A stretch of 64,000 nt of DNA from Sphingosinicella sp. BN140058 (GTDB lineage: Bacteria > Pseudomonadota > Alphaproteobacteria > Sphingomonadales > Sphingomonadaceae): contig NZ_CP035501.1 of assembly GCF_004135585.1 (NCBI RefSeq), forward strand, positions 4,287,501 through 4,351,500, in the 5' to 3' direction. The notes under the pieces are model-generated. The model saw only the letters and a list, made by a program, of their open reading frames with translations, was not told where the DNA came from and did not search any database. Shown here in pieces: positions 1 to 64,000 of this stretch. The position numbers were made by a program, and so were the translations under genes. Every line of letters starts with the position of its first letter. Position 1 is the stretch's first letter.

Positions 1-2
1 AC

Positions 3-209
3 GGCCTTTGGGACCTCAGAATCTTCGCCTTCTACACGACAGGGAGCGGCTACAAGAACACGTCCCGCTGGTATTTCCACGGCTTGTTGGTGGTCGGTGC
101 GCCGGGCGGACGAGAGGTCTACAATTGGTCGCCGCGTCGGCTGCGCTTCGATCGTCTGCAAAGGCCGGACATTTTCATCCACAATGTGCGGGCGGCTTGC
201 GAGCCGTAA
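3..209 (+). CDS. C-terminal end of an unidentified protein (partial)
   Basis: This frame is open from the window edge to a TAA at 207-209 and has strongly G/C-biased third positions, unlike the two other forward frames that overlap it. The visible 68 residues are rich in aromatic and charged residues (for example NTSRWYFHG and RPDIFIHNVR) and look like a folded soluble domain end. The start lies upstream of the window. I do not recognise the family. Confidence 0.55.
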   Translation, partial: GLWDLRIFAFYTTGSGYKNTSRWYFHGLLVVGAPGGREVYNWSPRRLRFDRLQRPDIFIHNVRAACEP

Positions 210-407
210 GGCAGAACGCCCGATACCCAGCGAATTCGAAATAGGGTCGGCAGTCCACAAGATGTCGGTGACAATCGACGCAGTTCCATTCATCCGGGGC
301 AAGGTTTTCCGTTCTTGCCCCATACGCGCCACCAAAGACGGCGCGGTTCCAGGAACGACTCGATCATGCCGGGAGATGCGAAGATCCCTCTTTCTCAATC
401 GGCCATG

Positions 408-1070
408 TCAGATTTCGAGATCCCTAGATCGGATCCGACGAGCCTTTGCTCTCGATATGCAGCGGGAGCGGCGTCCATGCATAGGGGGTAGCGAGCCCAA
501 GGCCGGCTGAGCCGCCTTGTCGAGCAGCGCCACGAGGGTGAAGCCGACATATTCCGACCGGGGGACGTTCCGGTAATAAACATCCCAATAGCTCATCACC
601 TGCGCTCGGATGCAGCGCCAATAGCCGGGGTTGGCTGCGAGGAACGGCACGATCGTGGCGATCTTCTTCGGCGTCAGCGCGGCATGAATGTCTGACAGGA
701 TCTCGACGACGTAGGAGCCGATCAGTTCGATGACGAACGGCACCGCCCAGGTTTGGATATCGTCGAGAACCTCCCGCACCGCACGCTGGCGCTGGTAGCC
801 GTCGAGGCTCCGCGTCTCGAGGCAGCGGGTCATCAGGCGAGGGGTGCCGGCGAGCGCCGACACCCCAAAGGTTGAACGAAGATGAAGACGGTCGGGAATG
901 AGGATCTCTTCCCCGGCCACGCGCACTGGATATCGCCGCGTCGGATAGTCTCGATGCAACCGCGCCATGATCGCTTCGCCGGCAGCCAGCGCTTCGGTGC
1001 GCAGGGCCGCAGGGAAGGCTTGTGCCAGCAAGCCCGCGTCGAGCCGCGTCGGCGTGTCGGTTCGATCCAT
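408..1070 (-). CDS. Hypothetical protein, 220 aa
   Basis: I do not recognise this protein. The ATG at 1070 has a purine-rich AAGG about 5 nt upstream. Residues 1-160 have a normal globular composition with a hydrophobic helix around AVPFVIELIGSYVVEIL. The last 30 residues are arginine-rich and less protein-like, so the C terminus may have been altered. It is convergent with the partial gene at the window start. An antisense and offset frame covering 424-1884 is far less protein-like. Confidence 0.55.
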   Translation of the reverse strand: MDRTDTPTRLDAGLLAQAFPAALRTEALAAGEAIMARLHRDYPTRRYPVRVAGEEILIPDRLHLRSTFGVSALAGTPRLMTRCLETRSLDGYQRQRAVREVLDDIQTWAVPFVIELIGSYVVEILSDIHAALTPKKIATIVPFLAANPGYWRCIRAQVMSYWDVYYRNVPRSEYVGFTLVALLDKAAQPALGSLPPMHGRRSRCISRAKARRIRSRDLEI

Positions 1071-1219
1071 CCGATCCTTGTAGCCGCGCTGCTCCCGAGG
1101 GGAAGCCGATCCCGATCAGCGCAGGGCGACTTCCCGCTGAAAGCTCATGTTCAACCGTCGAGGCGACGAGATCACACCGCGCCGACAGGTCACGCGACCT
1201 GTCATCCGTCTCCGCAGAA

Positions 1220-1316
1220 CCTTTGCGGCTTGGCGGCTTTGCGTGATCATGAATCCACCTCTCCATTCGGGCGCTGCGAAAGAGGGTTGGCACGCAAAGC
1301 CGCGAAGGCGCGAAGG
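1220..1316. repeat. MITE-like intergenic inverted-repeat element
   Basis: The left arm (1220-1245) and right arm (1291-1316) are 26-bp imperfect inverted repeats that share an inner CGGCTTTGCGTG. They flank about 45 bp of unique sequence. Translated across the element, the frames give peptides of the SRKAAKARR kind. I remember such peptides as false ORFs from a CTTCGCG/GCTTTGCGTG repeat dispersed in many proteobacteria. There is no transposase, so any mobility would be in trans. Confidence 0.55.
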
Positions 1317-1561
1317 GTTCGGTACGGGGGATTGCTGACGACCAGGTGCGGCACGCTGTCGCGGACCGTGATGCGGGGCGCAGTGCGTGATCGCGCTTGG
1401 GCTTGGCGACCTCGTTCGTTCCTCGAACCCCAAATTGGACGCCATTGACGAGCAATTGCGTTCTTGCTATGTTCCATAGTTTGCTGCGGCAGGCCCGCGG
1501 TATCCCATCCGTCGCCAGTGGCACGCGCCGTCTTTGAAGGCGAAGGTCAAGCAAATTGAAT

Positions 1562-1593
1562 GAAGCGGCCGGCGCGTGGGCGCCGGCCGCTTC
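1562..1593. repeat. Perfect 14-bp-stem hairpin
   Basis: GAAGCGGCCGGCGC at 1562-1575 is exactly complementary to 1580-1593 around a GTGG loop. There is no T-run on the + side. On the - side it is followed by ATTCAATTTG, so it could act as a weak terminator in that direction. No adjacent gene needs one, so it may simply be an intergenic palindrome. Confidence 0.4.
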
Positions 1594-1675
1594 CTGGGCA
1601 TCGAGGCCGCCTTGAACTCCAGCGAGAGGAAGCACCTCAACGGAAGCCGGGCAGAAGGCGGTGGCGCGAAAATCG

Positions 1676-1700
1676 ACCGTAATAACGGTGAATACGGTCG
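1676..1700 (+). repeat. 25-bp dispersed repeat, copy 1
   Basis: The copy begins ACCGTAATAACGG and ends AATACGGTCG. It differs from the copy at 53827-53851 (opposite strand) at one position in 25. The flank GCGAAAA just before it is also shared with that copy. Confidence 0.6.
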
Positions 1701-1867
1701 GCGAAATGCCTTCGCAGCCACCAGGCGCGGCACGCGTCCGATCCTGCCCTTTCATTCCGGCGCCGGATCTCAGCCGGGCATCGTGAGCTCCGGTTGCGCC
1801 CGCCCGGATACGGCTGCGAAAGGCCCGCAGCCGGCTGCGTGAGGCATCCGCGGGACCGTGTGAATCA

Positions 1868-1892
1868 ACCGTAATTACGGCCAATACGGTCG
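1868..1892 (+). repeat. 25-bp dispersed repeat, copy 2
   Basis: It begins ACCGTAATTACGG and ends AATACGGTCG, matching copy 1 at 22 of 25 positions. In this copy the first half, CCGTAATTACGG, is a perfect palindrome, which hints at a protein-binding or structural role. Confidence 0.6.
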
Positions 1893-2223
1893 TCGCGATG
1901 CGATCCCGACCCCTGTTCTCACATCCACCCGTTGGACCTGCTCAGGAGAATTACAGCCGGACCATCAGGTCGAAAGGGCTCTGCGCCGCGTGCCGTGTCT
2001 GCGCGAATGCTCCTGGAGATCCTGCGTCCGAAGAATCTTCTCGAAGTGGGACTTCGATGAGGGCCCCTTCCAGGATGACGGAAAAGCCAGTCGATTCGGC
2101 AACCTTTGGTGCGGAATGCGGAAGGGGCGGACGCGTGTCGCTGGCATCAGGCACCGACGGCAAGTTCGCAGGCGGCACAGGTCCGCCGCACGCGGCGGTC
2201 CGCCCCGGCAGCGCCGAAGGGCC

Positions 2224-2568
2224 TTACTTTCGCGCCTTGCGGGCGGCGTAGCGGGCGTCGCGGGCGGCCTTGCGTTCGGCTTCGGTCTGCAGCTTGGGCA
2301 GCTTCGCCTTGCGCTCGGCCTCGGCCGCTTCGGCGGCGGCAAGGGCGTCGGCCTTGGCCTGCTCGGCGGCCTCGCGGGCGGCTTCCTCGGCCGCCTTCTT
2401 GGCGGCGAGCTTGGCGGCGGCGGCTTCCTCTCGGCGGCGCGCGGCGGCCTGGCGCTCGGCGAGCACGGCCGGGTCGATCGGCGGCTTGTTGCGCAGCTTT
2501 TCCAGCGCCTTGTTCTTGGCTTCGGCAGCGCGGGCCGCGCGGTCATGGAAGGTATCGTTGAACGACAT
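2224..2568 (-). CDS. DUF6481 family coiled-coil protein
   Basis: A protein of 114 aa starting MSFNDTFHDRAARAAEAKNK, followed by a long helix made almost only of Ala, Glu, Lys and Arg (residues 40-114). This is the pattern of the small DUF6481 proteins of sphingomonads, whose function is unknown. The frame is open 23 codons further upstream, but that extension is not protein-like, so the ATG at 2568 is preferred. It probably forms a soluble helical rod and may bind nucleic acid because of its basic C terminus (inference). Confidence 0.75.
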   Translation of the reverse strand: MSFNDTFHDRAARAAEAKNKALEKLRNKPPIDPAVLAERQAAARRREEAAAAKLAAKKAAEEAAREAAEQAKADALAAAEAAEAERKAKLPKLQTEAERKAARDARYAARKARK

Positions 2569-2814
2569 TCTTGTTTCGTATCCTGGTCTGTGAAGAGGGT
2601 AAGCGGCGGCGGGGCAATCGGTTCCCGATGCGCACACATCTGTGCGAGGCCTTGGCCGAGGTGCCCGGTGTCCGTCCAGTCCTTTGTCGCTCCGAAACGG
2701 TGCGACCGCGTACGGCAGCGCGTCTAGGCGGCCCGAAAAGGGAAAAACGCTGGCGGTGTGTTAGGTCTCTATGGCACAAGCGCGGCAGGCGTCGGGAAGA
2801 AGGAGACGGACAGG

Positions 2815-3450
2815 GTGAAGTGTCGGGAATGTGCGGCCGAGGTATCCCCGCTTCGCGAATTCTGCCCGCATTGCGGAACGCCGATCGGCGGTGGCCTCAG
2901 CGATCGCGGCGGCGCTGATGAGCGCTCCGAGGAGGATCTGAAGCGCACCCGCAGGAAAGTGGTGATCGCCGGCGCGGCAATCCTGTTGACGATCGGGATT
3001 GCGGGCAAGCTCTCCTGGTTCGGCGCAGCGATCGATCACGAGTCCCATGAACGACCGAAGGGCGCGGCGACGGTGCAGGCGGGGCAATTGTTCGAGGCCT
3101 ATCGCGACGATCCGCGCGCCGCCGACAAGCTCTATCGCCACCGCGAGATCGTCGTGACCGGCGAATTCGTCCGGATCGCGCCCGACGGCCGCGGCGATCC
3201 CGATATCCGGCTCAAAACACCCGATCCGGATGCGCCGCTCGGCATCGACCTGATCCGCGCCTCGCACGACCAGGCGACCCGCCTTCGTCCGGGACAGACG
3301 ATCACCCTCAGCTGCGAGCGCGTTGCCGAAACCGGCGACGAGCATTGGCTGCGTAATTGCGCGATCCAGACGGTGGCCGGCACGCCCGCTGATCGGACGC
3401 AAGGGGCGACGGCGCCGACGGCCAGCGCGGCGGAAGGAAACACCGGCTGA
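2815..3450 (+). CDS. Zinc-ribbon membrane protein with OB-fold-like domain
   Basis: The GTG at 2815 is chosen because AAGGAG lies 9 nt upstream. It gives 211 aa beginning MKCRECAAEVSPLREFCPHCG, a CxxC...CxxC zinc ribbon. One membrane helix follows (about residues 48-66, VVIAGAAILLTIGIAG). The outer domain (about 80-190) contains LFEAYRDDPRAADKLYRHREIVVTGEFV, which resembles the tRNA_anti-like OB-fold domain found in membrane-anchored bacterial proteins. The C-terminal tail is Ala/Thr-rich. Function is unknown; a ligand-binding or sensing role at the membrane is an inference. Confidence 0.7.
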   Translation: MKCRECAAEVSPLREFCPHCGTPIGGGLSDRGGADERSEEDLKRTRRKVVIAGAAILLTIGIAGKLSWFGAAIDHESHERPKGAATVQAGQLFEAYRDDPRAADKLYRHREIVVTGEFVRIAPDGRGDPDIRLKTPDPDAPLGIDLIRASHDQATRLRPGQTITLSCERVAETGDEHWLRNCAIQTVAGTPADRTQGATAPTASAAEGNTG

Positions 3451-3733
3451 GCCGCCTCGCGAGCCCCGCCGCCGTCACGCACGGCTGAAGCCGAAGCGAT
3501 CATCAACACGGGTTAACGACGATCGAAGTCTAGAGACGTTCGAAGGCTCGCGCTCGTCGCCCGGTACTGAATTCGATCGCCAAGCCTTCGTTCGGGCAGC
3601 AGGCATCATCCTGAACGACCCGAGCCGCAAGTCGATCGGCTCCGGCACAGCGACAGGTCCCTTCTTCTTCGCCACGAGCTGTGTTCAGGCCTGCTTCGCG
3701 GTTCGCATCGCGGCATCGCCGCGGGGCTGCTCC

Positions 3734-3877
3734 TCAGCGCAGCCAGCCGATCACGAGGATGATTGCAACAAGCGCGAGCGGCGGTACCGCCGTCCAGGGG
3801 CTGAACAGGAGATCCAGCCACAAAGGCGGTTCGAAGCGATAATCGTTTACCTCCCACGGGTCTTCGCCATCGCGCAT
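3734..3877 (-). CDS. Small membrane protein, 47 aa
   Basis: A short gene read directly from the sequence: ATG at 3877, TGA at 3734-3736, with AAGGAA about 8 nt upstream of the start. The protein begins MRDGEDPWEVNDYRFEPPLW and ends in one hydrophobic helix (LALVAIILVIGWLR). A charged head followed by a C-terminal membrane anchor is typical of small tail-anchored proteins. No function can be assigned. Confidence 0.6.
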   Translation of the reverse strand: MRDGEDPWEVNDYRFEPPLWLDLLFSPWTAVPPLALVAIILVIGWLR

Positions 3878-3970
3878 CGGGCCGGTTCCTTTTCCGCAGC
3901 CGGAGCATAATGCCGGAAGTGTCCTTGCACCATCGTCTGGAGCGGGCCCAACGCTCAGGACTTTCCGGCC

Positions 3971-5242
3971 TCATCCTTGCGGCGCAACGCCTCGCGGGGC
4001 GCTCTCACGTCGCAGCCGCGCTGCGGCCAAAAACAGGCCGAGCAGCACCCACAGATGGCGCGCATCCTCGTAGGAGCCGGTCAGGCCCTGATAGGCGAAG
4101 GCGTTGAGCCAGGCGAGGCCGAGCCCGAGCGCCAGACTGCCGGTCATGGTCAAGCGCAGCGGAAGCGTCTCGCGGACGACCGCGCCGATCAGCAGCAGCA
4201 AGGCGGCGAGGCCGACCAGCCCGGATTGCGCGGCGAGGTTGAGGAAGACGTTGTGCGCGTCGGTCTGGAGATGGTGGGCGCCGGCCGGGCCGATGTAGAA
4301 GACGTGAGCCGGCGGCATGCCGAGGCCGAGGCCGAGCCAGGGATGAGCGAGGAAGGCCTGGCCGGCGTCGAGCCAGGTCATCATCCGGACCGAGGGCGCG
4401 AGCCGTACGTCGGTACCGGGAACATCGATCAGGAACGGCGCCGTCGGATGAAGGATCGGCGTCACGGATGCCGCCACCAGGAACAACGAGGCGGCCGCAA
4501 CGCCGCCGGCGAAAAGCATCGCGGCGCCGCCGCGGAAGCGATCCCGCAGGAGGAGCCACGACCAGAGGCCGACCGCCAGCAGGAATCCGCCGAGCCCCGG
4601 CGTCAGCGAGAATGCGGCAGTGACCGCGATCCCCGCCAGCAGCGGCCAGAAGCTGCGGCCGCGGATCCAGCCCCGGTGCCGCGACACCAGCAGCAGCATC
4701 AGCGAAACGGTCAGGTAGTTGCACAGCAGCGCCGGATATTCAAACGTCGCTTCGATCCGCGGATAGCGCCCCGGGGCCAAGGTGCCATATTCGTGCAGCC
4801 CATAGTGGAGCAGCGGTCCACGGATCCCCGCTGCGAACAGCAGCACGGTGACCACGCCGACAGTTGCGACGAGCGCGCTCGCGGCCAGCCACCAACGAAA
4901 CAGGCGGCGCAGATCCTCCTCGCCGTCGATCAGCTGGCAGGCAAGCACCGCCAGACCCAGCAGATAGGCCGAAGCGACGAGCTTCACCGCCGCCCGAGCC
5001 GGCTCGGGCGAAACCAAAGCGGAGGCAAGCATCGCCAGGAAATAGACGATCAGGATCGCGTAGAAAGGATGCCAGCGCAGTCTCGTCCTCCCCGTCAGCA
5101 CGGCCAGCGCCAACACGCCCGCGCAGGGCAGGAACAGGAGGTCGCTGGCATTCGCCTCGAGCCCGCTGATCGTCGCCGACAGCTTCATCAGCGGCAGCGA
5201 CAGCACCAGCAGGAGAAACAGGCGTTTCGCAGATTGCAGCAT
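3971..5242 (-). CDS. O-antigen ligase / Wzy-like membrane protein
   Basis: A polytopic inner-membrane protein of 423 aa with ten or more predicted helices. There is a large loop (about 280-345) containing HPTAPFLIDVPGTDVRLAPS and then WLGLGLGMPPAHV followed by HHLQTDAHNVFLNLAAQSG. The DAHNxFL motif after a periplasmic loop is a hallmark of the O-antigen ligase/polymerase (Wzy_C, PF04932) superfamily. These proteins join or polymerise undecaprenyl-linked glycans in the periplasm. The ATG at 5242 starts a clean hydrophobic N terminus, and the upstream open frame is not protein-like. Ligase versus polymerase cannot be decided from sequence alone. Confidence 0.75.
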   Translation of the reverse strand: MLQSAKRLFLLLVLSLPLMKLSATISGLEANASDLLFLPCAGVLALAVLTGRTRLRWHPFYAILIVYFLAMLASALVSPEPARAAVKLVASAYLLGLAVLACQLIDGEEDLRRLFRWWLAASALVATVGVVTVLLFAAGIRGPLLHYGLHEYGTLAPGRYPRIEATFEYPALLCNYLTVSLMLLLVSRHRGWIRGRSFWPLLAGIAVTAAFSLTPGLGGFLLAVGLWSWLLLRDRFRGGAAMLFAGGVAAASLFLVAASVTPILHPTAPFLIDVPGTDVRLAPSVRMMTWLDAGQAFLAHPWLGLGLGMPPAHVFYIGPAGAHHLQTDAHNVFLNLAAQSGLVGLAALLLLIGAVVRETLPLRLTMTGSLALGLGLAWLNAFAYQGLTGSYEDARHLWVLLGLFLAAARLRRESAPRGVAPQG

Positions 5243-5307
5243 CGCCGAAGTAGAACCGACCCTCGCCGGACTGTCCAGAGCAGCAGGCGCGCCGGCAGAG
5301 ACGATCG

Positions 5308-5793
5308 TCAGCCGCGCCCGGCGAGTGCCAGCAGCGCGTCGCCGGAGACACGCTGCACCGTCCATTCGTCCTGCGCAACGGCGCCCTTGGCGCGATAGAA
5401 GTCGATCGCCGGCGTGTTCCAGTCGAGCACCCACCATTCGAAGCGGGCATAGCCCCGGTCGATGGCGATGCCGGCAATCGCCTTGAGCAAAGCGGCGCCG
5501 GCGCCGCTGCCGCGGGCGTCGGGGGTGATGTAGAGATCGTCGAGCCAGATCCCGCGCTTGCCGGTCCAGGTCGAGAAGGTGCGGTAGAAGATGGCGAAGC
5601 CGATCGCTTCGCCGGGCGTGTCGTCGCGGGCGGCGATCAGCGCCTCGGCCGCCGGATCCTCACCGAACAGCGCCTCGTGCAGCATCGCATCGGTCGATTC
5701 GACCGCGTCCGGCGCCTGCTCGAACGCGGCGAGTTCGCGCACGAAAGAGTGGATGACGGCAATGTCGGCGGGCGTCGCGGCGCGAATGATCAT
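5308..5793 (-). CDS. GNAT family N-acetyltransferase
   Basis: A 161-aa single-domain GNAT protein starting MIIRAATPADIAVIHSFVRE. The acetyl-CoA site is RGSGAGAALLKAI (Q/RxxGxG/A class). The end, WWVLDWNTPAIDFYRAKGA, matches the diamine/thialysine acetyltransferase (SSAT-like) subgroup, together with FSTWTGKRGIWLDDLYI. Members acetylate small amines with acetyl-CoA; the substrate here is unknown. The ATG at 5793 is used because the open frame upstream crosses the hairpin at 5866-5889. Confidence 0.8.
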   Translation of the reverse strand: MIIRAATPADIAVIHSFVRELAAFEQAPDAVESTDAMLHEALFGEDPAAEALIAARDDTPGEAIGFAIFYRTFSTWTGKRGIWLDDLYITPDARGSGAGAALLKAIAGIAIDRGYARFEWWVLDWNTPAIDFYRAKGAVAQDEWTVQRVSGDALLALAGRG

Positions 5794-5865
5794 GCCTGTC
5801 TTTACCGCGCCCAGCCAAAATGTGGAGCCGCGTTCCGCCCGGCGCACACCGTCACGCCTTACCAT

Positions 5866-5889
5866 CCCCTCCGACCCTTGTCGGAGGGG
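5866..5889. terminator. 10-bp-stem hairpin upstream of the GNAT gene
   Basis: CCCCTCCGAC at 5866-5875 pairs perfectly with 5880-5889 around CCTT. It lies between the beta-helix gene (ending at 6023 on the - strand) and the GNAT gene, so it could terminate the former. No T-tract follows. The same kind of CTCCGAC hairpin is a frequent intergenic palindrome in sphingomonads (from memory). Confidence 0.35.
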
Positions 5890-6022
5890 GCAGGGGGTGG
5901 CTCTCCTTCTTCTCTCGCCTCCACGGCTGTGGATCAGGGGTGCCGCTGGTTCGGCGGTCTTAGTGCGCCTCGCCGAAGCGCCTGCCCGTCGGTACCCTCC
6001 CGCAGCGGCGACGGTTGGCACG

Positions 6023-7624
6023 TCACGGAACGATGATGTTCTGGGCGATCACGTGATTGTTGGGCGTCGCACCCGTAACCGAGATGCCCGGACCGGTTCG
6101 GAAGCCGTTGATCGTGTTGCCGGTGACGATCGCGTCCCGCCAGGTCGACGGGATGCGGATGCCGCCGGTGATACGGTGCGGACTGTAATTGTCCCTGATC
6201 TTGCAGCTGGTAATCCGAATCCGACCAACGGTGCCTGACGCGGGCACCGCTCCGACATCGATCGCGAAGACATTATTGTCGGTCGGCCCGGAATTGTCGT
6301 AATTGACCTGATCGACATCGAGCCCATCGATGTCGATATCGTCGCAATTCGCGTCGACGAACACGCCCGCAATGCGGAAGCGGGTCACCCGGCCGCCTTC
6401 GATCCTGATGTTCTGGCACTTGTTCAGGTAATAGCCGCGCGCAGGGTATGAAGGCCAAGCCGGCGGATCCGACCCGATCAGGCGGACGTTGTCGAACAGT
6501 ATGTCCCGGATCACGTTCGGGCCGCCGGAAAGAAAGACGCCCCGCCGCACGCCGGTGGCCGTAATGTTGCGGAAGGTCGCGCGCTGGACATTGAATTCCA
6601 GCTTTATCGCCGTCATGCAATCTTCCATCACGATGTTCTCGAACAGGATGTCGCGACACTCGTTAGTGCCGCTCGCATAGACGTTGATGCCGGGCGCATT
6701 CCGATCGAGTCCGATGCCCTTGATCGAGCCGTTGCGGACGGTGATCCGCCGATTGCTCTGGTTCGCGTGATCGTGATCGTTGATGACGATCACCTCGTCG
6801 TTGAAGAAGCCTTCGGCGCGGAAGCCGTCCCACAGGATGTCCTTGCAGCCGTCATTGGTTTCGAAGGCGCCGCGCAGCTGCGAGCCGAGGCAGGTGAAGT
6901 CGCGGATCTGGATGTTGCTGGTGGCGTCCGACTGCTCGAGCTCGTCACCGCAGCTGATATTGTCCGCGACCGTATTCTGTCCGACGATGCCGGTGAGGCG
7001 GTGGCCGGAGCCGAGAATAGCGAAGCCGTGCTTGGTCATGTTCTTGGCAATGACGTTGCCGATCTCCGCATTGGTCGAGGTGTGGCGCAGATGGATTCCG
7101 GAGCTGCGCTGCGGCGGCAGCGTTGAAATGGAACCGGTGACCCTGCCATCCAGGGTCAGCGCCTCGACCCGGCAACCATCGCCATGGATGGTGATCAGCC
7201 CTTCGCCGAGGCCGAGTTCCGCATTGGTCGACAAGGTTAGGAAGCCGGAGGTGTGCGGGCTCATTCCTATGATACCCTGTCCGTGGTTAAGCGCGATCGG
7301 TGCGTTGATCACGTAGAAATGGCTGACGCGGATCATGCCGTTGAGCGATGCCTGCAGCGCCGTCTGAATGGCAGGCTGCTGGTCAGTGTAGGTACCGGAG
7401 AAGGGCTTTGCGCCACATTGTCTCGGATCGGGATAGGGGACGTAGAGCTCCCACCAGGCCCCGTCAGCACTCTGAAACTTGGCGTCATGGGCCGGCGGCG
7501 AGGGGACCCGCCGGTAGCGAGCGTCGCCGCCATCGGCGATCGCGTAATAGCCGACGGTCGAGACGTAATCGAGCGACGGATCGATCGTTGTCGTCCCAGC
7601 ATCCACATACAGGAATTCAATCAT
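6023..7624 (-). CDS. Right-handed beta-helix protein, tailspike/pectate-lyase-like
   Basis: A 533-aa protein without an obvious signal peptide. Residues 25-110 (YYAIADGGDARYRRV, KFQSADGAWWELYVP, then CGAKPFSGTYTDQQPAIQTAL) match the head and linker found before the beta-helix in phage tailspikes and K-antigen depolymerase-like proteins. From about 115 to the end come repeated short strands typical of parallel beta-helix coils (NITATGVRRGVFLSGG, NIRIEGGRVTRFRIAGVF). Such folds bind or cleave polysaccharides. It lies next to an O-antigen-ligase-like gene, so a surface-glycan substrate is plausible. No phage structural genes are nearby. Catalytic residues cannot be identified by eye. Confidence 0.7.
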   Translation of the reverse strand: MIEFLYVDAGTTTIDPSLDYVSTVGYYAIADGGDARYRRVPSPPAHDAKFQSADGAWWELYVPYPDPRQCGAKPFSGTYTDQQPAIQTALQASLNGMIRVSHFYVINAPIALNHGQGIIGMSPHTSGFLTLSTNAELGLGEGLITIHGDGCRVEALTLDGRVTGSISTLPPQRSSGIHLRHTSTNAEIGNVIAKNMTKHGFAILGSGHRLTGIVGQNTVADNISCGDELEQSDATSNIQIRDFTCLGSQLRGAFETNDGCKDILWDGFRAEGFFNDEVIVINDHDHANQSNRRITVRNGSIKGIGLDRNAPGINVYASGTNECRDILFENIVMEDCMTAIKLEFNVQRATFRNITATGVRRGVFLSGGPNVIRDILFDNVRLIGSDPPAWPSYPARGYYLNKCQNIRIEGGRVTRFRIAGVFVDANCDDIDIDGLDVDQVNYDNSGPTDNNVFAIDVGAVPASGTVGRIRITSCKIRDNYSPHRITGGIRIPSTWRDAIVTGNTINGFRTGPGISVTGATPNNHVIAQNIIVP

Positions 7625-8004
7625 TTTGAGCCCCCTCTCCGTGTAGAGGCCGTTGCTACCTCATCATGGCGGCCTCCGCATGAGATTGAGATCAAGTTTT
7701 CGAACGGTCAACCGGCGAGATAATCCAATCCGGATGGATAGTGATTGCTGTCCAGTGGTGCTGAATTGGACGTATGTGGCTTAGCCTGGAAAGACTATTA
7801 ACAATTATTATCAATAGGGCTCTCAGAAAGCTGGAGAGACCCTCTAATTTCGCCTTGATGCCGTGGAGCTCAGCTGGTCAGGTCCGGTCGGCACAGAGGC
7901 GCGCCGGCCGCGCAGCGGCCCTGCGCCCGGTGAAACCGCCCATGCCATTGTTAACGCGGCCTTAGCTCTGCTCTGGCACCGGGGCGGAAGCATTGGAGAA
8001 GCGC
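7625..8004. other. 380-bp AT-richer divergent intergenic region
   Basis: This region separates the - strand beta-helix gene from the + strand H-NOX gene. The stretch 7770-7855 (including ACTATTAACAATTATTATCAATAG) is markedly AT-rich for this genome and is the likely promoter zone for the divergent transcripts. I could not fix -35/-10 boxes with confidence. Confidence 0.45.
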
Positions 8005-8550
8005 ATGAAGGGCCTGGTTTTCACGACATTTTTCAGCTTCTGCGAAGCGCGCTACGGCGCCGATCTGCTGGAGGACGTGATCGAGGGGGCGAACCTGCCG
8101 AACGGCGGCGCCTATACCAGCGTCGGCACCTATCCGTTCGAGGAGATGGTCGCGCTGATCACGGCGGCGGTGCAGGCTACCGGCACCGCCATGCCGGCCA
8201 TGCTGGAGGCGTTCGGTGCCCATTGCTTCGCCACCTGGGTCACCAAATTCCCGCATCTGTTCGACGGCAAGGATCTGTTCGACGTGCTCGCCGGGATCGA
8301 CGGCTTTCACGAGACCGAAGTGCGCAAGCTCTATCCGGACGCCGAACTGCCCTCGTTCAAGGTCATCACCCGCGACTCCGACCGGCTGGTCGTCGACTAT
8401 GTCAGCTGCAAGCCGCTGGCCGACCTCGCCGTCGGCGTGATCCGCGGCGCCGCCGAGCATCTCGGATCACCGGTGGAGATCGGCTACCGCCAGGGGACCG
8501 ACGCGGTCCGCTTCGAGATCCGGCGCGCGCGCAGCCTGATGGCCGCCTGA
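8005..8550 (+). CDS. H-NOX (heme-NO/O2-binding) sensor protein
   Basis: A 181-aa stand-alone H-NOX (HNOB) domain. The canonical start MKGLVF is at 8005 with GGAG 6 nt upstream; a TTG at 7993 is less likely. Family features are [26 protein letters not shown], then [19 protein letters not shown] with a candidate axial heme ligand His102. The propionate-binding YxSxR motif reads Y132-V-S134-C-K136, with Lys in place of Arg. Such proteins bind heme and sense NO or O2, and pass the signal to a partner encoded next door. The next gene starts 5 nt after the stop and encodes a chemoreceptor-type signalling helix, the likely partner. Confidence 0.85.
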
Positions 8551-8555
8551 CTGCG

Positions 8556-8993
8556 ATGACGGAGCCGTCCCTCGAACGCCTGCACAAGCGGCTCGAACGC
8601 GAGCGGGCGGCGCGGGAGCAGGCCGAGCAATTGCTCGAGCGCAAGAGTCAGGAGCTGTTCGACGCCAATCAGCGGCTGACCGCGATGAACGCGGCGCTCG
8701 AAGCGCGGATCGCCGAAGCGATGGCGTTCCAGACGGATCTCCACGCGCAGAAGGCGGCGCTGGAGCATACCATGCACCATCTGTCCGAGGTGGTGACGAC
8801 GATCGAGGGAATATCGGGGCAGACCCGGATGCTGGCGATCAATGCGACGATCGAGGCCGCCCGGGCCGGCGAAGCCGGTCGCTGCTTCGGCGTCGTCGCC
8901 AACGAGGTGAAGGCGCTGGCCAATCAGACGCGGGAGGCGACGCTCCGCGCGGGCAAGCTGCTCCGCGAGGATGCGGCGCTGTTTACCGCCTGA
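8556..8993 (+). CDS. Miniature soluble MCP-like signalling protein
   Basis: A 145-aa cytoplasmic protein. Residues 1-80 form a coiled coil ([20 protein letters not shown]). Residues 84-123 carry the conserved hairpin-tip signature of methyl-accepting chemotaxis proteins ([20 protein letters not shown], then [15 protein letters not shown]). There is no membrane helix, HAMP or ligand domain, and the protein is far shorter than ordinary chemoreceptors. It follows the H-NOX gene by 5 nt, so it is probably the output partner of the gas sensor, coupling to CheA/CheW or a related kinase elsewhere (inference). No che genes are in the window. Confidence 0.75.
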
Positions 8994-9008
8994 AGGCCCG
9001 CGTCGGCC

Positions 9009-9794
9009 TTACCAGCGCGCCACGCCCTCCAGGAAGAAGACGCAGCGTCCTTCGAGCTCGACGCGGTCGCCGCGCAGCCGGCAGATCATCTCTCCGCCCC
9101 GGCGCGACGCCTGCCAGGCCCGCAGCACCGTCTTGCCGAGCCGGGCCGCCTAATAGGGCGTCAGGCCGCAATGGGCACCGCCGGTCACCGGATCTTCCGG
9201 GATCCCCTTGGCCGGCGCGAAATAGCGGCTGACGATATCGTAACCGTCCTCGCCCGCCGCGGTGACGATCACGCCCGCGGCCGGCAGCCGCGCGAGCGCC
9301 GCCAGATCGGGAGCAAGCGCGCGCACGGCGTCGGCGGTTTGCAAACGGGCGAGGATGTTGGATCCATCCCACAGCACCTCTTGCGGATCGCGCGCCAGCG
9401 CCTCGGCCAGACCTGGAGGCGGCGCCATCGGCGTGCACCGGCGCGCGGGGAAATCCATCGCATAGCCGCGGCCGGCGCGGCGGACCGTCAACGGCCCGCT
9501 CGCCGAAAGGAAGCGGAGGGTGTCACCGTGCGGTTCGAGCCGCTCGAATATGACCGCCGCGCTTGCCAGCGTCGCATGGCCGCACAGGGGCACCTCGACC
9601 TGCGGCGTGAACCAGCGGATCCGATAGTCCTGGCCGACCGCAACGACGAAGGCGGTCTCCGGAAGGTTGTTCTCGGCGGCGAGCGCCTGCAGCACGTCGT
9701 CGTCGGGAAACTGCTCGAGCAGCATCACCGCCGCCGGATTGCCGGCGAAGGGGCGCGCGGTGAAGGCGTCGAGCTTGAAGATCCTGGCGTGCAC
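9009..9794 (-). pseudogene. PhzF-family isomerase interrupted by an in-frame amber codon
   Basis: From a GTG at 9794 the frame encodes 214 residues of a PhzF/YddE-type isomerase: FKLDAFTARPFAGNPAAVML, then CGHATLASAAV and EDPVTGGAHCGLTPY. It is cut by TAG at 9150-9152. After the TAG the same frame continues for 46 sensible residues (AARLGKTVLRAWQASRRGGE, then RVELEGR) to a TAA at 9009-9011. Family members read YW-AARLGK at this point, so TGG to TAG is the simplest explanation. Full length would be 261 aa, normal for PhzF. The cut removes the last strands of the second lobe. It may be a pseudogene, a recent nonsense allele or a sequencing error. Confidence 0.8.
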
Positions 9795-9838
9795 GGGTGG
9801 AGGCTAGCCGCCGTGGTGCCGCCCCTCCAGCTTGGCTT

Positions 9839-10894
9839 CTACGGCTGCAGCAGCACGCCGCCGAGGGACTCCGCCGAAGCGCCCGGCTGGGCCGCGGCGG
9901 CGAAGGTCGAGCGATCACCAGGTTCGAACGCATCGAAGATGGCGCGGGCCGCGGTCGCGATCACCGCCGGGCGGTTGCTGCCGCCGCGGGCGAAGAAGGC
10001 GACGGCGAGGCGGCGCCCGCTCGGCAGAGTCAGGAAGCCGACATCGCCGGTATAGCCGGTGAGGGTGCCGGTCTTGTGCTCGACCTTCACGGCTGCAGGG
10101 AGCAGCGCCCGCATCCGGTTCGATCCGGTCTTGCAGCGCGCCATCAGATCGAGCAGCCGAAGCCGGCTCTCGGGCTTCAGCACCGGCTGGGTGTCCAGCA
10201 TGCGGAGGAGGTTCAGCATCGCCGCCGGTGTGCTCGAATCGCGGATGTCCTTGAGGTCGCGGCGATCGCTGAGCAATTGGGCGATGGTGCGGTCGACGCG
10301 CATGCCGCCGATGCCGCGCACCCGCAGCCAGGAATCGATCGCGGCTGGGCCGCCGAGCCGGTTCATCAGCAGATCGGTCGCGCGATTGTCGCTGCGCGTG
10401 ATCATCTGCTCCATCAGGGTCGCGGCGGAGACTCCGGCAATCTGGTCGTCGAGGGATCGGATCCCGGCATCGACCTCGGTCAGATAGGCGGCGGCGACCG
10501 CGACCTTCATCGTGCTCGCCATCGGAAACGGCTCGTTGCCGTTGAAGCTGACCGTCTCGCCGCTGGCCAGGTCGAGCGCGGCGATACCGAATTCGCCGGG
10601 GTTGCTGGCGGCGACCGCCGCCAGACGCTGCTCGAGTGCGATCAGTTCCGGAGATGCCGTACGGGCGGGGATGAGCGGTGCCGGGCGTACCGCCGACGGC
10701 ACCGGCGCGGCGCGCAGCGGGCTGCCGAGCGGGGCCGGGCTGAGCAAGGGGGTGGTCTGCGCCGGCGGCGCCAGTTGCGAGGCGGTCAGCGGCGCTGCGT
10801 TCGAGGTCGGCGGGAGCGGGGGGAGAACGGCTTGCGCCCAGGCCGGCTGGGCAAGAAGGGCCGCACACCACAGAAGCACCGCATTCGCCCGCAT
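9839..10894 (-). CDS. Class A beta-lactamase-fold serine hydrolase, exported
   Basis: A 351-aa protein with a signal peptide (cleavage after AQPAWA, about residue 20) and a Pro/Ala-rich linker to about residue 80. The catalytic domain has S127-T-M-K130 (SxxK), S168-D-N170 (SDN) and K274-T-G (KTG), so the serine acyl-transfer machinery is present. The omega loop reads RVDRTIAQLLSD, where class A enzymes have RxExxLN; the Glu166 and Asn170 equivalents are Ile204 and Leu208. Without Glu166 a class A enzyme deacylates poorly. It may therefore be a penicillin-binding-type or peptidase homologue rather than a resistance enzyme (inference). Confidence 0.8.
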   Translation of the reverse strand: MRANAVLLWCAALLAQPAWAQAVLPPLPPTSNAAPLTASQLAPPAQTTPLLSPAPLGSPLRAAPVPSAVRPAPLIPARTASPELIALEQRLAAVAASNPGEFGIAALDLASGETVSFNGNEPFPMASTMKVAVAAAYLTEVDAGIRSLDDQIAGVSAATLMEQMITRSDNRATDLLMNRLGGPAAIDSWLRVRGIGGMRVDRTIAQLLSDRRDLKDIRDSSTPAAMLNLLRMLDTQPVLKPESRLRLLDLMARCKTGSNRMRALLPAAVKVEHKTGTLTGYTGDVGFLTLPSGRRLAVAFFARGGSNRPAVIATAARAIFDAFEPGDRSTFAAAAQPGASAESLGGVLLQP

Positions 10895-11104
10895 TCACTT
10901 ATCCCCGCGCCGTTGATCCGATCCCCGGGTAATAGCATGAAATCATTGGAACGTTACCTGTAGCCCGGGGTGTCGGGCGCGGCGGAGGCTCGTTTCGGCG
11001 CGACTGCTGACACCACGCATAAGCATGTGCGTTGCCGCCGATCATTGGAACCGATCCCGCTGGAACTGGCGCTCTTCGCCGCACGCCGTCAGCGCGCCCG
11101 CCGG

Positions 11105-11500
11105 TCAGGCCGGGTAGCGATCGAACTTGGGCAGGCTGTCCAACTGCTCGGTCCAGGCAAGATGCTCAGCATATTGGATGTGCGCCCCCGGCGCCTGCGC
11201 TGCGGCATCGTCAAGCGTCGCGCTCTGAATGTCCGTGATCCCGGGCAGGAAAGCTTCGTTGAGGTACAGTAAGCCGGTGCCGCAGTCGCCGCAGAAATGC
11301 CGTCGGCCATGTTCGGACGAGGCGTGAACCTTGGGTGTTCCGGCGGTGATCCGCACCTGATCCGATTTGAACGCGATCCACGCCACCATCGGCGCTCCGG
11401 CAGAGCGGCGGCAATCCTCGCAATGGCAGATTGCGTGGTGGAGAACCTCGCCGGCCGCCTCGTAGCGCACCGCTCCACACTGACATCCTCCACTCGGCAT
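11105..11500 (-). CDS. GFA family zinc protein
   Basis: A 131-aa protein of the glutathione-dependent formaldehyde-activating enzyme (GFA/CENP-V-like) family. Zinc-binding cysteine motifs are in order: CQCGAVRY near the N terminus, CHCEDCRRSAG, then FCGDCGTGL. The ATG at 11500 gives the usual MPSGGCQCG start; the upstream extension is arginine-rich noise. Despite the family name most members have no proven activity on formaldehyde. It appears to be a single-gene unit. Confidence 0.85.
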   Translation of the reverse strand: MPSGGCQCGAVRYEAAGEVLHHAICHCEDCRRSAGAPMVAWIAFKSDQVRITAGTPKVHASSEHGRRHFCGDCGTGLLYLNEAFLPGITDIQSATLDDAAAQAPGAHIQYAEHLAWTEQLDSLPKFDRYPA

Positions 11501-11591
11501 CAAGGCCTCCCATCCCGTTCGTCCCGCACTCTGTCGAGGCGCGGCAGCCATGTCCAGTCTCGGAGCACAGGATGACGTGAGGGATCGGCGA

Positions 11592-12221
11592 TCATTCGGC
11601 GGCGCTGCGCAGCGCCTCCGCAATCGTGCGGCATTCCTCCGGCGCATCCGCCTCCGCCGCAAGCGGCCGGTAGAAAGCGGCAGCGCCTTTGGCGTCGTGG
11701 GTCTCAACGAGCAGCCGGGTCAGCAGCAGCACTTCGGCACCGGAGCAGAACAGACCCTGGGTCGAGACCGGCCAGGTGCGCACGCTCACCCGCGCCGCTG
11801 CCAGTGCGCCGTCGAGATCGCCGGCCTGCTCGAGCGCTTCGGCGAGGTCGCGGTGGAGATAGGCGCGGCCGATGTCCTTGGGCGGGAGCGTCGTCGCCTT
11901 GCGATAGGCCTCGACCGCGCCGTCGAGATTGCCGGCAACCTGAAGCGCCTCGCCGAGCTGGTGCCAGGCATCGGCGTCGCGCGGATTGGCCTCGACGACG
12001 GCGTGCGCGTCGGAGACGCTGACTTCGGTCGGGTTGGCCAGTTCGCCCGGCGCGAGCAGGCGCAGCGCCTCAGTTTCCGCCGGGGAAAAGGACGGCGGCG
12101 GGGCGGCGGCGGCGGGATTTGCCGACAGGATGCACAGCGAGAATAGTGCCGCGCCCGCAGGCCGGAGATCGGACCAGAAACCAGCGCGCACCCCACCTAC
12201 CTCCACTTCGAATTCGTGCAT
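11592..12221 (-). CDS. Exported TPR-repeat protein
   Basis: A 209-aa protein. Residues 22-42 (AGAALFSLCILSANPAAAAPP) look like a signal peptide preceded by an unusually long N region, so the true start may be later than the ATG at 12221. Two tetratricopeptide-type helix pairs are visible at about 75-140 (ANPRDADAWHQLGEALQVAG and NLDGAVEAYRKATTL). These domains mediate protein contacts in the periplasm; the partner is unknown. Confidence 0.7.
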   Translation of the reverse strand: MHEFEVEVGGVRAGFWSDLRPAGAALFSLCILSANPAAAAPPPSFSPAETEALRLLAPGELANPTEVSVSDAHAVVEANPRDADAWHQLGEALQVAGNLDGAVEAYRKATTLPPKDIGRAYLHRDLAEALEQAGDLDGALAAARVSVRTWPVSTQGLFCSGAEVLLLTRLLVETHDAKGAAAFYRPLAAEADAPEECRTIAEALRSAAE

Positions 12222-12442
12222 TCGCGCGTCTAGCGCAGGGTGGGAACTTCTGCCAGCCGGCTGGTGGCCAAGGCGGCAATGCCCACCGTCGACGCGGCGG
12301 CCAAACGTGCGCGTTTCGACCGCCGGTCACTCACTCGATCTGCCGCAATCGGTGGGCCACCGAGCGGCAGGGTGCACCTTCCGATCTCGTCGCGCGGCAA
12401 CCGATTCTCTGCTATGGTCGGGACCTAACTCGGGAGACGCGC

Positions 12443-12910
12443 ATGCTTGCCGCAGACGCCGCCGTCGGATCCGCCAACCCTAATGTCGCCGCGCTGGCCA
12501 GAGGCTATGCAGCGTGGGCCGAGACCAGGGGCGGCAATGTCGATCAAATCCTCGACCTCATGCATGACGAGATCGAGATGCGATCGCTGGCACCGCAGGA
12601 GATCGCGCATCCGCTTGCCGGAACCCATCGCCGCAAGGACGGGGCACGCGCCTATTTCGGTGCATTGCTCGGCGAATGGGAGATGCTCGATTGGGCCGCC
12701 GAGCGCTTCATCGTCGATGCCGAAGGGGACGACGTCGTGGTGATCGGCCGCTGCCACTGGCGGCACCGCGCGAGCGGACGCGAGGCTGCCACCGCCAAGG
12801 TCGATATCTGGCATTTCGAGGACGGCCGGGCGACCCGCTTCTTCGAATTGTTCGACACGCTCGCCTTCGCGGCGGCGGCCGGACTGATCGCGCTGCCTGC
12901 CCCCGGCTGA
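12443..12910 (+). CDS. NTF2-like / SnoaL-like protein
   Basis: A 155-aa protein starting at the ATG at 12443, with GGGAG about 6 nt upstream. It has the alpha+beta cone architecture of the NTF2-like superfamily: an N-terminal helix (VAALARGYAAWAETRGGNVD), LMHDEIEMRSL, and a strand end ATAKVDIWHFEDGRATRFFE typical of SnoaL-like proteins. Members are small-molecule enzymes or binding proteins. The substrate is not predictable. Confidence 0.75.
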   Translation: MLAADAAVGSANPNVAALARGYAAWAETRGGNVDQILDLMHDEIEMRSLAPQEIAHPLAGTHRRKDGARAYFGALLGEWEMLDWAAERFIVDAEGDDVVVIGRCHWRHRASGREAATAKVDIWHFEDGRATRFFELFDTLAFAAAAGLIALPAPG

Positions 12911-12935
12911 GCGGGGGCACGGACGAGGGCGGTGC

Positions 12936-13406
12936 TCAGCCCCGCGCCTCGCGAAGCAGGCGCTTGCGGGTGCGATCATCGCGTGCATAGGCCCAGCGGA
13001 CGGGGTCCACGCCCGGCGGCGCCGGTGGGTTGGGCGGTGCCGACGGCGGCGGCTCGTGGTCGGCCGGCCGGGCGCCGGTGAGCCAGTCGGGCAGGCGCTC
13101 GCTCCCGCTCAGCAACAGGAAGGGCTGATCGTCGGCCGGTGCCGCCACGAAGCGTCCCGACACGCGGCAGCGCGACGCCTTGCACCGCGCGCGCCGGTCG
13201 ATGAGAGTCCAGTCGCGGCCCTTCAGAGTCGCCAGCGCGGCGAGATCGACGTCATAGAGGCGCTTGCAGGCGGGGCAGGCGAACCGCACCTGCGTCCCCG
13301 CTTCGATCATCGTTCCGAGGCTTCGCGCCCAATGCGGCCAGATACGCGCCGCGCCCGATCCGATCGCGCTTTCGCCCCGCGGCCATTTCTGTCGTGGACC
13401 TTCCAT
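12936..13406 (-). CDS. Zinc-ribbon protein behind a LexA box
   Basis: A 156-aa protein with FACPACKRLYDVDLAAL near residue 43 (CxxC) and ARCKASRCRVSGRF further on (a second Cys pair), forming a probable zinc ribbon. The C-terminal third is Pro-rich (EPPPSAPPNPPAPPG). I place the start at the ATG at 13406 because a GTTC-N7-GTTC motif lies 13-27 nt upstream of it. An internal ATG (MIEAGTQVRF, at 13310) is an alternative. Function is unknown; expression during DNA damage is inferred from the box. Confidence 0.6.
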   Translation of the reverse strand: MEGPRQKWPRGESAIGSGAARIWPHWARSLGTMIEAGTQVRFACPACKRLYDVDLAALATLKGRDWTLIDRRARCKASRCRVSGRFVAAPADDQPFLLLSGSERLPDWLTGARPADHEPPPSAPPNPPAPPGVDPVRWAYARDDRTRKRLLREARG

Positions 13407-13754
13407 GCCGCACGCGTGGAACGAACAAGGAACAGGTGCAAGCGATTCGCGCGCGGGACTGTCCTGAAATCAGGCGTTGTCGCGTCTCATCGCAGGCCAG
13501 GCGCGGGCCTGTCGGTCCGGGCTGGCGGTGGCGCCGGGGATCGTTTTCGCAGCGCCGTCGCCGAGATCGCCATGGTCCGGCGGCGTTCCCGATCCGATGT
13601 CGCCGCGGCCGGCCCACTGGCCGCTGTGGATTCAACAATCTGCGCCGGTCGCCGTTTCGTCCGCCGGTTCAGTGGGACCAGCGCGAGGCTCCGGCCGCCG
13701 AGGCGGCATCGTCGACCAACCTGCCGCTGGCGCCGACGAACGGACTTGCAAGCT
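13407..13754. other. Intergenic region between zinc-ribbon gene and BlaI-like gene
   Basis: No credible gene is seen here. At its left end it holds the LexA-type box at 13419-13433. At its right end it leads into the paired BlaI-type operators at 13755-13784. A possible -35 element for the + strand is TTGCAA at 13746-13751. Confidence 0.45.
13419..13433 (-). promoter_or_regulatory. Alphaproteobacterial SOS (LexA) box
   Basis: The + strand reads GAAC-GAACAAG-GAAC, that is GTTC-N7-GTTC on the - strand. This exactly matches the alphaproteobacterial LexA consensus. It lies 13 bp upstream of the start of the zinc-ribbon gene, a normal place for a repressor site overlapping a promoter. Confidence 0.6.
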
Positions 13755-13768
13755 GCTACAAATGTGGC
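13755..13768 (+). promoter_or_regulatory. BlaI-type operator, box 1
   Basis: GCTACAAATGTGGC is an imperfect palindrome around the TACA-NN-TGT(A/G) core of BlaI/MecI operators. It lies 16 bp (centre to centre) upstream of the perfect box 2. Confidence 0.65.
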
Positions 13769-13770
13769 AT

Positions 13771-13784
13771 GCTACAGATGTAGC
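13771..13784 (+). promoter_or_regulatory. BlaI-type operator, box 2
   Basis: GCTACAGATGTAGC is a perfect palindrome with the TACANNTGTA core of BlaI/MecI-family sites. It lies just upstream of the blaI-like gene, so the repressor very probably controls its own operon. Confidence 0.75.
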
Positions 13785-13812
13785 AGGGATGTTCTCCGAA
13801 GTGAGTCGAACA

Positions 13813-14181
13813 ATGATTGGCAGCCTTCCGCGCCGCGAGCGCGAGATATTCGAGATCCTGGTCACGGCGGGCGAGGCCACCGCGGCCGACGTGCGCAAGG
13901 CGATGGTCGATCCGCCGAGTCATTCGGCGGTTCGCACCATGCTCACACGCCTGGAGGCCAAGGGCATGGTCAGCCACCGCACCGTGGATCAGGCCTATGT
14001 CTATCGCAGCGTCCCGCAGGCAGCGAAGGTCCGCGAAACCGCGCTGCAGCAGCTGGTGAAGACGTTTTTCGACGGATCGGCAGCGAGCGCCGCGACGGCC
14101 CTTCTCGGCCTGACGCGGACCTTGAAGCCGGATGAGGTGGATGCCCTGCAACGGGCGATCGACGAGGCAAAGGAGCGCTGA
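13813..14181 (+). CDS. BlaI/MecI/CopY-family transcriptional repressor
   Basis: A winged-helix repressor of about 122 aa: IGSLPRREREIFEILVTAGE, then SHSAVRTMLTRLEAKGMVSHR (recognition helix and wing) and VYRSVPQAAKVRETALQQLV. The C-terminal helices serve for dimerisation. The ATG at 13789 is in frame but begins 5 nt after the operator and would leave almost no leader, so the ATG at 13813 is preferred; a GTG at 13801 is also possible. It overlaps or abuts the BlaR1-like protease gene, forming a classic repressor/antirepressor operon. The inducing signal is unknown. Confidence 0.85.
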   Translation: MIGSLPRREREIFEILVTAGEATAADVRKAMVDPPSHSAVRTMLTRLEAKGMVSHRTVDQAYVYRSVPQAAKVRETALQQLVKTFFDGSAASAATALLGLTRTLKPDEVDALQRAIDEAKER

Positions 14182-14184
14182 GTG

Positions 14185-15870
14185 ATGAGCTATTCCTTCC
14201 TTCTTGAAATGGCGTGGAAATCGGCTGCGATCAGCGGCGCGGTGCTCGCCCTCGCGATGCTGCTGCGCAGCCGTTCGGCGGCGGATCGCGGCGCCCTGCT
14301 GCGGGTCGGCGTCGTCACTCTGCTGCTGCTGCCGGTGGTGTCGCTGCTGCTGCCCTCGCTGATCGTCGAGACGGCAGCGCCCGAAGCCGCGCCCGTCGCG
14401 GCACGGGTGCCGGAGCCGGCGGCTCTTCTTGCCGCAAGCGCGGCCCCCGCAACCGCCCTTCCGGATGGCGCCAGCCTTGCCGCGCCCGGCTCGATGACTC
14501 CGATGGCCGCCTCGGCGGACCTCACCGGCGACTGGAACGATCCGGGGATCCTGTTCCTGCTTCTCTACGTCGGCGGATTGCTGATGGTCGGCGGTCGCCT
14601 CGCCATCGGGGTCCGGGCCCTGGCACGCTGGACGGCAGAGGCGGCGGACGTCGAATGCGGCCAATGGCAGGCGGCACTCGCCCGCGCGGCATCGGGTCGC
14701 GGCGTCCGTCTGCTCGTGTCCGACGAGGTCAAGTCGCCGCTCAGCTGGGGCTGGCGCCGGCCGGCGATCCTGCTCGATCCCGACACGCTCCGGCGCCCGG
14801 ACGATGCCGATGCCATTCTTGCCCATGAGGTCGCGCACATCGTCCGCGGCGACTGGCCGTCGCTGATCTGCTCCCGTGTCGCCGTCGCGTTGTTCTGGTT
14901 CAATCCGCTGGTCTGGCGGTTGGACCGCGAAGTCGCCCAGCAAGCCGAAGAAGCGGCGGACAGCTATGCCATCGCGCGGGTCGAGCCGACCCGCTACGCC
15001 CAGACCCTGCTCGACTGGGCACGGACGAGCGGCGGGCTGGTTCCGGCCAATGCGATGGCGGGGAGCGAGCATGGTCTCGCCCGCCGGGTGCGCGCCCTTC
15101 TCGACGGCCGTGCCGGCCGACGTTCGGGCTCCGTCTGGACCTTTGCCGCCATGGCTGCCTGCGCCGCCATCGCCGCGCCGGTCGCGGCGCTGGAGTTCGT
15201 TCCGCAGGCACCGGAAGCGCCCGAGCTTCCGGATAGTGTCGAGACTCCCGAGGGGCCCGCCGCGCCGGCAGCGCCGGAATTCGAAGCCGCGGATGCCCCG
15301 CTCGCGACCGTGCCGCTTGCCCCGGCACCACCGGTTCGCGCGAGCCTTGTCGCGCCGTCGGCACCGATCGCGCACCCGACGCCGGTTGCCGCGCCCGCTC
15401 CCGCCGCGGCGCCGGCTCCTCCACGCCCGCCGATCGCTTCGCTTCAGGCGCTCGCTTTCGCGCCGCGTGTTCCAGCACCGGTGATCGACGAGAAAGCGAT
15501 CCAGGCTGAGGTGGACGCCGCAGTCGCCGAGGCGATGCGGACCAGCGTCAACGTCCGCATCGACGCGGAGCGGATTGCCGCCGATGCCCAGCGCGCCGCC
15601 GACGCGGCGCTGGCCGGAAGCGCGCATGGCATGCTCGCCGGTGCCGACGGCATGGAGCGCGGCGCGGACAGGATGCGCGAGGAAGCGCGCCGGCTGCGCG
15701 ATCGCAACTATCGCGAGCGTCAGATCGCCAAGGAAGCGGCGCGCGGCCACCGCGTCACCCACGAGGATCTGCTCGAGGCGGCAGAGGGCATGGAGGAAGG
15801 CGCGCAGGGCATGCGCGAGGGCGCGCGCGAGATGCGCCAGGCCGCCCGCGAGATGCGCCGCCGCAGCTGA
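14185..15870 (+). CDS. BlaR1-like M56 metallopeptidase, no penicillin-binding domain
   Basis: About 561 aa. There are hydrophobic helices near the N terminus (about 17-60) and at 120-145. The M56 zinc-protease core has HEVAH at about 214-218 (HExxH) followed by FWFNPLVWRLDREV and EEAADSYAI. In BlaR1 such a protease inactivates the BlaI repressor after ligand binding. Here the C-terminal penicillin-binding sensor is absent. Instead a Pro/Ala-rich stretch (about 340-430) leads to an Ala/Met/Arg coiled region with repeated GMERGADRMREEAR and GMREGAREMRQAAREMR units. AAGGAG lies 9 nt before the ATG. The repressor stop codon ends 3 nt upstream of this ATG. Confidence 0.85.
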   Translation: MSYSFLLEMAWKSAAISGAVLALAMLLRSRSAADRGALLRVGVVTLLLLPVVSLLLPSLIVETAAPEAAPVAARVPEPAALLAASAAPATALPDGASLAAPGSMTPMAASADLTGDWNDPGILFLLLYVGGLLMVGGRLAIGVRALARWTAEAADVECGQWQAALARAASGRGVRLLVSDEVKSPLSWGWRRPAILLDPDTLRRPDDADAILAHEVAHIVRGDWPSLICSRVAVALFWFNPLVWRLDREVAQQAEEAADSYAIARVEPTRYAQTLLDWARTSGGLVPANAMAGSEHGLARRVRALLDGRAGRRSGSVWTFAAMAACAAIAAPVAALEFVPQAPEAPELPDSVETPEGPAAPAAPEFEAADAPLATVPLAPAPPVRASLVAPSAPIAHPTPVAAPAPAAAPAPPRPPIASLQALAFAPRVPAPVIDEKAIQAEVDAAVAEAMRTSVNVRIDAERIAADAQRAADAALAGSAHGMLAGADGMERGADRMREEARRLRDRNYRERQIAKEAARGHRVTHEDLLEAAEGMEEGAQGMREGAREMRQAAREMRRRS

Positions 15871-15951
15871 GAACGGTCCGGCGCGTCGGTCCTCCCAGGA
15901 CGCCACGCCGGACCCGCGTCCAGCGGCCATGCCCCCGGCGGCTGGACATCC

Positions 15952-15995
15952 ATCCCCCTTTCGCTAGCCTCGCGGCTCGTGAAAGGGGGATTTTT
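15952..15995 (+). terminator. Terminator whose 3' arm supplies the next gene's ribosome-binding site
   Basis: ATCCCCCTTTC (15952-15962) is complementary to GAAAGGGGGAT (15981-15991). A small inner stem AGCC/GGCT lies in the loop, and TTTTT runs directly into the ATG at 15996. It is a good intrinsic terminator for the BlaI/BlaR1 operon. AAAGGGGGA in its 3' arm is also the only Shine-Dalgarno-like sequence of the downstream lipoprotein gene. Confidence 0.65.
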
Positions 15996-17711
15996 ATGTC
16001 CGTGCGTGCTTTCGTCCTCGTCTCGGCCGCTTCGGCGCTGCTCGCCGGCTGTGCCGCCGCACCGAGCGCGGTAGCTTCCTCCGCTGGCTCGCCGGCCTTC
16101 GATCTCGTCCTGCGTGGCGGTTCCATTTACGACGGCAGCGGCGGTCCGCCGTTCATCGGCGATGTCGCGGTGAGGCAGGATCGGATCGTCGCGGTTGCGC
16201 CGCGCATCTCCGGCAGCGGCCGGAGCGAGATCGACGCCGCCGGCCTCGCGGTCGCGCCCGGCTTCATCAACATGCTGAGCTGGGCGACCGAGAGCCTGAT
16301 CGAGGACGGGCGCAGCCAGAGCGACATCCGCCAGGGCGTCACCCTGGAAGTGTTCGGCGAAGGCAGCTCGATGGGGCCGCTCAACCCCGAGATGAAGCGG
16401 CAGGAAGCGGAAGAGCAGGGGGATATACGCTATCCGATCACCTGGACGTCGCTTGGCGAGTATCTCACCATGCTCGAAAAGAAGGGCGTGTCTCCCAACG
16501 TCGCCAGCTTCGTCGGTGCGACCACGGTCCGCGTCCACGAGCTTGGCCGCAACGATGTCGATCCGACCCCTGCGCAGCTCGATCGGATGCGCGGCCTGGT
16601 TCGCGACGCGATGAACGAGGGGGCGCTCGGCGTCGGCTCCTCGCTGATCTACGCGCCGGCCTATTTCGCCGAGACGCCCGAGCTGATCGCGCTCGCGAGC
16701 GAGGCCGCGAAATGCGGCGGCCTGTACATCAGCCACATCCGCGACGAAGGGCCGAAGCTGCTGGAATCGATCGACGAGCTGATCGAGATCGCCGACAAGT
16801 CGGGCGCTCCGGCCGAGATTTACCATCTGAAGCAATCGGGTCGCGAGAACTGGGGCAAGCTCGACGCAGCGATCGCGCGAGTGGAGGCCGCACGGGCCCG
16901 CGGCCTCAAGATCACCGCCGACATGTATACCTATCCGGCGAGTTCGACCGGGCTCGATGCGGCGATGCCCCTGTGGGTGCAGGAGGGCGGTATCGATGCG
17001 TGGGTGAAGCGGCTGCAGGATCCGCCGACACGGGCGCGCCTGCTTGCCGAGATGGGCAGGGCCGAGGGCTCCGAGAACATGAAATTGCTTGTGCACGAGC
17101 CCGACAAGGTGCTGCTGCTGGCTTTCAAGAACCCGGCGCTGAAGCCGCTGACCGGCAAGACTTTGGCCGATGTCGCCCGCATCCGCGGCAAATCGCCGCA
17201 GGAGACCGCGGCCGATCTCATCATCGAGGATCATACCCGGATCCAGGTCGCCTATTTCGGCATGAACGAGGCAAATGTCGCGCGGCAGACCAGCCTGCCC
17301 TGGGTCAGCTTCGGCTCCGACGCCTCGTCACAGGCCCCCGAAGGCGTCTTCCTCAAGTCGAGCACCCATCCGCGCGCCTACGGCAATTTCGCCCGCGTGC
17401 TGGGCAAATATGCGCGCGACGAGAAGCGCCTGTCGTTGCAGGAGGCAGTGCGGCGGCTGAGCGCCTTTCCGGCATCCAATCTCGGCCTCGCGGATCGCGG
17501 CGCGCTCAAGCCCGGCTATTTCGCGGATATCGTCCTGTTCGATCCCGCCAAGATCGGCGACACTGCAACCTTCGAGAAACCGCAAAGCTATGCGATCGGC
17601 ATGCGCCATGTCTTCGTCAATGGGATGCAGGTGCTGCGCGACGGCGAGCATGTCGGTGCGACGCCGGGCCGGTTCGTGAAAGGACGAGGCGCGGGGAAGT
17701 GCCCCGCCTGA
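15996..17711 (+). CDS. D-aminoacylase-like amidohydrolase, lipoprotein
   Basis: A 571-aa amidohydrolase-superfamily protein. The N terminus ends in LLAGC (Cys19), a lipobox, so it is probably anchored in the envelope. Domain order is a small beta domain (FDLVLRGGSIYDGSGGPP), a TIM barrel and a C-terminal return (LSAFPASNLGLADRGALKPG). It matches N-acyl-D-amino-acid deacylases, with His in YISHIRDEG, His in EIYHLKQSG and Asp in VSFGSDAS. The usual metal-binding HxH after strand 1 is replaced: GFINMLSW has Leu94 and Trp96 there. It may therefore use one metal or have a different activity. It lies upstream of an M28 peptidase lipoprotein. Confidence 0.75.
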   Translation: MSVRAFVLVSAASALLAGCAAAPSAVASSAGSPAFDLVLRGGSIYDGSGGPPFIGDVAVRQDRIVAVAPRISGSGRSEIDAAGLAVAPGFINMLSWATESLIEDGRSQSDIRQGVTLEVFGEGSSMGPLNPEMKRQEAEEQGDIRYPITWTSLGEYLTMLEKKGVSPNVASFVGATTVRVHELGRNDVDPTPAQLDRMRGLVRDAMNEGALGVGSSLIYAPAYFAETPELIALASEAAKCGGLYISHIRDEGPKLLESIDELIEIADKSGAPAEIYHLKQSGRENWGKLDAAIARVEAARARGLKITADMYTYPASSTGLDAAMPLWVQEGGIDAWVKRLQDPPTRARLLAEMGRAEGSENMKLLVHEPDKVLLLAFKNPALKPLTGKTLADVARIRGKSPQETAADLIIEDHTRIQVAYFGMNEANVARQTSLPWVSFGSDASSQAPEGVFLKSSTHPRAYGNFARVLGKYARDEKRLSLQEAVRRLSAFPASNLGLADRGALKPGYFADIVLFDPAKIGDTATFEKPQSYAIGMRHVFVNGMQVLRDGEHVGATPGRFVKGRGAGKCPA

Positions 17712-17845
17712 CGGTGCCGTGGCTCCGTTCAACGTCCCGCCGCAAAGCGGTGGCAGCGTGAGGGCGGTTCGGGTCCTCTGCAACGAAGCCACCGACCGGG
17801 GGTTGGACGCTTCGACGTCTCCTCCTTGCGTGGAAATCACACCTG

Positions 17846-19516
17846 ATGAAATCTGCCTTGCTTCTCCTGCCTCTGCTTCTCGCCGGCTGCGCCGCCGGCG
17901 GCAATCGCCCGGCCGAATTCGGCGCCGGACCGATCGATACCGAACGGCTGTCGCAGATTACCCGGACTCTCGCCTCCGACGCGTTCGAAGGACGTGCGCC
18001 CGGAACCGTGGGCGAAGCGAAGACGATCGCTTACCTCTCGGAGCAGTTTCGTCAGCTCGGGCTGGAGCCGGCCGGCGACGACGGCACGTTCGTCCAGCGG
18101 GTGCCGCTGATCCGAACTCAGCTCGAACGGCCCGGCCGAGCCGAGATCGCGCGCGGTGGCGATCGCATCGCGCTCCGTGTCCCCGACGACATTTATCTGA
18201 GCACGGTTCGCGAGGTCGACAGGGCCAGGATCGCGGCGGCGCCGATGGTGTTCGTGGGGTATGGAGTCTCGGCGCCGGAGCGGCAGTGGGACGATTTCAA
18301 GGGCGTCGACCTCAAAGGCAAGGTTGCCGTCTTCCTGGTCAACGATCCCGATTTCGAGGCGGTCGCCGGCGATGCGGTGGCAGGCAGGTTCGGCGGCCGC
18401 GCGATGACCTATTATGGGCGCTGGTCGTACAAGTTCGAGGAAGCGGCCCGTCGCGGCGCCATTGCCGCTCTCGTCGTCCATGAGACGGACGGCGCAGGCT
18501 ATGGCTGGAATACGGTCCAGGCGCCGGGCGGGGAGAATTACAACATCGTGCTCAAGCCCGGTGCGCAGCAGCCGGTGCTGCTGCAAGGCTGGATCCAGCG
18601 CAGGGTGACCGAGGATCTGTTCCGCCGCGCCGGCCTGGATTTCGAGGCGGTGAAGCGGCAGGCCCGGACGTCCGCCTTCAAACCCATCGATCTCGGCGCG
18701 CGGCTGGACGCGGATTTCAGCGTCGCCACCAGCCGCGTGGAGAGCCACAACGTTCTGGCCAAGGTCGCCGGGGCAAAGCGGCCCGACGAGACGATCTGGT
18801 TTGCCGGACATTGGGACGCGTACGGAATCGGCGCTCCCGACGCCGAAGGGCGGCGAGTCCGACCCGGAGCGCTCGATGACGCGCTCGGCCTTGCCGGCGT
18901 GATCGAGATTGCCCGTGCCTTCAAGGCGGGGCCAAGGCCCGATCGCACGCTCGTCTTCGCCGCCTGGACCGCCGAGGAGCGCGGATTGCTCGGGGCCGAA
19001 TCCTATTCCGCCAATCCCAAATTCCCGATGGCCAAGGCCGTTGCGAACCTCACCCTCGACACCCTCCAGCCCAATGGTCCGGCGCGCGACGTCGTGCTGA
19101 TCGGCCAGGGACAGAACGATCTGGAGGATCGACTCGCACGTGCCGCCGACGGCCAGGGGCGGACGATCACCGCCGATGCCAAGCCGGAGCGCGGTCTGTT
19201 CTACCGCGCCGACCATTTCGCCTTTGCCCGCAAGGGCGTGCCGACGCTGTTGCTGATGGCGCTGGGCGGCGGCGTCGATCTGGTGGATGGCGGTCGCACG
19301 GCCGGCGACCGCTGGGTGAGCGAGTTCACCGCAAACTGCTACCACCAGACATGCGATTCCTGGAGCCCCGACTGGGATCTGCGCGGCGCCGCGCAGGACA
19401 TTTCCCTCCTCTACACGATCGGCCGCGAACTCGCCTTCGGCAGCGATTGGCCTGCCTGGAAACAAGGCTCCGAGTTCGCGGGCATCCGCCAGCAAAGCGA
19501 GGCGGAGCGCCGTTGA
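17846..19516 (+). CDS. M28 family metallopeptidase, lipoprotein, with PA domain
   Basis: 556 aa. The lipobox LLAGC is at residues 11-15. After an N-terminal helical part comes a protease-associated (PA) insert (about 120-240: PMVFVGYGVSAPERQWDDFK, AIAALVVHET). The M28 dizinc core shows AGHWDAYGIG (His and Asp), GALDDALG (bridging Asp), TAEERGLLGAE (catalytic and metal Glu), TLDTLQP (Asp) and YRADHFAF (His). All expected ligands are visible, so it should be an active aminopeptidase or carboxypeptidase in the periplasm. It follows the amidohydrolase lipoprotein on the same strand, 134 bp away. Confidence 0.85.
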   Translation: MKSALLLLPLLLAGCAAGGNRPAEFGAGPIDTERLSQITRTLASDAFEGRAPGTVGEAKTIAYLSEQFRQLGLEPAGDDGTFVQRVPLIRTQLERPGRAEIARGGDRIALRVPDDIYLSTVREVDRARIAAAPMVFVGYGVSAPERQWDDFKGVDLKGKVAVFLVNDPDFEAVAGDAVAGRFGGRAMTYYGRWSYKFEEAARRGAIAALVVHETDGAGYGWNTVQAPGGENYNIVLKPGAQQPVLLQGWIQRRVTEDLFRRAGLDFEAVKRQARTSAFKPIDLGARLDADFSVATSRVESHNVLAKVAGAKRPDETIWFAGHWDAYGIGAPDAEGRRVRPGALDDALGLAGVIEIARAFKAGPRPDRTLVFAAWTAEERGLLGAESYSANPKFPMAKAVANLTLDTLQPNGPARDVVLIGQGQNDLEDRLARAADGQGRTITADAKPERGLFYRADHFAFARKGVPTLLLMALGGGVDLVDGGRTAGDRWVSEFTANCYHQTCDSWSPDWDLRGAAQDISLLYTIGRELAFGSDWPAWKQGSEFAGIRQQSEAERR

Positions 19517-19519
19517 GGC

Positions 19520-20554
19520 CTAGCGTATCACGGTTTCGGCAGGAGGAATGTCACTCAGGTAGCGACCGGAATTGCGATACTCCTCGCGAACGGTGGACAC
19601 CGGCGCCTCGTCGACCGGCGCATGCAGCGCGAGCCTCGGTGCCGCGCGCGATGGGCCGGCGAGATCGGCGATCGCGTAGGGCAGGCGGGCGGGCGTGGGC
19701 GCTGCCGGAACTGCCTTCGGGAAGTTCGCCGGAAGGCGATTGGCGATCACCACTGCAGGCGAGGGCTCGCGGCCGGCGTACAAGCGCCTGAATGCGGCGG
19801 GCGCGCCCCAGTCGCCAGGCATGCGGTAGAAATTGTGGCTGCCGACCACCGCCACCTTGGCGAGCTTGTAGGCCCAGAAGGGCAGCACCTGCTGGGTATG
19901 GTAATGCGTTGCATAGCCCACTCCGGCATAGACCGAACCGGCGAGCGCTTCCGATGCGATGCGGCGCGCCCGCAGCCACGACACGCCCGATGGCGGCTGG
20001 CCGAGCGATCCATCGCAGGTGAAGGTGAATTGACACCCACCGCCGGCCTTGAGCGGACCCTGATAGACGACTCCGCACACCGTTCCGGGATAAGCCGGGT
20101 GGCGGGCGCGATTGAGTACGACCTGGGCGACCGCGCGCTGGCCGTCTTCGCTCTCCGAGCGCGCCTCGTAATAGACCGCTTCGGCGAGGCATTGCAGCGA
20201 GCGCTGCTGGTCGACGACGCTGCCCGCCCGGAAGACGGTTGCCGATGCGCGCGGATTGGGCATGGCGGCGAACGGAATGGCGGCGTTGAGCGTCACGGCG
20301 TCTCCCGCCGAAACCGGCTTGATGCCCATCGCATCGACTTCCATCGCGGGGGCGCTGGCACGCGGATCGGGTGCGGCCGGGATCGCCGACGACACCATCT
20401 CCGCGGCGAAGGTCTGCGGCACGGTGCGCGGACTTGCACCCAGCGGAACGCAGGACGCGCCGAACAGGAGCAGGCCAAGCGCCGCGATCTCTCGCCCGCG
20501 GCCGTGCAAGGCCTCGCGAAGGGCGCCGACGATCAAGCTGTCCGACACTGCCAC
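19520..20554 (-). CDS. SleB-type cell wall hydrolase
   Basis: 344 aa from a GTG at 20554. A membrane or signal segment lies at about 21-42 (EIAALGLLLFGASCVPLGAS). The Hydrolase_2 (SleB/CwlJ-like) domain covers about 115-240, with LAEAVYYEARSESEDGQRAVAQVVLNRA (read in two parts) containing the conserved catalytic Glu, then HPAYPGTVCGVVYQG, GCQFTFTCDG and ATHYHTQQVLPFW. These enzymes cut peptidoglycan glycan strands. The C-terminal 90 residues are Pro/Ala-rich. It is convergent with the M28 peptidase gene, with only 3 bp between their ends. Confidence 0.85.
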   Translation of the reverse strand: MAVSDSLIVGALREALHGRGREIAALGLLLFGASCVPLGASPRTVPQTFAAEMVSSAIPAAPDPRASAPAMEVDAMGIKPVSAGDAVTLNAAIPFAAMPNPRASATVFRAGSVVDQQRSLQCLAEAVYYEARSESEDGQRAVAQVVLNRARHPAYPGTVCGVVYQGPLKAGGGCQFTFTCDGSLGQPPSGVSWLRARRIASEALAGSVYAGVGYATHYHTQQVLPFWAYKLAKVAVVGSHNFYRMPGDWGAPAAFRRLYAGREPSPAVVIANRLPANFPKAVPAAPTPARLPYAIADLAGPSRAAPRLALHAPVDEAPVSTVREEYRNSGRYLSDIPPAETVIR

Positions 20555-20757
20555 CCGCTGAAATCCGCCTCTTTATGGTGCCTGCCGAGCTTCGGTTATC
20601 GCGTTTCAGGCCGTCTGCCTTCCCCCTGAATCCGGCTGTCCCGTTCTGGCACCAAGCGGGCGAGATCGTTAATTCGGCAGGGAAAGTCGACGCTTCGGAT
20701 CGTTACGGGTGGGTGGGACGTTCCACCCCCTCATCGAAATGCGAGGCGTCTGGATTC

Positions 20758-22335
20758 ATGCGGAAACTGTTGGTGTGCGTATCGGTGGCGGCCATGCTGG
20801 TTGCCGGTTGTGGCAGCCAGAGCGGGGGGACGAAAGGCGAGACCGTCACTGTCGATCCGAACCAGGTCTCGCCGCAAGATCTGCAGGCGGCAGTCAAGGA
20901 CGAGCGGGTCAAGCGTTTCTACGCGGCGCGCAATTGGGCACCGGTCTGGAACGCCGAACGGTCGGCCGAGCTGACCTCGGCCTTCGCCGATGCGGAGCGC
21001 CATGGCATCAACGCCGACGGCTATGTCAAGAATGCGAAGGCCGGCGCGAATGCGGCCGAGCGTGAGGCTGCGCTCACCCTTGCGGCTCTCGATTATGGTC
21101 AAGCGCTTGCCATCGGCTTCGTCGATCCTCGCAAGATCTTCGAAGTCTACGAAGTGCCGATGAATCAGGTCGATCTGATCGGCGGCCTGAGCCAGGCAAT
21201 CAACGGCGGCGGCGTGCGCGCCTGGCTTGCGGGACTCGCGCCGCAGGATGCGGAATACAAAGCGCTTCAGGACGCCTATCTCGCGTATCGGCAGCGCGCC
21301 GCGCAGGAGCAGAAAGCGGCGATCCAGGCCGGCGATCCGATCAAACCGGGAAGTCGTGACCCGCGGGTGCCGCAAATCGCCGAGGGTTTGCGGAGCAATG
21401 GCTATCTCGCCGCCGCACAATCCGCCCAGGAAGCGGAGGCGAGCGGCAACGCGCAGGCGGAAGCCGCCCCGAAAGCCGCGACCGGCTCGAGCGGCTACAC
21501 GCCGGAGCTCGTCGCCGCCGTGAAGAAGGTGCAGGCGGATTACGGCATCGAGCCGGACGGCGTGATCGGAAATTCGACGATCGAGGCGCTCAACACCGGC
21601 GCCAAGGAGCGGGCGCGGATCCTTGCGGTCAATTTGGAGCGGCGGCGCTGGCTCGCCCGCACTCCGCCGCCGACGCGGATCGACGTCAACACCGCCGCCG
21701 CCGAGCTCACCTATTGGCGCGACGGCCAGGCGGCGAACCGGCGCAAGGTCGTGGTCGGCCAGCCCGATTGGGAGACCCCCGAACTCGGATCGCCCATTGC
21801 CCGCCTGGTCGCCAATCCCGATTGGACGATCCCGGACTCCATCGCCAAGGAAGAGATCATACCCAAGGGCGCCACCTATATGGCGAAGGAGAATATCGTC
21901 ACCAAGAACGGGCGCCTGGTGCAGCAGCCGGGGCCGAAGTCAGCGTTGGGTCTGGTCAAGTTCGACATGATCAACGATCATGCCATTTACCTGCATGACA
22001 CGCCGGCCAAGGCGCTGTTCGCGAGCACGCAGCGCCATTCAAGCCACGGCTGCGCCCGGGTCGATGACGCGATCGGCTTCGCCCGCTTGCTCGCCGATGA
22101 TCAGGGACAGCGCGAAGCGTTCGACAAGGCGCTGGCAACCAAGAAGGAGACGCCGGTACCCTTGCCCAACCAGATACCGGTAAGGCTGCTTTACCACAGC
22201 GCCTATCTGGACGGCGGCAAGGTCGTGTTCCGCACCGATCCCTATGGGTGGGACGACAAGCTTGCCCAGGCGCTCGGCTTCGAGGGCCAGATCCGACCGC
22301 GGGTGAAGACCCACGTCACCGACGTCGGGCCGTAA
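20758..22335 (+). CDS. L,D-transpeptidase (YcbB/LdtD-like), lipoprotein
   Basis: 525 aa. The lipobox MLVAGC is near residue 18. An N-terminal scaffold domain follows (about 40-200), then a peptidoglycan-binding domain (about 245-290: ELVAAVKKVQADYGIEPDGV). The YkuD catalytic domain has AIYLHDTPAKALF and H427-S-S-H430-G-C432, the HxxSHGC nucleophile motif. It forms 3-3 cross-links in peptidoglycan or attaches proteins to it, and would be sensitive to carbapenems rather than penicillins (family knowledge). The ATG at 20758 is the start that exposes the lipobox. Confidence 0.88.
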   Translation: MRKLLVCVSVAAMLVAGCGSQSGGTKGETVTVDPNQVSPQDLQAAVKDERVKRFYAARNWAPVWNAERSAELTSAFADAERHGINADGYVKNAKAGANAAEREAALTLAALDYGQALAIGFVDPRKIFEVYEVPMNQVDLIGGLSQAINGGGVRAWLAGLAPQDAEYKALQDAYLAYRQRAAQEQKAAIQAGDPIKPGSRDPRVPQIAEGLRSNGYLAAAQSAQEAEASGNAQAEAAPKAATGSSGYTPELVAAVKKVQADYGIEPDGVIGNSTIEALNTGAKERARILAVNLERRRWLARTPPPTRIDVNTAAAELTYWRDGQAANRRKVVVGQPDWETPELGSPIARLVANPDWTIPDSIAKEEIIPKGATYMAKENIVTKNGRLVQQPGPKSALGLVKFDMINDHAIYLHDTPAKALFASTQRHSSHGCARVDDAIGFARLLADDQGQREAFDKALATKKETPVPLPNQIPVRLLYHSAYLDGGKVVFRTDPYGWDDKLAQALGFEGQIRPRVKTHVTDVGP

Positions 22336-22860
22336 GCAGGGCGTCCGCTATCCTCCCGAGCCGCGCTAGGGGAGGATAGGGGCGGATAGCCGCTCCCGCC
22401 GTTCTGGTGACTGCGTGCGCCAGTGCGGCTTGGCGCGGCGTCAACGTTCATCGGGTAATCCCTGGCCTCTTCGGATCTGCCTTCAGGCTCCGCCACGTCC
22501 GTTGCGCGTGCGATTGCGGTGCTTCGTGCGCATCATCTTCCCTGGCGGTGCTTCCCCCAGAAGAAGGAAGCGCGGCTCCTACCCATGTCGTGCGGCTCCG
22601 CTCGGATCGCATCGTCGACGCTGGCTAGGCGTCTCGCGCTCGGCCGCATCTTGCCGGTCCGTCGATGCCAGGTGCCGCTTGGTCGTCGCGCCCGCGCGTT
22701 CGCAGACGCCTGGACCGCGTGCGCAGAAGCGGACGCGCTTCGCACGGTATCTCTCGCCTAATCCTGTTCGTGCGGCGGGAGAAAGGACCTGTCTTCATCC
22801 CGCAGGAGCCCCTCCCGTCGCAACCGCCATGTTCAGCCGCCATGTTCAGGATTGAGACCC
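22336..22860. other. 525-bp gene-free region upstream of the UrcA gene
   Basis: Open frames here are arginine/proline-rich and not protein-like. The left end holds short GC palindromes after the L,D-transpeptidase gene. The right end has a perfect 13-bp tandem duplication (22824-22849) 11 nt before the UrcA start. A long UrcA leader is possible, but I see no known riboswitch. Confidence 0.45.
22824..22849 (+). repeat. 13-bp perfect tandem duplication
   Basis: CCGCCATGTTCAG occurs twice in a row (22824-22836 and 22837-22849), just upstream of the UrcA start at 22861. Each unit contains an ATG out of frame with UrcA. Confidence 0.6.
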
Positions 22861-23181
22861 ATGTCCAAGTCGCTTCTCGCTTCCGCGGCCCTCGCGCTGT
22901 CCGTCGCAGGCCTCACCGCTCCCGCCGACGCGCGGCCGAATTCGGTCACGATCCGGGTCTCCGATCTCGACCTTGCCACGTGGAAGGACAATGCCCAGCT
23001 GGACCGCCGCCTTAAGAATGCGGCGAACGCGATCTGCGGCAGGGTTCCGGTCCTGCCCCTGCGCGACAAGCTGAACGCGCAGAACTGTCACGATGAGGTG
23101 CTTGCGAGTTCCGCGGAGCAGGTGGCGCTCGCCCGGACGCAGGCCGACACCAGCGTCCGCCTCGCACGTCGCGGCGATTAG
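22861..23181 (+). CDS. UrcA family exported protein
   Basis: 106 aa with a signal peptide (SLLASAALALSVAGLTAPADA). The mature part has the UrcA pattern: VTIRVSDLDLATWKDNAQLD, then RRLKNAANAICG and a second Cys in NAQNCHDEVL, presumably forming a disulfide. Function is unknown in the family. The ATG at 22861 is chosen over a TTG 9 nt upstream because it directly precedes the signal peptide. Confidence 0.85.
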   Translation: MSKSLLASAALALSVAGLTAPADARPNSVTIRVSDLDLATWKDNAQLDRRLKNAANAICGRVPVLPLRDKLNAQNCHDEVLASSAEQVALARTQADTSVRLARRGD

Positions 23182-23236
23182 CCTGTTGCGATCTCGGTCC
23201 TGGCGGCGGCCGAGGCGATCGCCTCCCAAGGCATAA

Positions 23237-25540
23237 TCACGCCGCCAGCGACGTTCGTTTGCGATCGACCAACTGCCGGATCGCAGCCTGCGGGACCGCT
23301 TCGGAGAAGAGGAAACCCTGCAGTTCGTTGCAGCCGGCCAGCCGTAGCATCTGCCCTTGCTCCTCCGTCTCGACGCCTTCCGCGGTGACCGAAAGGGCCA
23401 TCGCATGGCCCAATGTCACCACCGCCTGGATGATTGCCGCGGCTTCCAGGTCGTGTCCGAGGCGTTTCACGAAGCTGCGGTCGATCTTGATCTTGTCGAC
23501 TTCGAATTTTCGCAGATAGCTGAGGCTCGAATAGCCGGTCCCGAAGTCGTCGAGAGCGATGCGGAATCCCATCCGGCGAAGATGCACCAGCGCGTCGCGC
23601 ACCGTTTCGTCCTCGTCGAGCAAGATGCCTTCCGTGATCTCGAGTTCGATCTGGGCCGGGTCCACTCCGGCCGCGTGGACGATCTGGCGTATCGCCTCGG
23701 CACAGCCGGGCTTCCGAAACTGCAGGGGCGAGACATTGACTGCGATCGACAGGTCCGGCCAGCATCGTGCCACGCCGCACGCCTGCTCCAATACCCATCT
23801 GCCGAGTTGATCGATCAGTCCCGCCTCTTCGGCGATGGGAATGAACGCGTCCGGCGACAGCTCTCCCCGCTTGGGATGGCGCCAGCGCATCAGCGCTTCC
23901 AGGCCCGTCACCTTGCTGCCGGTACCGTCCATCTGTGGTTGGTAGCAGACGGATAAGCCTTCGCCGGTGTCGAGCGCCGTCCGCAGATCCTGCTCGAGCG
24001 AGCGACGAACGATCAGGCTTTCGTCCATGCCGGCATTGAAGAAACGATACGCGTCCCGCCCTTCGGCCTTGGCGCGATACATCGCGATGTCGGCCTTGCG
24101 AAGCAGATCGGCCCGATCATCGGCACAATCCGGGTGAATTGCGATGCCGATACTGACACCGATGAAGACCTGCGTGCCGAGTATTTCGAACGGCTCGCGG
24201 AGAGCCTTGAGGATCGCCTCGGCCGTTCCGGCAGTGGCGTCGCTAGAGCCATGCGCCGGGATGAGGATCGCGAACTCGTCGCCACCGATCCGTGCCACGA
24301 GATCACCTTCGCGCAGGCAGGCCTGGACCCGCCCGGCGACGACCTGGATCAAGAGATCGCCGCCGAGATGCCCCAGTGTATCGTTCACCTTCTTGAAGCG
24401 GTCGAGATCGAGCAGCATCACCGCGCAGGCGCTGCCCGGCCGCTGCTGGCCAAGCGCCTGATCCACAGCGTTGTGAAAGAAGGCGCGGTTGGGCAGGTCG
24501 GTCAGCGCATCGTGATAGGCAAGGTGATGCGCCTGCGCCTCCTTCGCCTTCAGTTCGACATGAGCGGCTTGCAGCAGTGCGAGGGAGCGCAGATCCTTGC
24601 GCATCAGTCTCGCAATGCCAAAAACGAGCAGGGCCAGGAGCGCCAGAACCGAGATGAAGGCCGCCGCCGCAACCGGTGCCGTCGACCGGAGGACGGTGCT
24701 TCCCGGAAGCTCAGGCCGCCAGGTGAAGAAGCCCAGATGCACACCGCGCGTTGAGATCAGGGGAATACTGAGGTCGAGCGACTGCGGCGCTGCCGGTGCG
24801 TCGGTCACCCGCGCCCGTGCGATCAACCGGATCTGCGAGAGCTCGCGCATCAGATCGGCATCGAGATAGCGGATGCTGACCAGCAGCGGCTCGTGCCCCG
24901 GAGTGGCCGGTACGGCCGAGGAATCCGGAACGATCCGCATCACGCTGACGGCGGCCGGCCGCCCGCCGACCGTGGCGAGATCGGTCGCGTGAAAGGTGCT
25001 GGCCGACGTTCGGACGCTGCTGCCAGGCGCCAGCGCTTGTCCCGGCAAACGCTCGTGCGGGTTCGCCTTGCGCGACGATCGGCCGCGAACGGCCCGTACC
25101 ATTGGAAGGAACGACTCGGCGAGCCGATGGTAACGCGCCGGATCTGCACCAATGCCGTCGATCATCGCGTAGACAGGGGTGTCGCGGGCATCGAGGATGA
25201 AATCGGCGTCGTGATCGAAGACGTAGTTCAGCCAAGTGCCGACATTCTGGTCGATCCATCCCCGATCGGGACGGGACTTGCGCAGTTCGAGAACAACCGG
25301 ATCCCAGATCGCGACACCGGTCTGGCTTTGGGCCAGCTCGTCCAGCGTTGCGCTGACGGCGAGCTCAACCTCGCGTGCTTGCCGCGCAATCGACTCCTGA
25401 TCGCTTTGGCGCGCGGACGTGCGCGCGCCGACGAAGGCGAACAGGGCGATGGCAAGGGCGAGCGCCGCCACCGGCAGGATGACCTGCACGACGAACCGTG
25501 TTCGGAAACGCGCCGTCCCAGTCTCCACGCCTTCTACCAA
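23237..25540 (-). CDS. CHASE4-GGDEF-EAL cyclic-di-GMP enzyme
   Basis: 767 aa. Membrane helices at about 18-38 and 287-311 enclose a periplasmic sensor of the CHASE4 type (about 60-270, WDPVVLELRKSRPDRGWIDQ). A GGDEF domain follows with intact GGDEF at 419-423. An RxxD inhibitory site (R410-E-G-D413) lies exactly five residues before it. The EAL domain has GLEALMRWRHP, EITEGILLDED and ALDDFGTGYSSL. Both catalytic domains look intact, so it could make and degrade c-di-GMP. The start is uncertain: a TTG at 25540 or a GTG at 25528. Confidence 0.88.
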   Translation of the reverse strand: MVEGVETGTARFRTRFVVQVILPVAALALAIALFAFVGARTSARQSDQESIARQAREVELAVSATLDELAQSQTGVAIWDPVVLELRKSRPDRGWIDQNVGTWLNYVFDHDADFILDARDTPVYAMIDGIGADPARYHRLAESFLPMVRAVRGRSSRKANPHERLPGQALAPGSSVRTSASTFHATDLATVGGRPAAVSVMRIVPDSSAVPATPGHEPLLVSIRYLDADLMRELSQIRLIARARVTDAPAAPQSLDLSIPLISTRGVHLGFFTWRPELPGSTVLRSTAPVAAAAFISVLALLALLVFGIARLMRKDLRSLALLQAAHVELKAKEAQAHHLAYHDALTDLPNRAFFHNAVDQALGQQRPGSACAVMLLDLDRFKKVNDTLGHLGGDLLIQVVAGRVQACLREGDLVARIGGDEFAILIPAHGSSDATAGTAEAILKALREPFEILGTQVFIGVSIGIAIHPDCADDRADLLRKADIAMYRAKAEGRDAYRFFNAGMDESLIVRRSLEQDLRTALDTGEGLSVCYQPQMDGTGSKVTGLEALMRWRHPKRGELSPDAFIPIAEEAGLIDQLGRWVLEQACGVARCWPDLSIAVNVSPLQFRKPGCAEAIRQIVHAAGVDPAQIELEITEGILLDEDETVRDALVHLRRMGFRIALDDFGTGYSSLSYLRKFEVDKIKIDRSFVKRLGHDLEAAAIIQAVVTLGHAMALSVTAEGVETEEQGQMLRLAGCNELQGFLFSEAVPQAAIRQLVDRKRTSLAA

Positions 25541-25699
25541 GCTCCTCTCGCCCTGCTCACAACCTTGTCGCGGCGTGTCGCGCGACCGGTCGCCGGTCAG
25601 AGCGCCGGCGCGATCTTCGCCTTTCTTTATAGAGGCTTTGCAGGTGGTGAAGCGGATCCAGGCAAGCGGATGTCGTAAGTGCTCCGCCTGCGTATACGC

Positions 25700-28153
25700 T
25701 CAGCTGTCGAGCCAGCCGCCCGCGTCGGCGCCGCCAATCGGCATCCCGGGTGGAACTTCGGGCGGCTTCGCCTGGCGCTGAAGTTCGGCCACGAGGCGTT
25801 CCCGATCTCGGAGCAATGCGGCCGTTTCCCGCCGCCAGGCCGATTCCGCGCCGTCTCCCCGCGATTTGCCTAACCCGTCGGCGGTCCGGCTGAGCCGCTC
25901 GGCAGCGATGGCTGCCACTTCCGGGTCGGTGCGATCGCTCAGCGCGACGCCGGCGATGGCCATCAGGCTGCGATAGGCGATCCTTCGGCGCAACGGGTCC
26001 GAGACATCCGCAACCGTCGCTGCGCTGAGCCGGTCGAGCAGTTCCCCTACGCCCGGCTGCGCCGCGTCGGCGGCGTGCTGAAGCAGGAGGCGGGACAGAC
26101 GTGTTCGATCGAGCAGCGGCCCGAGCACCATCGTCGCGCCGACATCTGCTGCGGCAAGCGGATCGAAGACGGGACCGCCCGCCGTCGGCATGATCTCGAT
26201 GCCGAACTGAGGGTCTTCATTGCCCTCGTCGGCCGCCGACAGGGAGGGCACCAGTCGCGGCGGTACGGCGAGAGCCTGTGGTTGCAATGCCGTGAGAAGG
26301 GCCCCGATCGCTCGATCCTGATCCGCTGCGGCGACGGGCGTGGCAGCGCGGCCGGCCCCTGCCACGCCATAATCGTAATCGACGCCGCCGACGAACTTGG
26401 CAGCCGCTTCCACTTGGTAGCGGTGAAGCAGCCAGACCGGTACGAAGCTGCGCCGCAACCCGGCCAATGGCGCGCCGGCAGGGAGCGCATCGGGGCCGAA
26501 CCGAGCGAGGGCGACCTGACGAACGGCGAGCATGCGCTCGAGCTCGGCCACCGGATCCGCACCGTCGTCCCAGAGGCTGCCCCATGGCTGGGCGGAGCCG
26601 GGTGCGCGCGCATCGGCGTCGCTGACGAAACGCGCGCCCGACGCGATCATCGCATCCGCTTTGCGGCGGGCTGCTCCATCCGCGTCGGTGCCCAGCGGCG
26701 GTGCGCCATAGGCCCAGTCGACGGCGAAGCGATCCCAGTCCCCGAGCCCGACACCGTAGGCATCGGAGAGATCGGGGCGGCCATCGACCAGGCCGATGCG
26801 CGGTGCGGGATAATCCATCACCGACGCGCGTGCCTGGGTGCTGGCGGCGAAGTTATGGACGAGGCCCAGCGCGTGGCCGACTTCATGGGCGGCGAGTTGG
26901 CGCAGCCGGGCGAGCGCGGCGCGGACCGCCGGGCTGTTCGGATCCGAAGACGCGCCGAGCAAAGCATCGAATATCAGCATGTCCTGGCGCACCCGCAGCG
27001 AGCCGAGCAGAACGGAGCCCTTGACGATCTCGCCGGTGCGGGGATCGGCGATGACCTGGCCGTAGGACCAGCCGCGGGTCTCGCGATTGACCCAATTGAC
27101 GACGTTGTAGCGCACATCCATCGGATCGATCCCGTCGGGAAGGATCTCTGCCCGAAAGCCGTCGATGAACCCGGCCCGATCGAAGGCCTCGCTCCACCAG
27201 CGAACCCCGTCCAGCAACGCCGATCGGATCGGCTCCGGCGCTGCATTGTCGACGTAGAAGACGATCGGCTTCTTGACCGGCGAACGGGCCGCGCTCGGAT
27301 CGACCTTCTCCAGCCGGAAGCGGTTGACGAGATCGTAGACGATGCGATCGCCGAGCGGCGCCGAAAAGTCGATTGCCTGAGAGCCGAAGCCGCCCACCCG
27401 AGGGTCGAGCCGCCGCGGCGCATAGCCTGGCCCTGGCAGTCGTACAAACGAATGGTGAACGACGAAGCCGATCTGGCGCGGGTCGGGGGCGGTGATCCCG
27501 GAGGACGGGCTCGCCTCCTCGGAGCGGAAGGTCTGCAACGCGTCGACCTCGACATTGTCTGCGAAGGCCTTGATCGACGCCGGATCGGCGAGGCTCGCTT
27601 TCTCCACCTGCCGATAGCCCTTGGCGCCAGAGGCTTGCAGCGAGGGCGCGATCCCGGCGACGTCGCCCGCGAGATAGGGCGCAATGTCGAAGGTGAAGCT
27701 GCCGTCGGGCTTCGTGGCGACGACATCTCCGACCCAAGCCGTCGAGCCGGCGAAGCTGTCGCGCACCGCGGCGCGCTCGCTTGCGCTTCCCCGCGAGGCG
27801 CGGAAGCGGGCATTTTCATATTGGATCGCCACCTTGTCACCGATGCGGCGGACCGTCATCAGACGGGTGGGCCCGAAACTTGCCCGGTCCAAGCCGAGCC
27901 GCGACGAGCCGACGCCGGTGCGCAGCGTGGTCGCATGGAGCAGCCGAAGCGCGATCCCGTCATCGCCGGGCTTTGGTACGGTGGCAAGGATCTTGCCGTC
28001 GGCCGCAGCGGTGAGCGGCAGAATCGTGTTGCCGGGGCGATCCACCGGGCTCTGCGCGGAAGCACCGACTGATAGCGCCGCAATGGCGATGATTGCTGTC
28101 GTCACTCGCAGGCGCCGCACCGAACGACCAGATCTCCGCTGCCCCAAATGCAT
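25700..28153 (-). CDS. Zinc-dependent metzincin-type protease (DUF5117/DUF5118 class)
   Basis: About 817 aa from the ATG at 28153, with GGAG about 8 nt upstream. A signal peptide ends near ALSVGASAQ. The middle domain contains FVVHHSFVRLPGPGY and YVDNAAPEPIRSALLDGV. The protease site is HEVGHALGLVHN at about 423-434, the long HExxHxxGxxH metzincin motif, followed by SVMDYPAP, a Met-turn. It matches the large exported zinc-dependent proteases with DUF5117/DUF5118 found in sphingomonads and Bacteroidetes. The natural substrate is unknown. An in-frame start 25 codons upstream is less likely. Confidence 0.85.
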   Translation of the reverse strand: MHLGQRRSGRSVRRLRVTTAIIAIAALSVGASAQSPVDRPGNTILPLTAAADGKILATVPKPGDDGIALRLLHATTLRTGVGSSRLGLDRASFGPTRLMTVRRIGDKVAIQYENARFRASRGSASERAAVRDSFAGSTAWVGDVVATKPDGSFTFDIAPYLAGDVAGIAPSLQASGAKGYRQVEKASLADPASIKAFADNVEVDALQTFRSEEASPSSGITAPDPRQIGFVVHHSFVRLPGPGYAPRRLDPRVGGFGSQAIDFSAPLGDRIVYDLVNRFRLEKVDPSAARSPVKKPIVFYVDNAAPEPIRSALLDGVRWWSEAFDRAGFIDGFRAEILPDGIDPMDVRYNVVNWVNRETRGWSYGQVIADPRTGEIVKGSVLLGSLRVRQDMLIFDALLGASSDPNSPAVRAALARLRQLAAHEVGHALGLVHNFAASTQARASVMDYPAPRIGLVDGRPDLSDAYGVGLGDWDRFAVDWAYGAPPLGTDADGAARRKADAMIASGARFVSDADARAPGSAQPWGSLWDDGADPVAELERMLAVRQVALARFGPDALPAGAPLAGLRRSFVPVWLLHRYQVEAAAKFVGGVDYDYGVAGAGRAATPVAAADQDRAIGALLTALQPQALAVPPRLVPSLSAADEGNEDPQFGIEIMPTAGGPVFDPLAAADVGATMVLGPLLDRTRLSRLLLQHAADAAQPGVGELLDRLSAATVADVSDPLRRRIAYRSLMAIAGVALSDRTDPEVAAIAAERLSRTADGLGKSRGDGAESAWRRETAALLRDRERLVAELQRQAKPPEVPPGMPIGGADAGGWLDS

Positions 28154-28283
28154 TCGCCCATCTCCCTGCTGTCCGCCCACCCGTGCCATGCGCGGTGAGG
28201 GTGGTCTAGCGTCCGGTGCGAAGTTCACTCGTGATGCGGATCACGCCGGTCGCCTTTTCCGCAGCCGGGCGTATAGCGCGAAC

Positions 28284-28682
28284 ATGGCTCAACGGGATCT
28301 CAGCCTCATCATCGTCGGCGTCGCCTACCCGAACCGGGACGGCGGCAACCGCCAGTTCGAGGTGGCGATGTGCACGCCCGGCGAGCCGGTGACGCTGGTG
28401 CCGGAGCCTACCAACAAGGCCGATCCGGCAGCAGTTGCCGTCTATAGCTGTCGTGGGGTCCAGATCGGCTACCTCAGCGCAGAGCGCTGCGTCTGGATCG
28501 GGGGCAAGTTGCGCCAGGGCCAGGAGATGAAGGCGATCTTCCAGGAAGGATCGAGCAGAAGGGCGGTCATCCGGCTGAACCTGGATGGGCACGATCCAGC
28601 GCTGCCGCTGGTAAGGTCCGGCGCGGCAATGCCGGCTGCGGATGTCTCGACGATGGCGTCCGATCCGGACAGCGGCTTCTGA
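28284..28682 (+). CDS. HIRAN-domain protein
   Basis: A 132-aa protein whose first about 95 residues match a HIRAN domain: IIVGVAYPNRDGGNRQFEVA, then EPTNKADPAAVAVYSCRGVQ and IGYLSAERCVWI. HIRAN binds 3' ends of single-stranded DNA in eukaryotic HLTF. Bacterial stand-alone copies are uncharacterised, and a DNA-related role is inferred only from the fold. It is divergent from the zinc protease gene. Confidence 0.75.
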   Translation: MAQRDLSLIIVGVAYPNRDGGNRQFEVAMCTPGEPVTLVPEPTNKADPAAVAVYSCRGVQIGYLSAERCVWIGGKLRQGQEMKAIFQEGSSRRAVIRLNLDGHDPALPLVRSGAAMPAADVSTMASDPDSGF

Positions 28683-28753
28683 GCCGACGAAATCCCGCCC
28701 GACGATTGACGACCACGAGAACCGAGCCCCGCGGGGCGGGAGGGGCTGTCAGC

Positions 28754-29032
28754 TCATCGCACGAGCCCGGCCTGACGGCAGCGCCGATCGATTTCTCGAA
28801 CGCGAGGATCGGCGGCGCCGAGGCGCGCGCGCGTCTTGGGAAGGTCGGCGCAGACCGCCGCCGCCTTCGGGCTGACCTTCTGTTTGCGAGTCTTGGCTCG
28901 GGCGTCGATCGCGGAATGCATCACCGTTGGGAGGCTATAGGCCGACGGATCGACATTTCCGGTATAATCCTGTGCGCCGGCGGCACTGGTCATCAGCGCT
29001 GCGGCGGAGCTAAGCATCAGCGAGTTTCTCAT
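28754..29032 (-). CDS. Small exported hypothetical protein, 92 aa
   Basis: A signal peptide (MRNSLMLSSAAALMTSAAGA) is followed by a short mature chain with two cysteines (AAVCADLPKTRAR and IDRRCRQAG). I do not recognise the family. It is convergent with the HIRAN gene. Confidence 0.6.
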   Translation of the reverse strand: MRNSLMLSSAAALMTSAAGAQDYTGNVDPSAYSLPTVMHSAIDARAKTRKQKVSPKAAAVCADLPKTRARLGAADPRVREIDRRCRQAGLVR

Positions 29033-29176
29033 CGTCAGACCTCCATCCCCACCGATCGCCAGGGCGCCGTCACGCCAACTCTGGTCTCGAGCCTCATTTG
29101 AGCCTCAATGCCGACGCTGGCCGTAGGATCCGACCGACCCGCATCGAAGCTGATCGTACAGGCTTGGTGCTCCAGC

Positions 29177-30232
29177 TCAAAAGGGCAGGCGAAAGACATC
29201 GGCGAGGAGCGCCTTGCCGGTGACCCGCGCCGCGGCGGGGCTGTCGCAGATGACCAGGATCTGGCGCGCGCCGTCTCCGTCATCATCCCATAAGGCGAGC
29301 CCCTCCGGATGATCCGCTCCGCGGCCGAACGGAAGCTCGCAGATCCGCTCAGGGCGATGGAGGCGAACCCGGTCCGGATCGTGAGGCGGATCGTTGACCC
29401 AGTTACGCCACCGGTAGAGCGCGCACGGACCGCTGAGGCCGGTGGTTGGGCCCGCGAGGATCAGCAGATCGTCGCCGCAGCGTTTCAGATCGCGGATCCC
29501 AAGACCTTCGAGCGCAAGCAGCCGCCGGACCGGGGCGTCGGCCAATTGCAGCATTCCCGACTTTCGGCCGCGGATCGTGAATTCGATCAGCACCGCATGA
29601 GTCGCAATCACCGGCCCACGCATGCCGAGCACGACTCGATCTCCGCAGACCGCAATCCCTTCGACATCGATGCCGCCCTCCTTGGCGGGGATGCGCGTGA
29701 ACGGCCTCAGCAAAGGATCGCGACGGAACGCCTTGGCGACGGCATTGCCATGTCTGCCCTGCTTGAGGATGCCGGCACGCCGGGTGCCGTCGCGGGCCAC
29801 CGGGGTCCATCGCCCGTCCTGCTCGATGAGGGGGATGCGCCCGAGCAAGGCACGCGGCCGCGTATCCTTGAGATCGGCAAGCGCTGCCAGATCGATGCAC
29901 GAATCGGGTGCCTTCTCGGGCTTCGGCCGGGTGCGGGCATGGCTTCCGACCACCCACAGCCAGCCATGGTCGGCGGCGAGACCTTCGATGTCGGCCTCTT
30001 CATCCGGAAAGGCGACGGGCAGCAGCCGCTCGATGGAGAAGCGTTGATGCGCGCTCCAGTCCTGCTGCGATCGCGTCAGCCGTTCGATTTGCGCCTGCTC
30101 GTCGGCGGCCACGAACAAGGTGTCGTCGAGCCGCGTTCCGGCGGACAAATTCTCGATCACCTCGTCGGCGACATCGCCGAAGCGGAGGGTGACCTGGGCG
30201 GCAGGCTGGTGAGGTTCGGGCCACAGGCTCAT
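29177..30232 (-). CDS. DUF3616 family protein
   Basis: About 351 aa starting at the ATG at 30232, with GGAGAG upstream. It has repeated WD/YVTN-like strands: DIEGLAADHGWLWVVGSHAR, IDVEGIAVCGDRVVLGMRG, LEGLGIRDLKRCGDDLLILA and HPEGLALWDDDG. This is the beta-propeller-like pattern of DUF3616 proteins, which are of unknown function. No signal peptide is seen. Confidence 0.8.
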   Translation of the reverse strand: MSLWPEPHQPAAQVTLRFGDVADEVIENLSAGTRLDDTLFVAADEQAQIERLTRSQQDWSAHQRFSIERLLPVAFPDEEADIEGLAADHGWLWVVGSHARTRPKPEKAPDSCIDLAALADLKDTRPRALLGRIPLIEQDGRWTPVARDGTRRAGILKQGRHGNAVAKAFRRDPLLRPFTRIPAKEGGIDVEGIAVCGDRVVLGMRGPVIATHAVLIEFTIRGRKSGMLQLADAPVRRLLALEGLGIRDLKRCGDDLLILAGPTTGLSGPCALYRWRNWVNDPPHDPDRVRLHRPERICELPFGRGADHPEGLALWDDDGDGARQILVICDSPAAARVTGKALLADVFRLPF

Positions 30233-30325
30233 TTCGATCTCTCCGGAAGCAACGTGTCGCCGAATCAAGAAGTTGCGCGGCAATCAGGTCGAGCGATGGC
30301 GCGCCATTTCCCCGGTTCGTTCAAT

Positions 30326-31066
30326 TCACGCGCGGCCCGCGAGTTCGCGCGCATTCTGCAGATAGAGTCGCCCCACCTTTTGCTCTTCGCCGTCGCCGAG
30401 CTGGGCATACCAGCGTCCGGTCTCGTCACGCCGGAACCCGGTGACGAAATCGCGCCGGACGATCGAGGAGCGGTGCAGCCGGACGAACCGTGTTGGGTCG
30501 AGCTCTTCCTCGAGCCTGGCGATGGTGTGATTGATCAACCAGCTGCGGCGACCGACGTGGAGCCGCATATAGTCGCGCTCCGCGGTGATCCGATCGACGT
30601 CGGCGGCGGCGAGGCGGACCAGGCCGCGCGGCTCGGAGACCCAGAATTCCTCGAGATGGCGCGAGGTCTTGGGCGCCGGCTCGCCGGCATCGTCTTCGCT
30701 CAAGCGGCCGCGTGCGCGGTCCACCGCCTTGGCGAGCCGCTCTCCGGAGACCGGCTTCATCAGATAATCGATCGCCTCGACCTCAAAGGCGGCCACGGCA
30801 AACGTGTCGAATGCGGTGACGAAAATTACCATTGGCGGTTTTTCGAGCGATCCGAGGGCGCGGGCGACCTCGATCCCGTCCATACCCGGCATTGCGATGT
30901 CGAGCAGCACCACGTCGGGCGTCAGCGCCTCGATCAGGCGCAGGGCGGCGGCGCCCTCGGACGCGGTGCCGGCGAGTGCAACGCCGTCGATGCGGGCAAG
31001 GAGCAATTGGAGACGTTCGACCGCGAGCGGCTCGTCGTCGACGATCAGGAATCGGATGGCGGACAT
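30326..31066 (-). CDS. LytTR-family response regulator
   Basis: 246 aa. The receiver domain has acidic D10-D11, phospho-acceptor D56 (VVLLDIAMPG) and K in YLMKPV. The LytTR DNA-binding domain covers about 140-240 (VDRITAERDYMRLHVGRRSW, RFVRLHRSSIVRRD). It is the cognate regulator of the sensor kinase directly upstream, with a 2-bp gap between the genes. LytTR regulators bind paired direct repeats; I did not find the target site by eye. Confidence 0.9.
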   Translation of the reverse strand: MSAIRFLIVDDEPLAVERLQLLLARIDGVALAGTASEGAAALRLIEALTPDVVLLDIAMPGMDGIEVARALGSLEKPPMVIFVTAFDTFAVAAFEVEAIDYLMKPVSGERLAKAVDRARGRLSEDDAGEPAPKTSRHLEEFWVSEPRGLVRLAAADVDRITAERDYMRLHVGRRSWLINHTIARLEEELDPTRFVRLHRSSIVRRDFVTGFRRDETGRWYAQLGDGEEQKVGRLYLQNARELAGRA

Positions 31067-31068
31067 GG

Positions 31069-32205
31069 TTACTCGAGAGGCATGGCAATGGTGACGCGGT
31101 AGCCGCCGTTCGGCAAGGCTTCATGGTGGCATTCGGCTTCGCGGCCGAAACGCGCGGCGAGGCGGTCGCAGACGTTGGCAAGGCCGACACCGGTTCCGTG
31201 CGCGGCACCCGCGGCGGGATCCGGTCCGCGATCATTCTCGACCCGAACGACCAGACGACCGGCTTCCTCCGAGGCCTCGATCGTCAACGTCACCTGATCG
31301 GTGGTGCGGGCGACGCCGTGCTTGATCGCATTCTCGACGATCGGCTGCAGGATCAAGGGCGGAACCTGGACCTGTTCGAGCGCCTTGGGAACGCGCACGG
31401 TGACTCGAAGGCGGTTGGGGAAACGCACTTTTTCTATGTCGAGGTAGAGCAATTGAAACTTGATCTCTTCGGCGAGGCTGATGTTGTCGGTGGGATCGAT
31501 CGAGAGGCTGGCGCGGAAGAAGGTCGAGAGGCCGACGATCATGTTCTCGGCCTCTTCCTCGCGCCGCGACAGCACCAGCGACGACAGCGAGTTCAAGGTG
31601 TTGAACAGGAAATGGGGGTTCACCTGGTAGCGAAGCGCGCGAAGCTGCGCGGCATGGGCATCACGCTCTGCGCGGGAGGCGCGTCGTTCCGCATTGCGAA
31701 GCTGCACGGAGGAACTGATCGCGAGGTAGAGGCTCGCCCACGCGGCGAAGAAGAAATACCAGGTGACGAGCCCGTCCGCGATGAGACGGGCGACGCGGGC
31801 GTCGGAGGGCGGATGCGTCTGCAGCGGACGCGACGCTACGGCGGCGGTCGGCGCCTCCGGCATCGACCGGGGCAATGGCTGGTAGAGCATGAAAGCGAGA
31901 TTGAAGGTGGAGAAGATCGCCGCCGCCGGCACGCAGGCGATCGCGGCGGCGATGACCTTGATACGGATGCTCTCGGCAGCGGCGCGGTGCAGGACGAGAT
32001 AGACGAGGAAGGTGAGAATGACGCCGATCACGCAGCCCGCCGCGCGATATTGCAGCGCCCGAAAATTCTCTTCGAGCAAGGCCATCCGCAGGACGATGGT
32101 GGCGAGATAGAAAAGCCAGAAGCCGCCGATCGTAGCGGCGGCCAGCGGCAGATCGGGAAGCCGGGTCCGAACCGGTATCACCACATCGGCCCACACGATC
32201 CGCAT
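31069..32205 (-). CDS. LytS/YehU-type sensor histidine kinase
   Basis: 378 aa. Four to six hydrophobic segments lie in residues 20-165. The His_kinase domain follows with QVNPHFLFNTLN (phosphorylated His198) and VPPLILQPIVENAIKHG (N box), then GTGVGLANVCDRL (G box). No separate extracellular domain is present, so the signal is probably sensed in or at the membrane. It is the first gene of a two-gene operon with the LytTR regulator. Confidence 0.9.
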   Translation of the reverse strand: MRIVWADVVIPVRTRLPDLPLAAATIGGFWLFYLATIVLRMALLEENFRALQYRAAGCVIGVILTFLVYLVLHRAAAESIRIKVIAAAIACVPAAAIFSTFNLAFMLYQPLPRSMPEAPTAAVASRPLQTHPPSDARVARLIADGLVTWYFFFAAWASLYLAISSSVQLRNAERRASRAERDAHAAQLRALRYQVNPHFLFNTLNSLSSLVLSRREEEAENMIVGLSTFFRASLSIDPTDNISLAEEIKFQLLYLDIEKVRFPNRLRVTVRVPKALEQVQVPPLILQPIVENAIKHGVARTTDQVTLTIEASEEAGRLVVRVENDRGPDPAAGAAHGTGVGLANVCDRLAARFGREAECHHEALPNGGYRVTIAMPLE

Positions 32206-32540
32206 GCCGGGAGCAGCTCAGCCGGGATCCGAAGCGAAGCGATCCAGGTCGTCACAGCCGCGGCCGGCGATACGGGAAAGCGCGTTCCGGCAAGTCCCTC
32301 GAACGGTTTTGGTGTGGATAAATCGTTACGAGTGCGTTTGGATCCCATATTTCCGCGATTTCTCGGCTTCGTCTGTGGCGGCGATGTGACACTCCTGAGA
32401 CGCTGCCGCCGCGCGGTCAACATTCTCGTTGCGGCGCGGCACGAACTTTGGTCCATTTACGGTGGGGAACGGAGGCGTTGGTTAAGCGGCCTGTAAGAGT
32501 TTCGGCCGCATAGACTCCGACGGGTAGAAGGAGCGGGAAG
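32206..32540. other. 335-bp divergent promoter region
   Basis: This lies between the LytS-type kinase (- strand) and a hypothetical gene (+ strand). No gene-like frame is present. It includes locally AT-richer stretches (32316-32350 and 32455-32510) that probably hold both promoters, but no operator palindrome stood out. Confidence 0.4.
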
Positions 32541-33089
32541 ATGGCGACCAATACGAAGCCGGCTCACGGGGCGTTGACGCTGGTCGAAATGAAGGAATTT
32601 GCGGGCTTTTCCGCCGCGACGCAGCGTTACATTCGCCGCGCTCTCGACATCGGCCTTGGCCGCCGCGACGCGATCCGCCGCTGGTCGCGCGATGTCGGCG
32701 AAGCCGCCAGCATTCGTGCGCAGGAGCGCATGTATCGCCGGCTGGAGCAGATTCGCGAGCATGTGCCGGACGATAGCGGCCTCGATGAGATGGAGCCGTT
32801 GATGGGGCCGCTGATCACGATCACCGCCTTCGATCTCGGGCAGGATCGTCTTCCGGACTTCGCATCCTATCGCTTTCTCTACGAGCGCCTGATCGGCGCT
32901 GCGGTTCGCCCTTGGCTGCCGGGCGCCTTCTGCGCCGCCGCGGCGCTGCCGCACCTCCATCCCGAACGGCGCCGGACCCTGCTGCAGTCGATCAGCGAAG
33001 CCGCCGCGACCGCCCCGGGCTGGTCGAACCGCGAGCCGGCGTTCCTGCCGGAGTGGGTCGACAAGATCGACGTCACCGTCGAGGGCTGA
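32541..33089 (+). CDS. Hypothetical cytoplasmic protein, 182 aa
   Basis: The ATG at 32541 is preceded by AGGAGCGGGAAG. The protein is mostly helical, with ALTLVEMKEFAGFSAATQRY and YIRRALDIGLGRRDAIRRWS. No signal peptide or membrane helix is present. I do not recognise the family. A strong hairpin (33182-33207) lies about 90 bp after its stop and could terminate it. Confidence 0.65.
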   Translation: MATNTKPAHGALTLVEMKEFAGFSAATQRYIRRALDIGLGRRDAIRRWSRDVGEAASIRAQERMYRRLEQIREHVPDDSGLDEMEPLMGPLITITAFDLGQDRLPDFASYRFLYERLIGAAVRPWLPGAFCAAAALPHLHPERRRTLLQSISEAAATAPGWSNREPAFLPEWVDKIDVTVEG

Positions 33090-33181
33090 GGCCCGTTTGG
33101 ATCCTGGTGGACACCTGAGGTCGGTTCCTGGAGTTCCGATCTGAGGCGACCCGGCTTCAAAGGTCAGAGACGAACGACAGG

Positions 33182-33207
33182 CGGCGGGGCTTCGGCTCCG
33201 CCGTTTT
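33182..33207 (+). terminator. Intrinsic terminator
   Basis: CGGCGGGGC pairs with GCTCCGCCG around a TTCG tetraloop (9 bp, one G-T), followed by TTTT at 33204-33207. It fits the end of the hypothetical gene transcript. Confidence 0.75.
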
Positions 33208-33255
33208 CGTGTAAGCCGGTGGCGCCCTGCCTTCCTACGATGTGCGATGGACAGC

Positions 33256-33293
33256 AAAAAGCCCGCTGCGGCACCAGGCCGCGCGGGCTTTTT
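33256..33293. terminator. Bidirectional intrinsic terminator
   Basis: AAAAAGCCCGC (33256-33266) pairs perfectly with GCGGGCTTTTT (33283-33293). An inner GCGGC/GCCGC stem lies around ACCAG. The A-run on one side and T-run on the other make it functional in both directions. It would stop the + strand transcript and also the - strand small gene at 33325-33405. Confidence 0.8.
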
Positions 33294-33324
33294 CAAACGA
33301 GCAGGAAGCCTGCCCGCACAGCCA

Positions 33325-33405
33325 TTACATACCGATGACGACCATCGAGACGTAAAGAATGCCGAAGGTCACGCCAGAAAGCGCGCCGGTAAGACGCTGA
33401 ACCAT
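33325..33405 (-). CDS. 26-aa membrane micropeptide
   Basis: ATG at 33405, TAA at 33325-33327, with AAGGAA about 8 nt upstream. The peptide begins MVQRLTGALSGVTFGILYVS and ends MVVIGM, a single hydrophobic helix after a short basic start. It has its own well-formed promoter (33434-33461) and a strong terminator (33256-33293), so it looks like a complete transcription unit. Function is unknown; membrane micropeptides often tune larger membrane proteins. Confidence 0.65.
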   Translation of the reverse strand: MVQRLTGALSGVTFGILYVSMVVIGM

Positions 33406-33433
33406 TTCGATTTTCCTTGTTTTGGTGCAGTGC

Positions 33434-33461
33434 AGCATAACGGGTTCAGCAACAATGTCAA
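33434..33461 (-). promoter_or_regulatory. Sigma70-type promoter of the micropeptide gene
   Basis: On the - strand, TTGACA (33461-33456) and TATGCT (33439-33434) are separated by 16 bp. They are near-consensus and unusual for this GC-rich sequence. The ATG is about 29 nt downstream of the -10 box. Confidence 0.65.
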
Positions 33462-33478
33462 CCAACTTAGTTGACATT
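33454..33478. promoter_or_regulatory. Inverted repeat overlapping the -35 box
   Basis: AATGTCAAC and GTTGACATT form perfect 9-bp arms around CAACTTA. The left arm contains the -35 element of the micropeptide promoter, so a dimeric repressor or activator bound here would control it. The right arm contains a second TTGACA facing the glycosyltransferase gene. Confidence 0.55.
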
Positions 33479-33611
33479 CGTGTTTGTACGTAAGGCGCAG
33501 CCCATCGTCGCGGCGGAGAGACACCGCTCCAGACCCGCCGCATTCTGCGTGACATTGTCGCTGCAGGGCGGGCTAAAGAAAGCGCGTCAGCGCTTTGGCT
33601 TAGGGAAGATG

Positions 33612-34811
33612 ATGCGGCTTCTGTTCGTGCACGACAATCGCTTCGAGCACGGCGCAGACGGCCATATCTACACGTCCGGAACGTTTCCGAGCGCCCTGTG
33701 GGAACGCTACCTGCGGCATTTCGACGAGGTGTGCGTGCTGGCGCGAAACGGGCGCAATAAAGGTGCGGCCGGGGCGGAAATCCGCGCGGACCGGGCGCGC
33801 GTCTTCTTCCAATTCGCTCCAAACATCGGCTCGCTATGGGGGGCGGCGTTCAACTGGAGGACGTCGCGCGCGCGCGTCCGGGCCGCCGTGGCACAGGCGA
33901 ATGCCGTTGTTGCCCGGTTGCCGAGCGAGCTCGGCTTTCTTGCCGCAGCGGAGGCGGAGCGGCAGGGCAAGCCCTTGGCGGTCGAGCTTGCCGGCTGTGC
34001 CTGGGACGCAGCGATCAACCACGGCTCGCCGATCCTCAAGCTGTATGCGCCGATCTTCTTCCACCGGACGTGCCGCGCCGCCGCCCGCGCACCGCTGGTC
34101 GTCTACGTCACCTCCGAATTCCTGCAGAACCGATACCCGTCTTCACATCATCAGATCAGTTGTTCCGACGTTGAGATTGTGCCCTTGTCTGCGGAAGACC
34201 GCGGTCGCCGTGGCCGGCGTCTGGAAAGGCTGGCGCGAGGCGGATTGCCGCAGCTTGGCACGATCGCCAGCCTGTCCCCGTTCTACAAGGGCCTCCACCT
34301 CGCGATCGAAGCGATTGCCCAGCTGCGGGCCGAGGGCCTGCACTATCCATACGCCATCCTCGGGCCCGGCAATCCGGAGCCGTGGCGCGCGCTCGCCCGC
34401 TCGGCAGGGGTCGAGGATCTGGTTCGCTTCGACGGGACTCGCGAGCCGGGTGCGCCGGTCAGGGGTTGGCTCGACGACATCGATCTTCACCTCCAGCCGA
34501 GCCTCGCCGAAGGACTGCCGCGTGCAACGATCGAAGCCATGAGCCGCGGGGTCGCTTGCATCGGCTCCGACGTCGGCGGGATTCCCGAGCTGCTGCCAAG
34601 GGCGCAATTGCACCCCAGCGGCGACTCCCGCAGTCTCGCGGAGACGATCCGGCGGCTTGCGACTGCTCCCGATCTCGTGGCGAGCGCAGCCTGGTCGGGC
34701 GTCGAACAGGCACGGCTTTTCTGGCCCGAAATGCTGGAGCGGTGCCACGACGAGGCTTATGGGCGTCTGCGCGCAATGGCGGAAGCGCGCTCCGGCGGGT
34801 GCGGCAGGTAA
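33612..34811 (+). CDS. Glycosyltransferase family 4 protein
   Basis: About 399 aa. GT-B fold with an N-terminal acceptor domain (LLFVHDNRFEHGADGHIYTS) and a C-terminal nucleotide-sugar domain (GTIASLSPFYKGLHLAIEAI, YAILGPG, DDIDLHLQPSLAEGLPRATI, IEAMSRGVACIGSDVGGIPE), which contains the GT4 ExxxxG-type motif. It transfers a sugar in the cytoplasm, probably during surface-glycan assembly. The ATG at 33612 is preferred because AGGGA sits 5 nt before it; the ATG 3 nt upstream is equivalent. Its 3' end overlaps the convergent glycosyltransferase gene by 55 bp. Confidence 0.82.
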   Translation: MRLLFVHDNRFEHGADGHIYTSGTFPSALWERYLRHFDEVCVLARNGRNKGAAGAEIRADRARVFFQFAPNIGSLWGAAFNWRTSRARVRAAVAQANAVVARLPSELGFLAAAEAERQGKPLAVELAGCAWDAAINHGSPILKLYAPIFFHRTCRAAARAPLVVYVTSEFLQNRYPSSHHQISCSDVEIVPLSAEDRGRRGRRLERLARGGLPQLGTIASLSPFYKGLHLAIEAIAQLRAEGLHYPYAILGPGNPEPWRALARSAGVEDLVRFDGTREPGAPVRGWLDDIDLHLQPSLAEGLPRATIEAMSRGVACIGSDVGGIPELLPRAQLHPSGDSRSLAETIRRLATAPDLVASAAWSGVEQARLFWPEMLERCHDEAYGRLRAMAEARSGGCGR

Positions 34812-35932
34812 AGTGCGGCAAGCTCCGCGATGCAGCGATCTAGCCCGAACCGTCCGCGTTCAAGTTCGTCAAGCCACGCTTCTGGCGCCGCCTCGGGAGG
34901 CGGCATACCCACCAGCCGCGCCATCGCCGCGCCCCAGATCGGCGCGGGCGCTCCGGGATCGAGCGTCTCACTCGCGCCCGGCACGACGAGCGCTTCCGCC
35001 GGTGTCGTGTCCGAGACGAGCAGCCGCGTTCCTGCCGCCTGCGCCTCGATGCAGACGATCCCCAGACCCTCGCTGAAGGATGGGAGAACGAACAGGTCGA
35101 ACATCGCCATGAAGGCGGGAACGTCGTCGCTGGTGCCGGCGAAAAGCACGGAACTTCTTATTCCGAGCGTGTCGGCCAAGCTTTCGAGCGCCTCCTGAAG
35201 CGGCCCGGCACCGACCAGCACAAGATGCGCGTCCGGGCATTGCCCGCGGCAGATCGCGAACGCCCGAAGCAGCAAATCGTGATTTTTGACCGGGGAAAAG
35301 CGAGCAACGTTGCCGACAATGCGGGCATTTGGCGGCAGCGCCAACCGCCGGCGCAGCGCCGTACCGCGCTCTGCCGCGCCCCGAAACCGGCCGAAATCGA
35401 ACCCATAGAAAAGGAGCGAGGCGCGGTCGCGGGAGCGCCAATGCGCGCCGGCGATCTCCGCCAGTGCGTCTTCGCTGATCCCGACCAGCCGCGTGGCGAC
35501 GGCTTTGGCCAGAGGAATCGCCGCCAGACGCAGGAGCCGCCGGCTCAGAGGATAATCCTCTCCGCGACTTCGGGCGGAGTGGGAGTGCGCGATTCGGATC
35601 GGCACACCGGCGCGTTTCGCCGTCGTCAGCAGCAAGGCGGTAAACGGAGGATCGTCATGGGCGTGGACGGCAAGGAAAGGGCCGTCTTCGCGCAGGAAGC
35701 GGCTGAACTTGCCGAACCAGGCGACACGCCCGTTACGGAGCGGGATCTTGTGGATCGGAATACCAAGCCGCCGGGCTTCGCCCTCATAGGCGCCGGTCCG
35801 CGTTTCGGTGAGCAGAAGTTCATGGCGGACGTCGAAGCGATGCTGATGACGAACGATGTGCATCAGCCAGGTCTCGATGCCACCCCAGTGGAGGGAGCCG
35901 AGGACATGAAGGACCCGGGGGCGTCCGTCCAT
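34757..35932 (-). CDS. Glycosyltransferase family 4 protein
   Basis: 391 aa. GT-B fold: N-terminal HVLGSLHWGGIETWLMHIV (glycine-rich loop), central GNVARFSPVKNHDLLLRAFA and HLVLVGAGPLQEALE, then FVLPSFSEGLGIVCIEAQAA with the EGLG motif and conserved Glu. It is similar to EpsF/EpsD-type exopolysaccharide glycosyltransferases. Its ATG overlaps the stop of the nucleotidyltransferase gene upstream (ATGA), so the two are translationally coupled. It is convergent with and overlaps the other GT4 gene. Confidence 0.85.
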   Translation of the reverse strand: MDGRPRVLHVLGSLHWGGIETWLMHIVRHQHRFDVRHELLLTETRTGAYEGEARRLGIPIHKIPLRNGRVAWFGKFSRFLREDGPFLAVHAHDDPPFTALLLTTAKRAGVPIRIAHSHSARSRGEDYPLSRRLLRLAAIPLAKAVATRLVGISEDALAEIAGAHWRSRDRASLLFYGFDFGRFRGAAERGTALRRRLALPPNARIVGNVARFSPVKNHDLLLRAFAICRGQCPDAHLVLVGAGPLQEALESLADTLGIRSSVLFAGTSDDVPAFMAMFDLFVLPSFSEGLGIVCIEAQAAGTRLLVSDTTPAEALVVPGASETLDPGAPAPIWGAAMARLVGMPPPEAAPEAWLDELERGRFGLDRCIAELAALYLPHPPERASAIARRRP

Positions 35933-37041
35933 CAGTGAAGGGCCGTTTTCGAATCGAGTGCCTTGCGGGTCGTGCGCGCCATCCGCCAGTAGAAGCCTGG
36001 GTTGAGCAACTGGAGCAGCCGTGCCGGCTGGCGCCTTGCCCTGATCAGCCGGCGCCGCACCTCGGTAACGGCAAGGCCGACATGGTGCAGGATTGGGTAG
36101 GCCGCACCCAGAGCGTAGAAGCGAAGAATGCGCTTCTGCCGGGCTGGGGATATGTCGATCTCGGTCAGTGCCGTTCCGAACAGGGCGCGGAACAGCGTTT
36201 CGACATGGATCAGGCTGCTCCGCTCACCGGCACGCTCCAGCAGCTGAGCGACGGCGGACCACGAGACCGGCGCATCCGAGGCCTTGAGCGCGGCGAGATC
36301 GAGCAGCGCCTTGATCGGCACCAGCGCCATGTGCCGGCTGCGATCCCATGCGACGGCGTGGAGGATCGTGAGTGCCGCATGGTGCGACCAATCGGGCAGA
36401 AGCACATGGCCCCCTCTGAACTCGGCGAGGTGCGCAGCCTCGAACAGCATCTCCGCCGGAAAGTTTTCCCGTTCGTATATGCGTGTAAGCTGGTGATGGA
36501 CTTCGAGCAGCAACGCGAACTCATCGCTATATTGCTGCAGCGCGTGACCGGCTTCGGCCCCGGGAGGCTTGGCAACGATCGCGAAGCCGGCCGCTTCGGC
36601 GGCGGCGACGCAGGACGCAAGATGCTCGGGCGGCACGATGAGATCGATGTCCGCCATCAGCCGAAAGCCCGGATCGGGATAGATTCCGCCCACGCGCGCG
36701 GCCGAGCCTTTCAGCAACAAGGGTGTCACCCCGGCGCGGTTCATCGCGTGAACCAGCCGCTCCAATCCCTGCATCTGACGCTCTGCCTTGGTGCGCCCAT
36801 AGAGCAAGGCGAGATTGGAATAGGCTCTTACCTCTTCGCTCGGCCGGCTGCGCTCCAGGATCCAGGCCAATGACGTGCTGGTGCCGTAGCGCTGGGTCAG
36901 CACCCTGAGCGGCGCGACATCTGCGGAGCAAAGCGGCTCCGTGCGGACGCTCGCCCGGCTCTCCAGCCAAGGTTGGAAGAGCGCGCCGTATGCGAGGAAC
37001 GCCTGCCAGGTGTCGCCGCCCGGGACATCCACGTGCTTCAA
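35932..37041 (-). CDS. NTP_transf_5-type nucleotidyltransferase
   Basis: 369 aa from a TTG at 37041, chosen because GGAGGAG lies 6-7 nt upstream and the formyltransferase stop is 16 nt before it. The fold signature is PLLLKGSAARVGGIYPDPGF and then RLMADIDLIVPPEHL, where DxD provides the metal-binding aspartates. It belongs to the uncharacterised nucleotidyltransferase group (PF14907) that accompanies kinase-containing (paeninodin-type) lasso clusters and some exopolysaccharide loci. Its stop overlaps the start of the glycosyltransferase gene. The likely role is nucleotide transfer to a peptide or sugar phosphate (inference). Confidence 0.75.
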   Translation of the reverse strand: MKHVDVPGGDTWQAFLAYGALFQPWLESRASVRTEPLCSADVAPLRVLTQRYGTSTSLAWILERSRPSEEVRAYSNLALLYGRTKAERQMQGLERLVHAMNRAGVTPLLLKGSAARVGGIYPDPGFRLMADIDLIVPPEHLASCVAAAEAAGFAIVAKPPGAEAGHALQQYSDEFALLLEVHHQLTRIYERENFPAEMLFEAAHLAEFRGGHVLLPDWSHHAALTILHAVAWDRSRHMALVPIKALLDLAALKASDAPVSWSAVAQLLERAGERSSLIHVETLFRALFGTALTEIDISPARQKRILRFYALGAAYPILHHVGLAVTEVRRRLIRARRQPARLLQLLNPGFYWRMARTTRKALDSKTALH

Positions 37042-37057
37042 GGTACGCTCCTCCAGG

Positions 37058-37909
37058 TCATGGCAACAGATGGATGAAGCCGCCGTTGCAGTGAAGGCGC
37101 CATCCGGTCGAGGTCCGATCGACCTTGCCCGGGACAAGCGGCTCGGCGGAACGTACATAGTCGCCGACCGACGCGTAGGTTACCGATCTGCCATCCTCGT
37201 CGGTCAGCGGCTGCTTGAAGCGGGAGCAGAAGCCGCGAAGGAAGTGCCAGCTCTGCTCCACGGGCCAATTCTCGACCGGGGCGCGAAACGAGGCGGCATC
37301 GAAGCGGGTACCACGGGTTGCTGCGGCCTCATCCTGGGCTCGCTCCTCGGCGCCCGCCTCGACGAAGGCAATTGCCCGCAACAGGGTCGGACCGGCTCGG
37401 AGCGCGAGCTCGCGTTCGAGCAGCTCGACCGGGAAGCCGCGCGGTATGGACAGAGCATCCTGCACGATGATCGGGCCTGCATCGAAGCGGGGAGTGGCGC
37501 GATGGACGGTCAGCCCTGTCTCCAGATCACCGTCATGATAAATCCGGAAGAGGGTCTGCGGCCCCCGCTGGCGGGGCAGCAGCGAGGGGTGCAGGTTGAT
37601 CGCGCCGAACCGCGCGATTGCTGCGGTCTCTTCCTCAAGACAATGCTTGAACGTGGCGATGCACAGGATGTCGGGCCGGAACGCGGCGATGAAGTCGTTC
37701 GTTGCTCCGGGCTCATACCAGGCCGTTGGTATCGCGCTGCCGCGTGCAAAGCGTTGCGGTCCGGGCCATTGACGCAGGAGGTCGCGCTTGATCTTCGATC
37801 GCAGCGGTATCTGCGTCATCACCAGCAGGATCTGGTGCCCGGCGGCCGAAAGAGCTTCCAGGCAGGAAAGGGTGATCGGGGATTCGGTGCCGAACACTAT
37901 GATGCGCAT
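37058..37909 (-). CDS. 10-formyl-THF-dependent formyltransferase
   Basis: 283 aa. The N-terminal Formyl_trans_N fold starts MRIIVFGTESPITLSCLEAL. The catalytic triad is visible: Asn105 and His107 in AINLHPSLLPRQRG, and Asp143 in RFDAGPII. It is shorter than Met-tRNA formyltransferase and lacks a normal tRNA-binding domain, so it resembles sugar-amine formyltransferases. It starts the - strand operon formyltransferase-nucleotidyltransferase-glycosyltransferase, divergent from the peptide-modification genes. The substrate could be an amino sugar or a peptide amine (undecided). Confidence 0.8.
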   Translation of the reverse strand: MRIIVFGTESPITLSCLEALSAAGHQILLVMTQIPLRSKIKRDLLRQWPGPQRFARGSAIPTAWYEPGATNDFIAAFRPDILCIATFKHCLEEETAAIARFGAINLHPSLLPRQRGPQTLFRIYHDGDLETGLTVHRATPRFDAGPIIVQDALSIPRGFPVELLERELALRAGPTLLRAIAFVEAGAEERAQDEAAATRGTRFDAASFRAPVENWPVEQSWHFLRGFCSRFKQPLTDEDGRSVTYASVGDYVRSAEPLVPGKVDRTSTGWRLHCNGGFIHLLP

Positions 37910-38006
37910 TGCGGTGCCAACCCCGTTTCAACCGCTCCGGCCCTTCGATGTCATCCATCTGCACAGCCGTTGCCGAGCAGGCAAGGGGTGACTAAGCAGC
38001 GGTGCG
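37910..38006. promoter_or_regulatory. Short divergent promoter region of the modification locus
   Basis: Only 97 bp separate the start of the formyltransferase operon (- strand) from the kinase gene (+ strand), so the two half-operons probably share control. I could not define individual boxes. Confidence 0.4.
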
Positions 38007-38939
38007 ATGGCGACTTCATCCTTGCCGGCCGCGACCGCGACGCACCTTTACCGCGCATACGGGATGACCATCGCGGTCGAGCGCCCGGTGCCGAGACTCA
38101 CGCGATTGCCAAGCCGCGGCGGTGACGAGCCGATCGTGATCGAGTTCGGCACGGTTCCGCAGGCGCTGCCCAACGCCGAAACGTACGACGACTATTTCCA
38201 GGCGACCACTTCAGAATACCTGTTTCGCCAGCCCGAGAAATGGGGCGTGCTGGTGCGCGACGGGCGGTGGGCGCGATTCGAAGCGATGACGGAGCTCAGC
38301 GACGAGCTGTTCTGGTACCTGGCGGTGACCAATGCGGTGGGCGTTGCCGGCTATCAGCGCGGCCTGTTCCCCGTCCACGGCTCGGGCGTGATGTTCCCGT
38401 CCGGGATGGTCGCCTTCGTCGGTCCGTCCGGTGCCGGCAAGACAAGCTTGACCGCCGGCATGGTGCTGCGCGGCCATCCGCTCTTTGCCGACGATCTCTG
38501 CCTGATACGACCGGAGGGCGGCACCTATGTCACCGGCAAGGGTGCGCCCGAGCTGCGCTTGCTGCGCGACGCCGCCGATGCGCTCGGCTGGGATCGCGAG
38601 CGGTCGATCGGTCACCAGCCGACGCGAGACAAATTCGCGTTCGTGCAGGATGACAGCGGGATCGACGAAGCGCCTGTCCGCGCGGTCGTCGAGCTGGCGT
38701 TCGAGGACGGGCCGCCGCGCTTGGAGCGGCTGGGCGGCGTCGCTCCGTTCGCCGTGCTGGTCGCGGCGATCCGCCTTCGCATGGGTCTTCATCTGTTTCC
38801 GCGCGCGCTACGGCCGGCCGCCTTCGATCTCGTGTCGCGGATGGCACGCGAGATCCCGGTCTACCGTTTCACCCGTCCGCGTGATTATGGAGCCTTCGCG
38901 GCTGGTGCGGATCTTCTTTCCGCCGAATTTGGACATTGA
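38007..38939 (+). CDS. HPr-kinase-like peptide kinase
   Basis: 310 aa. The C-terminal domain has the HprK-type P-loop GPSGAGKTS (139-147), FPVHGSGVMF upstream of it (His124) and LFADDLCLI (Asp162, Asp163). Homologues in tailed lasso-peptide clusters (ThcoK/SyanK/PadeK type) phosphorylate the C-terminal residue of the precursor peptide rather than HPr. The following PqqD-like and B2-like genes support such a role here. The stop codon is 2 nt before the ATG of the next gene. A substrate among the two downstream 44-aa peptides is an inference. Confidence 0.8.
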   Translation: MATSSLPAATATHLYRAYGMTIAVERPVPRLTRLPSRGGDEPIVIEFGTVPQALPNAETYDDYFQATTSEYLFRQPEKWGVLVRDGRWARFEAMTELSDELFWYLAVTNAVGVAGYQRGLFPVHGSGVMFPSGMVAFVGPSGAGKTSLTAGMVLRGHPLFADDLCLIRPEGGTYVTGKGAPELRLLRDAADALGWDRERSIGHQPTRDKFAFVQDDSGIDEAPVRAVVELAFEDGPPRLERLGGVAPFAVLVAAIRLRMGLHLFPRALRPAAFDLVSRMAREIPVYRFTRPRDYGAFAAGADLLSAEFGH

Positions 38940-38941
38940 AC

Positions 38942-39214
38942 ATGCACGCCACCTTCGTCCGCGCACCCGACGTTCCCACCGCCGAATTCGGGGACGAACT
39001 TGCCGTGATGGACCTGAAAAGCGGTGCGTACATCGCTTTCAATCGAACGGCTGCCGATATCTGGAAGCTGCTTGAGTCCCCGCGGAGCCTCGAGCAACTC
39101 TGCGAGACTCTGGAGCGACAGTATCGGATCGACCCGGAGCGATGCCGCGAAGATGTCGAGGGACTGCTCCGCGAGCTTGAGCAGATGGGCGTGATCCACC
39201 GCCGTGACGGGTGA
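38942..39214 (+). CDS. PqqD-like leader-peptide-binding protein (lasso B1 type)
   Basis: 90 aa, winged-helix RiPP recognition element: AEFGDELAVMDLKSGAYIAF, NRTAADIWKLLESPRSLEQL, then EDVEGLLRELEQMGVIH. PqqD/B1 proteins bind the leader of a precursor peptide and present it to modification enzymes. The ATG at 38942 lies 2 nt after the kinase stop; a TTG at 38936 is possible. It overlaps the start of the B2-like gene by 11 bp, so kinase, B1 and B2 form one coupled operon. Confidence 0.85.
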   Translation: MHATFVRAPDVPTAEFGDELAVMDLKSGAYIAFNRTAADIWKLLESPRSLEQLCETLERQYRIDPERCREDVEGLLRELEQMGVIHRRDG

Positions 39215-39647
39215 AAGGGAGCGTTCACGAGGCGATCGTCTGCTCGCCATCGAGGCGACCTTCTTCCTCCTGCTCAGCCGCTATGGACTACGCCTCTTCG
39301 GCTTTCGTCGGCTGATCTTTACCCTGGGGGCGCCAGGCCCGTGCGCCCCCGATCCACGCGTCGTCGCTCGGATCGCGGCGGCGGTGGATCGCGGCGGTGC
39401 GCGCCTCGGCCTCACCTGCCTTCGAAGAGCCCTCGCCGCGGCATGGATGCTGCGCCTCCGAGGCTTGAAGCCGACGCTCCATTACGGCGTTTCCCGGACA
39501 AGCGGAGCCGTGCAGGCGCATGCCTGGCTCGAGGTCCAGGGCCTTCCCGTCGTCGGGCACGATCAAGCGAGCAATTTCGCATTGCTCGCGAGCTTTCCAG
39601 GCAGTTCAGGTCCACCACTTCTCCGCAATCCGGCTGATCGTGGCTGA
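39204..39647 (+). CDS. Lasso B2-type transglutaminase-like leader protease
   Basis: 147 aa from a GTG at 39204 within the end of the PqqD-like gene. The transglutaminase-like (Transglut_core3) fold has a plausible triad: Cys72 in GLTCLRRALAAAWMLRLRG, His106 in VQAHAWLEVQGLPV, and Asp120 in GHDQASNF. In lasso biosynthesis B2 cuts the precursor after the leader, with B1 holding the leader. Here no ATP-dependent cyclase (C protein, asparagine-synthetase-like) is present. It is followed after 81 bp by two small peptide genes. Confidence 0.8.
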   Translation: MTGERERSRGDRLLAIEATFFLLLSRYGLRLFGFRRLIFTLGAPGPCAPDPRVVARIAAAVDRGGARLGLTCLRRALAAAWMLRLRGLKPTLHYGVSRTSGAVQAHAWLEVQGLPVVGHDQASNFALLASFPGSSGPPLLRNPADRG

Positions 39648-39728
39648 AAAGAGGCCGCCCGCATTGCCGGAACTTGACCGGTCCGAAGACGTCATGTCAG
39701 ATGCAGCGGGTCAAATGGAGTGCATCTC

Positions 39729-39863
39729 ATGGTAGAATCCAGCGTCGGTCCCGATCATGTCGAATCGACTTTCGAAGCCGAAGCAGCGCCGAGCACGGCG
39801 CGTGAATGGGTGAAGCCACAGGTGACCAGGCTGGAGCTCGAAACGGCGCAAGCAACCGCTTGA
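39729..39863 (+). CDS. Putative RiPP precursor peptide 1, 44 aa
   Basis: ATG at 39729 with GGAG 8 nt upstream, TGA at 39861-39863. The first half is acidic and variable. The C-terminal 22 residues run TAREWVKPQVTRLELETAQ and end ATA. WxxPxVxxLEL matches the leader motif YxxPxLxxLDV of paeninodin-type lasso precursors, the sequence bound by the PqqD-like B1 protein. In lasso precursors a core of 15-25 residues follows this motif; here the protein stops at once. It could be a leader-only peptide, or be modified in its N-terminal half or at its C terminus. It has a close paralogue 46 nt downstream. Confidence 0.7.
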   Translation: MVESSVGPDHVESTFEAEAAPSTAREWVKPQVTRLELETAQATA

Positions 39864-39909
39864 GGCTGACGTTTCCCATCGGAAATTCTCGGGACAGGAG
39901 CAATTCGAA

Positions 39910-40044
39910 ATGAGCGATACGACCAAGCTTTCGGAAGTGACGTCCGAGGAGACGATCGAGCAATCGCAGGGCACCGCCCGTGAGTGGATCACGCCGGAGG
40001 TAACCAAGCTGGACCTCGAGACAGCGCAGGTCACAGCGCCTTAA
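39910..40044 (+). CDS. Putative RiPP precursor peptide 2, 44 aa
   Basis: ATG at 39910 with CAGGAG 9 nt upstream, TAA at 40042-40044. It begins MSDTTKLSEVTSEETIEQSQ and shares the C-terminal TAREWITPEVTKLDLETAQ with precursor 1, ending VTAP. It has the same length as its neighbour and conservative changes only (V/I, R/K, E/D), which suggests selection on the protein. No cysteines are present in either peptide. It is followed by a hairpin at 40069-40088 that probably ends the operon. Confidence 0.7.
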   Translation: MSDTTKLSEVTSEETIEQSQGTAREWITPEVTKLDLETAQVTAP

Positions 40045-40068
40045 GGATCGGTCTCCGATCCACGATGT

Positions 40069-40088
40069 GGCGGAGCCTCGGCTCCGCC
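40069..40088 (+). terminator. Hairpin after the precursor peptide genes
   Basis: GGCGGAGC pairs with GCTCCGCC around CTCG. The stem sequence is close to that of the terminator at 33182-33203. There is no long T-run, so it is a probable rather than certain terminator. Confidence 0.55.
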
Positions 40089-40135
40089 GTCTCGCATGGC
40101 TCCTTTCCGCCCGATCGGTCGTCAGCGACCGGCCG

Positions 40136-41098
40136 TCACCTGCCCCGGGCGGAGCGTGAGCGAAGCTCGCGGGGACCTGCCCCATAGGTGCGCCGGATCA
40201 ACCCTCGCAGCGTGGAGGGTTCGGCATAGCCGACCTGGCGCGCAACCTCCTCCACCGGCAGGCGGGTGGTCTCGATCAGTTCGACCGCCCTTTCGAGCCG
40301 GACGCGCTGAAGAAACCTGACGGGTGAGAGACCCGTGCTGCGCTGGACCCGGCGGGCAAAGGTTCGCGGAGAAACGCCGACGGCCGCGGCAATCTCGTTG
40401 ACGCTGGTGCCGCCCTCGAGTGCGGCCCGCGCCCAGGCGGCCGCACGCGCGACCTTCTCGTCGCCGGCGGCAAGAAGGCCGATGGCCATGTAGGGCGCCT
40501 GCGATCGGCGCTCGTCCAGGACCATGATGCGCGCGCATCGATCGGCGATTGCGCTGCCTGCATGACGCGCCACGATCAGCACCATCAGGTCCATCTGTGC
40601 CATCGCCGCGCCTGCGGTGGTGAAGCGACGGTCGGCCAGCACCAGTTCGCGCGTGTCGAGGCGTACCCGCGGAAACAGCTCGCGGCAGAGCGGCGCCAGC
40701 CACCAGGCGGTGGTGGCACGGCGTTCGTCGAGCAACCCGGTGCTCGCCAGCAGCAGGGTGCCCGTACAGGAACTGGCGATATCCGCCCCCGCATCCGCGC
40801 CCCGAATGATTTCGCGCCGCGCATCCTCCACGTCGGGGTCCTGCAGACGCTTCGCAAGTGAGGGCGCCTTCGAAAGGCCTTGTGCCGGCACCAGAACCAA
40901 TTCTGGCGGCAGTGAGGAATCGGCCGCCTGCTCGACGAACGGCGCGAAGTCGGCAGCGCCGGAACCGAACAATCGAAGCTCGAAGGGGGCAGGACGGCCA
41001 GCCTGCGTGCACAGCCGATTGGCGTAGGTGAGGACATCGAGCGTGATCGTCACGCTGGACGGCATCGCCCCGGCAAGCGTGATTATCGTCGTGCGCAT
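40136..41098 (-). CDS. GlxA-type AraC-family regulator
   Basis: 320 aa. The N-terminal DJ-1/PfpI-like domain has VLVPAQGL and SSCTGTLLLASTGLLDERRA, with the usual conserved Cys. The C-terminal AraC HTH has VNEIAAAVGVSPRTFARRVQ and VEEVARQVGYAEPSTLRGLI. This GlxA-type architecture binds small effectors and activates nearby genes. The start at 41098 (MRTTIITLAG) is typical; an ATG at 41122 would overlap the cupin gene. It is downstream of the cupin gene on the same strand with a 7-nt gap, so it may be in an operon with it. Confidence 0.82.
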   Translation of the reverse strand: MRTTIITLAGAMPSSVTITLDVLTYANRLCTQAGRPAPFELRLFGSGAADFAPFVEQAADSSLPPELVLVPAQGLSKAPSLAKRLQDPDVEDARREIIRGADAGADIASSCTGTLLLASTGLLDERRATTAWWLAPLCRELFPRVRLDTRELVLADRRFTTAGAAMAQMDLMVLIVARHAGSAIADRCARIMVLDERRSQAPYMAIGLLAAGDEKVARAAAWARAALEGGTSVNEIAAAVGVSPRTFARRVQRSTGLSPVRFLQRVRLERAVELIETTRLPVEEVARQVGYAEPSTLRGLIRRTYGAGPRELRSRSARGR

Positions 41099-41105
41099 CG
41101 GCGGC

Positions 41106-41606
41106 TCAATAGAAATCGCCATTCTTGTGACGGTACGTCCACCCCTGTTCCCCTCTGAATGCTTCGAGATCATCGTCGGGATAGACGGCGGAATCGCCGG
41201 GCAGGCGGTCGCCCGCTTCCAGATAGCAGGCGTCCGCCTGTGAGCGGTTGAGCAGATGGTGGGCGGTGCCGCCCGCCGGAAAGCCGACGCACATGCCGGC
41301 ATGCAGCGTCTGCTCGCCGTGATCGTGAACCAGCACCAGTTCCCCGGCAAGAACATAGACGAACTCGTCCTGAACGCTGTGGCGGTGACGTACCGAGGAT
41401 GCGCTACCCGGTGCGAGCGTGACGAGGTTGATCCCGAAATTGGTGAGGCCGAAAGCGTCGCCGAGCCTGCGCTTGACCCGGCCTGCGACCCTGCTCGCGA
41501 AGGGCTGAGGATAGGTGGATCCGCCTGTTGCCGGCACGTCCACGGCACGAACGCCGGGTCCGGGTTGGGAACCGCTAGCGATCGGGACGGGCAGGGACGT
41601 CGTCAT
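41106..41606 (-). CDS. Cupin domain protein
   Basis: 166 aa. Cupin motif 1 is SVRHRHSVQDEFVYVLAGE (His, His, Glu metal ligands) and motif 2 is HAGMCVGFPAGGTAHHLLNR. The last strand is followed by a C-terminal YPDDDLEAFRGEQGWTYRHK seen in transcription-factor-associated cupins. It may be an enzyme or a small-molecule sensor. It is divergent from a second cupin gene, with 185 bp between the starts. Confidence 0.8.
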   Translation of the reverse strand: MTTSLPVPIASGSQPGPGVRAVDVPATGGSTYPQPFASRVAGRVKRRLGDAFGLTNFGINLVTLAPGSASSVRHRHSVQDEFVYVLAGELVLVHDHGEQTLHAGMCVGFPAGGTAHHLLNRSQADACYLEAGDRLPGDSAVYPDDDLEAFRGEQGWTYRHKNGDFY

Positions 41607-41791
41607 CCCGCAGATCCTATCGCTGCGACCGGCAGCGGCAAGTGGCAGATCGGACACCAACCGTGGATATTTCGCCAGCGGCGAGCCGCACAATGCTTGG
41701 CGAGCAATCCCCGATCTTTGGCGAACCGGCCACTGGCGGAATTGCCGCAGTGCCGGGCATCGTTCAGGTCCCACCAGAGGAGCGTGAGCAC

Positions 41792-42160
41792 ATGTCGCAG
41801 CGGCAACCGGTCAAAATCGATCTGCACGAGAAGATCGAAACCTTCAGCGAGACCTGGGCACCGAAGATCGTTGCCCGCTACAATGACAACGAGGTACGAC
41901 TGGTCCGGTCCGTGGGCGAGTGGGTCTGGCACAAGCATGACGAGACGGACGAATTGTTCCTGATCCTGGACGGAGAATTCGACATGGACTTTCGCGACCA
42001 TACGGTCACCGTCCGGCCCGGCGAATTGCTGATCGTGCCGCGAGGCACCGAACATCGCCCTGCCGCCCGCCGCGGCGAAGTAAAGTTGCTGCTGATCGAC
42101 CCTAACGGAACACCGAATACCGGCGATGTCGCGACGGCGACGAGAGCGGTGGAGCTGTGA
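41792..42160 (+). CDS. Cupin domain protein
   Basis: 122 aa. Cupin motif 1 is WVWHKHDETDELFLILDGEF (His, His, Glu) and motif 2 is PGELLIVPRGTEHRPAA. The ATG at 41792 has AGAGGAG about 9 nt upstream. It belongs to the small single-domain cupins with a DxF/RPGE pattern; the substrate is unknown. The stop overlaps the GTG start of the hydrolase gene by 4 nt (GTGA), so the two are co-translated. Confidence 0.82.
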   Translation: MSQRQPVKIDLHEKIETFSETWAPKIVARYNDNEVRLVRSVGEWVWHKHDETDELFLILDGEFDMDFRDHTVTVRPGELLIVPRGTEHRPAARRGEVKLLLIDPNGTPNTGDVATATRAVEL

Positions 42161-43212
42161 GACTGGGGGTGCTCGCCGCGTCCGTTCTGTCGATGCTGTC
42201 GACGATCGGGTTCTCCCAGGTGCCGGCAAGCCCGCTGAAGGCGGTCGCGCCCGAGACCGGCCGCGCCTTTGCCGAGGCGCATTCGCGCGTGGACATCGGT
42301 GGCGGCCGGCGGCTCAACCTCTACTGCACCGGCAGCGGCGACCAAACCGTCCTGTTCGACGCCGGCGGCAGCGACTGGTCCGTGGTCTGGGCGCTGGTGC
42401 AGCCTGCCATCTCCGCCCAGGCACGCGCCTGTTCCTACGATCGCGCCGGCCTTGGTCGGAGCGATCCAGCCGCAGGGCCGCGCACGCCCGTGGCCATTGC
42501 CGAGGATCTGCATGCTCTCATTGCCGCTGCCGAGCTAAAGACACCGCTCGTTCTCGTCGGCCACTCGCTCGGCGGCTTCAACGTCAAGCTCTACGCCGCC
42601 CTTTATCCCGAGGACGTCGCAGGGCTGGTGCTGGTCGATCCTGCGGAGGAGCGGTCGGGCGAGCGCAGCCGCAGCTTGCTGCGGTCACGCTACGGCGACG
42701 CGTTCGCGGCCCGGTCAGAGCTGCTGGACCTGACCGCGCTCGGCGGTATCGTCGAACGTTACCGCGGCTGCGCGGAACGCGCCCGGGAACAGGAACTCGA
42801 TCCGACCACCATCGCCTATCGGCGCTGCGCCGATCCGGAGCGCCCCGCGCTCGGCCCCGACATCGCCGTCGCGCGCCGGCGGATCCAGGTCACGCCTGCC
42901 TATCAGGCAGCGCAGGCGTCCGAGATCGCCAACAGCGTGTACGGCAATGCCGCCGCCGATCCCGTCTATGCGGGCCTGTTCCGCGCCGGCCGACTGGGAA
43001 AGACACCGGTGATCGTGCTGACCCACGGTCGCTACGATGCCGCCGATCCGCTGGACGCGGCCGGCCAGGCCTCAGGACTTGCGTTGCACGCCGAGACCGC
43101 ATCGCTGTCGAAGCTCGGGCGGCACCGCGTCGTTCCGGATACCGGCCATTACATCCAGCTTGACGCACCGGACGCCGTCATCGCTGCGATTCGGGAGGTG
43201 CTCGCGCGCTGA
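42157..43212 (+). CDS. Alpha/beta hydrolase, probably exported
   Basis: 351 aa from a GTG at 42157. A weak signal peptide (VLAASVLSMLSTIGFSQVPA) is present. The alpha/beta-hydrolase core has CSYDRAGLGRSDP, VLVGHSLGGFNVKLYAALYP (nucleophile Ser in GHSLG) and PDTGHYIQLDAPDAV (catalytic His). The acid is probably Asp in THGRYDAADPLD. It is coupled to the upstream cupin gene. The substrate is unknown. Confidence 0.82.
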   Translation: MRLGVLAASVLSMLSTIGFSQVPASPLKAVAPETGRAFAEAHSRVDIGGGRRLNLYCTGSGDQTVLFDAGGSDWSVVWALVQPAISAQARACSYDRAGLGRSDPAAGPRTPVAIAEDLHALIAAAELKTPLVLVGHSLGGFNVKLYAALYPEDVAGLVLVDPAEERSGERSRSLLRSRYGDAFAARSELLDLTALGGIVERYRGCAERAREQELDPTTIAYRRCADPERPALGPDIAVARRRIQVTPAYQAAQASEIANSVYGNAAADPVYAGLFRAGRLGKTPVIVLTHGRYDAADPLDAAGQASGLALHAETASLSKLGRHRVVPDTGHYIQLDAPDAVIAAIREVLAR

Positions 43213-43217
43213 AGCGG

Positions 43218-44609
43218 TCAGAAGCTGTCGAGCAGATCCCGGGCGAACAGCGACAGCGTATCGTCGCGCGCGCCCATGACGATGACCCGATCGCCCGGCC
43301 TGGCGAGGGCGCGGAGGCGGACGCCGCAGTCGGCGCGATCCGGGACATGTTCCGCCTGCCGACTCGACGCGCGCACCGCCGCGACGATGTCGGCGCTGGT
43401 CACCGCGCGCTCCACCGTGCCGCCGAAATAGATCGGATCCGGCATGACCAGCACGTCGTCTTCGGCCAGATTGTCGGCAAAACAGGCGACGAGCGCATCC
43501 TTCATCACTCTCAACGGGCCGTAGCCGTGTGGCTGGAACATCACCAGCACGCGGCCCGGAAAGGCATGCAGCGTCTTCAATGTGGCGGCGATCTTGTCGG
43601 GATTGTGCCCGAAATCGTCGATCACGCTGATCCCGTTCCGGGTCCCCACCACATCGAACCGACGCTTGAGGCCCGTGAAACCGGCGAGCGCCTCGGCGGC
43701 GCGGGCGAGGGGGATGCCGGCAGCGCGCACGGCGGCGAGCGCGGCGAGAGCATTGGCGGCATTGTGCCGGCCCGGCACCTGCAGCTGCAGCGGAACGGTC
43801 TCGTCGTCCGCGCGAACGCTGAGCGAGACGGCCAGCGGTTCCTCGCGGACATCGCTGCCGAACAGATCGGCGCTGTCGTCGGCGAGGCTGAAGGTGATCC
43901 GCTTGTGCCGATCGATCTTGTCGGCGAGGAGTCGGGTCTCCTCGTCGTCCAGGTTCAGCACCGCGGTGCCAGCCCGTTCGAGGAAGCCGAGGAACAGGCT
44001 GCGCAGCTCGTCCATGGTCTTGTGGTCGAGGCTGACATTGTTGAGCAAAGCGATCGAAGGGCGGTAGAGCGCGATCGATCCGTCGCTCTCATCGACCTCG
44101 CTGACGAAGACGTCGCCACCGCCGACGAGGGCGCTTGCGAACGGGGTGTCGGCAGTGATGAAATTCTTCATCACCGCCCCGTTCATCACCGTCGGATCGC
44201 GGCCGACCGCGTGCAGGATCCAGCCGATCATCCCGGTCACGGTCGATTTGCCGCTGGTACCGGCGACCCCGATCGACAGCGGCGCAGCGTTGAACAACAT
44301 GGCGAGCAGCTGTGGCCGGGTCAGCTGCTGGGCGCCGATCCGGCGAGCGGCCTGAACGTCGGGCACGGTCTCCTCGACAGCTGCGGACGTGACCAGGATC
44401 TGGTCGGGGCGGCTGATGCCGCTACCGTCCTGCGGGAAGAGGGCGATGCCCTGTCGCTCGAGAAAGGCGAACTTGTCGCCGAGCCGGCCCTGATCGAGCG
44501 AGCGATCGGATCCCGCGACCTCGGCGCCTTGCCCGCGTACGATGCTGGCCAGCGGCAGCATGCCGCTGCCTCCGATGCCGCAGAAGAAATAGGATTTGGT
44601 GTCGGCCAT
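43218..44609 (-). CDS. Mur ligase family protein, MurC/Mpl-like
   Basis: 463 aa with the three Mur-ligase domains. The N-terminal Rossmann part is YFFCGIGGSGMLPLASIVRG. The ATP-binding loop is GVAGTSGKST (114-123). The central domain has VSEVDESDGSIALYRPSIAL and NVSLDHKTMDELRSLF, and the C-terminal domain FDVVGTRNGISVIDDFGHNP and VMFQPHGYGPLRVMKDAL. No other division or cell-wall genes of a dcw cluster surround it. It lies divergent to an LD-carboxypeptidase, so it may act in peptidoglycan recycling like Mpl rather than being the essential MurC. Confidence 0.8.
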   Translation of the reverse strand: MADTKSYFFCGIGGSGMLPLASIVRGQGAEVAGSDRSLDQGRLGDKFAFLERQGIALFPQDGSGISRPDQILVTSAAVEETVPDVQAARRIGAQQLTRPQLLAMLFNAAPLSIGVAGTSGKSTVTGMIGWILHAVGRDPTVMNGAVMKNFITADTPFASALVGGGDVFVSEVDESDGSIALYRPSIALLNNVSLDHKTMDELRSLFLGFLERAGTAVLNLDDEETRLLADKIDRHKRITFSLADDSADLFGSDVREEPLAVSLSVRADDETVPLQLQVPGRHNAANALAALAAVRAAGIPLARAAEALAGFTGLKRRFDVVGTRNGISVIDDFGHNPDKIAATLKTLHAFPGRVLVMFQPHGYGPLRVMKDALVACFADNLAEDDVLVMPDPIYFGGTVERAVTSADIVAAVRASSRQAEHVPDRADCGVRLRALARPGDRVIVMGARDDTLSLFARDLLDSF

Positions 44610-44666
44610 CCCGCCGCCCTATTGACCTTCACCAGGCTTTTCAAACGCTGAGCGCAAGGAACGGGA

Positions 44667-45491
44667 ATGCGGATCGGAGTGGTGGCGCCGAGCACGCCGA
44701 TCAGGCAGGAGGTCGCGACGCGGGTGCTGGCGATCGCCGCCGCGGAGTTTCCCGAAGCGGAGCTGGTCTTCCACCCGCAATGCTTCCTCAGCCACGGCCA
44801 CTTCGCCGGCGACGACGACGCCAGAGCGGCGGCCTTCGCCGAATTTGCCTGTGACACGGCGTTCGATGCGCTCTGGTTCGCGCGCGGCGGCTATGGATCG
44901 TGCCGGATCGCCCAGGACGTGATCGCCAGGCTCGACCGCGGTGCGCGCGACAAGACCTATCTCGGCTATAGCGACGCCGGCTTCCTGCTCGCCGGCCTCT
45001 ACCGCGCCGGCTTCCCGAACCTGGTTCACGGCCCGATGACCAACGAGCTGCGCCGCGACGGCGGCGAGGCGGCGGTGCGGCGGTCGCTCGCCTGGCTGGT
45101 CCGTCGCGATCCGGCGGCGCTCGAGGACGGGCTCGGCGCCGCGCCGTCCGCCGCCTTCAACATCACCGTGCTGAGCCAGCTGCTCGGCACCGACCTGCAG
45201 CCCGATCTCACCGGCCACGTGCTGCTGCTCGAGGACGTGTCGGAATATATGTACAGCATCGACCGTTCGATGTTTCACATCACCAGCAATCCGGGCATTC
45301 GCAAGATTGCCGGCATCCGGCTCGGCCGGGTCAGCGACGTTCCGGTCAACGAGCCGGATTTCGGCGCCGGCGAGGAGGAGGTGGTGCGCTATTGGTGCGC
45401 GCGGTCGGGCATTCCCTTTCTCGGGGCGGCCGACATCGGGCACGATGCCGCCAACAAGATCGTGCCGTTCGGCGCTGCTGATCCAGATTAA
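44667..45491 (+). CDS. LD-carboxypeptidase (S66 family)
   Basis: 274 aa. The S66 triad is visible: Ser102 in YLGYSDAGF, Glu189 in LLLEDVSEYMYSIDR and His259 in AADIGHDAANK. The N-terminal oxyanion region is WFARGGYGSCR. Without a signal peptide it should act in the cytoplasm, trimming the terminal D-Ala from recycled tetrapeptides (LdcA-type activity). It is divergent from the Mur-ligase-like gene with 57 bp between starts; the two activities are consecutive in muropeptide recycling. Confidence 0.85.
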   Translation: MRIGVVAPSTPIRQEVATRVLAIAAAEFPEAELVFHPQCFLSHGHFAGDDDARAAAFAEFACDTAFDALWFARGGYGSCRIAQDVIARLDRGARDKTYLGYSDAGFLLAGLYRAGFPNLVHGPMTNELRRDGGEAAVRRSLAWLVRRDPAALEDGLGAAPSAAFNITVLSQLLGTDLQPDLTGHVLLLEDVSEYMYSIDRSMFHITSNPGIRKIAGIRLGRVSDVPVNEPDFGAGEEEVVRYWCARSGIPFLGAADIGHDAANKIVPFGAADPD

Positions 45492-45601
45492 ACTCGCGGC
45501 AGGGGGACGCCCGGCACCGTGATAACGCGGTCTCTCTCAGAATCGCTTGCACTCGCCGCCCGTTTGGGGCTTATCGATCCCCGCACCACAGGGAGGGTAT
45601 T

Positions 45602-45871
45602 ATGGCTAAAGGGACTTCTGGCGGCGAAGCGAAGGGCGGACTTGCACGTCCGGTGCAGCCTTCCGAGGATCTGGCCCACATCACGGGCTCCGATCCGCTG
45701 CCGCGCAGCCAGGTTGTGAGCAAGATGTGGGACTACATCCGCTCCAACAATCTGCAGAACCCCGAGAACAAGCGCGAGATCCTGGCGGACGACAAGCTCC
45801 GCAAGATCTTCGGCAAGGACAAGGTGTCGATGTTCGAGATGAACAAGCACCTCTCCAACCACCTCAAGTAA
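45602..45871 (+). CDS. SWIB/MDM2-domain protein
   Basis: 89 aa. After a Lys/Gly-rich start comes a compact SWIB domain: LARPVQPSEDLAHITGSDPL, SQVVSKMWDYIRSNNLQNPE, DDKLRKIFGKDKVSMFEMNK. In eukaryotes SWIB domains occur in chromatin remodellers; in bacteria stand-alone copies also occur in Chlamydiae and alphaproteobacteria with an unclear role in chromosome topology. RBS GGGAGGG precedes the ATG at 45602. A hairpin follows at 45910-45944. Confidence 0.88.
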   Translation: MAKGTSGGEAKGGLARPVQPSEDLAHITGSDPLPRSQVVSKMWDYIRSNNLQNPENKREILADDKLRKIFGKDKVSMFEMNKHLSNHLK

Positions 45872-45909
45872 GCGCGCGCCGGCACGACCGGCATCGCTGA
45901 AGACGGTCT

Positions 45910-45952
45910 CGGCCGCTTCGATCCTCGACGGGTCGGAGCGGCCGTTCTCGTT
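45910..45952 (+). terminator. Probable terminator of the SWIB gene
   Basis: CGGCCGCT (45910-45917) pairs with AGCGGCCG (45937-45944), with partial pairing continuing inward. It is followed by TTCTCGTTT. The T-run is broken, so strength is uncertain. Confidence 0.5.
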
Positions 45953-46005
45953 TCGGGAGCTGCTCCAGGCGCCGCTTCGCCGCCGTCAGGCTTGGAAAGT
46001 ACGTC

Positions 46006-46728
46006 TCAGCGGCAGCCGCGCCAGCCCATCTTGCCCCGCGCCGCCTGATCGAGGTGGAGGTGATCGCGGTGCGCCGCATTGTAATCGGGCGAGAGCACGG
46101 TCGCGAACAGATCGCAGGCGCCGTCGCGCACCGCGCGCAGGAAGCGGCCCTTGGCGCCCTTGTCCTGCCAGTCGCGCAGCACGGTGACGCGGCGGCCATC
46201 GTCCAGCCGGAAGCCGGCAACGTCGATCGCGTTGGCGGTCGAATGCTCGCTCCAGGCACCCTCCGTGCGGCCGTAGATACGCCGGCAATTGTAGCTGCCG
46301 AAATGATCGATGGTGGCGACCTGGGTGCCGAGATGCTCGAGCGCGGCCCGCTGGACGACATGCCATTCCCACAGGGCGAGCGCGGCGGCGACCGGGCAGG
46401 ATGTGGCGAGCCCCGCCGGCCGCAAGGCGATCCGGGTGGCGCCGCCGCGGTCGAGGCGGACGCCGTCGCGATAGCCGCATCGGCCGGCACCCTCGCGCGG
46501 GGCGAGGGCGGTGTAGCGCACCCCCGAGCGGCCGAGCAGCGCCCGGCAGAGCGCGGGCTGATCGCGCAAGCCAACCAGCTTGCGGCCGGTGAAGGCCCCC
46601 ACCGGCTGGGCGAGATCGAGCGGCGTCCAGGGCATGTCTTCGGGATGATTGCGCCCGTACCCATAGAGCAGCAGGGCGCCGAAACCGACGATAGCGACGA
46701 GGAGGGCGATCTTCAGCCAGCGCAGCAT
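46006..46728 (-). CDS. Extensin-like C-terminal domain protein
   Basis: 240 aa. An N-terminal membrane anchor (IALLVAIVGFGALLLYGYG) is followed by the extensin-like domain (PF06904). Features are GVRYTALAPREGAGRCGYRD, TSCPVAAALALWEWHVVQRA, IDHFGSYNCRRIYGRTEGAW, SEHSTANAIDVAGFRLDDGR and PDYNAAHRDHLHLDQ. The SxHxxxxAxD and HRDHLHLD motifs resemble the zinc site of M15/LAS D,D-peptidases, so it may hydrolyse peptidoglycan peptides in the periplasm (inference). AGGAG lies 4-5 nt before the ATG. Confidence 0.8.
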   Translation of the reverse strand: MLRWLKIALLVAIVGFGALLLYGYGRNHPEDMPWTPLDLAQPVGAFTGRKLVGLRDQPALCRALLGRSGVRYTALAPREGAGRCGYRDGVRLDRGGATRIALRPAGLATSCPVAAALALWEWHVVQRAALEHLGTQVATIDHFGSYNCRRIYGRTEGAWSEHSTANAIDVAGFRLDDGRRVTVLRDWQDKGAKGRFLRAVRDGACDLFATVLSPDYNAAHRDHLHLDQAARGKMGWRGCR

Positions 46729-46775
46729 CGGGCTCCTACGCCGCGCCCGGCCTTTGTTTCCGCGCCGCCTGCGGG

Positions 46776-47528
46776 TCAATGGCGCCGCGCCGTCTCGAGC
46801 GGCTCGGCGGTGACGGGATAACCGGCATCGTCGGGAATGCAGAGCAAGCGGGCACCGCCGCGCTCCTCGATCCATGGCGTGATCTTGCGAACCGGGTGGC
46901 GTGCGGCGTCGGCCCGCGCCTCGGCGAAGGAGCCGAAGCGGGCGAGGCGCTCGAGATTGCGGCGCGTCGGAAAGATGGCGTGCGCCCGTCCGGCGGCGAC
47001 CTCGGCCAGAATGTCGGCGGCGCTCGCCCAGAAGGTGCGCACGGTCTCTCCCTGATCGGCGTGCGCGGCGGCGCCGGGCGGCGCTTCGACGAGATAGAAG
47101 AGCGTGTCGAAGCGGCGCGCCTCCTTGAAATTGGGGCACCAGCGCGCGAACGGAACCAACGCGTCCAGATCGGCGGCGAGGCCGAGGCGGGCGAGCAGCC
47201 GGTGGATCGGCTCGCCCGCATCGACGCCTGCGCGCAGCGCGGTCAGCATCGCCGCATCGGGTGCCGGCGACAGCGCCGGCGCGATTCCGGTTTCCTCGAT
47301 CGTCTCGCGGATCGCCGCGACTCGCGCCGCACCGTCGGCGAGCGCCGGCGCGAGGATGGCGGCGGCAGCGTGATCGGCCGGATCGATGCGGCCGCCCGGG
47401 AAGACGAGCGCACCGGCAGCGAAGGCCATCGTGCGCGCGCGCTCCGCGATCAGCAATTCCGGCGCGCCTGCCGTCTCGCGCATCACGATCAGGGTTGCGG
47501 CGGGGATCGGATCGGACAGCGGCTCCAT
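46776..47528 (-). CDS. Nudix hydrolase
   Basis: 250 aa. The Nudix helix is split by an insert: VFPGGRIDPAD, then AARVAAIRETIEETGIAPAL, giving REtxEExG with all catalytic glutamates. The long insert between the Gly loop and the Nudix helix and the end ERGGARLLCIPDDAGY resemble NUDT19-type CoA diphosphatases. The substrate is probably an acyl-CoA or another nucleoside diphosphate derivative. Confidence 0.82.
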   Translation of the reverse strand: MEPLSDPIPAATLIVMRETAGAPELLIAERARTMAFAAGALVFPGGRIDPADHAAAAILAPALADGAARVAAIRETIEETGIAPALSPAPDAAMLTALRAGVDAGEPIHRLLARLGLAADLDALVPFARWCPNFKEARRFDTLFYLVEAPPGAAAHADQGETVRTFWASAADILAEVAAGRAHAIFPTRRNLERLARFGSFAEARADAARHPVRKITPWIEERGGARLLCIPDDAGYPVTAEPLETARRH

Positions 47529-47598
47529 TGCCCCGCCTTAGAAGCGCACAGGGATCGGGGGAAGCCTGCGGCGGTGCGGCGGCCCCTGCGGCAGGTGG

Positions 47599-48477
47599 TC
47601 AGGGCTGGCCGATCGTCTCGTTCAGGAAGGCGAGGACATGGGTGCGATAATCGGCGCTCTCGATCCGGGAGATGGCGTCGTGGCCGTAGCCGGGGGCGAT
47701 CCACAGGCCCTTGGGTCCGCGCGCCGCGGCGTGGAGCGCCCGTGTCTCGGCTGGAGGAGTATGACGGTCGGCGCCGCCGCCAATGATCAGCACCGGACCG
47801 GAGAAGCGGGGAAGGGCGGCGATCGGCGACAGCCGGCCAGGCCAGACACCGATACGCGGCCGTGCCTGCAGGCTGAGCAGAGGTTCGAGCAGGACGGCGG
47901 GCACGCTCCCCAGGATGCCCGCAATGCGGTTGCGGACGGCGCGGCGAATGTCGGGATAGACGGCCTGGAGGACGAGAGCGTCGGCCGCGACCGGCCCGTC
48001 GTCGCCCAACAACGCGGCCGCGCCGCCGAGTGAGACCCCGATCACCGCGACCTTGTCGTGGCCCAGGCGCCGCAGCCACGCGAGCCCTGCGGCCGCGTCG
48101 CGCGATTCCATCAGCCCGAAGGCCTTCGCGGCCGGCGCCGACTCGCCATGGCCCCGCAGATCGATGGCAAGCGCCGCATAGCCGCGCTGGGCGAACCAGG
48201 CGGCGTTGCCGGCAAGCGCCGCCCGCGATGCGCCGTTGCCGTGGAGCAGGAGAATGGCGGGACCGCCCCGCCGGCGCCCGGACCAGTAGCTGCCGGCCAG
48301 CCGCAACCCGTCGGTGCTCTCGAGCCGGACGGCGTTCGCCGGCGCTGCGGGCGTCGGCACTGCCGACGGCGTGGCCCGCATCATCACGCTGCCAAGCAGC
48401 CAGCTTGCGGCAAGGCCGAGCAGGAGGAGGAGCAGCAGGAGCCGCAACAGGAGGGGGATGGTCAGCGGGAACGGCAT
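47599..48477 (-). CDS. Membrane-anchored alpha/beta hydrolase
   Basis: 292 aa. It starts with a very Leu-rich helix (TIPLLLRLLLLLLLLGLAAS), a membrane anchor. The hydrolase core has ILLLHGNGASRAALAG, AIDLRGHGESAP, VAVIGVSLGGAAALLG (nucleophile Ser in GVSLG) and PGYGHDAISRIES (catalytic His). The acid is likely Asp in IIGGGADRHTPPAE. The active site should face the periplasm. It lies 70 bp upstream of the Nudix gene on the same strand. Confidence 0.82.
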   Translation of the reverse strand: MPFPLTIPLLLRLLLLLLLLGLAASWLLGSVMMRATPSAVPTPAAPANAVRLESTDGLRLAGSYWSGRRRGGPAILLLHGNGASRAALAGNAAWFAQRGYAALAIDLRGHGESAPAAKAFGLMESRDAAAGLAWLRRLGHDKVAVIGVSLGGAAALLGDDGPVAADALVLQAVYPDIRRAVRNRIAGILGSVPAVLLEPLLSLQARPRIGVWPGRLSPIAALPRFSGPVLIIGGGADRHTPPAETRALHAAARGPKGLWIAPGYGHDAISRIESADYRTHVLAFLNETIGQP

Positions 48478-48669
48478 GGCACCGTGTCTATCGGGTCGGT
48501 GAGGGCGCGCATATCCGCGCTTCAGGCTCGCTCGGGACAGCAGGAGCGGGTCAGACGTGCGGCGCGGGCGGAGAGGCCGCTCGACCCCCGGCCCCTCCCG
48601 TAAGGGCGGTAGGGGAGCAGAAGGGGTAGGAAGGGTGAGGAAGCGGTAGCGAGGAGGAGGAAGGGGGAT

Positions 48670-49422
48670 TCATGTCGGCAGGCCGAGCCGTTCGGCGACC
48701 GCTTTGGCGTAATTTGGGCCGACCTGGACGACTGCGCCGTCGCGCAGGACGAGGGCGTTGATGGTCTTGCCGAGGCGCTGAACCTCGGTCACCTGGCTCG
48801 GCCTGGCGAAAGCGGAGCGGTGGACTCGCAGCAACTGCTCCGAATCGAGCTTCTGCTCGAGCGCGCGCATCGACATTCGCACGATGTGGCTGCGGGTGGC
48901 GGTGTGCAGCATCACGTAATCGCGCTGGGCCTCGATCCAGTCGATCGTCTCGATCGGCACGAACACCGCGCCGCACCGGGTCGCCACCCAGATGCCGTCG
49001 TCATGCTCGCTGCGCGCCGGCGGATGGCCCTGGGTGGCACGATCGGCGAGATCCCGCAGGGCACGGCGCCGCTGGGCGCGCTGCACCGCCTGCCGGAGGC
49101 GATCGAAGCGCACCGGCTTCAGCAGATAATCGGCCGCCTCCACCTCGAATGCATCGGGCGCATATTGCTCGAAGGCAGTGACGAAGATGATCTCGGGACG
49201 CTCCTCGGGCGGCAGGGTGGCGGCGACCCGCAGCCCGTTCTGCTCCGGCATCTGAATGTCGAGAATGGCGAGATCGGGCTTCAGACGACCGATCGCCTCC
49301 GCCGCCTCGGCGCCGTCGCGGGCAATGCCGACGATCTCGACGTCGGCGATGTCCTGGAAAAAGACCTGAAGCCGATCGAGCGCCAGCGGCTCGTCGTCGA
49401 CCAGCAGGGTGCGCAGGCTCAT
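48670..49422 (-). CDS. LytTR-family response regulator
   Basis: 250 aa. Receiver with D9-D10, phospho-acceptor D55 (LAILDIQMPE) and Lys in YLLKPV. The LytTR DNA-binding domain (about 145-245) has IDWIEAQRDYVMLHTATRSH and LLRVHRSAFARPSQVTEVQR. Its start overlaps the stop of the kinase gene by 4 nt. It is a paralogue of the regulator at 30326-31066 with the same gene order. Confidence 0.9.
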   Translation of the reverse strand: MSLRTLLVDDEPLALDRLQVFFQDIADVEIVGIARDGAEAAEAIGRLKPDLAILDIQMPEQNGLRVAATLPPEERPEIIFVTAFEQYAPDAFEVEAADYLLKPVRFDRLRQAVQRAQRRRALRDLADRATQGHPPARSEHDDGIWVATRCGAVFVPIETIDWIEAQRDYVMLHTATRSHIVRMSMRALEQKLDSEQLLRVHRSAFARPSQVTEVQRLGKTINALVLRDGAVVQVGPNYAKAVAERLGLPT

Positions 49423-50516
49423 GCGACCAGCTCCAGCTTCGGTCTCACGTCGGCGGGCAGGCGAAGGATGGCGAGAAAGCCGTCGTCGTGGACCATCGTC
49501 TCGAGCCGCGCGCGCGCGCCGTACAGCACCTCGAGACGGCGGCGGGTGTTGGCGAGACCGACTCCCGTCCCGAGCCGGTTCGACGGGCCTGAATTCGGCG
49601 GCCGGGCGCCACCATTGTCGGCGACCGAGAGCAGGAGGTCGCCCTGTTCCTGTCGGGCCGCGACGCGGATGATCACCGGGCGGCTGGTCGGCGCCACCGC
49701 ATGCTTGACCGCATTCTCGACCAGCGGCTGGAGGATGAAATTGGGGATCGGCAGATCGAGCAGGTCATCGGGACAGGCGAACTCGACGGTGAGGCGATCG
49801 CCGAAGCGGATCGACTCGATCTCGAGATAGGTCTGCAGCATGTCGAGCTCCTCGCCGATCGACACGCTGCCGCTGCCGTCCGCCATCAGGGCGGTGCGGA
49901 GAAAATCGCACAAACGCGACAGCATCTTCTCGCCATCCTTGTTGCGACCGGTCACGATCAACGAGGAGATGGCGTTGAGGGTGTTGAACAGGAAGTGCGG
50001 ATTGAGCTGGAGCCGGAGCGCCGTCAGCTGCGCCGTCTGGGCGAGCGAGCGCGCTTCGGCGAGCTGACGGTCGCGTTCGCGCACCGCCTGATGGGTCTGC
50101 AGGATCACGTAGATCGTGCCCAACAGACCGAACAGCCAGGAGAAGCTGATGAAGTTCGACACCGTCATGTTGACGACGTCTTCGGGGATGCGATGACCGG
50201 CCATGAACAGGCGCAGCACCTCGCCGCCGATCAGGCTGTCGAACAGGGAGAAGACAAAGGCGGCGGCGCACACGCCGGCGAACACGCCGCCGACGCGAAT
50301 CGCCTGGCGGCTTTCCTGCAGCCGGGCGGCGACCCGGTAGAGCAAAGCGGAGAGGGCAATGCCGAGCGCGATGTCGAGCGCGATATGGCCGATCGCGAAG
50401 CTCGGCAGCCTGCCGGTGGCGACCAGCCCGGGCATGACGAACATGACGGCCGTGAACAGCCACACGCCGAGCGTGAGCCTGGCCGCCTGTCCCGCCACCG
50501 GATCTCGCCGCTTCAT
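49419..50516 (-). CDS. LytS/YehU-type sensor histidine kinase
   Basis: 365 aa. About four membrane helices lie in residues 15-140, with no periplasmic domain of size. A short coiled coil (RERDRQLAEARSLAQTAQLT) leads to the His_kinase domain with LNPHFLFNTLN (His174), IPNFILQPLVENAVKHAV (N box) and GTGVGLANTRRRL (G box). It is co-transcribed and translationally coupled with the LytTR regulator. Confidence 0.9.
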   Translation of the reverse strand: MKRRDPVAGQAARLTLGVWLFTAVMFVMPGLVATGRLPSFAIGHIALDIALGIALSALLYRVAARLQESRQAIRVGGVFAGVCAAAFVFSLFDSLIGGEVLRLFMAGHRIPEDVVNMTVSNFISFSWLFGLLGTIYVILQTHQAVRERDRQLAEARSLAQTAQLTALRLQLNPHFLFNTLNAISSLIVTGRNKDGEKMLSRLCDFLRTALMADGSGSVSIGEELDMLQTYLEIESIRFGDRLTVEFACPDDLLDLPIPNFILQPLVENAVKHAVAPTSRPVIIRVAARQEQGDLLLSVADNGGARPPNSGPSNRLGTGVGLANTRRRLEVLYGARARLETMVHDDGFLAILRLPADVRPKLELVA

Positions 50517-50786
50517 CCCTTACGCTCTCCGATCCGCGCCCTCCGATTCCATAGACGCTTTCCGACTTGCCTGCGCGCTCCTTCGTCGCAGGATATGGCG
50601 GTTTTGCAGACGAAATCGGGCGGCCGGCCCGCCCCCAGGGACAATCCGTCCAGTGCCGCGGCGGTCGTGGCCGACGCGGCGCGCTCGTGCCGTCAGATGT
50701 CGGCGCACACCCGCTCGGCGGCGGCGTCGAATCGGAAGCGTGATCCTGCCGACGGGCGCGAGACGGGCGCCGTGCCGCCGAGGCCC

Positions 50787-51566
50787 TTACCGGGTGGTTG
50801 AAACCAGGGCGAAGGAGACTCCCTCCGGATCGGCCGCCATGACGATGAACGATCCGTCCGGCACCTGCATCGGCCCCATCGTCACCGTTCCGCCACTTTC
50901 GGTGATCCGGGCTGCGGCGGCATCGATGCCGTCGACGACGAAGTAGAAATTCCACACCGGCTTGGGTACGTGCGGCTGCCGGGTCATGATGCCGCCGACC
51001 GCCTCGTCGCCGCCGGCCCGGAACAGACGGTAATTGCCCATTGGACCCATGTTCATCACCGAATCCTCGGTCCAGCCGAACTGCTCCGCGTAGAAGGGGA
51101 AGACCGCGTCGCCATCCTCGGCATAGAGTTCGTGCCAGCCGGCGCGGCCCGGGCGCATCCGCGGTGCCGGCGGCGGCGCGTCGTCGCGCGGCAGCGGCGC
51201 CAGGCTCATGAACACTGCTCCTTGGGGATCGGCGACGGCGGCGAAGCGGCCGACTTCGGGAATGTCGGACGGCGGCCGCAGCACCCTGCCGCCGCCTGCC
51301 TCGATCCGTGCCGCGGCGGCATCCGCATCCTCGACCTGGACGTAGCCGACCCACCCCGCCTTGCTGCCGGCGCCGCAATCGGCGTCGGACAATTGCATGG
51401 CTCCGGCAACGCCGATCCCGTCCGCCTGAAGCAGGGTGTAGCCGGCGTGCGGGCCCCCAAGGTCCTGCGTCTCCCAGCCGACCACCTTGCCGTAAAAGGC
51501 TTTGGCGGCTGCAACATCGGCGGTCATCAATTCGTACCAGAAGAATCCGTTTGCATTGCGTTCCAT
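50787..51566 (-). CDS. VOC family protein with two glyoxalase-type domains
   Basis: 259 aa with two VOC modules. Domain 1 is about 5-125 (GFFWYELMTADVAAAKAFYG, AVADPQGAVFMSL). Domain 2 is about 140-259 (GWHELYAEDGDAVFPFYAEQ, FIVMAADPEGVSFAL). This tandem form resembles actinobacterial and proteobacterial glyoxalase/bleomycin-resistance-like proteins of unknown substrate. It is the last gene of an operon VOC-DUF1428-VOC divergent from an HxlR regulator. Confidence 0.85.
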   Translation of the reverse strand: MERNANGFFWYELMTADVAAAKAFYGKVVGWETQDLGGPHAGYTLLQADGIGVAGAMQLSDADCGAGSKAGWVGYVQVEDADAAAARIEAGGGRVLRPPSDIPEVGRFAAVADPQGAVFMSLAPLPRDDAPPPAPRMRPGRAGWHELYAEDGDAVFPFYAEQFGWTEDSVMNMGPMGNYRLFRAGGDEAVGGIMTRQPHVPKPVWNFYFVVDGIDAAAARITESGGTVTMGPMQVPDGSFIVMAADPEGVSFALVSTTR

Positions 51567-51588
51567 GATCGAACCTCCCTTTGGCCGA

Positions 51589-52305
51589 TCAGCGATCGAG
51601 GATCGGCGCGAAGCCGCCCCAGAACATGCGCTGCCCGTCGAACGGCATGTCGCCGTCCGGCTTCATGCGCTGGTCGGCCATGATCTTGGCCCAGGCCTCG
51701 TCGCGCGTCGCCTTGGACGGCCATTCGATCCACGAGAACACGACATTCTCCCCGTCGACCGCCTTCACCGCACGGCGATAATCGGTGACCTTGCCGTCGG
51801 GCACGTCGTCGCCCCAGCCTTCGACGACGCGCAGCGCGCCATATTCGCGGAAGATCGGCGCTGCCTTCGAGGCCAAAGCGGCATAGGCCTCCTTCTGGTC
51901 GTGCGCGACCGGCACGATGAAGCCGTCGACATAGGCGCCGCGGCCGCCGTCGCCCTGATCGAGCAGGGATGCGAAGCCGCCCATGATCATGCGCTTGCCG
52001 TCGAACGGCATCGATTTGCCCATCTCCTCCATCCGCGGGTCGGCCATCATCTTGGCGTTGGCGGCATCGCGCGCTGCACGCGAGGGATATTCGAACCAGG
52101 AGAAGACCACCGTCTCGCCTTCCTGGGCCTGGACGGCGCCCTTGAAGTCGGTGACCTTGCCGTCGGGGACGTCGTCGGCCCAGGCCTCGACCATGCGGGT
52201 CACGCCGAATTCCTGGAAGAGCGGCTGGGCCTGCTCGGCATGCCTGACGTAGCTGTCCTTGTTCGCGGCCGGCACGGCCACCACGAAGCCTTCGACATAG
52301 GTCAT
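51589..52305 (-). CDS. Tandem DUF1428 fusion protein
   Basis: 238 aa made of two DUF1428 (YbaA-like) domains. Copy 1 is about 1-116 (YVEGFVVAVPAANKDSYVRH, FSWFEYPSRAARDAANAKM, MPFDGKRMIMGGFASLLD). Copy 2 is about 123-238 (YVDGFIVPVAHDQKEAYAAL, FSWIEWPSKATRDEAWAKI, MPFDGQRMFWGGFAPILD). DUF1428 proteins are normally single-domain and belong to the dimeric alpha+beta barrel fold, so this fusion would form the dimer within one chain. Function is unknown. Confidence 0.85.
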   Translation of the reverse strand: MTYVEGFVVAVPAANKDSYVRHAEQAQPLFQEFGVTRMVEAWADDVPDGKVTDFKGAVQAQEGETVVFSWFEYPSRAARDAANAKMMADPRMEEMGKSMPFDGKRMIMGGFASLLDQGDGGRGAYVDGFIVPVAHDQKEAYAALASKAAPIFREYGALRVVEGWGDDVPDGKVTDYRRAVKAVDGENVVFSWIEWPSKATRDEAWAKIMADQRMKPDGDMPFDGQRMFWGGFAPILDR

Positions 52306-52551
52306 GTGACGTCTCCTCTGCTCATCGCGCGACGGGCGAAAGCGTCCGCCGCTTTGGTGCGGCGCGCGCGACCGGACGCTCCGGACGCGGGCAGTCCCGC
52401 AGGTTCGTGCCGCCCGGGCGCCGTTGGCGGGTTCCCGCCGGGCATTTCGGGCTCAACAATTCGCGCGGGCGGGGATGCGCCCGCAGCGAGGATCCGGCCG
52501 CGCCGGAGCCATCGGCAACCGGGTGCATCGGGGCACCCGGCCCGGCTTCGC

Positions 52552-53010
52552 TCAGGCCGGCTCGGTCTCGGACGCCGCCGGCGCGCTTTCGCCGGACATT
52601 GCCACTTTCGCGGCCTCCAGGTCCATCCACATCACTTCCCAATGATGGCCGTCCGGGTCCTCGAAGCTGCGGCCGTACATGAAACCGAAATCCTGGATCG
52701 CGCCGGGATCCGCCTTGCCGCCGGCCGCGGCGGCATTCTCCACCGCATCATCGACCTCGGCCCGGCTGGTGCAGGACAGGCAGAGCAGGACCTGGCTGGT
52801 GGCGTGAGCGTCGGCGATCGGCTTCGACGTGAATTGCGCGTATTTCTCGTGGGTCAGCGCCATTACGTGGATGGTGTCCGACAGGACCAGGCAATTGGCC
52901 GTGCTGTCGTCGCTGAACTGATCGTTCCTGGTCGCGCCGAGCGCCTGATAAAAAGCGGTGGAGCGCGCCAGATCGGTCACCGGCAGGTTCACGAAAATCA
53001 TCTTCGACAT
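52552..53010 (-). CDS. VOC family (glyoxalase-like) protein
   Basis: 152 aa, a single VOC pair of beta-alpha-beta-beta-beta units. It starts IFVNLPVTDLARSTAFYQAL and has DFGFMYGRSFEDPDGHHWEV, with the usual Glu/His metal positions. It resembles PhnB/YaeR-like VOC proteins annotated as lactoylglutathione lyase-related. It is the first gene of the operon opposite the HxlR regulator, which probably controls it. Confidence 0.85.
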   Translation of the reverse strand: MSKMIFVNLPVTDLARSTAFYQALGATRNDQFSDDSTANCLVLSDTIHVMALTHEKYAQFTSKPIADAHATSQVLLCLSCTSRAEVDDAVENAAAAGGKADPGAIQDFGFMYGRSFEDPDGHHWEVMWMDLEAAKVAMSGESAPAASETEPA

Positions 53011-53084
53011 CTCACTCTCCCTGGTTCACGGCAACCGACTCGCCTGTTTGACGTTGATGCCTCAGAGAGTTACATAAAGCAACT

Positions 53085-53915
53085 ATGGAGTCACAAAAAA
53101 TAACCTGCGAGTCCGCGACGCGGGGCGGACGCCGCTACGACGATGCCTGCGGTGCCGCCCACGCGCTCGATCTGGTCGGCGAGCGCTGGGCTTTGCTGGT
53201 CATTCGCGAGCTCATGCTCAGGCCCAAGCGTTTCAGCGACTTGAAGGCCGATCTTCCGGGGATCAGCGCCAATGTGCTGACCCAGCGGCTCGAGGGTCTT
53301 GAGGCGGCCGGGATCCTGGTCCGCCGCAAGCTGCCGCCGCCGGCCTCGATCCAGGTCTACGAGCTGACGCCCTGGGGCTATGAAGCGGAGCCGATCTTCC
53401 AGACGCTCGGCCGCTGGGCGGCCCGCTCGCCGAGCCACGATCCGCGCCTGCCGCTGAGCGCAGTTTCGCTGCTGCTCTCGTTCCGAACGATGGTCGATCC
53501 GGCGCGGATCGCCGGTCTCGCGCTCGACGTCGGTCTCGATCTCGGACGCGAGCTCTATCGAGTGCGGATCGGCGACGGCATCCTGACGGTGGCTCGCGCC
53601 GCCGCCGGCCATGCGTCGCCGGACGTTACCTTCACCTGCGCGCCTCCCGCGCTCGCCGCCGCAATCTATGGCGGCGTGCCGCTCGCGGCGCTGGAGCGAG
53701 AAGGGGCACTCGAAGTCAAAGGCGATCGCGCCTCGGCGGAGCGCTTCGTGACCCTGTTTCCCCTTCCGCCCAAAGTCGGGGGGGGGGGGAAGGCTGAGGG
53801 AAGGACGCGAGGGGCGCACTCCCGACCGACCGTATTGACCGTTATTACGGTCGTTTTTCGCGGCGGTCCCGACAAGGCTCTCTATACTCGAACACGCGAG
53901 CAGGCGGGAGCCTGA
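53085..53915 (+). CDS. HxlR-family transcriptional regulator
   Basis: 276 aa as read. The HxlR winged helix is residues 20-115: CGAAHALDLVGERWALLVIR, ELMLRPKRFSDLKADLPGIS and VLTQRLEGLEAAGILVRRKL. A C-terminal ligand-like domain (about 125-230) ends at VTLFPLPPKV. Beyond that the frame runs through a G12 tract and a copy of the 25-bp repeat, giving about 45 residues that are probably not native. One more G would end the protein within three codons. It is divergent from the VOC/DUF1428 operon (74 bp), its likely target. Confidence 0.8.
   Translation: MESQKITCESATRGGRRYDDACGAAHALDLVGERWALLVIRELMLRPKRFSDLKADLPGISANVLTQRLEGLEAAGILVRRKLPPPASIQVYELTPWGYEAEPIFQTLGRWAARSPSHDPRLPLSAVSLLLSFRTMVDPARIAGLALDVGLDLGRELYRVRIGDGILTVARAAAGHASPDVTFTCAPPALAAAIYGGVPLAALEREGALEVKGDRASAERFVTLFPLPPKVGGGGKAEGRTRGAHSRPTVLTVITVVFRGGPDKALYTRTREQAGA
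53778..53789 (+). repeat. Homopolymeric G12 tract near the end of the HxlR gene
   Basis: Twelve consecutive G lie after codon 231 (approximately) of the regulator gene. Tracts of this length are prone to slippage in replication and to sequencing error. Length decides which C terminus is made: 12 G gives the long form and 13 G an almost immediate TGA. Confidence 0.65.
53827..53851 (-). repeat. 25-bp dispersed repeat, copy 3
   Basis: On the - strand it reads ACCGTAATAACGG...AATACGGTCG, 24 of 25 identical to copy 1 at 1676-1700 and sharing the adjacent GCGAAAA flank. It lies inside the apparent C-terminal extension of the HxlR reading frame. Confidence 0.6.
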
Positions 53916-54237
53916 CCAATCCCACTCCCAACGTCCGACGTGCGGATGATGCTGTGCGAGAAGACCGTGCGGCCGCGGTGCGGATCGTGCGGCACACATA
54001 AGCTTGCCGCCGACGCCTCGTCCTTTAATACCTCGTCGCCGCTCGTTCTCGGCACCAGGCAAGCACGATACAGCCGCTGCGGCGAGCCGGATGGCCGGCT
54101 TGCCGCCTGCTTTGTTATCTTCGACATTTCAAAGACACGCCCGTGCGGCCCAGGTTTCGGACATGCGGAACATAACACGAACAAAGGGTGCCTTCAAGTT
54201 GAGAGTTTTGACTGCAGGTCCGGCGACCTCGGAGGGC
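53916..54237. other. 322-bp convergent intergenic region
   Basis: This lies between the 3' ends of the HxlR gene and a lipoprotein gene. Open frames on both strands are Cys/Ser/Arg-rich and resemble no protein family. I see no terminator, repeat or RNA motif. Confidence 0.4.
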
Positions 54238-54615
54238 TTATAAACCGGCAAACACCGAGGAGAATGCTTCGACCGAGGCGACCCGCTCGTCCCGAAAGGT
54301 CACGTTGTAGACGCTGTAGCTGCCGCTCCGTGCAGGCAATGCGATGCTCCAGACGGGTGCGCCTCCGGTAAGCTGCGGTCGATCCTGATCGAGCAAGGGC
54401 AAGGCCAGCAGTCGCTTCCGTGCGGACGCACGGGTTTCGCCGATGCTGAAGGGTCCAACTTGGCCGTCGGTATAGGTGTGGGCAAAGGTCAGCGGGTGAC
54501 CGTCGAAAGACAGAAGCGCAGCAAGGTCGGGGCGACTACGTCCGAGCGGCGGACGCAAGGCACATCCTCCCACCGCCATCAGGAGCAGGCCGGCCGCTAT
54601 CCATCTGCGTCTCAT
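54238..54615 (-). CDS. Small lipoprotein, 125 aa
   Basis: The signal peptide ends in a lipobox (LLLMAVGGC, Cys18). The mature chain has GPFSIGETRASARKRLLALP and SGSYSVYNVTFRDERVASVE, suggesting a small beta-sheet domain. I do not recognise the family. It starts at the ATG at 54615, divergent from the exported protein gene at 54804. Confidence 0.65.
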   Translation of the reverse strand: MRRRWIAAGLLLMAVGGCALRPPLGRSRPDLAALLSFDGHPLTFAHTYTDGQVGPFSIGETRASARKRLLALPLLDQDRPQLTGGAPVWSIALPARSGSYSVYNVTFRDERVASVEAFSSVFAGL

Positions 54616-54803
54616 CGGCTCGTTCTACCGCCTGACAGAATGTCTGCAATCGTCAGACCCGGCCCATCATCCAGGTGCGAGATCTGCCGACGCGTGTATG
54701 GACCCGGCCGCCTCCCCTCAATTCGAACTCCGCCGGGGATCGCTTGCCGCATTCGCCAGATGCTCGCTATGTTCGCATGATCGGGGGACACGAGGGGCGG
54801 GTG

Positions 54804-55445
54804 ATGGTGTATTCGAAGGGTTTGCGGCTCGCACTGGTGCTGGCGGTCGCCGTGGTTCCCACCTCGAGCATGGCGCAGAAATCACCCGAGAAGATCAAGT
54901 TGACCGCGGAGTCAAAGGACGGGGCGGTTCTCATCCGGGTGCCGTTGCAGCCGTTCGATTATGCCCTGCAATTATCCAAGAACGGCAACAGCGGTTTCCT
55001 GTCCCGCGTCTACATGATGAAGATCGGAAGTTCGCCCGTTCGAGGATATCGCTACATCGCCCGAACGCTCGCTCCGGGGCGCTACCGGCTCGACAGCATG
55101 TGGCAGCAGGGACGGTGGAGCGTATGCCTTGAGAAGGGCACGTTCGAATTCACCATCGCACCCGGCAGGATCGCGTTTCTCGGCACCCTGGATGCCGAGC
55201 AAGTGCTGGAGTCGCTCCAGGCTCAGGCGCAGTTCAAGGGCGAGGAGACCCAGGCCGGTGGCAGCTATTTCCAGTCGCACGACGCCACGCCGGCGCCGGT
55301 CGTACAGGGCCGGGCGGACGAGGATCTCGACGCGGCGCGGCAGGCGAACATGAACCGCAGTGGAGCATTGGTCGAGCTGGCGGAACTCGACGACGCGGCG
55401 TTCGGCACGTCGAGCCTGGGCAAGGCGATCAAGATCTGCGGATAG
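54804..55445 (+). CDS. Exported hypothetical protein, 213 aa
   Basis: The signal peptide (LALVLAVAVVPTSSMAQ) is cleaved after about residue 25. The mature protein has beta-rich segments such as GAVLIRVPLQPFDYALQLSK, RYIARTLAPGRYRLDSMWQQ and CLEKGTFEFTIAPGRIAFLG. This resembles the DUF2846-like pattern of periplasmic proteins, but the match is by eye and weak. The ATG at 54804 is preferred over a GTG 3 nt upstream. Confidence 0.65.
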   Translation: MVYSKGLRLALVLAVAVVPTSSMAQKSPEKIKLTAESKDGAVLIRVPLQPFDYALQLSKNGNSGFLSRVYMMKIGSSPVRGYRYIARTLAPGRYRLDSMWQQGRWSVCLEKGTFEFTIAPGRIAFLGTLDAEQVLESLQAQAQFKGEETQAGGSYFQSHDATPAPVVQGRADEDLDAARQANMNRSGALVELAELDDAAFGTSSLGKAIKICG

Positions 55446-55488
55446 CAGGTCCGGCTTCGCCTTCGCGCGTGAGCTCTGGAGGAACCGG

Positions 55489-56106
55489 CTATTCGCCAGG
55501 CGCCTCGTTGCCGATCAGGACGATGCTGAAGCCGGCGGCACTTGCGCCATTCAGAAGGCATGACAGAGCGTCCGATGCGCCCTCCTTCGTCGGCATTGCG
55601 TGCGTCATGGCCCATTCCGGGCTGAGCGCGGAGGGACCGTAGCGCGACTGGAACGCACCCGCGGCCTGTGGGCCGCAGAGATGTTCGGAGGCTCGCGTGA
55701 ACGCGGCGGGATCGGTCTTGCCCGGAACATAGTCCGGAACCCGCCCCAGCAATCCACGCATGGAGAGCCAATCGTGCGCCTCCTCCTTCATCATCGCGGA
55801 GGCCCGTGCTTCCCTGATAGCATCGAAGCGGGGCTGAAGAGCGGCGGGCAGTTCCACCAGAATGCCAAAGCCGGTGGCGCTGTCGAGACAGCTTAGCTCG
55901 GCATCGGTCGCCGAGGCCGGACGCGGCACCGAGAAGATCTCGGTCTCGTGTTCATCCTCGTATCGAATCGTGGCGGGTCCAAACCCGCATTTGCCAGCTC
56001 CCTGGACCGCCATTTCTGCCGTGATGCGTTCGATGTTCGGCGCGGAGCCATCCACCGGGAAGGCCAAGGCGGAAAGTGTAACAAGAGGGCTGACGAAGCC
56101 GGTCAT
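55489..56106 (-). CDS. Exported hypothetical protein, 205 aa
   Basis: A short hydrophobic N terminus (FVSPLVTLSALAFPVDGSAP) is a possible signal peptide. The mature part has several cysteines (GKCGFGPATI, LSCLDSATG, HLCGPQAAG, LSCLLNGAS) that could form disulfides. I do not recognise the family. It is convergent with the preceding exported protein gene. Confidence 0.6.
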   Translation of the reverse strand: MTGFVSPLVTLSALAFPVDGSAPNIERITAEMAVQGAGKCGFGPATIRYEDEHETEIFSVPRPASATDAELSCLDSATGFGILVELPAALQPRFDAIREARASAMMKEEAHDWLSMRGLLGRVPDYVPGKTDPAAFTRASEHLCGPQAAGAFQSRYGPSALSPEWAMTHAMPTKEGASDALSCLLNGASAAGFSIVLIGNEAPGE

Positions 56107-56295
56107 AGCGATCTTTTCGCATGCGCGCTCGATGTCTGCAACGAACCCTGACGTCCGCTCGCAGCGATGCGAAGAGCAAGGGCATCCGTGATCCGGCTAC
56201 TGCCGACGAAAGGACCGAGTCCGCACGTACTGGGCCACGGTACGAGCTGCGCCAGCCAAGTCTCCGACCGCCGCACTTTCCGCAGCTGGTGCGCG

Positions 56296-57441
56296 TCAGT
56301 ACAAGCCTTGCCACCGCTCCGCCGGCCAGCCGAGCACGGCTTCGATCTGGACCATCGCTGCGGTGTCGATCAGCTCGGCGCGGCCGTCGCGCGGGCGGCA
56401 GAGGCCGGTCGCGGCGTCGCGGCGGTTGCGCCACATGTGATCGGCATAGGCCTGCATCGTCGGGCGATGCTCCCGCGTGTTCGCAATGCCGTCGAGGAGC
56501 AGCAGGTTCTTGAAGTAGATGGCGTTGAACGGGGGCGGCTGGCGATCGAGCTGCGCGATCGGGAAACGATCCCGGGCCGCGGCGGCGATCCGCCGTGCTT
56601 CCTCCAGATAGCGCGCCTCGCCGGTGACCTGCCAGAGGAGGGCGTTCACGGCGATCGGGACACCCTGGTTGTAGGTCCAGATCGTCTTCTCGATCGTGCC
56701 GTCGATTTTCAGATGATCGTGATAGAGGCCGTCGGACCGCTGCAGCACGGCGTTGGTCCAGCCATAGTAAAGCAGCGCGTCGTCGAGATAGGCGCGGTCG
56801 CCGGTTATCTGGTGGAGCCGCAGCCCGAGCTGGGCAGCGGGCATGTTGGAGACGGTGTTGCGGTCGCCATTGTCCGCCTTCTGAGTCCAGCGCACTCCTC
56901 CGGGAGAGGGGAGGCCGGCGTCTTCGGACCAGCCCGAGCGGATCAGTTCGAACACCGCCCTGGCGTGTCCCAGGGACGCGGGATCCCGGAAGGCGCGGTG
57001 ATGCTGCACCTGGGCGAGCCCGACCCACAGATTGTCGTCATAATAAAGGTCGTCACCGGGGCCGAGCGGCGGCACGACGCGCGACAGATAGCCGCCCGGG
57101 CCGCTGGTGCTGGTGTCGGACCAATAGAGCTGCTCCGCGGCGCGGACCCTGGCGAGCGCAGCGCTGTGGCGCCGCGCGGCCGCAGCGTCCGCCATGGCCA
57201 GGTCCAGATAGGCGATATGCGCCTGCGAGAACGGCCACTCGGTCGCATGTTTCGCGTCGGTGGACGCCGCCGGCGCATATTCGCGATAGAGGCCGGTGCC
57301 GTCGCCAAGGGCGAAAGCGCGCTCCATCGCCATGCGCCACTGCTCGGCCCGGGAGGCGACCCGCGCCCCCCGTGCCGCCGCCGGCAGCAATGCGGCCATG
57401 GCGGCCCCGACTGTGAATCCGCGACGCGAAAGCCCCCGCAT
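56296..57441 (-). CDS. GH76-type glycoside hydrolase (alpha-1,6-mannanase-like), Tat signal
   Basis: 381 aa. The N terminus SRRGFTVGAAMAALLPAA is a Tat-type signal. The (alpha/alpha)6-barrel of family GH76 follows, with the paired catalytic aspartates at 135-136 (LYYDDNLWV), plus RNTVSNMPAAQLGLRLHQI and TIWTYNQGVPIAVNALLW. GH76 enzymes cut alpha-1,6-mannan. The start ATG overlaps the stop of the TonB-receptor gene (ATGA), so receptor and glycosidase are one operon for taking up and degrading a glycan. Confidence 0.85.
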   Translation of the reverse strand: MRGLSRRGFTVGAAMAALLPAAARGARVASRAEQWRMAMERAFALGDGTGLYREYAPAASTDAKHATEWPFSQAHIAYLDLAMADAAAARRHSAALARVRAAEQLYWSDTSTSGPGGYLSRVVPPLGPGDDLYYDDNLWVGLAQVQHHRAFRDPASLGHARAVFELIRSGWSEDAGLPSPGGVRWTQKADNGDRNTVSNMPAAQLGLRLHQITGDRAYLDDALLYYGWTNAVLQRSDGLYHDHLKIDGTIEKTIWTYNQGVPIAVNALLWQVTGEARYLEEARRIAAAARDRFPIAQLDRQPPPFNAIYFKNLLLLDGIANTREHRPTMQAYADHMWRNRRDAATGLCRPRDGRAELIDTAAMVQIEAVLGWPAERWQGLY

Positions 57442-60203
57442 CAGAAGCGGAACCGTGCGCCGAGCGCGAAGACGCGGCTTTCATAGCGTATGTCGCGCGG
57501 ATAGCTCACGTCCGGCAGGTTGGTCGCCGCACGCAAAGCCCGATAGGGGCTGCCGGTGATGTTGCTGACATCGAAGGTGAGGGTCAGCGCGTCCATCGCC
57601 TCGACCGAGAGCGAGAAGTCGAGCCGCTCGATCGGACGGTTGAACTCGCCCCCGATCAGCTGTCCCTGATCGTCGGTGGCAAAGAAGTTGGTCACCCGCG
57701 AGCGCCAATTGTAGGCGAGGCGCGCCGATACCGGCCCCTTTTCGTAGATGCCGACGGCGTTGTAGCTCCACTTCGACACGCCGGGGATGGCAGTATCCTG
57801 TCCCGCTTCGCCAAGCGAGGCGGGCAGGGCTTGCGACGCGTCGATATAGGTTGCGTTGAGCTGCGTGCCGAAGCCGCTCAGCCAGCCGGGCAGGAAATCG
57901 AAGAAGGTCTGGAAGGCGACTTCGACGCCCTGCAACCGGCCCTTGCCGCCATTTTCCGGGCGATTGACGATGATCGGGCCGTATATCGGGTCGACGATCG
58001 TGCTGTTGAGATTGGTGATGAAACCCTGCACGTCGCGCCGGAACACCGCTCCGGTCAAGGACCCGGTGTTCGAGAAATACCATTCGAGTGACGCGTCGTA
58101 ATTCTTGGATTGGACCGGCTGCAGATCGATATTTCCGCTGCCGCCGCGGATCGGCGTTTCGTTGGGGTTGAAGGTGAGCGCGGGGCTGAGCTGGGTGAAG
58201 TTCGGGCGGCTGCGCGTCTCTGTGGCTGAGAGCCGCAGCTGAAGCGTGTCCGTCAAATGGGCCCGGAAACTGGCGCTGGGCAGCAGGTCGACATAATTCT
58301 GATCGGACGTGAATGGGGTCGGCACGCCGCCGACCAGTCCAACAGCGGTCGCCTCCACCTTGGTGTTGACGATGCGGGCACCGATTACGCCATCGACCGG
58401 GATCACGCCGATGTCGAAGCCGTAGTGGAACTGCCCGTAGACCGCATAGGATTGCTCGGTCGCGTCGAAATTCTCGTTCGCGATATAGGCCGGAACCTCG
58501 GGACCGTAGGTTCCAAGCTCCCGCAGCGCGTCGGGCGTTCCGATCACGGCCAGGCTGCTCCGGGCGAGATCGCGAATGGCGTCGATGTTCGCGAAGATGG
58601 CGCTGCGGCTCGGCGCCCACCATTGCCGGAACGGCTGCGCGCTGCTGCCGCGGAAACCGGCGTCGATCGGACCGCCATCCTCGGCACCGGGGATGCTCGA
58701 CAGCGGGATCCCGAGCGAGCGCAGCGACGCATAGCGCCCGCCGCTGCGCAGCCGCGCGTCGCGATCGGTGTAGCGGAAGCCGACGTCGATCTGGTCGATC
58801 ACCGGGAGCTCGGTCTTGAGCTTGAGATCCGTGCGCCACTGGATGCCCTTGCCCTTGGCGAGCGAGCGTCGGTCCCAGATGCCGCGCAGGATGAAATTGT
58901 CGGGATCGAGGGCGTCAAAGCCGGGCAGCGACAATTGCGGGCCGCCGTCCTTGCCGCCGACGTCGAACACGATGTCGGCCGATTGCGCGGTTGCGGGCGC
59001 GAAATCGATATTGTGATCGATATAGGTGGCGCGGGTGTCGGTATAGGCGAAGTCGGTGGTGAGCGTCGCGCGCTCGTCTATTTCCCAGGTTCCGCCGATC
59101 GCGCCCTGATAGGTGTTGGTGCGGCCAGCGCGCGTGCTGCGCGAGAAATCGATACCGCGGCCGTCCGCGAAATCGGGAGTGACGGTGACGCTGTCGAGCG
59201 TGCCGGGCACGTCCGGATTGCGGACGATGTTGCTGAGCGCGGGATCGTCGTTGATGAGATTAAGGCCGACGAAATCGTTCTCGACGTTGGTGCGCGCGCC
59301 CTGGAACAGGCCGTCGACATAGATTTCGAGATTATGCGCCGGCCGCCACTGCAGGGACCCGTTGACCGACGGCCGCCAGCGCTTGCCGCGATCATAATAG
59401 ACGCCGGCCGACTCCGGCAGGACGAAGTCGCGCGGTCCGGCGACCGGCTGGCTTTCGCCGGGTGCGCGGATGTTGCCGTTGATGTAGCGCGACGAGGTCA
59501 GATAATGGAGCTGGGTGTAGGAAACGTTCACCAGCGCTCCGATCTCGCCGATGCCGGTCTGCCAGCGATCGGTGACCAGCAGGTTGAAGTTGGGATCGTA
59601 TTTCCTGGCCTGGTCGCCATAAGTGCCGCGGACCGCGCCGGCGACCTGGAAGCCTTTGAAGTCGAACGGACGGCGCGCGCGCACGTTGATGAGCCCGGCG
59701 ATCCCGCCCTCGATCTGATCGGCGGTGGTGGACTTGTAGACTTCCAGCCCGGCGAGCGCGCCGGCGGGGAAATCCTGCAAGGCGACGTTGCGCATCTCCG
59801 CCGTGAACACTTCGCGGCCGTTGAAGGTGGTGGTGAGATCGGGCAGGCCGCGCACCTGGACGCCGCCCGCCTCGTCGCTGCCGCGGTTGACCTGGACGCC
59901 GGTGATCCGCGCGAGCGCTTCCGACGCATTGTTGTCGGGCAGCTTGCCGATGTCTTCGGCCACGACCGCGTCGACGATCTGCGCGGCGTCGCGCTTCAGC
60001 GCCTGCGCGCTCTGCAGACTTCGGCGGAGGCCGGTGACGACGATCTCGCCGCTGTCGCTCGGTGTAGTACTCGGTGCGGCGGGTCCGGCTTCGGTCTGGG
60101 GACTTGCCTCCGCCGGCACGTCGTCCTGTGCAAGCGCCGGCGGCACGAAGATGATCGTCAAGCCCGACACGGCCGACAACAGCATAAGCTTACGCACGTT
60201 CAT
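57441..60203 (-). CDS. TonB-dependent receptor, glycan-uptake type
   Basis: 920 aa from the ATG at 60203 with AGGAG 6 nt upstream. The signal peptide ends PPALAQ. The plug domain carries EIVVTGLRRSLQSAQALKRD and IVDAVVAEDIGKLPDNNASE, typical of the Xanthomonas/Caulobacter-type TonB receptors linked to carbohydrate use. The 22-strand barrel ends with the usual aromatic last strand (SRVFALGARFRF). It should import an oligosaccharide across the outer membrane with TonB energy. It is coupled to the GH76 gene, so alpha-mannan fragments are a reasonable guess. Confidence 0.9.
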   Translation of the reverse strand: MNVRKLMLLSAVSGLTIIFVPPALAQDDVPAEASPQTEAGPAAPSTTPSDSGEIVVTGLRRSLQSAQALKRDAAQIVDAVVAEDIGKLPDNNASEALARITGVQVNRGSDEAGGVQVRGLPDLTTTFNGREVFTAEMRNVALQDFPAGALAGLEVYKSTTADQIEGGIAGLINVRARRPFDFKGFQVAGAVRGTYGDQARKYDPNFNLLVTDRWQTGIGEIGALVNVSYTQLHYLTSSRYINGNIRAPGESQPVAGPRDFVLPESAGVYYDRGKRWRPSVNGSLQWRPAHNLEIYVDGLFQGARTNVENDFVGLNLINDDPALSNIVRNPDVPGTLDSVTVTPDFADGRGIDFSRSTRAGRTNTYQGAIGGTWEIDERATLTTDFAYTDTRATYIDHNIDFAPATAQSADIVFDVGGKDGGPQLSLPGFDALDPDNFILRGIWDRRSLAKGKGIQWRTDLKLKTELPVIDQIDVGFRYTDRDARLRSGGRYASLRSLGIPLSSIPGAEDGGPIDAGFRGSSAQPFRQWWAPSRSAIFANIDAIRDLARSSLAVIGTPDALRELGTYGPEVPAYIANENFDATEQSYAVYGQFHYGFDIGVIPVDGVIGARIVNTKVEATAVGLVGGVPTPFTSDQNYVDLLPSASFRAHLTDTLQLRLSATETRSRPNFTQLSPALTFNPNETPIRGGSGNIDLQPVQSKNYDASLEWYFSNTGSLTGAVFRRDVQGFITNLNSTIVDPIYGPIIVNRPENGGKGRLQGVEVAFQTFFDFLPGWLSGFGTQLNATYIDASQALPASLGEAGQDTAIPGVSKWSYNAVGIYEKGPVSARLAYNWRSRVTNFFATDDQGQLIGGEFNRPIERLDFSLSVEAMDALTLTFDVSNITGSPYRALRAATNLPDVSYPRDIRYESRVFALGARFRF

Positions 60204-60702
60204 CAACTTCTCCTAACGAACCCGCTCTTGTGGCGGTGATCTTCTTGCAAGCGTGATCCAGCGAAATTGCCGTGTGAAACTTCAGTGTAATTAGATGCTT
60301 AGCCGGGACTGGTGCGAGATTTCGGCGGGTCTACGCGCATCATTGCAGCGGCGGCCTTCCAGCGTTCTTCGTGCACGGGCTTCGCCGTGACTTTCGCAAT
60401 TCGCAGGCAGGTGCATCTGGGCACACATGATCCCCTCCTTGTCCTTGCCTCTTCGGGCTTCAGGACGTCGGCCGTTCTCCACGGTCGCTCCAGTGTGTGG
60501 CACGAAGCCAAACACATTTCAATCTTACATAAAGTTTCTTTTTTTAAGCCGGTGGGGCGGCTCCGTGTTCGACGCCACAACAAAACTTCGGGGGGGTACT
60601 TCGCTAGGATCCATGCTGTGGGCACGACACAGCGGCGCGCGTGCACGAGGTTCGTCCGTCGGCCCCTCCACCAAAGCGAAGCGGAGAGGCCGATCGCCTT
60701 TG
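60204..60702. other. 500-bp region upstream of the TonB-receptor operon
   Basis: This region holds the promoter of the receptor operon and the 3' end of the SDR gene. A markedly AT-rich stretch lies at 60505-60555 (ACATAAAGTTTCTTTTTTTAAG), unusual for this genome. A strong Shine-Dalgarno sequence on the - strand at about 60434-60440 precedes two overlapping short frames; see the candidate at 60299-60424. Confidence 0.45.
60299..60424 (-). CDS. Candidate small protein, 41 aa (uncertain frame)
   Basis: A GTG at 60424 lies about 8-10 nt after AAGGAGGGG. The frame ends KVTAKPVHEERWKAAAAMMR VDPPKSRTSPG, with G/C-rich third positions. An overlapping frame from an ATG at 60428 (45 aa, MCAQMHLPANCESHG at its start, ending at 60291) uses the same ribosome-binding site and is less protein-like. 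At least one of them may be translated, as a leader peptide ahead of the TonB-receptor gene. Confidence 0.3.
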   Translation of the reverse strand: MPRCTCLRIAKVTAKPVHEERWKAAAAMMRVDPPKSRTSPG

Positions 60703-61437
60703 CTATGCCGACGCGCCGCCGTCGATGTTGAGGGTGGTGCCGGTGATGTAGCTCGCATCCGGCCCGGCGAGGAACGAGACCGCGCCCGCAATTTCCTCGA
60801 CCTTGCCGTAGCGCCTGAGCGGGATGGCGCCCAGCATCTGCCGCGCGAAGTCGCTGTCGGCGGGGTTCATGTCGGTGTCGATCGGCCCGGGCTGGACGGT
60901 GTTGACCAGGATGTTGCGCGCGGCGAGATCCTTCGCCCAGCCGCGTCCCAGCGCCGCCACCGCCGCCTTGGTCGCGCTGTAGACCGAGGTCGCGGGGAAG
61001 GCGAGTTCGCCCGAAATGCTGCCGATCAGGATGATCCGCCCGCCATCGCTCAGGTGCGGCAGCGCTGCCCGGGTGCCGACGTGGAGGCCCTTCACATTGA
61101 CGCCGAACTGGCGATCATAGGTCTCGTCGCTATCCTCCGAAACGACGGAGAATTCGGCCACGCCGGCATTGTGGACCAAAATGTCGATCCCGCCCAAAGC
61201 GGCGGCGGCCTGCTCGATGCCGGCGCGCTGCGATCGCGGGTCGGCGGCGTCGGCCTGGAAGGCGAAGGCGGTGCCACCTGCGCTCTCGATCGCGGCCACG
61301 GTGGCGTTCGCCGCCGACTTGTTGCCGGCATAGGTGATGGCGACGGCAGCGCCGTCCGCTGCCAACCGCTTGGCGATGGCCGAACCGATGCCGCGCGATC
61401 CGCCCGTGACGATCGCTTTCTTTCCCTGAAGTGACAT
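60703..61437 (-). CDS. SDR family oxidoreductase
   Basis: 244 aa, classical short-chain dehydrogenase. The cofactor loop is GGSRGIGSAIAKRL (TGxxxGIG type). It has LVHNAGVAEF (NNAG variant), Ser in LIGSISGELAF, the YSATKAA active site (Tyr and Lys) and a C-terminal SYITGTTLNIDGGASA. It matches 3-oxoacyl-ACP-reductase-like SDRs that use NADP(H) and act on an unknown carbonyl. It is divergent from an ArsR-type regulator with an inverted repeat between them. Confidence 0.9.
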   Translation of the reverse strand: MSLQGKKAIVTGGSRGIGSAIAKRLAADGAAVAITYAGNKSAANATVAAIESAGGTAFAFQADAADPRSQRAGIEQAAAALGGIDILVHNAGVAEFSVVSEDSDETYDRQFGVNVKGLHVGTRAALPHLSDGGRIILIGSISGELAFPATSVYSATKAAVAALGRGWAKDLAARNILVNTVQPGPIDTDMNPADSDFARQMLGAIPLRRYGKVEEIAGAVSFLAGPDASYITGTTLNIDGGASA

Positions 61438-61512
61438 GAGACTTCTCCGAATTGTGGCCCGCGATCACGGCTTCGTGTGCTGTCGGCTGGGGCAAGATGG
61501 CGCGACATTTCC

Positions 61513-61535
61513 ATAGTTCAATATCCCCGAACTAT
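61513..61535. promoter_or_regulatory. Inverted repeat between SDR and ArsR-like genes
   Basis: ATAGTTC (61513-61519) and GAACTAT (61529-61535) are perfect 7-bp arms around a 9-bp spacer. It is placed between the divergent SDR and regulator genes as expected for an autoregulatory operator. An ATG at 61534 falls inside it and is therefore an unlikely start. Confidence 0.55.
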
Positions 61536-61566
61536 GAAAATGAGCGAGCGATCCTATATCTCGATT

Positions 61567-61878
61567 ATGCCTCGCTTCACCCATCCCCGGCTGGAGGACG
61601 TGCCGCTCGATCTGGCGCTGCACGCGCTGGCCGATCCCAATCGGCTGAGCATGGTTGCGCGCCTGGCCGCCACCGAGCGGCTGCGCTGCACCGATGCGGC
61701 GCCGTGCGAGTCGATCCCCAAGAGCACGCTGTCGAACCACCTCAAGCTGCTGCGCGCCGCGGGGCTGATCGAGACGACGCAGGCGGGCCGCGAGATGATC
61801 AACACGCTGCGACGGAACGATTTCGACCGACGCTTTCCGGGACTGCTCGATGTCGTGCTCGCCAATCGGCCGGCGTGA
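61567..61878 (+). CDS. ArsR-like winged-helix regulator
   Basis: 103 aa. It starts MPRFTHPRLEDVPLDLALHA, then ALADPNRLSMVARLAATERL, CESIPKSTLSNHLKLLRAAG (recognition helix) and LIETTQAGREMINTLRRND (wing). Single cysteines are present but no arrayed metal site, so it is probably not a metal sensor. The ATG at 61567 is preferred; ATGs at 61540 and 61534 are in frame, the latter within the operator. It probably represses the divergent SDR gene. Confidence 0.82.
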   Translation: MPRFTHPRLEDVPLDLALHALADPNRLSMVARLAATERLRCTDAAPCESIPKSTLSNHLKLLRAAGLIETTQAGREMINTLRRNDFDRRFPGLLDVVLANRPA

Positions 61879-62128
61879 CACATGACGCCGGGCCACGCGG
61901 GCCCAGCTACCGTGCGCGTCCGGTGTGCGTCCCCGCCGCCTGCGTCGCGCTCCGCGACGGCGCCGATGGGCAGTCTCAGTCGGTTCTTCCAGGCCAATCG
62001 GGGTTCGGTCGAGCATCCGACAGGCGACTGACCGGCGGACGCTTTCCGCAGAAGATGATTCTACCGCCAGAGGACGCGACCGAGCGCGCGTCGACTTCCG
62101 TTATCACCCATTCAAGGCTGCTTCCAAG

Positions 62129-62551
62129 ATGATCACGGACAACACGGCGCTCGAGCGTTTCGTAGAAGCCCAGGCGCGGATCTACGCAACAGCCCTGGCG
62201 GAGATCCGTCGTGGCGCCAAACGATCCCACTGGATGTGGTTCGTCTTCCCGCAACTCGCGGGCCTCGGGCGCAGCCCTCAAGCAAGGCTGTACGGCATCC
62301 AATCGATGGACGAGGCGCGCGCCTATCTTGGGCATCCTCTGCTCGGGCCCCGCTATGTCGAATGTGTCGCCGCGCTCCAGGATATTCCGATCAGCGATCC
62401 GGTCGTGGTGTTCGGCGAGATCGACGCGATCAAGTTGCGATCGTCGCTGACGCTGTTCGAGGCAGCCGAGCCTCTGCACCTCTTCTCGGCCGCGCTTGAA
62501 CAGTGGTTCGGAGGCGTACGAGACGAGGCTACCGTGAAGATGCTGGAGTAG
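62129..62551 (+). CDS. DUF1810 family protein
   Basis: 140 aa with the DUF1810 signature: LERFVEAQARIYATALAEIR, SHWMWFVFPQLAGLGRSPQA, LYGIQSMDEARAYLGHPLLG and IDAIKLRSSLTLFEAAEP. The ATG at 62129 is the usual start. Function is unknown; the family (E. coli YfiH-unrelated, about 140 aa) is widespread in proteobacteria and plants. Confidence 0.85.
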   Translation: MITDNTALERFVEAQARIYATALAEIRRGAKRSHWMWFVFPQLAGLGRSPQARLYGIQSMDEARAYLGHPLLGPRYVECVAALQDIPISDPVVVFGEIDAIKLRSSLTLFEAAEPLHLFSAALEQWFGGVRDEATVKMLE

Positions 62552-62760
62552 CTTCCTCTTCAAGAGAGCGCTTTCGCTCTGCACGCGCTTTCGGACGGTC
62601 TCCAGACGATCTTCGCAAGCCAGGTCGGGAAAACGCCGCGCGTAGAGCCGGGCCGATCGTCCCAGGCGAGATCAAGCGCCCGGGCACGTGATCGGCATCC
62701 TGCCTGTGAAGCTTCGAAGATCGGGTGCGACCTGAGCAGCGGGCGAGGTCGTGGAGAAGG

Positions 62761-62836
62761 TGGTGGAGCTGAGGGGAATCGAACCCCTGACCTCTGCAGT
62801 GCGATTGCAGCGCTCTCCCATCTGAGCTACAGCCCC
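62761..62836 (-). tRNA. tRNA-Ala (CGC)
   Basis: A full cloverleaf on the - strand: acceptor GGGGCTG pairing with CAGCTCC, D arm with GCTC/GAGC, anticodon stem CTGCA/TGCAG around loop ATCGCAC (anticodon CGC, decoding GCG), T arm with GGTTCGATTCC, and an encoded CCA end at 62763-62761. It stands alone with its own promoter upstream. No integrase or duplicated 3' end is nearby. Confidence 0.92.
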
Positions 62837-62886
62837 ACGCCTTTTTCGCGCAGTTCCCCGCGCGCTGCGGGGCTGGGAAGGCGCTC

Positions 62887-62915
62887 CCATTAGCGAGCCC
62901 CGGACCGTTGTGCAA
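62887..62915 (-). promoter_or_regulatory. Promoter of tRNA-Ala
   Basis: On the - strand, TTGCAC (62915-62910) and TAATGG (62892-62887) are separated by 17 bp, about 50 bp upstream of the tRNA 5' end. A G/C-rich stretch follows the -10 box. Confidence 0.5.
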
Positions 62916-63081
62916 CGTGGCATTTCGCGTGCGCGGCAAGCTGCACGTCGTTTCGCCCGAAGGTGAAAACGGCCCGGCTCTTCCGGTCGGAACGGGTCCG
63001 CATTGTCCTTCGTTTCACCGCCATCCCCGCAAGCGTGGTCCGGCTGCGCCCTGGGCGCGGGACCAGAGACAGGAGAGTAAG

Positions 63082-64000
63082 ATGGGCTATCGAGGCGAAG
63101 ACCGCTCCGGCGGCGACCGTTGGCGCGATCGCGACGACAACAACATGCGCGGCGAGCGCGACGAGCGTCACTACGGAACCCGCGACTGGGGCCGTGAAGG
63201 CGGAAGCTGGAACGAGGGTCGGCGCGAGAGTGGCCAGGGCGGCTACGGCGGCGGAAGTTCCTATGGCGGCCGCGAAGGCGGCGGGCGCAATTGGGATCGC
63301 GGCGACAGCTGGAGCCGGGGCGGCAGCGACGACGATCGCGGCTTCTTCGACCGCGCCGGTGACGAAGTCCGGTCCTGGTTCGGTGACGAGGAGGCGCAGC
63401 GCCGCCGCGAGGCCGACGAGCGCCGCTGGGAGCGCGAGCGCGGGCTGACCGGCGGGCGCGACAATGATTATGGTCATCGCGAGCACGGCCGAGAGGAATA
63501 TGGCCGCGGCGATCATGAGCGCAGCGGCCCGGGCACGCTCGGCGGCGGCGGCTTCGGCGGCGGCTGGGGCAATCAGGCCGGCGAGAGCTGGAACCGCGAC
63601 CGTCCGGGACGACCCGGCTGGTTCAGTGATTCCGCCGGCGGTGAGCGTGGTCATCGCCAGGGCGGCGGTCGCGGACGCGGCGGCTTCGGAGACGAGAGCG
63701 ATCGCTATTCGCGCAGCGCCGAGCGGGCGCGCTTCGGCGGCGGCGACCGCTACGAACGCGGCGGCGGTGCCGGCTATGAGGGCAGCCCGTCGACGAGCGG
63801 CTATGCCAGCGGCGCTGGCGGCGACCGTCCCGGCATCGGCGGCGGCGGCTTCGATGCGCCTGGCGAATATGGCCGGCGGTTCGACCGGGTCGACGCGGGC
63901 AGCACCGGCACCCATGGCGCCCACCCGATGTCCGCACCGGTCGGCGGCGCGTTCGGATCGACGATGAGCACCGGCCGCGAAGCCGAGATCCTGCGCCAGG
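63082..64000 (+). CDS. Gly/Arg/Asp-rich protein with SWFGD motif (partial)
   Basis: ATG at 63082 with AGGAG 6 nt upstream; the frame stays open to the window edge (306 codons visible). It starts MGYRGEDRSGGDRWRDRDDN and is dominated by Gly, Arg, Asp and Ser. A conserved patch, FFDRAGDEVRSWFGDEEAQR followed by RRREADERRWERERG, lies at about 91-125. I have seen SWFGD-type patches in BON/DUF2171-related stress proteins of sphingomonads, but the rest of the domain would lie downstream of the window. Most of what is visible is likely disordered. The opposite strand also has long open frames, which are shadows of its codon bias. Confidence 0.75.
   Translation, partial: MGYRGEDRSGGDRWRDRDDNNMRGERDERHYGTRDWGREGGSWNEGRRESGQGGYGGGSSYGGREGGGRNWDRGDSWSRGGSDDDRGFFDRAGDEVRSWFGDEEAQRRREADERRWERERGLTGGRDNDYGHREHGREEYGRGDHERSGPGTLGGGGFGGGWGNQAGESWNRDRPGRPGWFSDSAGGERGHRQGGGRGRGGFGDESDRYSRSAERARFGGGDRYERGGGAGYEGSPSTSGYASGAGGDRPGIGGGGFDAPGEYGRRFDRVDAGSTGTHGAHPMSAPVGGAFGSTMSTGREAEILRQ

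Follow-up and report, generated by a model that had tools for sequence, protein, structure and literature searches.

HprK-type kinases of RiPP pathways act on the precursor peptide, with help from B1 in the Bsf case, and the position they modify differs from system to system. In paeninodin, the target is the C-terminal Ser, and in pseudomycoidin, also a lasso peptide, the C-terminal Ser bears phosphate and hexose, with PsmN credited with adding the hexose to the phospho-Ser (both reviewed in PMC9266682). In the Bsf lasso cluster of Bradymonas, BsfK phosphorylates core residue 3 and is reported to accept the S3T variant of BsfA (PMC10368454). LppK likewise phosphorylates core residue 3 but is reported not to have accepted S3T; it belongs to the linear polyphosphorylated peptides (LPPs) of Bacillota, which are described as relying on a kinase, an RRE, and an NTP transferase, with no cyclase and with phosphate on core residue 3 (PMC13381572).

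Here, we compare these systems with a locus in Sphingosinicella sp. BN140058, contained in a stretch of 64,000 nucleotides (the window), and with a similar locus, L188, in Sphingomonas. Both encode pairs of unusually short precursor peptides. They resemble paeninodin and other kinase-type lasso loci in having HprK, B1, B2, an NTP_transf_5 (NT5) enzyme, and a homologous WxxP leader, but unlike paeninodin-type loci, they lack a cyclase, a ring acid at core positions 7 to 9, and a C-terminal Ser. With the LPPs, they share a discrete RRE, an HprK-like kinase, and an NTP transferase without a cyclase. The leader is also similar, [Y/W]xxPxV ending in ET and followed by AQ (FET/AQSNWK in LppA, where the slash is the cut, and LETAQxT here), as is the number of precursors (one to three per LPP cluster as described, two here). 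Both have a hydroxyl at position 3, which is Ser in LPPs and, with B2 cutting after TA, would be Thr here. The MsbA-like exporter of LPP clusters has a possible counterpart in L188, but none among the larger ORFs of the window locus. The differences are equally clear. The peptidase is a B2 cysteine peptidase, not the SpI-like LppS, and no SpI-like signal peptidase was found among the seven larger ORFs of the window locus or nine scanned L188 ORFs. The leaders deviate from the LPP motif YxxPxVLxHQxIxFETxxS by having W, no LxHQ stretch, and a motif-to-ET spacing that is three residues shorter, and 4 to 9 residues follow the cut versus a 45-residue core. Neither locus is from Bacillota, to which LPPs are said to be restricted (PMC13381572). 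The Bsf cluster is similar in that B2 removes the leader, a nucleotidyltransferase is present, and residue 3 is the kinase site, as proposed here, but its cyclase, full core, and Ile(-2) leader are not shared (PMC10368454). Pseudomycoidin has the kinase and nucleotidyltransferase in common with our loci, but it is a lasso peptide modified at its C-terminus.

Judged from its genes, the short-peptide system may be likened to an LPP pathway built from lasso B2 machinery. A sequence-only reading of the window had proposed that the peptides would be new for a B1/B2/kinase locus. For kinase loci, the proposal is not entirely new, as cyclase-free linear phosphopeptides were published in 2026. The short pair with lasso-type leaders was correctly described and is also present in a second species. 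No report of cyclase-free phosphopeptides in this group was found among the papers listed by an exact-phrase search of open-licence papers, which is weak evidence of absence.

The short precursor pair and its island

The two peptides, pepA (39729..39863, + strand) and pepB (39910..40044, + strand), are both 44 residues long, and their ORFs have GGAG 8 and 9 nt upstream of ATG, respectively. In pepA, the leader motif is W27-P30-V32 with T39-A40, leaving a stub of QATA (or ATA if the cut follows TAQ); in pepB, it is W26-P29-V31 with T38-A39, leaving QVTAP (or VTAP). The C-terminal ends read TAREWVKPQVTRLELETAQ-ATA-stop and TAREWITPEVTKLDLETAQ-VTAP-stop, and they have in common EW(V/I)xP(Q/E)VT(R/K)L(E/D)LETAQ, with the stop 3 to 4 residues further. 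Over the last 27 residues, 17 (63%) are identical (two-sequence BLASTP, E 8e-12), while the N-terminal halves have diverged. A degenerate DNA pattern of the leader block has two matches in the 6.07-Mb genome, both at pepA/pepB, and none when reversed.

Upstream on the same strand are three closely spaced genes that, together with pepA and pepB, have the appearance of an operon. The HprK-like kinase (38007..38939, +) has the P-loop GPSGAGKT and intact H124, K145, D162, and D163, which probably correspond to the published His-Lys-Asp-Asp set, and its best family matches lie below the curated cut-offs of those families. B1 (38936..39214, +) is a discrete PqqD-like RRE, i.e., a leader-binding protein (PF05402, 68.5 bits), with sequence matches among structures to TbiB1 (5v1u), 9x90, TfuB1 (6jx3), and 9x8z. 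B2 (39204..39647, +) is a lasso-type cysteine leader peptidase (NF033537, 73.4 bits against a cut-off of 33; PF13471, 66.9 bits) in which the catalytic Cys72 and His106, both in conserved columns, are intact. Structures predicted from two-row alignments were set aside; pLDDT was 32.7 for HprK and 61.8 for B2, and no PDB fold matched the B2 model at E <= 0.001. The sequence-only reading was accurate in describing tandem paralogs with ribosome-binding sites beside B1, B2, and kinase genes. Two GC-rich hairpins after pepB (40045..40091, +) possibly mark the end of the operon; the segment 40044-40105 folds at -31.1 kcal/mol, a value without a shuffled control. The hairpins are not in the output of the terminator scan, which requires a T run, and a promoter scan of 37000-41200 gave a single weak site on the opposite strand.

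On the divergent strand are a formyltransferase (Formyl_trans_N, 37058..37909, -; PF00551, 72.7 bits), the NTP_transf_5 nucleotidyltransferase (35932..37158, -; PF14907, 92.3 bits), whose listed ORF overlaps the formyltransferase so that its true start is probably further in, and a glycosyltransferase (34757..35932, -; PF00534, 99.6 bits). A second glycosyltransferase converges with the first (listed ORF 33471..34811, +; PF13692, 75.1 bits), with its true start, judged by eye, probably downstream of 33600. In the congeneric genome G396, the flanks on either side are collinear with the window, but 56 bp stand in place of 33479..40144. The nine genes therefore make up a 6.7-kb accessory island, either gained in the window genome or lost in G396.

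To place the short peptides among lasso precursors, 120 DNA stretches (20 around B2 matches in the genus and 100 around HprK places in the order, part of those listed) were annotated with profiles grown from the window proteins and the genome's other cyclase. Small ORFs were sought by a WxxP-type motif, and 45 precursors were picked by hand, 42 from cyclase-containing loci and 3 from the L188 genome. The motif aromatic in these is W in 40, Y in 3, and F in 2, and in Bacillota, paeninodin-like leaders are likewise described as having an almost invariant W (Popov 2026, PMC13381572). The W that had been singled out as a replacement for Y is thus the usual residue and does not count as a novelty. 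The assignment of the leaders to the lasso type is borne out by a profile-profile match over the leader (P 7e-7, probability 92%), made with a profile of nine kinase-type precursors hand-chosen as most similar to the short peptides. ETAQ aligns without gaps to the AAEF, SAEx, or EAEx that comes just before the lasso core. The paeninodin family NF033524 matched none of the four short peptides from the two loci, a weak test since five of six lasso precursors were also unmatched and the sixth scored 17 bits (cut-off 27).

The two kinds of precursor part ways after the leader, with 27 to 41 residues (median 31) following the motif aromatic in the 45 lasso precursors versus 17 to 21 in the four short peptides. 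The lasso precursors end in Ser (41 of 45), Thr (2), or Val (2), and the short peptides end in A, P, G, and I, none in Ser. A full core hidden past the stop by frameshift or read-through was rejected, as translations of three frames, viewed by eye, show no lasso-like continuation after any of the four stops. The earlier description of leaders "without a core" therefore holds for a normal core, but the stubs are better read as cores of 4 to 8 residues. In the taxonomic family of the window, lasso loci that include a kinase and encode WxxP leaders followed by cores ending in Ser are frequent (L092-L183). Paeninodins are said to be restricted to Bacillota (PMC13381572), but the discrepancy may come down to definition, since SyanK, from a kinase lasso system of Sphingobium, is already known.

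Recurrence, rarity, and selection

The leader-block pattern was scanned over 84,980 species genomes, one per species, and one other locus matched: L188, on contig NZ_JAGHZV010000022.1 of a Sphingomonas MAG. It has two matches in tandem, ending ...REWVTPQVSKLDLETAQ-QTGIPGG and ...PEWITPEVIRLELETAQ-QTI. Its proteins are 69% (HprK), 62% (B1), 61% (B2), and 49% (NTP_transf_5) identical to those of the window. The 8 kb of L188 also encode a sulfotransferase, a glycosyltransferase, and an MsbA-like ABC exporter (best family MsbA, 228.6 bits against a cut-off of 602). A methyltransferase was also recognized in the second species, by eye only. Related lasso precursors do run on into a normal core, as a truncation would predict, but the closely related L188 pair does not. 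The tandem pair recurs with its enzymes in a second species, and it is no one-off truncation. First-first and second-second orthology between the species is ambiguous, with pepB residues 27 and 30 pairing one way and 33 and 35 the other.

Directly upstream of the L188 peptides, ending 92 bp before them, is a gene for an M28/glutamine-cyclotransferase-like protein (L206:131-1174) with a hydrophobic N-terminus, as judged by eye. Its resemblance to glutamine cyclotransferases is seen in PDB entry 6qro (E 3.6e-16), but its best match is 7d1b (E 6.4e-19), named as a leucine aminopeptidase. At E <= 1e-50, it occurs in 1 of 295 congeneric genomes, namely that of L188 itself (G418), among the top candidates per genome (7 in the listed rows), and it is absent from the window island. 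Its presence would fit a product with an N-terminal Gln. Besides the short-peptide locus, the same genome has four HprK loci, and each of these lies no more than 1.5 kb from a PF00733 match. In three of the four, a full-length precursor was called, with S as its last residue, and in the remaining one none was called.

FastTree analysis groups the window and L188 proteins as a clade both for HprK (116 rows; support 1.0, on a long branch) and for B1 (77 rows; 0.996). Among the top candidates per genome, the best non-self HprK in 396 genomes of the order scored 98.8 bits against 696.6 for self, and no HprK besides self reached E <= 1e-30 in 397 genomes of the family, a sample that overlaps the first. 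Likewise among top candidates, the 295 genomes of the L188 genus gave 461.5 bits for G418 itself and 112.6 bits for two others, one of them next to a cyclase and a precursor that ends in Ser, the other a lone kinase. A two-peptide model found only the window genome among the 396 of the order, the leader-block pattern had no match on viral contigs, and plasmid records gave seven HprK matches of at most 33% identity. With two species found and far weaker HprK relatives elsewhere, the system is therefore rare. The expectation that the pair would be conserved beside B1/B2 in relatives has a mixed outcome, as the pair does recur, but in one further species.

Purifying selection acts on the leader block that the peptides share. 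When the four peptides were compared pairwise over the 18 codons of EW...QxT, the six pairs gave dN of 0.14-0.18 and dS of 0.84-2.05, i.e., dN/dS of ~0.08-0.21, from few codons and with dS partly saturated; dN/dS is ~0.2 for HprK, B1, and B2 and ~0.44 for NTP_transf_5. The stubs vary while the leader block, the most conserved part, stays fixed, as with cores; QxT is kept in all four. Of 24 kinase positions with conservation of 80% or more among the other kinases, five differ in both the window and L188, which would fit, without proving, a changed acceptor.

Proposed pathway and alternatives

Profiles and tblastn of 25 cyclases revealed no cyclase in the window, nor in the part of the L188 contig that they covered (52.0 of 57.4 kb), and the whole-genome search gave no PF00733 match on that contig. 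As controls, the profiles detected B1, B2, and HprK in the window and L188, and two cyclase loci drew 38 tblastn hits. A profile search of the island's larger ORFs showed neither a cyclase nor a transporter/exporter. The window genome does have a separate benenodin-type lasso cluster ~340 kb away (L056, at G000:C1:3.986 Mb), with a precursor of its own (L001:952-1107; NF033522, 35.7 bits, cut-off 33), B2, and a cyclase-type protein. Borrowing of this cyclase was rejected, as ring closure would not be possible with the stubs: QATA, QVTAP, QQTGIPGG, and QQTI contain no Asp or Glu, and so the ring acid at core positions 7 to 9 is absent. Lasso formation is precluded by the lack of a cyclase, of an acidic residue at position 7 to 9, and of a long tail.

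The genes, their homology and conservation, the absence of a cyclase gene, and the selection acting on them underlie the reading that we favor and to which we give about an even chance: a branch of the kinase-type lasso pathway that has no cyclase and yields very short linear products, for which we infer phosphorylation, cut, decoration, and product. Recurrence in two species points to very short linear, probably phosphorylated peptides. B1 would bind the WxxPxV leader, and the HprK-like kinase would then phosphorylate the one hydroxyl that the stubs conserve. This belongs to Thr3 of the core, the only hydroxyl in all four stubs if B2 cuts after T-A. Thr as an acceptor is not guaranteed, since LppK did not accept S3T, and a cut after ET as in LPPs would put the Thr at position 4. 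The phosphate may be decorated by the nucleotidyltransferase and then by glycosyl- and formyltransferases in the window, and by glycosyl-, sulfo-, and (by eye only) methyltransferases in the second species; in the LPP reconstitution as described, deletion of the NTP transferase lppN changed nothing (PMC13381572). B2 would cut after Thr(-2)-Ala(-1) to give QATA and QVTAP in the window and QQTGIPGG and QQTI in the second species. Lasso leaders are described as usually having Thr at -2, a recognition element for processing. The case covers two species, one of them a MAG (L188).

A more specific form of this proposal is tentative, and we consider it rather doubtful. It holds that the loci represent an LPP-like RiPP class outside Bacillota that has kept the lasso B2 and makes pairs of peptides of four to eight residues, Q-x-Thr-..., in which Thr3 bears phosphate and sugar and the new N-terminus is capped (pyroglutamate in one species and perhaps formyl in the other). 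If true, these would be the shortest products known to us for this leader type. The cyclase-free branch, if real, suggests that a lasso-type leader, RRE, B2, and HprK kinase can stay together without ring formation, and it would offer a minimal substrate, one stub hydroxyl, for HprK-like RiPP kinases and for NTP_transf_5 enzymes, whose role is unsettled.

It is possible, though unlikely, that the peptides are free-standing leaders that occupy B1 or switch on the kinase or B2 in trans as a decoy, chaperone, or regulator, with nothing cut. PbaB1, the B1 of a paeninodin-type system, appears to fold stably only on leader binding (PMC13381572), and a very short stub behind the most conserved part of the peptide would suit such a role. 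However, no other precursor was recognized in the island, QxT is kept in 4/4 stubs, and where a precursor was called at the other HprK loci in the L188 genome (three of four), it has a leader of its own. Alternatively, the peptide may be a carrier on which Thr or the C-terminus is modified, so that the product is either the attached group or the entire 44-mer, and B2 acts late or on another substrate. Several sugar-type enzymes do adjoin very short stubs in both loci, but B2 is intact and of the leader peptidase family, and no C-terminus-extending enzyme was recognized among the ORFs scanned; we regard a carrier as quite improbable. Decay of a lasso operon that lost its cyclase and core, leaving the peptides as remnants, is given a similarly low chance. 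The HprK-B1-B2-precursor-cyclase order is found on one strand in 8 of the 42 cyclase-containing loci, and the window order is this operon minus the cyclase; the rare, patchy occurrence would also suit decay. Against this, a second species whose proteins are 60-70% identical is in the same state, peptides and enzymes have dN/dS far below 1, both copies are intact, and no cyclase remnant was found. The divergence of the N-terminal halves between pepA and pepB would suit modification N-terminal to the motif, with follower-type recognition, but these halves are also mutually unlike among lasso precursors with normal cores, and we regard this reading as very improbable.

Four other loci have B1, B2, and HprK with no called cyclase (L040, L042, L048, and L106), and no short WxxP precursor was recognized in them, within the limits of a 14-kb contig (L040), an 8.2-kb contig (L042), and a contig start (L106). 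A WITP string in one frame of L048 (14246-14374) looked like chance. L042 has HprK, a sulfotransferase, B1, B2, and a sugar-transfer ATP-grasp protein with no called cyclase on its contig, and it is possible that this is a second kind of cyclase-free locus. Downstream of its B2, on the other strand, L042:3071-3226 is a possible YxPP precursor of ordinary length.
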